Positions 1 through 28,888 of a stretch of 28,888 nt of DNA are shown here, one piece after another. The notes under the pieces are model-generated. The model worked only from the letters and a program-made list of their open reading frames with translations. It did no database searches and was not told the DNA's origin. The position numbers were made by a program, and so were the translations under genes. The stretch is taken from assembly GCA_018524725.1 (NCBI GenBank), contig JAEUWP010000047.1:1-28888 (forward strand), in the 5' to 3' direction. Positions within the stretch are counted from its first letter, which is position 1, and every line of letters starts with the position of its first letter. This DNA is from Podaxis mareebaensis (taxonomy: Eukaryota > Basidiomycota > Agaricomycetes > Agaricales > Agaricaceae).

Positions 1-48
1 TCAGTGCTTAAATGCTTCATGGAGAAGAAATCACTCACTATAGCATAA

Positions 49-2735
49 TCACGAAGTAGCGGGCATGTTCTGATTCAAGAAAGTCGTCGACCAGGCCTCC
101 ACGATCTTCGCAGCACGCCTTCCCTCTGTAAACCCCCGCAGCTTGTCGCGCCATTTCGTAGCACTGATGGGCACACGAAGATTGTTCTCGACGGCGTCGT
201 TCAGGATCGACGTGCTACGCTTCTTGTATAGCTCTTCAAGATGAGGCGACCATCGACCGTTGTTTTCACCGCTAGCTTCAAAGGTAGAGACAAGGGGATA
301 CCAAGACGATTTCAAAACGTTTTTCCCGACACCTGTTGATAGAGAATTAGAAGTGGCTTGAGGAGAATCAAGATAGCCTTACCTGTGAAACTCTTATAAA
401 GTCCACATAACACATCAAGTTCATCGTTTGTCAGGTCGTCGTCCAAGTACTCCACCCCATCGACGTCGCAGGCAACGAAGTTGTAGTTTGACTGCGGGTA
501 AACTCCAGACGGGCCTTTAAGCGCTTCGCTGACGCCAATGTGCCGCAGTGCCAATCGCCACACGAACCCTCCACGAAGAAGTGCAGCTCGGGCCCGTTTA
601 GAACACAGGATTGCGTGGCATTGTTTTTCCCAAGAATCGAAGTCTTTTCTGGTGAACACATGGCCCTGAAGTCGCATAGGCACTACCGAGCAGGCGAGTT
701 GATCCCGTTTGGGCTGCAAGCTCGCTCTCTTCTGCAGCGTTCGAAACGGAATCCCAGCAGACACCAATTCCATCACGATATCTTTCTCGCTCAGCTCATC
801 GTCGAGGCGGCAGATAAACAATGCGGCAGAGGCCGTGTAGACAGCGATATACCAAGGAACCGTAGCCTGGTCACGAAGGTCGAACATGTGGAGCAATTGC
901 TCGCCCGACTTCACCTTGCGGATGAACTTGAGCCGTCGGGCAAAACGAAGTTGTCGCCCACTGGACATTGAGAGGTCCCAAGTCAAAGGGTGGGGCTTCT
1001 TCTCTTCCTTAGCTGCCAGACACATTCCGAATTCGACGCACAACTGGCCGAGCGAGGTTTTCCAGAACATGTTGTCCGGTTTAACGGAAGTGGTGCCCAG
1101 CACCGCAATGACGGATCGAATATCGCCCAACCCTACAGCTCCCGCAGTTGCAAGCTCACTAGCCGGTTGAACAAAGCCGTAGAAATTTGTCAAGATCTCC
1201 AACACCTCCCATTTTGCCCGTTCAGCCAACCCTGCATAAGAAGTGGCAGTGAACTCGAAGGGTTGTAACCCTTTCTGTGCCGCTGAGGGCTGGCAGGCTG
1301 GACTGGCGATTGACATGGCAGGAGGTGCGGTTGACGTTGGTGAAACAGTTCGTCCCTCCGGCACAGGTGAAGACGCTCGAAAATCTGGCGCTTCCTCATC
1401 AGAGCTTTCGTCGCTGTCTTCAGGGTACTCTCCCCACTCTCGGCAACAGTTCCACTCATTGAAGTACGGGTCGTAGCGCTTTTGGTCCTTCCCGTACTCG
1501 TCTAGTGTCTCCTTGCGTTCATCCCGACGAACCAACGTTCGTACGAACCGAGTTGGATCATCGAAATCCCAATCCCACACGTAAACAGGAGCAGATTCCG
1601 TTGGTGGGCAGCGCTCACGATTCTCTCGTCGTTGCCGCTCCAGGGGGGTCTCCCTCGCTCGCCTCTTTGCACACGCGGCTTCACGCTTCTTCAACCAAGG
1701 CTCCCAGACAGCACGGCCGGATTTCGAAGGTAGTATTATATTCGTCCTTGCGCGCTTTTTGGGAGGTGATGACGAGGGGGGCGTAATTACCGAGGAGTGG
1801 TCTTGGGGTACAGCGAAATCGAAACTTGGTGTGACATCCGAAGGCCCGCAAAAATCGTCGTTCGTGAGATCTTGCGTCGAATTCGAAGCGGGAGTTGGGG
1901 AAATCCAGGTCGTGGCTTCCTGGAGTAACTCGGGAGGCGGTCGAATCAGCTTGAAATTGACGCCCTCCCGATTAGCCCATGCAATTTCTCTCTTGCCCCA
2001 ACGATACCAGACAGGGACTCCTTCACCAATAAACCATGCAGCGTGGGGCTGGTCAGGATGATCATCCGGAAAATGGAGGAGGAGACCGACTCGCTCCACA
2101 TTCCAAAATCTCTGCAGCAAAGGGGCAGTGCGAAACTGGTCCCACAAAATCTGGTCACTCCGCCACTTTACCAGCTGCGCAAACCAGCGAGGAGGTGTAA
2201 TGCCTTCCTCGAACTTCGGATCCTCTGGAACCTTTCTTGTCATCCAGAAAATCAGGCCTATCCACATTGCGAACCAGTCCCTGCCTTGTAAGATGTTGTA
2301 CCGAGCTGCTTGTTCGCTGACATGGCCGAGTTGGTATCCCCACTTGCATGGCGGAAACGGTGTAACGTAGCTCAAACCGTTTTCTTTTCCCAATAAATGG
2401 GCCACTTCCCACAAGAGTCGATCGACGACAAGCCACTGAGCGGAGATTTTTTCCTGCATGATAAACACATTGTTTTCTTTCAAAGGTATGTGCCTGGGAG
2501 TGAACGCCAACACCTCCAGGAGAGGACCATTGTAGCACACAGGTCTTTTCGGTACAAAGCCCAGCCACTCCGTACTCGCAGTCCACCAGTGTGGTTCGTC
2601 GAATGCCTCTATCGAAGTAGCTCCATGGGTAGTGAGCGAGGCTTTGTCGAAAGTGAACGGCAGGTTCTTGACATCGCGCTCACTGTTAGGAGAAAAAAAG
2701 ACGTCGCCATCGATAATTTGGACCCTTCCACGCAT
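49..2735 (-). CDS. Hypothetical protein, 878 aa, two exons
   Basis: I do not recognise a function. The model is complement(join(49..332,383..2735)). The 50-nt intron 333-382 begins GTAAGG and ends CAACAG, and splicing joins two frames into 878 codons plus TGA. The first ATG is at 2735-2733. Residues 1-280 are rich in aromatic residues, with GRDWFAMWIGLIFW near 151-164 and GVPVWYRWGKREIAW near 239-253. Residues 285-340 are Ser/Pro/Thr-rich and include a nuclear-localisation-like PPKKRARTN. Residues 345-375 are strongly basic. A Trp/Cys motif near 380-436 (VWDWDFDDP, YFNEWNCCREWG) is followed by an acidic stretch. From memory, similar proteins are expanded in Agaricomycete genomes without assigned function. 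There is no signal peptide. The gene is transcribed away from the transposase gene, and palindromes lie 24-107 bp upstream of its ATG. The open frame suggests recent activity or selection. Confidence 0.75.
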
Positions 2736-2758
2736 ATTGAAAACGATGTTCAGGAATG

Positions 2759-2842
2759 TCCCTGGTGATCCCAGGGAGTAGAACTCGCAATTTCTGGAGT
2801 ATCCCAGAAAGTTGAGTGTCGGTTTCTGGAGTTTCCCAGAAA
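2759..2842 (-). repeat. Left array of three covarying palindromes
   Basis: There are three palindromes with perfect 7-bp arms: 2759-2777 TCCCTGG-TGATC-CCAGGGA, 2791-2810 TTTCTGG-AGTATC-CCAGAAA, and 2823-2842 TTTCTGG-AGTTTC-CCAGAAA. Starts are 32 bp apart. The inner CTGG...CCAG is constant while the three outer base pairs vary and stay complementary. Read on the minus strand the spacers are GATCA, GATACT and GAAACT, so the array is the inverted counterpart of the right array. The array lies 24-107 bp upstream of the ATG of the 878-residue gene. Function is unknown; binding sites for a dimeric protein or subterminal transposon repeats are possible. Confidence 0.85.
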
Positions 2843-3196
2843 GACGTGTGTTAGGAAGAAAAATGGCGCTGAGAAAAACGGTCAGTTGCAGTGTAAGGAC
2901 GAGCCTCTATCTACTTACCCAGCTTTACGTTGGGTTCTATAGTTTGGTGTAAGAGAATGAGGGAAAATCCGAATAAGGTTGAAGTGTTTAGTCCTAGCGT
3001 GTGATACGATTAATAATTCGGACATTGCCGTTTCTCCTCCCAGCCATCACAAACACACTGGCTTACTACCCCCTACTACCGTCCGAGCTCGATATTTAGA
3101 ACGCCGGTAAGTACAACACTAACCGCCGCATTCCATGTTTAGGTATACCACTACACTACTCGGTTCGCCGAGTTCCCACTTCGCTGTTTTTCGGAC

Positions 3197-3281
3197 GCAC
3201 TGGGACACTCCAGTGCTCCTTTTTCAATCGTACTGGGACACTCCAGTACCCCTTGTTTCTCCATGCTGGGATCACCAGTAT
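3197..3281 (+). repeat. Right array of three covarying palindromes
   Basis: There are three palindromes: 3197-3216 GCACTGG-GACACT-CCAGTGC, 3230-3249 GTACTGG-GACACT-CCAGTAC, and 3263-3281 ATGCTGG-GATCA-CCAGTAT. The last has one G-T wobble. Starts are 33 bp apart. The outermost unit has the 5-nt spacer GATCA, exactly as the outermost unit of the left array does in inverse orientation. The array lies about 200-280 bp upstream of the transposase start codon. An 89-codon ORF runs through it but is probably chance. Confidence 0.85.
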
Positions 3282-3477
3282 CGTCGAGAGTTGATCGCAC
3301 AGTCTGAAAAACTGTTTTACGTTTATGTTCTATCTTGTGAAAACTTCGCCTGTCCTGTTCGAAGCAGGCCGCCCTGGTCTAGCGCGACCGACGCAGCCAC
3401 GTGATGCCCGACGCTGGCGGTCTCCGCAACTCCGCCTTCCTGTTGTCTCAAGTTGTTCCTGTATCACCACCTCTCCT

Positions 3478-6400
3478 ATGCACGTTTGGGGCATTCCTTT
3501 ACTTATCCTGATGACGCTTCAGTGTCTTGCGTGCGGTTACAAGGCTGGAAATCGTCAAGCTCTCAGCAAGCACTACAACGGGCACTGCAAGGAAGGGAAA
3601 CGAGTTCTGGCCGCTCTTCTTGAAAACGCCCTTGAGCCGATTCAATCCCAGGCCAAGATTCCTCGGACCGTACTCAAGGATGTCTCTCAGGAGCGTAACA
3701 AAGAAGACCAGGTCGCGATTCAGTCATCTGTACGTATCCAAATCGTTCATCTATGCTCAAACAGCTCATGTATGCTTGCAAACAGGTCTTGGAGCCCAAG
3801 TCTCTGCTTGAGCCTCAAACGTTGTACCTTCCACCTGAGGTTGGACCCCAGTCTCTGCCTGAACCTCGAGTGCAGGACCCTCCGCCTGAGGGTGAGCCCG
3901 GGCCTCTGCCTGAACCTCGAGTGCAGGACCCTCCGCCTGAGGCTGAGCCCGGGCCTCTGCCTGAGTCTCAAATGTTGGACCCTCCACCCGAGTCTCAAAT
4001 GTTGGATCCTCCGGCTGAGGCTGATCCGCCGCCTGACAACTACGTTTATCCGACCCGCTGTGGACGCCAGCGCAGAATGCCTAAACGGTTTCAAGATATG
4101 GTTCCTTCTCTCCTCACTCAGCTCCCGCACATGCCTCCCCCCGTTCCCCGAAGTGTCCCTCCAACGCCAGCACGTCCCGCCTCGTTTTCGCCATCACCTT
4201 CCCCAGAACCTGAACCGGTGGTTTGCGAAACAGAGCCCAATTCGTTTGGTCTGTATCGCGCCTACACGACTTTTCCTCAACGCGATCCCGAGGATGAACA
4301 AACCTTAGACAAGGTATGCGATGGGCCCGGTTTCTCGGTGAATCAGGAACCTGAGTTGCCGCGGTGGTGGTCGGGACTTATGCCCTCGCTGGACTCCTTG
4401 CCAAAGAATCCCTTCGCCCCCTTCAAGAACAAGACCCAATTTCTTCTCATGTCTTGGTTCTACGAAAATACAACGGCCAATTCCTTGACTTCTCTTGATA
4501 AACTGGTCGACGATGTCATCCTGCATGAAGATTTCGACAAGGAGGACTTGCGAGGTTTCAGTGCGTCTCGAGCGTCTCGAGCGTTAGATCAGACACAGGC
4601 GGGAAAAGAGGGATCAAGTGCACCAGAGTTTCTCTCCGAGAATACGTGGAAGACGGGCTCAGTCAAGCTTCGGATTCCTAAAGAGGGAAAGAGCTACAAG
4701 TCTGAGGATGAGGCTCCTACTGTAACGATTGACGGAATCTACTACCGCAGTTTGACAGAGGTTATTCGAACTGCTTTCCAAGATGAATCGGCTCGCTCTT
4801 TCCATTACACCCCCCACCGGCTATTTTGGAAACCCACGCCACAGTCTCAACCTGAACGCGTTATCTCCGAGCTCTACAACTCTGACGCCCTTCTCGAGGA
4901 ACACGAGAAACTACAGAAACAACCGCGGGAGCCAGGTTGTGAGCTGGAACGGTCTATCGCGAGCATTATGCTTTGGTCAGACTCGACTCACCTCGCAAAT
5001 TTTGGCACCGCTTCTATGTGGCCCGTCTACTGTTACTTCGGCAATCAATCCAAGTACGAGCGTGCAAAACCAACCCAGTTTGCTGCTCACCACCTTGCGT
5101 ACATCCCTTCCGTGAGTTTACCCTTGATACTACCAACTTTGTTCTCATCCCCGTTGTATTAGCTACCGGATGCAATTCAGGATGAGTACAAGAAGATTCA
5201 CGGTGTCCCAGCTTCTGCAACAATGTTGACTCACCTCAAGCGTGAACTCATGCACGCCATATGGGAGTTACTCCTGGATGAAGAGTTTACCGAGGCTTAT
5301 CAACATGGCATGGTCGTTCCATGTGCTGATGGTTTAACCCGACGACTATATCCTCGTATTGTTACGTATTCAGCCGATTATCCAGAGAAGTGAATCAATC
5401 CATGTCTGGTGGGCCACCATTCTCATAAACCTTACAGGGTGTTGCTCTCGACAATACGATTCTTGGGCGGCTGCCCTTGTCCGCGTTGTTACATCGAGAA
5501 GGATAAAATTAGCGCGCTGGGTACTATGGTTGACGACCAACGTCGAGCACATAAACGAATGGATAACTCTAGCTGTCAGTTCGACGTCAATCGCGCTCGT
5601 AAGATGATCTTCGAAGGTGGCCTGGCTGTCAATAGCACAGCGGTTGACAGGCTTCTCAAGCCCAAGTCTCAAACACCAACTCGGGTAAGTTTCATGTTCT
5701 TGTTCTTCTCCTAAACTGACTATCCAGTAGAACGCATTTTCAGAGCGGCTTTCGTCGTTCGGCTTTGAATACCACGCTATATTTGTCCCTGACCTCCTCC
5801 ATGAATTCGAACTTGGAACATGGAAGGCTGTCTTTGCGCATCTGGTACGGATCCTTTACGCTGCCGGTGGTTCGCGTATTCAGGCCCTCAACAAGCGGTA
5901 TGTTCTTGTCTATCATCTAGTTAATATCGCGCCAACTCAGTAATAGGTATCGCCAAACTCCAACCTTTGGCCGCAGCACTATTCGCAAATTCAGCAATAA
6001 TGCATCCGAAATGAAGAAGTTAGCGGGTCGAGACTTCGAGGATCTGCTTCAGGTTTGTGTTTTTATTATTTGGCCTAATGACTGATGCTTAGTTTCGTGT
6101 TAGTGTTCATTGCCTGTCTTTGAAGGCTTACTTCCCGAGCCTCATAATCGAACGATCCTCGATCTCTTGTTTTCCCTCTGCCACTGGCATGCCCTCGCCA
6201 AACTTCGCCTTCATACGTCAGGAACCCTTGACTCCCTTCATCTGGCAACAAGATCTTTGGGGAAAGCTTTACGAACGTTCATCAAGAAAACTTGTTCAAG
6301 TTATCAGACAAAAGAGGTTCCCCAAAATCACACGGGTCGCAGACAAGCACCAGTCCAGCAATCATTATCTTCGGTCAAGAGAGTCTTCAATGCTTGTACT

Positions 6401-7788
6401 TACAAGCTGCACGCTCTCGGTGACTATGTTGAGAGTATATGGCGTTATGGTACAACTGACGGATATTCGACACAAGTGGTATGTTAGATGTCTTACAGCC
6501 ATTGCTTTATCACTGATAATCACACAGGGGGAGCTTGAGCATCGACGTGTCAAACGCTTCTATGTTCGAACTAACAAACAGAGCTCGTATACAGAACAGA
6601 TCACAAAACATCAACGACGTGAATGCATGCTCAGGAAAATGAAGCAGCTGCACAGTCGCCCACCTCCCAATGACCCTGAAGATATCTTGCGTATCTCGCC
6701 CCGCGATCATCACTACATCTCGCCTTCACAGAAGACATATTACGATGTCACCCGCTGGTTAGGAACGCACATTGGTGATCCGGCTCTTGAGGTACGGCCT
6801 TCATTTATTCCTGGTACTTATTGTCATTGATGTACATTGGAGGATTTCCTGCCCAAATTGAAGAACCATATACTCTCTCGGATTCGAAATGACAGCATTG
6901 ACGCGACTTATCCTCTGGTTGAACAAAATGCGGTAGCATTTCGGTCCAATCGGCTTTATTATCGCAAGCGTCTTCAAGTTAATTACACCACCTATGACAT
7001 GCGTCGTACCCAGGACGTTATCAATCCCGACAGCCATGCCGATGTGATGGTTCTGATGCATCAGACCAATCCAGGTGACCATCCATATTGTTATGCTCGA
7101 GTTCTCCGGATATTTCATGCCGAGGTGCATGACAACACGCGCCGATCTACAAACCGGGACTCACAACACATGGAATTTCTATGGGTACGCTGGTATGAGT
7201 TGGATACATCATATGCGGCAGGGTTTGGAGCTAGAAGACTTCCCCGCTTGGTGTTTTCTACTGGTGCCGACGCCTTTGGTTTCCTCGATCCGAGAGATGT
7301 CATACGGGGGGTGCACTTGATTCCCGGTTATAAATCGGGTTATTCTAATGAATTAGGGCCAACAATAGCACGTCAACAATCAGACAACGATCAAGACTGG
7401 CAATATTTTTATGTTAATATGTATGGCTATTTATTTATTCTATGCACGCTTTTTGACGACCCGTTCTAGGTTTGTCGATCGAGATATGTTCATGCGGTTC
7501 CGAGGTGGTGGTGTTGGCCATGTGTCTACAGCAGGTGATAACCGCGTGGAAAGTGTGCAGACCGTCGACAACGACAACGATGATGACAGTGGTGATGAGG
7601 AACTCGATTTTCCTGGTATACGCGAGGAACTCGTTGATTATGGGTACGCTACAGGTAGACAGGCGATGAGTGGAGATAATGACGAGGAAGAGGAACCGCT
7701 GGAAGAGGATGAGAGTGATTGGGAGTCGGATGAGGGGGAATGGGTTGAGGACGATGCAGAGTTGGAGGGTTACGGGTCTTTTAACTAG
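3478..7788 (+). pseudogene. Plavaka-superfamily transposase, ten exons, one frameshift
   Basis: Transposase of a DNA transposon family known from Agaricomycetes, presumed to act in the nucleus. Exons: start..3729, 3786..5111, 5163..5390, 5438..5684, 5731..5897, 5947..6052, 6104..6478, 6528..6791, 6843..7420, 7470..7788. All nine introns are 46-56 nt and GT...AG. The ATG is at 3478 or 3511. A C2H2 finger (CLACGYKAGNRQALSKHYNGH) opens the protein and a Pro-rich repeat follows. The conserved core includes RVISELYNSDA, SIMLWSDSTHLANFG, CPCPRC, VPDLLHEFELGTWK, NNASEMKKLAGRDFEDLLQ and GELEHRRVKRFY; near the C-terminus are MEFLWVRWY, AFGFLDP, RGVHLIP and FVDRDMFMRFRGGGVGH. The acidic tail ends at TAG 7786-7788. 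From ATG 3511 the exons sum to 3829 nt, one more than a multiple of three. This matches one extra C in the run 5338-5341, which breaks the frame between DGLT and RRLYPR. Which Asp/Glu residues are catalytic is not certain. Confidence 0.85.
3825..4040 (+). repeat. Proline-rich tandem repeat inside the transposase N-terminus
   Basis: Exon 2 carries imperfect tandem repeats. A unit of about 51 bp encoding PLPEPRVQDPPPE(G/A)EPG occurs twice back to back, and a short unit encoding ESQMLDPP occurs twice after it. The encoded segment is Pro/Glu-rich and surely disordered, sitting between the C2H2 finger and the transposase core. It also leaves the opposite strand open, which creates spurious antisense ORFs. 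Confidence 0.7.
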
Positions 7789-8037
7789 GTGGATGTACTG
7801 TGAATTTTACAGCAAAAGTTTTGAGTGGTATAACGCTGATACATCCAAGGGATTGTGTGCATAAAAATGGTCTTCACGCGCTTCATAAGAAGGTTGTCCT
7901 CCTTCACTACCGACAGACCCTCAACCCTGCCCACTCCCAAAAACCTCAGCATCAACCAAACACCATTCCAGTCTTGCCCACGACCACGGCTAGGTCAGCG
8001 CGCTTGTTTAAGATTCTAAAACTATGAAACACCAAAC
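7789..8037. other. No gene recognised
   Basis: Sequence between the transposase stop and a gene relic. I see no coding signal I can support. It holds TTTTGAGTGGTATAAC at 7819-7834, which nearly matches a string at the right end of the window. Confidence 0.4.
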
Positions 8038-8537
8038 GATCGCGACTTCTCATCAGAAGAACCTACAAGGCTCCTCGAAGGTGAGCGCATCGTCCTAGGC
8101 AATCAGGACACTCAATTAACAGGTTGTAAACAGCTACTGTCGAAGCTGTCGCCAACTCCGGTGATGCCATCCGAGATCCAGAGGTCCTCGACGTCTTTCG
8201 AAGCGTCTTGAAATATTCAAGTTCTGTTCCTGGTACCGTCGTGAACAAAGTATTCGACTCGGTCACGGCCGGCTTACAAGGCGAAATCGAGATTACAAGG
8301 CGCGATATTGAGTCGGGTGACCAAGCGGCCGATGCCTCAGACAGGATTACACTCCAGCTTCCCGCACTTCTACTCCAGGGGCTTGTCATTGCGGCAGAAA
8401 GGGCTAGAGGTAAGGGTGACGATGGGTCACCTGCGTCTGCGCCCAGGGCGGGAAGGGGAAGGATTGGAAGGGCTGGTGCAGGAAGGGGTGCGAGAGCTGC
8501 CGCTGCTAGGAAGGGTGATCGAGCGGCGAAATTCTGA
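8038..8537 (+). pseudogene. Fragment resembling condensin subunit 1 (Cnd1/CAP-D2) N-terminus
   Basis: Two exon-like pieces read on through a likely intron. Exon A, from about 8038, encodes DRDFSSEEPTRLLE. The intron begins GTGAGC at 8077 and ends AAACAG near 8131. Exon B encodes TVEAVANSGDAIRDPEVLDV, then a helical stretch (VPGTVVNKVFDSVTAGLQGE, LPALLLQGLVIAAERARG), then a Gly/Arg/Ala-rich tail ending at TGA 8535-8537. As I recall it, this order resembles the N-terminal part of fungal condensin subunit 1, which helps compact mitotic chromosomes. The upstream frame is closed by TAA at 8017 and the rest of a protein of over 1,000 residues is missing. It therefore looks like a truncated or captured gene piece. 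The family assignment is from memory of the pattern and uncertain. Confidence 0.4.
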
Positions 8538-8730
8538 GGGAAATGGCTGGAGATTCTTTCAGCCGTCTGTCGAGGTGCAGGAGGAAGAGGGGGAGGAGAA
8601 AGAGAGCAGGAAAAGGGGAAGGGGAGAAGGAAAACGAGGATGATGAAGATGACGAGGATGAGGACGCGGAAGGGGGGGTGAAATTACGTTGGACACGTTC
8701 TTCCTCCTCGTCCCCATCCTCTTGCACTTC
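8538..8730. other. Purine-rich low-complexity stretch
   Basis: A GGA/GAA/GAT-rich run, densest at 8575-8680. It opens several frames on both strands giving Glu/Asp/Lys/Arg-rich or Ser/Pro-rich peptides. I see no conserved protein in any of them. Confidence 0.5.
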
Positions 8731-8879
8731 CTATCCTCTTTCTCGGTCGCATCGTATCTTTGCCTTCGTAACATAGACGTACGTTCGTCTTTTGACTAGC
8801 CCGCGTTCCCGGAGCCTGGGTGGGTGTTCTTCGTAGGCACGGAGCATAGCGTTCAACTGAGAAAAATCGGAGGCGTTTT

Positions 8880-9245
8880 GAGCGCGTTGGGGGAGTGAGA
8901 ATGGGGAACGTACGTACTCTATGCCTCCGTATCCTTCGTCCTCAGCATCGCCACCCCAATTACCACCGTCCTCCCTCTCGTCTCCACCCTGCTCGTTCCC
9001 ATCTAGGCTGTCGTTCCGTAACGTCGCACATCTTCGTCGTTGTCGTTGTCCTCGCGAGGATTCTCGGCCAATCTTCGTTCTGAGATCCCAGGTGAGTCTT
9101 CTGCATCCCCCCCGCCGTCTACATCGTATTCGCCATCCTGTTCGCTTTCCGTGCGGCTTCCAGCGCTCGTTCATGGGAGAAAACGCGTCGTCTTACGGGT
9201 GTTTCTAACAAATTGGAAATTGCGGTGCAGGCGGTGAAAGCTTCG
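8880..9245 (-). repeat. Diverged duplicate, copy 1, of an acidic coding-like segment
   Basis: Copy 1 of a segment repeated at 9415-9800. On the minus strand it encodes, in a changing frame, SERRLAENPREDNDNDED, then LRNDSLDGNEQGGD and EDEGY. The frame must shift between the first and second parts to keep matching copy 2, so copy 1 is broken. A GTACGT donor-like site follows. A further open stretch toward 8731 has no counterpart near copy 2. No known family recognised. Confidence 0.5.
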
Positions 9246-9414
9246 GTTCGTAAGTACTAGATACGCACCCGGCAGGATGTCTTGTCATCCCAAGTCTGAA
9301 GAGACCGTGTACTTGCGAGCCGGGATTAGCACGAACGACGAAGGGAATTCTATAACTCGGTTTATGAAAGGAATACTGAAGTAGGGACTACGGCGTTCCA
9401 CTGGACACGTTTTT

Positions 9415-9800
9415 GAGTACATTGGGGAGAGAGTATAGTTGGGAACGAAGGACGGTGCGTACCTTATGCCTTATGTCTCTGTGTCCGCTAAATACCCTTC
9501 ATCCTCGTCACCGCCCTCTTCTTCGCCTCCATCCTCCTCGTTCCTATCTAGGCTTTCGTTTCGCAACATACGCGCATCGTCCTCGTCGCCGTCATCCTTG
9601 CGAAGATTGTCGGCCAATCTACGTTCTGACTCGGTCCTAGGTGAGTTTTGCGTTTCCTGTTCATCGTCCGCATCGTATCCGCTGTTCTGACCGTCTTCTG
9701 TGTTGCTTTCAGCTTCCGTTCATTGAAGAATATTGTTTTCTTACCATTGTTCCTAGCGGATTGAGCGTTGCGACGGAGGCGGCGAAAGATTCGGTTGATG
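9415..9800 (-). repeat. Diverged duplicate, copy 2, of an acidic coding-like segment
   Basis: Copy 2, about 535 bp from copy 1. On the minus strand one frame stays open through TESERRLADNLRKDDGDED, RMLRNESLDRNEEDGG and EDEGYLADTET before a stop. The shared signature with copy 1 is SERRLA-N--R-D, then LRN-SLD-NE and DEGY, although the DNA is well diverged. This looks like an old local duplication of one exon of an unrecognised gene. Confidence 0.5.
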
Positions 9801-10039
9801 ACGCGGCGGTATCTAGAGTCGGTGAGCAGGCGCCAGGACTGTTATGAGAGTACTTACAGAGCAACCGGTTGGAAAGTGTTCATTCTGTAGCGTGTCAATA
9901 CTGTGTGCTTGATTGAAAAGAGAGACGAGATCAGTTCCAAGTCGCGAAGTTCATGTTCCCGCTATACATGTACAAACAAATAATTGGGCGTTGCTCGTAT
10001 TCACGGGTCTGAAGGGGTTTTTCACTTGAAAACGTCTAT

Positions 10040-10090
10040 TGTAGATACTGTAGGGCCTGTAGATACTGTAGATACTGTAGGTACTGTAGA
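10040..10090. repeat. Short tandem repeat, unit about 9 bp (GTAGATACT)
   Basis: TGTAGATACTGTAG occurs at 10040-10053. After a 5-bp break TGTAGATACTGTAGATACTG and TAGGTACTGTAG follow at 10059-10089. The unit is GTAGATACT with small changes. No function is evident. Confidence 0.7.
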
Positions 10091-10244
10091 ACGCGTTATA
10101 TTTAGGTCAGCTAAAATTAATCGGTGATCGCCAGGGCTGATGCGATATGTGGCCCGAACAGTTTACAATCTCTCCTACGCCTGCAAGATCTGCTGTCTAT
10201 ATAGCCATTTAAGCACTACTAACACTAATATGCCCATGTATGTT

Positions 10245-10485
10245 ATGCCAATGTTTTTTAATCTTACATTTTCGCTCATTATTCCGGAAAATGGAAAGAT
10301 TTTACATTTTGAATGCCGAAAAAATGTTGAATATGAATATCTACCCGAAATATCATTGCGGGTCAATACATTCTGAACAAAAGGATTCGATGGCGTAAGA
10401 AACGCGTTCAAATGTTTCGGCCATGCTGTTATACCGCCGAAAACATTGCGCGCCCTTACATACTGCTTCGAATGTTTTTTTTCGC
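10245..10485. repeat. AT-rich cluster of inverted CCGAAAACATT-like motifs
   Basis: The motif (C)CGAAAA(A)CATT and its complement recur. AATGTTTCGG near 10412 faces CCGAAAACATT near 10438 as a near-perfect inverted pair. Further members are CCGAAAAAATGTT near 10317, CCGAAATATCATTGCGGG near 10348 and GAATGTTTTTTTTCG near 10470. This may be the degraded end of a small DNA transposon. No target duplication was found. Confidence 0.4.
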
Positions 10486-10543
10486 TATTAATGTCTATTC
10501 TATCTTTTGAATACTATACATAGACCAAAATGTAATAATAGTT

Positions 10544-11302
10544 TTGAGCCATTTCACTGATGCTGATGACAACCACAAAGTCCATCTCTATGTCGACTCC
10601 ATTCCTGACTGGGTACAGCGACAACTCTATTTAACGACTCAACCTCCTACTACCTATGCCCAATGGCAAGCTGATGTTGCTAGGATTGTTAACAACTTCC
10701 AGCAGTATCAGATGCACAAGACCAGCAGAGGACCTTCTTCCCAGCTATCTTACTTTAATGATGCCTTCAACGATGTCCCTCAAAACAAATTTGTCTACAA
10801 AGAACGCCAACTCCCACCAGGTGAACCTATGGATATTGACGCACTTGAAGAGTTCTCTTCCAGAGATGAAGAAGAAATCCCCGACTTCTCCTCAGACAAA
10901 GAAGACGACTATGCCAAGCAAGGCATTTCAGTAAACGCCATCCTAACTGACAGGCAACAAGACTGAATGAAACATGGAGCATGCATCACCTGTGGTAACA
11001 TGAACCACTGGGCACGCTCATGCCCCCTCCATAGGAACTGACAATCTCTGATAAATCAGAGACAATTCCAGAAAGGAAAACGACTTTCCTCTCGGCCATC
11101 GGCCTCGACCCCCTCCTCTTCTTCGAACCGATCATGTCCTTCTTCTTCTTCCAATCCTTCTCCATCCCATCTCAACACCCTTAATGCAATTAAGGTTGCT
11201 TTCACCGAAATGACTGCTGAAGATCAGAATGAACTAGCTAATCATGCAATGGCCAAGATTGTTGAAGAAGAACAACAGTCTTTTCTGCAAGGACCAGAGT
11301 AG
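10544..11302 (+). pseudogene. gag: Gypsy-1 gag, C-terminal part with zinc knuckle
   Basis: Gag forms the cytoplasmic particle that packages element RNA. The N-terminus is missing; homology starts near FTDADDNHKVHLYVDSIPDW. A CCHC zinc knuckle, CITCGNMNHWARSC, lies at 10982-11023, followed by a Ser-rich tail. The frame carries in-frame TGA at 10964-10966 and 11039-11041 and ends at TAG 11300-11302. No TAA or TAG occurs inside. Pol starts 5 nt after the gag stop in another frame, so expression would need reinitiation or frameshifting. Confidence 0.8.
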
Positions 11303-11307
11303 AGGCA

Positions 11308-14300
11308 ATGCCTCTGAGTCCTTCTAAACTTTTGAATTCTAGTATGAACCTCGAACCCCCATTTGATATACAGAACCATTATGATTCCTGTTGGACTGCT
11401 CGAAAATATCTCGCTCATAAAATAGAGAGTAGGAAACTGTCTAGAGAACCTCCTGTACCAATTACAGATCTGAACTCAGATCAGATTTCGACTACCCACT
11501 CTTCTACCAAGCCGATGATAGCTGAAATCTGTTTGTCAGCATCAACCAACAACAAATCCCTGTATATCCTGGCCATACTAAAGAATCCGAATTCCTCCAC
11601 AGTTGCTACCATCTATCCACTACTTGATAGCGGTGCACAAGGAGACTTCGTCTCTCCCTCGACTGTTCAACGGCTTGGGATAAGAATGATACCCTTGACC
11701 AGACCCATACCAGTACGAAATGTTGACGGTACTATGAACATAGGCCATGCCATTACTGCACAAGCAGAATTGCAGCTACACATAGATAATCGTGACATAG
11801 ATGTTACTTGCTATGTTGCAGAGATCGGAGAGCGACCAATGATCATTGGCCTCCCATTTCTCGAAAAACACAACCCTGACATTGATTGGTCGAAAAGAAC
11901 CTTTTGATGGCAAAACAGGAGATCTAAGATCCCTGCTATAAATGTTGATAACATGGATACCAAAAATGAGATCCAGATCAACCATATCCAGCTAGCTGAA
12001 AAGGCAACTGAGAATGTTCCACATTCTGTCCACAGGAAAGCTAGACTTGATTATGAAGCTCAGCTTGACCTAGCACATGCTACTCTAGAGATCAATACCA
12101 AGATCTCAGAAGCACAGAAGTCCTATCAGGCATACCACGGCTCAAAGAAGTCAGTGGATCCGAAGGACATCGTCCCAAAAGTTTATTGGGATTATCTAAA
12201 CCTATTCAGTGAAAAGGAATCAGAAAGATATCCTCCGTCACGACCGTATGATCACAAGATCAACCTAAAACCAGACTTTAAACCCAAAGCAGCTAAATTG
12301 TACCGCTTGACAGACAACAAACTGTTAGAGTTAAAGCAATTCTTAGATGATAACCAACGAAAAGGTTACATCAGGAAATCTGAAAGTCCACAAGCTGCAC
12401 CCTTCTTCTTCATATCGAAGAAAGATGGAAAGCTGCGACCTGTTCAGGACTACAGACATTTGAACCAGTTCACAGTGAAAAATGCATATCCTATTCCTTC
12501 TATTTCTGGAATACTAGATCGCCTCAAGGGCACCAAGTATTTTACCACTCTTGATATTCGTGCAGGATATAACAATATCCACATTCGAGAAGGTGACCAA
12601 TGGAAAGGCGCCTTCTGAACCCCTTTTGGTCTTTTCGAACCGAACGTCATGTTCTTCGGAATGACTAACAGCCCGGCCACATTCCAAGCAATGATGGACC
12701 ACATATTTTGAGACCTGATAGACAAGCCCGGATGCACCGCAGTTATTGTCTACATGGATGATATCCTTATTTTCTCCGACGACCTCTCTTCTTTGCAAAA
12801 AGAAACTCATGAAGTTTTGAAGAGGCTAAGAGAGAACAATCTCTATGTCAAACCTGAGAAATGTAAATTCGAACAGACATCTGTCGAATATCTTGGGATG
12901 AACATTTCTCATAATCAGATCAGAATGTCAAAAGACAAACTGGCTGGTATCAAAGATTGGCCCAGACTGAAATGTGTCCGAGATGTATGGAAATTTATTG
13001 GCTTCGCTAACTTCTATAGGAAATTCATACACCACTATTCCCATCTATGCGCCCCTCTCAATGCACTCCTCCGAAAGAACCAGAACTTCAAATGGAATGA
13101 TGCTGCAGAACACACTTTCACAGCCTTGAAGGAGACCTTCCAGAGAGAACCCCTCCTTCGTACACCAGATACGTCCAGACCCTTCATCGTTGAGACCAAT
13201 GCTTCCAATTATGCCACTGGTGGAGTACTTATCCAGAAAGATGACAACGGAAATGAACACCCATGTGCATTCTGATCAAAGTCATTAACCCCAACAGAGC
13301 GAAATTACGCCACTCCCGATAAGGAACTCCTAGCAATCAAGCAAGCCTTTGATGAATGGTGCCACTACCTACATTCTGCTCCCTATGAAATCGAAGTTCG
13401 ATCAGATCATGACAACCTCCGACACTGGCAAGATGCCAGAAAACTATCAAAACAACATGTCCGAACCTGGGTTGAATTGCAGGAATACAAGTTCCGCATC
13501 AAACACTATCCAGGCAAGGCAATACCAGTCGCTGATGCACTCTCTAGATGACCAGACCACGAAGTCAACAAGTCGAAAGAGAACATTGACAGAGTCCTCC
13601 TCCCGAAGGAGCTCTTCGTTGATGCCATCACAGCAGACAGTACACCACCTCCATCACCATCACTCCAGACTGCATCACAATCACCTTCCCCATCACAACC
13701 CTTGTTAGATGAAAAACATGAGATCCTCGTGAGACATCACGATCATCACTCTGCAGGACATCCAGGCATTGACGAAACAATTCGCCAAGTCCACACAGAA
13801 ACTGATTGGCCAGGCCTTCGAGACTTCGTTTGAAACTACGTGACAGGCTGCCATATCTGTCAACAATTTAATATTGACAGAAGACCCAATCACCCTTCCC
13901 TTCACCCCTTGGAACCATCACCATCATTACGTCCCTTCGCAGACGTGTCCATGGACCTTGTCACAGGTCTACCCGAGACTGCTGAAGGCTATGATGCCAT
14001 ATTGTCCGTGGTGGACCGCGGACTTACAAAGGGGATACTAGTACTACCAACTACGAAAACAGTGACCTTCGAAGACATAGCCACCTTGCTGACAAAGCAC
14101 TTCTATCCACGCTATGGAATTCCCGCTTCAATCGTAGCAGATCAAGATCCACGATGGGCAGGGAAGGCTGCTAAAGCATTTTATTCCGCCCTAGGAATCG
14201 AATTACGACTATCCACTGCCTATCATCCACAATCCGATGGAGCCACAGAATGCTCACATCAAGAACTTGAAGTATACCTATCGAAGTACTGCTACAAAGA

Positions 14301-15036
14301 TCCCAAGTCATGGGCTGACAAACTATCGCACTTTGAATACAAGTATAACTCGACCACACATGCTGGAAACGAGAAGATGCCATTTGAGCTTCTCTACGGA
14401 TACATTCCCCCTCCCATTCCTGAACTCCTCATTCGAACCAATGTCCCTGCATTGAATGAACAACTATTTGATATAGATCAATCCCGACGCAACGCTGCAG
14501 AAGTCATGAAAGAAAACGCTAAACAAATGATCACCCGAAGAATGCCTTGAACCGAGACGTATGAAAAAGGTGACAAGGTTTGGCTAGATGCTAGAAACCT
14601 CCCATTGCAGGAACAGAAAGCAAAGATTCGTCCCCGAAGATATGGCCCCTTTACTGTCAAAAAATGAAAAGGACCACTCGCATACAAACTCGCCCTGCCT
14701 ACAGCATGGAAGCTTCACCCTACATTCCACATCTCTCTCTTGAAATGATACAAGAAGACTGACCAGAATATCTCCGAACCCAAGCCTTCTCAGCTGGAGT
14801 TAATAGATGGAGAAAAAGAGTATGAAATCGAATCTATTATTAACCACAGAATTTGCTGAAGCCAAACTGCCTATCTTGTCCACTGGAAAGGTTATCCAAA
14901 TTCAGACAACACTTGGGAAGACAAAGAAAACCTGACAAGAAACGCTTCAAAGATTCTAGTAGAGTATAAGAAGAGACATTTCATTCCCCCATTCCAAAAG
15001 CTCGCCACTTCCAAACATACTCATGTCAAACACTAG
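11308..15036 (+). pseudogene. pol: Gypsy-1 pol polyprotein (PR-RT-RNaseH-IN-chromodomain)
   Basis: A single 1,243-codon frame from ATG 11308 to TAG 15034-15036, interrupted only by ten TGA codons starting at 11905, 12616, 12709, 13273, 13549, 13831, 14548, 14665, 14746 and 14857. Domains in order: aspartic protease (LLDSGAQG, Asp about residue 107); reverse transcriptase (SKKDGKLRPVQDYRHLNQ, YMDD at 12751-12762); RNase H; integrase zinc finger (HHSAGHPG...CHIC) and D,D,E core (SMDLVTG, VADQDPRW, YHPQSDGATE); chromodomain near 14815-14990 (VHWKGYPNSDNTWE). The RNase H motif reads ETNASNYATG where ETDASDYATG is usual; both Asn codons follow a C, as CpG-to-CpA change predicts. TGA falls where Arg is expected at several conserved sites, such as GAF-TPFG and DALSR-PDH. 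No indel is needed anywhere in the frame. Confidence 0.9.
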
Positions 15037-16657
15037 TTCTTTCTCTGTCAACGACTATGCCGCCATCGAGCCAGCAACGTCCAGAATGGAAAGCTTCACA
15101 GAGCTCCTCCATGGAGACTCTCTGACCAGAGGATCTGACAGTGACTATGTCGCGACGTCTCCCTTGGACCACCTCGAGTTCGCTACCATCCAGAGTGAAC
15201 CATCCCCAATCACTAGTACCAACCCGTTCCATCAACATTCATTCACTCATCCAGCATCTATGACACCTACCTCCAATCCACTGCATGCCAGTCTTCCAAA
15301 CCGCACAACAACTGTTCTGGAAGATGAAAACTATCAGAATTTCCTTCGACCAGCCCTTGCCACCACTCCCCAAAGGAACCCAGATTGTCATCCATCGGGA
15401 CAACACCATTGAGTGCTGGACCCATGAACATCTGGAAATCCGACTGATCTCCCCCATCCATATAACCCCTCGAGTAATATCTACCAGACTGCTACCTCCC
15501 TCGCCCAGGCCGCTGGTTATCCAAGCGCAGCCGACGTACTCACAGACCCAAGAAGCTGGAACCCACCAGCTCCGGAACCAGGAGATGAGTTATGATTTAA
15601 TTTCCGAGATGCAGCTACCCGAGCAGCATGACCCCTCTACAATGTCACCTTGCAGTATCGAACCCAGCATCAGGTCCAGTACACGAAGAACCTCGTCAGA
15701 CAGGCATGTACCTTCCTCACCACTGCCTCAACCACAGAGACCCCTGCCTTTGTCACCTCACTCCAATGACAGTATGGAAGCAAGCACACCACGGCACACT
15801 CTTCCACCTCGAACCCCTCCTCCACTCACGCCCAATGCACAGAGATGGATCGAGTATCTCAGTCTCGAGAGTCCAGTACAACAGATACTGGAAGCTGAAC
15901 ATGAGTTACACCAGAGAGCTATCCCTGGCAGTATCAATGAGATCGAGGAATCCTTGTTGCTGAGGGAAGAGCCTATTCCCATAGAGCATGAACCGATCCA
16001 TTCGTCCCAGAGACCCTTCAGTCTCGAGCTAAGGCTTCAGTCAAACAGAAGCCTGACATCACCACCTACCTGAACTTACCAACCCTCGTGAACATCCTGA
16101 CCTTGCAAGGAGAGTTGAACCCCCTTTCCAAATATCCCAACTGGGAACGACATATTCGACAACGAACTCTTCCTCTCACCATTGCGAAACTCCTTCCTCC
16201 CAATCTTCTCAGAGTATACGCACAAGGTTGTTGGCTTTGTTTAGGAGTAGGGCATATCGCTTCAGACTGCCCTAACCACATGTGCCGATTCTGTCAAGGA
16301 CGAAATCACCACTCCTGGCAGTGCATTCAACGTCCTCAGACTCCTGTCATCCCATCTCGATACCAATCCCCTGTCAACGGCCCTATGTACGAAGAAGCCA
16401 AGAAGCGTGTCTGGTTTCTCACCAACGCTCTGACTCTCAGCCAAAGAGGATGACAGAACATGTTGTACGAAGACGCCTTCACTCTTATCCCTCGACCTAT
16501 CCCTTGCGATCGTGGAGCCTTAGAGAATACCACCACCAAGTATACTTTCAATCCTATCATGAAGCAGACCAAAGGACGACACGTCACCGCTAACAACATT
16601 CCCATCCAAAATCAGTCCAAGCGATGCCTCGCTGAGATTGACACTTGTTATAGGTAG
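15023..16657 (+). pseudogene. Gypsy-1 post-pol frame with two zinc knuckles
   Basis: ATG 15023 overlaps the pol stop by 14 nt in the +1 frame. The frame runs 545 codons to TAG 16655-16657. It contains ten TGA codons (15410, 15425, 15593, 15629, 15767, 15896, 15902, 15938, 15989, 16451) and no TAA or TAG. Its C-terminal part has two adjacent CCHC knuckles (CWLCLGVGHIASDC and CRFCQGRNHHSWQC, 16229-16324), suggesting nucleic-acid binding. The N-terminal part is Ser/Thr/Pro-rich. Another frame (15285-16073) is fully open across the middle, so either this is one decayed gene or the region was several short ORFs. Most Ty3/gypsy elements have nothing after pol. Function unknown. Confidence 0.55.
15285..16073 (+). 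CDS. Gypsy-1 overlapping ORF, 262 aa
   Basis: An uninterrupted ATG-to-TGA frame inside the post-pol region, overlapping the zinc-knuckle frame throughout. The protein has an ordered-looking start (LPPLPKGTQIVIHRDN, IECWTHEHLEIRLI), a long Pro/Ser/Arg-rich middle and an acidic helical end (QRWIEYLSLESPV, EAEHELHQ, INEIEESLLL). No family recognised. Its openness, compared with ten TGA in the alternative frame, argues that it may be the true coding frame here. It ends 15 nt before another long open stretch carrying the zinc knuckles, so a frameshift could join the two. Confidence 0.45.
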   Translation: MPVFQTAQQLFWKMKTIRISFDQPLPPLPKGTQIVIHRDNTIECWTHEHLEIRLISPIHITPRVISTRLLPPSPRPLVIQAQPTYSQTQEAGTHQLRNQEMSYDLISEMQLPEQHDPSTMSPCSIEPSIRSSTRRTSSDRHVPSSPLPQPQRPLPLSPHSNDSMEASTPRHTLPPRTPPPLTPNAQRWIEYLSLESPVQQILEAEHELHQRAIPGSINEIEESLLLREEPIPIEHEPIHSSQRPFSLELRLQSNRSLTSPPT

Positions 16658-16680
16658 ATCGATCCAGAGTTCGATTATAC

Positions 16681-16691
16681 AAAGGGGATGA
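16681..16691 (+). other. Polypurine tract of gypsy-1
   Basis: AAAGGGGATGA directly precedes the TGTTACA that opens the LTR, which is where the plus-strand primer of an LTR retrotransposon sits. Confidence 0.65.
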
Positions 16692-17338
16692 TGTTACACT
16701 CCTCTCGCTTCCACCATCAGCTATGCCTCTTTCGTATTCCCGCCTCATTGTCTGTCAACTGTCCTTTCACCCCTCAACTCCAAGCATCCACCTTGACCTG
16801 TCTTCCTTTGCAACTTTGGTCTCACTTCGGATCTTCTGAAGGAGCACTATGTTTAGCACTCGGGCTCGGTGATATGTTGTGTAATAATAGCTTGCCTTCT
16901 GTAGATCTCATCTTACCTCAGGCTCGGTCTTCTATACTTAGAGCACTGAAGTAGTTACAAAGATTCTCCTTTAGGACATGTAAGATAGCAGTTGCACTAG
17001 TATTTAGATGGCTCGTAAAGTAAGTAGAACTTAGCTTTACGATCATTTGTACATAGCACGAGAATAGCGAGGACTGTCTTCCGCTTTATCTTCTTGCCGC
17101 GTGAGAGCTCTACCTGCCTCAACAGGATAACTGGCATAACAGCTAAACCTACGGAGTAGCCTGCGACCTTACAAGTTGTATCTCTCCCTAGGCAGTCCCT
17201 GCGAGATTTCCAGCCAGCCTCTAGTTCTCTCTGGAGAATGGATGGGCGTTCTGCTTCAGGAACTTAATAGTGCTGGGGTGTCTTAGGACAGTATCTCTCT
17301 GCACTGAGACGACATGTAGAAACCGTCTCTATGTAACA
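16692..17338 (+). repeat. 3' LTR of gypsy-1
   Basis: A 647-bp sequence that starts TGTTACA and ends TGTAACA, a perfect 7-bp terminal inverted repeat in the usual TG...CA form. It follows a purine tract and lies downstream of all element ORFs. No matching 5' LTR occurs in the window, so the boundaries rest on the terminal repeat and on the sharp drop to CpG-free sequence at 17339. An 88-codon ORF inside (16688-16954) is probably chance. Confidence 0.75.
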
Positions 17339-17748
17339 TGAATTGGATGAAGCATCTTTTACCTGCAAGTTCAAGTTGTTGAAAATGTGTCATATGAAAT
17401 GCTCCTCAGATGTCCTTTTCTCACTCTCACTGCAGAAGCCCACACACACCACTACACCAACAGTGACTCACACATCACACTAGTTGACCCAAACACACAT
17501 AACACATTTACCATTCCAACAAAGCTGTATGTACAACAGCTCCAGCACACAAGTTCAGGTTTTTGACTATTGAGGATTTGGCTCTAATTAGCCAAGGAGA
17601 TACACCATTACATGACCCACCTTCCATATCTGTCCAGAATCTGTCCTGCTACATGCTGGCACCCCTTGCCTTCATTATGTTGCCTTTTTCCCCCATCAAC
17701 AAACCACAAGAAATATATGATATTTCCCTCAATAATATTTCACATTAT
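17339..17748 (+). mobile_element. Gypsy-2, left fragment (CpG-free)
   Basis: 410 bp without a single CpG, cut off on the left by the gypsy-1 LTR and on the right by the LINE. Its last part, from about 17520, is open and continues in frame across the LINE insertion into pol sequence at 24697 once one copy of the target duplication is counted. It probably encodes pol just upstream of the reverse transcriptase. Protein similarity in this fragment alone is weak. Confidence 0.6.
17734..17748. repeat. Target-site duplication of the LINE, left copy
   Basis: AATATTTCACATTAT at 17734-17748 is identical to 24682-24696. The two copies flank the full-length LINE, and the left one lies next to its poly-A end (poly-T on this strand). 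Confidence 0.9.
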
Positions 17749-17764
17749 TATTTTTTTTTTTTTT

Positions 17765-18045
17765 ATTCAACATTTATTGCAATAGACTAGCTACTACAAA
17801 CGGGTGCGCGATAGCAGTCCCAAGAGCCGAATCCTACAAACACGAGAAAGAAACAAAGAGAGAGAAGAGAAAGAAAGAGAAGAGAGGGGGGAGTGAGGAA
17901 GCTAGCGAGAGGCAACCAACACAAAATATAGTGTACAGCAATTCAAACAGAGAGAGAGAAAAGAGACGAAGATGAAGAGGTAAAGGGAATAGGGAGCTAA
18001 ATAGAGTCAAGTATGAATGAAATAAGAGAGAAGGGAGAAGACCCC
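17765..18045 (-). other. LINE 3' UTR
   Basis: About 280 bp between the ORF2 stop and the poly-A. The part at 17820-17960 is a GA-rich run on the plus strand (CT-rich in the transcript). The last ~60 nt before the poly-A (GACTGCTATCGCGCACCCG in the sense strand and beyond) are conserved in the truncated copy at 26097-26172, which fits a 3' end recognised by the reverse transcriptase. Confidence 0.7.
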
Positions 18046-21000
18046 TTAGTGAACGTCTGGAGCGCCGTGTAGTGTCAACCTCTCTTGTCGAGTAAGCCGT
18101 CGAGTGTTGTAATCTTCAAAAGTAATTGGTCCTTGTATCTGGTCAGTGAATGAAAAGGCTGCCGGGTTTTCGCGAAGGAACGAGATGAGCCAATGGATGT
18201 TCGTACGAATACCATATGGCCAGTGATAAAGGGGACAGTGATGAATAATGTGGTCCCGAGTCTCGAGTTCCTCGCCACATGGGCAGGAGGTAATGTAGCG
18301 CCCTGGGAAGAAGCGCTGTCTGAAGGCGCCAATAGGTGCGTGGTCGGTAACACAACGGGTGAAGCGTGTGCAAAGGTTTGGGTCAGTACCAAGACCCGAT
18401 GAGAGCCAGGTACCACCGTTGGTGTATTTGGGTTCCAGGGGTTGATCCGCGGAGTTGGTAAGGGGGAGCCAATTGTGGCCTCGGTGTTTGGGAACGTTCA
18501 TCTTTTGTCTCCAAAGGGCGAGACATTTTGTGGTGTAATGATTACGAACGTAACCTAGGGAGGTGCAGATGGGGAACCGTGGGTTGTTGGGTATGCGCAA
18601 CGACTTGGCGAGGTTGTGGGCTTGGAAGTGTACCGACCATTTTTCAGAGGAGGGGACTGACCAGAAGTGGATGTTGTTGATAGGGGAGGAGGACAACCAC
18701 TCTTGGAGGAGAGGAATGACTGCTAAAGCGTCCTTGTGAGCACTATGAGGGCCATAGTTAAAGAGTAATTTGGCGGAAGAGATAGAGTCTGTGAAAAAGG
18801 AAATAGAAGAACAGCCGCGAAAGAAGGCAAGAGAAATAGAAGCAAATAGACTGAGTCAGATAGCGTACGATTCAGAATCAGAGGAAAGTACTTCCCCACA
18901 GGGGTGAACAGAAGAGGAGAGAATATCAGAAGTTGAGGAGCTGAAAACAATGTAAGCAGAAGTGGCAGAAAGTCGCGGATTGAGAGGAACAGAACCATCA
19001 GAAGAAACTACCAATGAGACTGGAGAAGAAAGGGAAGAGTCTCTAGCTACATCGAGAGATTGAATGTATCTAGCCTTGACATTGTTATCGACAGGAGTGG
19101 GACATTGATGAAAGTGGATTTGGGATTCGAAGTGATCAACTAAACACTGACTGGGCTTGGCGCTTGGGTGTAGGCGCTTGGGTGTAGGCGGTTGAATCGG
19201 TCCGTGACTAATTGGGCGTCAGATATAAAATCCAACGCAGTGGACCTAATTTTGGTAAAGCACGCATCAAGGGGATCAACGTCACGTGTGAGGATTTTGA
19301 GGGGGTGGGAAGGGGGAAGGGTTTGGAAGCGAAGTGAACATCGCTTAGCGAGTTTGAATAGGTGGAGTTGGATGGGGATGAGACCAGCGATGGCCTCAAT
19401 TCCACCCGTGGGTGTTGTGCGAAATGCGCCGGTGATCCAAAGGGCTGCAGACCATTGCATTTGTTGGAGTTGTTTGATGAGGCTTCTGTATTGGCCATTT
19501 CGGTTGAACCACAGATGGAAGCCATATATGGCTATGGGGACAACACAAGACCTATAAAGGAGGCGTTTGTGAAGTGGGGAGAGGCCTCAGATGGAGTTGC
19601 CGAGAAGGCGCATGCATTTGACTGTGGAGAGCACCCTTGTAGAGTAGAATCGGACGTGTTCTTTGAAAGTAAGTGCCCGATCAAAATAGAATCCCAAATA
19701 TCTGAGGTGACGCTTTGGGATGAAGATGAGCCAACCATCTGTGGGATGATCGACGATGATATGTGGGTCAGGATCTGCCCAAGGACAGTTGGAAAAATGA
19801 AAAGCTTCAGTCTTGTCATGTTCAAGAGTGAGGCCCATTGAGGTTAGTAATTGTTCGCAACTAAGATATACGGAAGCGAGTAAATTACAGTTTGTATGAA
19901 AAGAGTCAGATTGTACGATAATGAGACCATCGTCTACAAAAGAGAGTAGTTTACACCGAGCATTGTTTGAGAATTTATGGATGAAAGGTGAAAGATAAAG
20001 AGCAGTAAGAATAGGGGAAAGAGCGGAGCCTTGGCCTATGCCTACAGAAGCAGGGGAGAAGTGTCTTTGTTCCAAGAGTATTTGGTAAAGCGATTGACTA
20101 GATAGTCTGAAAAGAACGAAATTATAGATGAATTAAAGCCATGTCTTTTGAGAATCTCAATTAAAAGAGAGTGGTTAATAGAAGGAAAGAATTGAGCGAC
20201 ATCAAAAGCGAGGACGCTCGTTTTCAAGTTCTTTTTCCATCCGGTACAGACCATATGGGTGACGAAGACTCCTGCATCTTCAGTGGAATGGTGGATGATA
20301 CCTCCGAATTGCAGAGGGTGTACAAGGTCGAATTGAGTGGATTCAAATTGGAGACGATTAGAGATCATCTTCTCGATAAGTTTGCCTAGGGTGTTAAGGA
20401 GGACTATTGGCCGGAACATTTTGGGCGTCGAGTAATGGGGTTTGTTCGGTTTAGGAATAATAACCGATGTAGACGTTTTGAAATATTCAGGCCACGTGTG
20501 AAATTGAATACACGCAGAGGCAAAGGATGTGAAGTTCGACTTGATAGTATCATCGGACATGAAGAATTTGATATGGGCCCATGTAAGATGGTCTGGGCCT
20601 GGGGCAGAGGAGTCGGCACAGGGTTGAAGAGCGTCTGTTAATTCTCTGGTTGAGAAAGGGGGCCAAGATCGTTCGACTTGTTCAGGAGTGAAGTTGGCTG
20701 TATTGAGATTGACTGGTCTGTTAGACGCCGCGTTGTACGTTTCATTGAGCGCTTTCCATAGGCTTTCCGGTTCATCGCATGGTTGTCCTTTGTGAAGGAT
20801 GGATTGGGATGGGGGGAGGTTCCGCTTTTTAACCCATGACATAAGGTCCCAAGGTCGTCTTTTTTCCTTTGAGATTTCTAGGATCTTTGCGTCAAAGAAG
20901 GCTCTCTTCGCTTTCTTCGTGGTGCGTCTGAAATTGCTCCAGTTGCTTTTGGTGCAGTGAGCATTAAAGGCATATAGGGCGTCTGAACACTGGTTGTTCC

Positions 21001-21985
21001 ACCAGGGTTTAGAACGACGACAAATTTTAACTTCTACTGAATTTGCATTCCATTCCTCGGAGACGATGTTGAAGATAGAGGATGCATATGTGTTGACATC
21101 ATCAGAAGATTCAAAATTTGGGGAGAGTGCCTTGAAGCGTAGCGAGCAGTTGTATAGAAAGAGAGCTTCTTCTTCGGAATCTCTAGGTATAGTACGTTTG
21201 ACAGTGATGGGAGTGGCAATGGATGACAGCAGAATGAGTGTGAGAAGAGGAACATGATCGGATCGGGATCTCCAATCATGTTGATAGGAATGTGAAGGGG
21301 CGGGGAGGTCCATCGGAGATACAGCGAAGATGAGATCGATAACTGTTGCCGACTTGTTGGGATCATCGGGAAAGTGTGTAGGGGAGTAATTGATCGGAGT
21401 GGATCTGGTAAGTCCGATCGTGTCCATGATGTCACTTAACAAATCAGCTTGTGCAGAATGATGGGGTGCATTGTGATTCCAGTCGGGAGACCTCGTGTTA
21501 AAGTCGCCTCCTGCATAACGGATGTTGCTAGGGAAGGAGGGGATACAAGATTCTAAATAGTCTATAGAAGACGAATCATTTGTCTTGAAGTAACAATTAA
21601 GGAAGTATTGTTTACTGGGAATAGAAAGGGAGAACATTTGGAAGTCAGGAGAAGAGATTATGTTGGGGTGGATGGTAGGTTTAAGAGACTGAATAGATTT
21701 ACGAACATATGTAAGAACGCGAGGTTTATAAATTGATTGGTCATGAAGTAAGAGCCAATCCCTATGAATAGGCGGTCCTTCCATTGGGTCTCCTTCAGAG
21801 GCCGATGTGGACGGAATGTTACGAATGAACCTGAAGGCAGGTTCTTGCAGGCATAGAATGTGAACGTCTTTGAGAAGTGGGGAATTTAAGAGGAATTCTA
21901 CGGTAGACCAGTTCTTTTGTACATTAAATGAGCAAATCGAGATGTTAGATAACGAAGCAATGTTATGAGAAGATTGTTCAGACAT
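18046..21985 (-). pseudogene. LINE ORF2: endonuclease, reverse transcriptase, RNase H
   Basis: ATG at 21985-21983. The APE-type endonuclease is intact (ICSFNVQKN, LCLQEP, GGDFNTRSPDW, SATVIDLIF, RSRSDHVPL). The RT follows (SVIIPKPNKP, FRPIVLLNTLGKLIEKM, GIGQGSALSPIL, FVDD), then RNase H (SSDGS, SDSESYA, FFTDS) and a C-terminal CxC-x8-H-x4-C motif (CPCGEELETRDHIIHHC). Lesions: one base missing in the C run at 20053-20056 just before GIGQG; TGA at 19587-19589 and 18856-18858 where Arg is expected; and a 14-bp tandem duplication at 19160-19187. Removing one 14-bp copy restores frame into RNase H. Otherwise the reading is continuous to TAG-free sequence ending at 18046. The enzyme nicks target DNA and copies the element RNA in place, but this copy cannot make it intact. 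Confidence 0.9.
19160..19187 (-). repeat. 14-bp tandem duplication disrupting LINE ORF2
   Basis: GCGCTTGGGTGTAG occurs twice in a row (19160-19173 and 19174-19187). Fourteen is not a multiple of three, so the frame closes at a TAG soon after. One copy alone would keep the frame into RNase H. Confidence 0.85.
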
Positions 21986-22040
21986 TAATAGCACGGGAGT
22001 TGTAATCGGACTTTGCCTTCTCAGTTTTCATTTCTCTGAG

Positions 22041-24593
22041 TCAGTTGACGATCCATTCTTTGTCGAATCTATGATGGAAGAATGGGCATTTGTCGCTGTT
22101 TACGTGGTGATCTTTGGAACCACATGAAAGGCAATTGAATGATGCTATGTGAGGGCATTCCGTGATGTTAGCAGGGGTGGGAGGGCGGGGGTTAGGACCT
22201 GCTTTGCCGCGACAGCAGTACCCATCACGATGGTGGTTGTCAGTGTGGTGAGGGTCACCACAGATGGAACACCTGGGATTACGTGCTCTGCATAAGTGAG
22301 TGGGGTGACCCCATCTCCAACACCAGTTGCATAAAGGGCTTGCGACCCTCATACTGGCTCCTCGGAATGTACACACCCTGTTGTTGAAGAGGATAGTGTG
22401 ATTGATGTAGAGCTTGGCCTTTGATGCTGACTGAGAGTCCCAAAGATCAAAGAAGAGATTGGCCGAGTCTGAATGAGGTGACACTCGGCAGAACCTGGGT
22501 TTACCAACTAGATGATTGACGATGTCGGCATAAGGGGAGGCATCGATGGTGGGTTTTATGTCATCGGCTGTGAGCGGAGTACCATCTTCCTTGAAATATG
22601 GGAGATTGGTAAGTTTGATGAAGGATTTGGACATTGGGAGCAATGGGTTAACCGCATTCCTGATTTCCTGGGTAGCAAGGGCTGACCTGTTAGAGTCAGA
22701 GATGCCTTTTTTGATGGTGCTAAGTTCAGCCTCCGTTGCGACAGAACTAGTGTTGAGCCAGAGAGTACGCTCATTCTTCTTCGCTGACTCAATGCGAAGA
22801 GGAAGATTTTTTTGGTAAAGCTCATTATTGCAGCATTGAACGACGAGGTCCAATGATGTAATCATGAGATGAGTAAATGTGTCGTTGAATGGAACAACAA
22901 CATTCTTGCGAGATGGGCCTTGTGTGGCCTTCGGTTGTGAAGATCGAGGGGAGGAGGTTTTGGGAGCAGGCGATTTAATGTCACCTGCATTACGTAGGAA
23001 GTTGATGATGTTGATCGGCGACATCGAGGGAAATTGATTTTGAAGAGCTGCATATTTTTGAAGCTCTTCTACTTTAAGTGGGGTCTGAGAGGCCGCCTTG
23101 GAATAAGACGTCTTTTGAGTAGAGGGAGATGGAGCGCCAGACCTGTACTGAGGTTTGGTGGAATTGTTGATAGGGGGAGGAGTGGAGGAAGGGGAGGAGG
23201 GGCGAGGAAGATTGGTGGGGGGGATGGTTTCCTTTGGAGGGAATGTGGGGGCCACACTAGGCTTACGCTGGGCAGGAGCGGCTACTGTTTTATGAGGCGC
23301 CCGGTGGCGATTAACTGTAGACCAGGAATTAGGGTTAGGAGTAGGGTTAGCCCTCTCCTGGCTGGATGGACCAGGGGTATCGGAGATAGTGGGTTGGGTG
23401 GGGGGAGGGAGCATGTCAGAATCAACGATAGAGGTTGATGACTCACCTGGCTTGTTTGGGTTAGCGGGTGGGAGGCGTGAAAGGGCGATTGCTCGCGCAG
23501 TGTCCTTGTCGAATTGTGCATCTGAGCTTTGGGACTGCCCAATAGCATCAGAAGGAATAGGGGAGGTGAAGCTCTGGGACTGCCCAGTAGCATCGCCTTT
23601 AGGGGATGGGGAGGACACTGCCGGAGCTTTTTCAGCCCGGCGTTCTTGACGGTGGCCCGTGGACATGGGAGTGGGAGTAGGAGATAAGGTATGGGCAGGG
23701 GGGAATTGCATGGATATGGTGTCATAGAGACGCACATTGTGGTTGTTGAAAGGGACAGATTTGCCCCGGAGCTGTTCAGAGTGAGCGATTGTCTGAATAA
23801 GGTGAATGATGGAGGAAGTGCCCTCGAATGTAGAGAAGTCCCCTCCATTGTTAGCCCATGAAGATAGCCAACTGGAGGTGTATGAAAGCAGCGCCGTAAG
23901 TAGGTCGAGCGCCTTTGGGTAGGTAATATTAGTGACGTCGATGATACTAAAGATGTCACAAAGAGAAGAATGGATTGCTGACCAATCCGTTCCGCAGGAC
24001 ACAGGGTCTGTGCCTTGAGGCTGAGAGTTGACTGGGGGGAAGGAGGCGGGGGTGAAGGTGGGAAGAGTAGGGAGGGGATCAGAAGGATGGGATTCGTCCC
24101 AGGCTAATCCAGGAGTAGGAGAGACAAAGCCGTATGAGGAAGCAATGGCTTGGGCGGGTGAGAGGACCCTCTGAGAGGGGGCAACTTCAGGGGAGAGGTC
24201 GATGTCCTCACGAGTCGGCTCGAAGGATTGAGCTATAGATTTGGGGGTGGAAGTGCCCTGGGATTGTTCCTCATTTTCTTCCGCTGAGGAGACAGATGCA
24301 GCATCATCGTCTTCTCTTAATTTCATACTCTTCTCCAGTCGATTGGAGAGAGAGTGGTCGGTGGAGTAGGAGTGTTTAGCTCCAATAGAAGGAGAGGGTG
24401 AAGGTGGCTTCTTGAGGAAGTCTTCGGAGATCTGGAAGTCGTTGAAGAGAGGGACTGAGGCCTCTCGAGGTAAAGTGGGGTTGGGTGCTATGCTGGTGCT
24501 TGAATGCTGATGACGAGCGACGCCGGAACGAATGCTGCTGGCGGTTTTCTTGAGACCTCCAAAGAGACCGCTAGACTCTTTGGTATCTTTCAT
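22041..24593 (-). CDS. LINE ORF1, Gag-like protein, 850 aa
   Basis: An intact ORF from ATG 24593. In Tad/L1-like elements ORF1 encodes an RNA-binding protein that coats element RNA. Residues 1-530 are mostly Ser/Pro/Thr-rich and disordered, with a possibly folded stretch near 210-290. A more ordered region follows at about 560-750. The C-terminus has three Cys/His clusters at about 755-836: CNWCWRWGHPTHLC, CSICGDPHHTDNHH and CLSCGSKDHHVNSDKC. The length is large for an ORF1 but normal for fungal Tad-like elements. The ORF2 ATG lies 55 nt downstream. Unlike ORF2, it has no lesion. Confidence 0.85.
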   Translation of the reverse strand: MKDTKESSGLFGGLKKTASSIRSGVARHQHSSTSIAPNPTLPREASVPLFNDFQISEDFLKKPPSPSPSIGAKHSYSTDHSLSNRLEKSMKLREDDDAASVSSAEENEEQSQGTSTPKSIAQSFEPTREDIDLSPEVAPSQRVLSPAQAIASSYGFVSPTPGLAWDESHPSDPLPTLPTFTPASFPPVNSQPQGTDPVSCGTDWSAIHSSLCDIFSIIDVTNITYPKALDLLTALLSYTSSWLSSWANNGGDFSTFEGTSSIIHLIQTIAHSEQLRGKSVPFNNHNVRLYDTISMQFPPAHTLSPTPTPMSTGHRQERRAEKAPAVSSPSPKGDATGQSQSFTSPIPSDAIGQSQSSDAQFDKDTARAIALSRLPPANPNKPGESSTSIVDSDMLPPPTQPTISDTPGPSSQERANPTPNPNSWSTVNRHRAPHKTVAAPAQRKPSVAPTFPPKETIPPTNLPRPSSPSSTPPPINNSTKPQYRSGAPSPSTQKTSYSKAASQTPLKVEELQKYAALQNQFPSMSPINIINFLRNAGDIKSPAPKTSSPRSSQPKATQGPSRKNVVVPFNDTFTHLMITSLDLVVQCCNNELYQKNLPLRIESAKKNERTLWLNTSSVATEAELSTIKKGISDSNRSALATQEIRNAVNPLLPMSKSFIKLTNLPYFKEDGTPLTADDIKPTIDASPYADIVNHLVGKPRFCRVSPHSDSANLFFDLWDSQSASKAKLYINHTILFNNRVCTFRGASMRVASPLCNWCWRWGHPTHLCRARNPRCSICGDPHHTDNHHRDGYCCRGKAGPNPRPPTPANITECPHIASFNCLSCGSKDHHVNSDKCPFFHHRFDKEWIVN

Positions 24594-24681
24594 AGTGAAT
24601 TAGAACTGAAATGTGTATTCCTTGTGCTACGAATAACCTGGCCACTGAGACGATTGTGGTGGTTACTGAGAAAGGAAGGTG

Positions 24682-24696
24682 AATATTTCACATTAT
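24682..24696. repeat. Target-site duplication of the LINE, right copy
   Basis: AATATTTCACATTAT, identical to 17734-17748. It abuts the 5' end of the LINE and marks the point where CpG-free gypsy-2 sequence resumes. Confidence 0.9.
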
Positions 24697-26080
24697 GTTC
24701 AGTATGTTGAAGCTGCCAACTATGCATACAAGAAGGTTGCAAACTGCATCTGACCAGTCACAACCACCCTCCCTGAAAATTTCCATATAGTCTGCTACAT
24801 ACTCTATGACCCCTTTGAAACCATGCCTAAGCTTCCTACACACCCCTCTGATTTCATACCAGGTTCATGCTATACCCTAGAGTGAAAGGAAGCTACACAA
24901 GTCAACAACAATGGCTTGCTAACAGAGGAAGAAGAAAAACTAGTCCATCACCTCATAAAGCTCCAAGAACTTGCCTTTGCATGGACTGAAGATGAAAAGG
25001 GAAAATTTTCTGAAGATTATTTTGACCCCATTGTCATTCTGACTGTTGAACATGTCCCATGGGTATGCAAAAACATCCCAATCCCACCTGGCATCTACCA
25101 GCAGGTTGTCAACATCATCAAAGCCAAAATTGTGGCCAGCATATATGAACCATCAAACTCATCATATTGATCATGCTGGTTTTGCATGCTCAAGAAGGAT
25201 GGAAAATCTCTTCAGCTAGTACACAACTTACAACTGCTTAATGCTGTCACCATCAAAGATAGTAGACTACCACTGATGGTTGAGCACTATACAGAATCAT
25301 TTGGAGAAAGAGGATGTTATGCAGTTTTTGATCTACTCATCAGCTTCAATCAGTGCTCACTAGCCCCAGAATCTAGAGATCTTACCACATTCCAATGCCC
25401 TGTTGGCACCCTCCACCTCATCTCAATACCTATGGACTACACAAATTCAATGCAAATACAACCAGGTGACCTTACACATCTCCAACTGGAAATCCCACAT
25501 GTCACTATGCCCTTTGTCAATGATGTACCAGTCAAGGGACCAGTAACCCACTACAAGACTGCTGATGGCTTTGAAACAATCCCTGAAAATCCCAATATCT
25601 GCCATTTTGTGTGGGAACACCTCAATAATGTCAACTGCATCCTCCAATGCATCAAGCACACTGGAGGAACTTTCTCCACCAAGAAATCCCTTTTCTGCAC
25701 ACCCACTGCTGTCATTGTCAGACACTTTTGCACATATGAAGGGCACCTCCCAGACACATTGCAAGTACAGAAAATTGTTGACTGGCTGGCATGCTGAACA
25801 GTCACAGAGATTAAAGGATTCTTAGGAACATTGGAAACAATTAGGATGTTTATTAAGGACTTTGCAGCTATCTCATGACCATTGGTTAATCTAACAAAGA
25901 AAGGGATAGATTTTGACTTCACTGAAGAACACCTGGACACCATGAACATGCTCAAGACACTTGCACAGAATTTACCAGCCATATGCACCATCAACTACAC
26001 CTCTGCCAATGAGGTCATCCTCATGGTCGACACCTTGCAAATCACAGTCAGCTATATCTCATCACAACTCAGAGATGATT

Positions 26081-26096
26081 ACAAACAATACCCATC
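26081..26096. repeat. Target-site duplication of the truncated LINE, left copy
   Basis: ACAAACAATACCCATC, identical to 26173-26188. The intervening sequence begins with 18 T's. Confidence 0.9.
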
Positions 26097-26172
26097 TTTT
26101 TTTTTTTTTTTTTTAAATTGACATTTATTGCACTAGACTAGCTAATACAAATAGGTGCACAATAGCAGTCCC
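26097..26172 (-). mobile_element. 5'-truncated LINE copy, 76 bp
   Basis: Minus strand: 18 T's (26097-26114), then about 58 bp closely matching 17765-17820 of the full-length LINE (shared CATTTATTGCA, TAGACTAGCTA, ATAGCAGTCCC). Flanked by a perfect 16-bp duplication. Where the full-length copy has CGGGTGCGCGATAG, this one has TAGGTGCACAATAG, so all three CpGs are lost. It is a dead-on-arrival insertion, older than the full-length LINE. Confidence 0.92.
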
Positions 26173-26188
26173 ACAAACAATACCCATC
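26173..26188. repeat. Target-site duplication of the truncated LINE, right copy
   Basis: ACAAACAATACCCATC; gypsy-2 pol resumes in frame through it. Confidence 0.9.
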
Positions 26189-28445
26189 AAGGTTCAGCTC
26201 AATTACACTCAATGATTGTGAGTCTCAATACTCTCAAGCAAAACTAGAATTACTTGGAGTATTTTGAGCATTGAAGGATGTAAAGATTTGGATTATCAGA
26301 GTACAGGATTTGGTTGTGAAAGTAGACAAAAAATACATAAAGGGTATGATCAACAACCTGGATATCCAACCAAATGCCACTATGAACAGATGGATTGCTG
26401 CCATCCTCCTCTTTGATTTCTGACTCCAGCACATTCCAGGACATGAACATAGCCCAGATGGCCTCTCATGGCAACCTTGGGCACCAGAAGACCCAGCTGT
26501 TGCTGACAACTATGAAGATTGGATTGACACTGCCAATACCTTCTCCATCTCAACAATGCATCACCCCAAAAATGACAACACCTGGTGGCTGGACACATGC
26601 AATACATTCACCATCAAGCTCATTAATGAAATTGGACCAGTATGAAAAATCCTACACCATCTCAGACAATCACCATCAGCCACTACACATATAAATGCTG
26701 CCACCATTAAAATACTCACCAATCAACACTTGGCTGCTGACACTTCAAGTCCACCTGCCATTCCCTGATCTTCCAAAGCAAAAGCACATGATTTTGAGCT
26801 CCTACCAGTCCACACATTCCTTGGCAACATGGACCATCCCAAAAATATGAGTGAAGATGCATTCAAGAAATTCATATGAAGCACAGCCAGATCCTTCATT
26901 AAGGACAGAAGATTATGGAAAAAGGACAACAGGAACAAGCACAAGCTGGTAGTAGATAAGGAAAGGAGATATGAGCTCATATGGCAAGTACATGATGAGC
27001 TAGGGCACAAGGGTATATTCATAACACAGATCAGACTTCTAGAGCACTTCTAGTGGCCCAACCTCAACAAGGACACATGCTGGTTTATCAAGACCTGTCA
27101 CAAATGCCAAACCCACCTTACTCATCACTTCCATATCCCACTAACAGTCCCTGTCCCACTCTCCCTCTTCTGAAAAGTCTATATAGACACTATGTTCATG
27201 CCTCATGCAAATAGCTACTGCTATATTGTACATGCCCAATGCTCACTTTCCTCATACCCCAAATGGAGAATGCTTCAAAACAAAAATGTGTGTGCACTTG
27301 GAACATTTATTTTTGAAGATATACCATGTAGATGGGGAGCCATTGAAGAAATTGTCACCAACAATGGACTGGCATTTGTCCAAGTGGCCAAGTACTTATT
27401 AGCACACTACAAGATCAATCACATCTGGATCTCACCCTACAACTCACAAGCCAACAGACCTGTCAAACACAGACATTACAACATTTGAGAAGCCCTCATC
27501 AAGGCAGCTGAAGGAGAAGAAAATTGTTGGACAACAGTTGTGCCCTCAGTATTTTGGGCAGAGAGGGTCTCTATTCAAAAATCTACAGGCTATTCACCAT
27601 ACTACATAGCTCACAACATTGAGCCACTCCTCCCATTTGACCTCACAGAAGCCACCTACCTTGCACCAGTACTTACTAAACCCATCCCCACTGCCAACCT
27701 CATCACCCAATGTACTATCCAACTGCAAAAGTGGCCACATGATCTTGTATGTGTCAAGGACATAGTCCTCAAGGTGAGATATACCTCCATCCATGAGTTC
27801 AATAAGAAGTTTGAGAACACAATACATGACTTCAACTTCAATCCCAGCACACTTGTGCTAGTATGAAACTCATGATATGATAGTAATGTTGGAAGCAAGA
27901 CCAAACCACACTACTTCAGTCCTATGATTGTACTTTGAAGGATGACTGGAGGTTCTTACATCCTCTCCAAACTTGATGGCTCAATTTCCAAACTCTGGTT
28001 TGCTGCATTCCATCTTGTCCCTTACCACCCTTGAGACCTTCAAGCTATTCCTGTCACCAAGATTACAGACATGAACCCCAAGCAGCTTGAAAACATCATA
28101 TATGACATCAACACACTACCTGCCACAGAACTAAGGAAGGAACCTGGTAACACTAACAAAGATGCATATGAAGATGAGTACTCTACATTCTTTTGGCATC
28201 CCACCCATTCCTCCCCTTTCTCCAAACCCCCTTTTGAGCTTGATTCTCTTCTCAGACATAACTCTGATCAAGCTGAACAAGGTGTTCAACCACCTCATTC
28301 ACTCCTATCCTTGGGTTTGCCATTGATGACAACTCTCTCAACCATTGCCACTCACTCTCACTTCCTCAACTGCCAACAACCTCACCTTCTGTCCACAAGT
28401 CCCTCCCTCAACATACCTCATTCCTATGCCTTGTCACCCCTATAG

Positions 28446-28888
28446 CAGGCTGACTGGGAGGTCAGCACCAAAACTCCCCAGTAGGTATGGAGATTGTGGA
28501 TCAGTTGCACATGGAACAGCACCTAATCTCCACTCCCACTAATGACAGACCTACAACACCAACTCTGTCACTAACATCACCCTGCCATCCACATTGTTCT
28601 CAGACTGTTCACTCACTCCACACCTGACTCTCTTCACACTCACCTCCTTCAGTAAATTAGCTCCTACATTTCATGCTACTGGTATTCTTTTTCTTTAATA
28701 TAGTAAACTTTCTGTCCATTCTTTCTGCACAAGCCACATACTCACACTAGTACCACTCTCTTTTCCCTCAACATATTTCTCTGTGTTTCATATCTACAGG
28801 ATTTCATAGTAGAATAGAATAAAATCTTCTTTAATTCATTCACAGTGTTCTGATTTTTGTAGACTAGAAATTTTGAGTGGTACAACAT
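28446..28888. other. Gypsy-2 3' non-coding region, possibly LTR
   Basis: No coding recognised and no CpG. It is pyrimidine-rich, with AT-rich parts near 28681-28700 and 28800-28860. TTTTGAGTGGTACAAC occurs at 28871-28886. Any LTR boundary lies outside or is too decayed to see. Confidence 0.4.

Follow-up and report, generated by a model that had tools for sequence, protein, structure and literature searches.

Two mutually inverted arrays of short hairpins lie between two divergent genes in Podaxis mareebaensis, within what is by its termini and transposase domain a PlavakaB-type DNA transposon. Covarying hairpins with the same strand orientation, position and uniformity of loop class were found upstream of diverged relatives of the left gene, and hairpins of this kind also occur in the ORF1 of LINEs. 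The reading that we favour, with slightly less than even confidence, is that two divergent PlavakaB-type mRNAs carry the arrays in their 5' leaders as RNA recognition hairpins, which a specific RNA-binding protein reads. From these patterns in one genome we infer RNA as the functional form, binding by a protein, a candidate for that protein and an effect of the binding.

Hairpins and genes in the window

The window is the whole stretch of DNA that was analysed, 28,888 nucleotides of contig JAEUWP010000047.1. The six hairpins, written on their sense strand as outer triplet, upper stem, loop, upper stem and outer triplet, are as follows.

2759..2777, minus strand, hairpin L1, closest to the left gene: TCC-CTGG-GATCA-CCAG-GGA, unbulged; as RNA -13.5 kcal/mol, z -1.9
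2791..2810, minus strand, hairpin L2: TTT-CTGG-GATACT-CCAG-AAA; RNA fold z -3.6
2823..2842, minus strand, hairpin L3: TTT-CTGG-GAAACT-CCAG-AAA; RNA fold z -3.4
3197..3216, plus strand, hairpin R1: GCA-CTGG-GACACT-CCAG-TGC; RNA fold z -5.0
3230..3249, plus strand, hairpin R2: GTA-CTGG-GACACT-CCAG-TAC; RNA fold z -2.6
3263..3281, plus strand, hairpin R3, closest to the right gene: ATG-CTGG-GATCA-CCAG-TAT, one G-U; RNA fold z -2.2
2762-2774, 2794-2807 and 2826-2839, sense minus: CTGG/CCAG cores of the left array, by direct reading
3200-3213, 3233-3246 and 3266-3278, sense plus: CTGG/CCAG cores of the right array, by direct reading
312..2735, minus strand: left gene, encoding the 807-aa protein P0001, no Pfam domain
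3511..5429, plus strand: right gene, with a Plavaka transposase domain (PF18759) at 4647-5429, 87.6 bits (cut-off 26.3)
2869..2918, minus strand: predicted intron in the left gene's leader (GTAAGT, branch CTGAC, acceptor TTTCTCAG), a pattern match lying upstream of the hairpins
1..10562, no strand: part of the PlavakaB-type transposon in this contig, with its right terminus at 10562 (CTGATG end) and its left terminus off the contig

Direct reading of the sequence agreed with an earlier, sequence-only reading of six palindromes with 7-bp arms in two mutually inverted arrays, located between two divergent genes, and bore out the start spacings of 32, 32, 33 and 33 bp and the 5-nt loop GATCA in the gene-nearest unit of each array with GANACT in the inner four. 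The outer pairs are likewise as described, 17 of 18 being Watson-Crick and one G-T (triplets TCC/GGA, TTT/AAA twice, GCA/TGC, GTA/TAC and ATG/TAT). When each hairpin is folded as an isolated RNA the drawn structure results, often with one extra pair closing the 6-nt loops. In copies C53, C332, C364, C415, C178 and C219 the first upper pair of the leftmost unit is T-G, not C-G, and outer pairs are disrupted in some of these copies.

Chance palindromes were ruled out on two counts: exact sites of CTGGGANACTCCAG number 108 in the 36.95-Mb genome and those of the reversed pattern 0, and a hairpin scan of the C364 copy (14,535 bp) gave 16 strand-hits at 9 places, against a mean of 0.33 and a maximum of 2 in 100 order-1 Markov sequences. 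CTGGGATCACCAG occurs at 9 sites in the genome vs 5 for its control, so that, away from the focal element, this half of the design is close to what chance gives. A known Rfam family was rejected as the identity of the hairpins, since 4227 covariance models gave 0 matches over the window at the gathering threshold and 0 at E<=1 over 2400-3700.

A genome search with P0001 returned 46 matches, comprising eight close loci (78-100% identity, the window's own included) and diverged matches of 33-48% identity, some of them in pieces; relatives in the protein collection came from Macrolepiota, Agaricus, Leucoagaricus, Leucocoprinus and Ephemerocybe. Structure comparison of P0001 gave no convincing match among solved folds and no RNA-binding fold. 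For the right gene the ATG at 3511 is the suggested start, and a C2H2-like finger, CLACGYKAGNRQALSKHYNGHC, was read by eye there.

The carrier element

The arrays had been proposed to be the subterminal parts of an element of about 523 bp; this did not hold, as copies align far past both arrays and have their shared ends elsewhere. In copy alignments the left end common to copies is C53:25401 = C332:73101 = C415:38563 = C364:70837, and the right end is window 10562 = C219:10933 = C332:62761 = C364:85371. The element measures about 14.5 kb in C364 (70837-85371) and about 10.3 kb in C332. All 8 ends examined (4 left, 4 right) begin CATCAG when read inward, and the two copies in which both ends are present, C364 and C332, have target duplications of 2 bp (TT and GT, respectively). 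Because the copies end at shared points far outside the arrays, these are internal, and on its sequence features the carrier is a PlavakaB-type DNA transposon. PlavakaB elements have been characterized by a PF18759 transposase, CATCA..TGATG termini and a 2- or 3-bp target duplication (PMC12730594). The focal element is alike in its PF18759 domain, its CATCA..TGATG termini and its 2-bp duplication, and differs in carrying the 807-aa P0001 gene and the hairpin arrays; passages of the PlavakaB description mention neither a P0001-like gene nor such arrays, and the word 'hairpin' occurs 0 times in its main text (PMC12730594).

The distance from array to terminus is about 6 kb on the left and 7-8 kb on the right, which does not fit a CACTA-like subterminal position. 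C364, C332, C53 and C415 have a third, irregular group of units, which follows P0001 downstream, shares its strand and lies about 2.9-3.1 kb in from the element's left end; beyond the transposase gene on the right, the hairpin scan of the element copy found no units.

Offset BLAST hits between copies indicated tandem-like internal repeats of about 52 bp at window 3789-4019, in the N-terminal part of the Plavaka ORF. In decayed copies of P0001 and of the LINE ORF1 described below, stops are mostly TGA, as decay of methylated CpG or a RIP-like process predicts.

Hairpin design and covariation in diverged relatives

For 17 diverged P0001-like genes a stretch of at most 1.7 kb about the gene start was sampled, and arrays were present upstream of the gene in 14 of the 17 loci, the usual hairpin array being missing at C397, C305 and C202. 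The related loci C305 and C202 have other strong palindromes at the equivalent place (L052 263-287, L053 1415-1437), for example ATATATCTAG-ACAAC-CTAGATATAT, and further along GCACATG/CATGTGC vs GTGCATG/CATGCAC; by their sequence these are perhaps a fourth hairpin type.

The fuller plan of the relatives consists of a covarying lower stem, one bulged 5' base, an upper stem of 4 bp and a 6-nt loop, as in these examples.

TAGTT-A-CTGG-GCATCA-CCAG-AACTA
TGTATC-A-TTGG-GTAGTC-CCAA-GATACA
GCC-A-CTGG-GCATCA-CCAG-GGC
GCT-A-CAGG-GCAGTC-CCTG-AGC

The relatives were selected by upper stem and loop, not by lower stem, with a loop list taken from the same loci; identical rows were removed, and the six focal hairpins were kept out of the set. 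Among the resulting 46 distinct hairpins the bulged base is A in 38, and in the bulged register lower-stem pairs 1 to 4 are formed in 45, 45, 39 and 33, compared with 4, 32, 1 and 26 in the unbulged register. Pairing reached 89.1% of cells vs 72.8 +/- 1.4 in shuffled sets and the covariation score 0.534 vs 0.231, neither being reached in any of 500 shuffles, although the loci are related and the shuffles therefore overstate both scores. Sliding the register by one to three columns reduced pairing to 30-48%. Fully paired triplet combinations account for 11 of the 14 distinct ones in the lower stem. Two measures that depend less on kinship were weak: both-side pair changes numbered 7 vs 6.1 shuffled (81/500), and further pair types 19 vs 17.4 (88/500). 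At the four inner lower pairs G-U occupies 13 cells and A-C mismatches 11; as G-U does not exceed A-C, wobble gives no identification of the strand.

Pairing of the hairpins is thus supported by covariation in the aligned sequences, in agreement with the earlier proposal that pairing rather than sequence is kept. Random spacing and orientation and a lack of covariation, which had been named as grounds for abandoning that proposal, were looked for and did not occur. Unbulged pairing was rejected as the general rule, with 64.9% in the relatives and 76% in the LINE/C14 set described below. The focal family is an unbulged variant: none of its six hairpins has the bulge, and they fit the bulged covariance model poorly (best 8.6 bits).

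Strand and presumed leader position

In the transposon loci all 65 of 65 matched sites, counted like the within-element loop pairs below over positions up to 950 of each stretch, follow one strand rule, the left units sharing the strand of P0001 and the right units having the opposite one, which in the focal family makes the latter sense to the Plavaka gene. Leaders were deduced from start codons and predicted introns. The end of hairpin L1 is 24 nt before the A of the P0001 ATG and the left array spans 24-107 nt before that start, and the right hairpins are 230-314 nt before the suggested transposase start. By pattern match without a shuffle control, 9 of 15 loci have a predicted leader intron ahead of the left array and 3 of 15 have one on the right side, the window having none on the right.

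The right-hand gene was examined in three relatives (C51, C424 and C173). Long ORFs lie on the expected strand in C51 and, mostly, in C424. In the C51 type of element (L055 1183-2334, L054 1988-2874) the Plavaka domain is downstream of P0001 on the same strand, and pieces of DUF6698 occupy the divergent side in the expected orientation, so that similar leader arrays accompany a different partner gene. At C173 the longest ORFs to the right of the array run on the minus strand, opposite to the right-hand hairpins, so that no gene was matched with the right units there. One minus-strand ORF in L056 (C173:28600-33000) has a cysteine-protease-like box, NQSCWLDTCLQLLY, read by eye.

The same hairpins in LINE ORF1

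A covariance model was built from the 46 diverged-locus hairpins, without the focal ones, and run over 21 loci (214,760 bases); its top two matches were both inside the ORF1 of a LINE in the same window.

23568..23594, minus strand, LINE hairpin 1: GCT-A-CTGG-GCAGTC-CCAG-AGC, 35.7 bits
23523..23549, minus strand, LINE hairpin 2, 45 nt downstream: GCT-A-TTGG-GCAGTC-CCAA-AGC, 30.9 bits
22041..24593, minus strand: LINE ORF1, 850 aa, with C-terminal CCHC-like knuckles by eye and no Pfam match above cut-off
20042..21994, minus strand: LINE ORF2, with endonuclease (PF14529) and reverse transcriptase (PF00078) domains

By its ORF2 domains this second carrier is a non-LTR retrotransposon. Its two hairpins differ by a compensated pair (CTGG/CCAG vs TTGG/CCAA), and no further strong model match was found in the window's LINE. 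DNA comparison placed many other genome sites in copies of this LINE, and the covariance model gave other LINE copies 13-20.6 bits. From 341 first-look candidates 53 ORF1 copies were scored; at least one listed exact-pattern site was present in 38 and none in 15, and 45 of the 47 listed sites lie at 994-1018 or 1048-1063 nt from the start, the other two at 454 and 673.

All 47 of these sites are sense, and because the same hairpin is found on the coding strand of an element that moves through RNA, with only that strand used, it is better understood as RNA than as DNA. The earlier suggestion of DNA that must form hairpins is to be read in this sense.

A set of 25 hairpins from LINEs and from an array in C14, likewise selected by upper stem and loop and not by lower stem, with identical rows removed and L006, L015, L016 and CAGG-type rows left out, was paired to 97.7% in the bulged register vs 87.7 +/- 1.0 shuffled (0/500), with a covariation score of 0.353 vs 0.140 (0/500). 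Both-side pair changes in this set numbered 4 vs 2.2 shuffled (36/500), and pair types 5 vs 6.6, fewer than shuffled (500/500). The residues of ORF1 covary as pairing needs: GCC/GGC gives DASG..QGS, GCT/AGC gives DATG..QSS, GTC/GAC gives DVTG..QDS and ATC/GAT gives DITG..QDS. A peptide motif was rejected as the cause of the ORF1 hairpins, since the peptide changes along with the stem; moreover, the 32- or 35-nt array spacing cannot keep one frame.

A second, diverged LINE type (L004), with an ORF1 frame broken by a stop, has one hairpin in that frame, and this hairpin with its flanking peptide is also present in five sampled sites. Among the 251 genome sites listed of 271, 122 stayed unassigned after comparison for overlap with ORF1 and P0001-like loci. 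Of eight sampled from these, five belonged to the second LINE type and one to a copy of the first LINE, one had a similar stem, and one was an array beside a gene. The C14 array (L071 196-330, C14:43695-43829) consists of four such hairpins in tandem, 36 bp apart and near a gene, with units TGCA-A-TTGG..CCAA-TGCA, GTACA-A-TTGG..CCAA-TGTAC and GTGCA-A-CTGG..CCAA-TGCAC. In C47 (L006 1501-1574) a hairpin of 9 bp whose loop is GATACT, together with another hairpin 60 bp off, lies on the strand opposite to a Copia-like polyprotein, identified by eye, in a gap of its frame.

Loop classes

Most loops belong to three classes, GYAGUC-like, GYAUCN and GANACU/GAUCA, and all three are present in both DNA transposons and LINEs. 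Loops within an element agreed in 119 of 137 pairs, against a shuffle mean of 44 and a maximum of 67 (2000 shuffles); the 18 discordant pairs involve the loops UCAUUC (C51 type) and GUUUCU (two LINE copies) and the mixed C14 array. In 14 of 14 loci the loop class of the left array is also that of the right one. Of the pairs at LINE spacing (42 or 45 nt), 28 of 29 agree in class, where shuffles gave a mean of 10.8 and a maximum of 21; this comparison used 151 of the 251 listed sites, 82 at P0001-like loci having been dropped, as well as 18 removed by hand that were taken for chance by their loops or context. Relatedness inflates these agreement counts; the pattern is nonetheless the same in elements of two classes. 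Such uniformity is what one specific reader per element would produce.

The putative reader and the alternatives

According to the favoured reading, the hairpin, with its short variable lower stem, usually one 5' bulged base (mostly A), 4-bp upper stem and 5-6-nt loop, would be recognized by a sequence- and structure-specific RNA-binding protein that reads loop and bulge, with one specificity per element. The most likely role of the hairpin would be that of an operator or assembly site near the start codon, in translation control or RNP formation. As the arrays accompany the P0001 gene and each element has a uniform loop class, the element's own 807-aa P0001 is the leading candidate for the binder, and given the structure comparison this is a guess. 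Since LINEs in the genome carry the same hairpins in ORF1, LINE RNA would be bound by the same proteins. P0001 residues 514-526 and LINE ORF1 residues 149-161 both have a short YGFVxPxP stretch, which by its sequence could be a short linear motif common to the two; a profile comparison of P0001 with ORF1 gave a probability of 0.6%, without significance.

Because LINEs carry the hairpins and no P0001-like gene was seen in the LINE, a host protein is nearly as likely a binder as P0001. The corresponding explanation, to which we give appreciably less credence than to the favoured one, is a host RNA-binding protein with few paralogues (an export, translation or anti-silencing factor), the transposons having converged on the hairpin or passed it around and P0001 having another job. 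It agrees with the occurrence of the same three loop classes in DNA transposons and LINEs and with the shared class of LINE-spaced pairs, but uniformity of class per element is equally predicted by an element-encoded binder, and no site was traced to a host gene, assignment having been by overlap with ORF1 and P0001-like loci, which left 122 of 251 sites unassigned. A more ambitious version of the element-encoded reader, in which the three loop classes form a shared RNA code marking Plavaka and LINE elements, P0001-family proteins read it and LINEs live on or are policed by proteins of DNA transposons, seems to us improbable.

The remaining explanations are much less probable still. In CACTA elements, subterminal repeats serve as duplex binding sites, and the arrays could similarly be duplex DNA sites for a palindrome-reading transposase or accessory protein in a bidirectional promoter, in keeping with their place between divergent genes, their near-helical spacing and the further units about 2.9-3.1 kb from the left end. 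A binder of duplex DNA should conserve letters rather than pairing, however, and the lower stem varies with compensation; the sense-only hairpins in ORF1 coding sequence and the lack of scanned units right of the transposase gene also argue against such sites, and we consider them quite unlikely. A marginally smaller chance is given to packaging signals that load transposon RNAs into the capsid of a dsRNA virus or an element-encoded shell, the part that a stem-loop with a bulged 5' A plays in yeast L-A virus. Several copies are present per presumed RNA, and the plan is similar to that of the totivirus signal, whose 5' A bulge is essential and whose loop begins and ends with G and C (PMC8951182). 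Against packaging, no match to the totivirus-type polymerase PF02123 was found in the genome, a weak negative, as control genomes matched none either; one hairpin pattern retrieved 6 IMG/VR contigs in two sequence groups, near a rough chance estimate, and in the one contig inspected (L058) the match was in a long ORF read as a phage portal gene. Least probable of all is recognition by the LINE reverse transcriptase, with transcripts of the DNA transposon caught by the same machinery: the plan resembles that of the 3' stem-loop which stringent LINEs recognize (PMC5135761), but the hairpins lie in ORF1, about 1.0 kb from its start, and not in the 3' UTR, and the window's LINE has no further strong match.

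Relation to known systems and significance

In its plan the hairpin resembles two recognition elements of viruses. In phage-type coat operators a protein encoded by the element itself binds the hairpin and represses translation. The coat operator of phage PP7 has a 5' bulged A, 4 bp and a 6-nt loop and is close to a start codon, and the general plan of the present hairpins has these features; they differ in that PP7 is a bacterial virus, that the loop letters are not the same and that the binder here is only a candidate. In the totivirus packaging signal the sequence of the stem is free. It has been described as requiring a bulged A 5' of the loop and as having G and C at the two ends of that loop (PMC8951182), and a packaging stem-loop of 24 nt is mentioned elsewhere (PMC7721687). 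The L-A-like totivirus signal is a short stem-loop of similar plan; among the relatives' hairpins the base at the bulge position is A in 38 of 46, loop position 1 is G in 38 of 46 and loop position 6 is C in 21 of 46, and the six focal hairpins have no bulge. The totivirus signal differs in being a viral RNA bound by Gag-Pol, whereas transposon-leader arrays and LINE ORF1 pairs are found here; upper stem and loop comprise 14 nt here vs 11 in the totivirus signal, and no viral gene was found. The hairpins may work like the totivirus signal and the PP7 operator, which is a likeness of plan and does not imply membership. The 3' stem-loop of stringent LINEs is described with a 5-7-nt loop, an 8-10-bp stem and a bulge 4-6 bp from the loop (PMC5135761). 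The present hairpins differ in that they sit within ORF1 as pairs spaced by 42 or 45 nt and are also shared with DNA transposons; their location about 1.0 kb into ORF1 does not fit the 3'-end location of the stringent-LINE stem-loop.

No description of hairpins common to DNA transposons and LINEs was found in the literature, and, to our knowledge, cis signals are not known to be common to transposons of class I and class II. Compensated structure in both classes, with loop types near-uniform per element, points to a trans-acting RNA-binding protein that would serve or control unrelated elements. The P0001 family, to which no function has been assigned, thereby gains a testable ligand, for which the three loop classes would provide an internal control.
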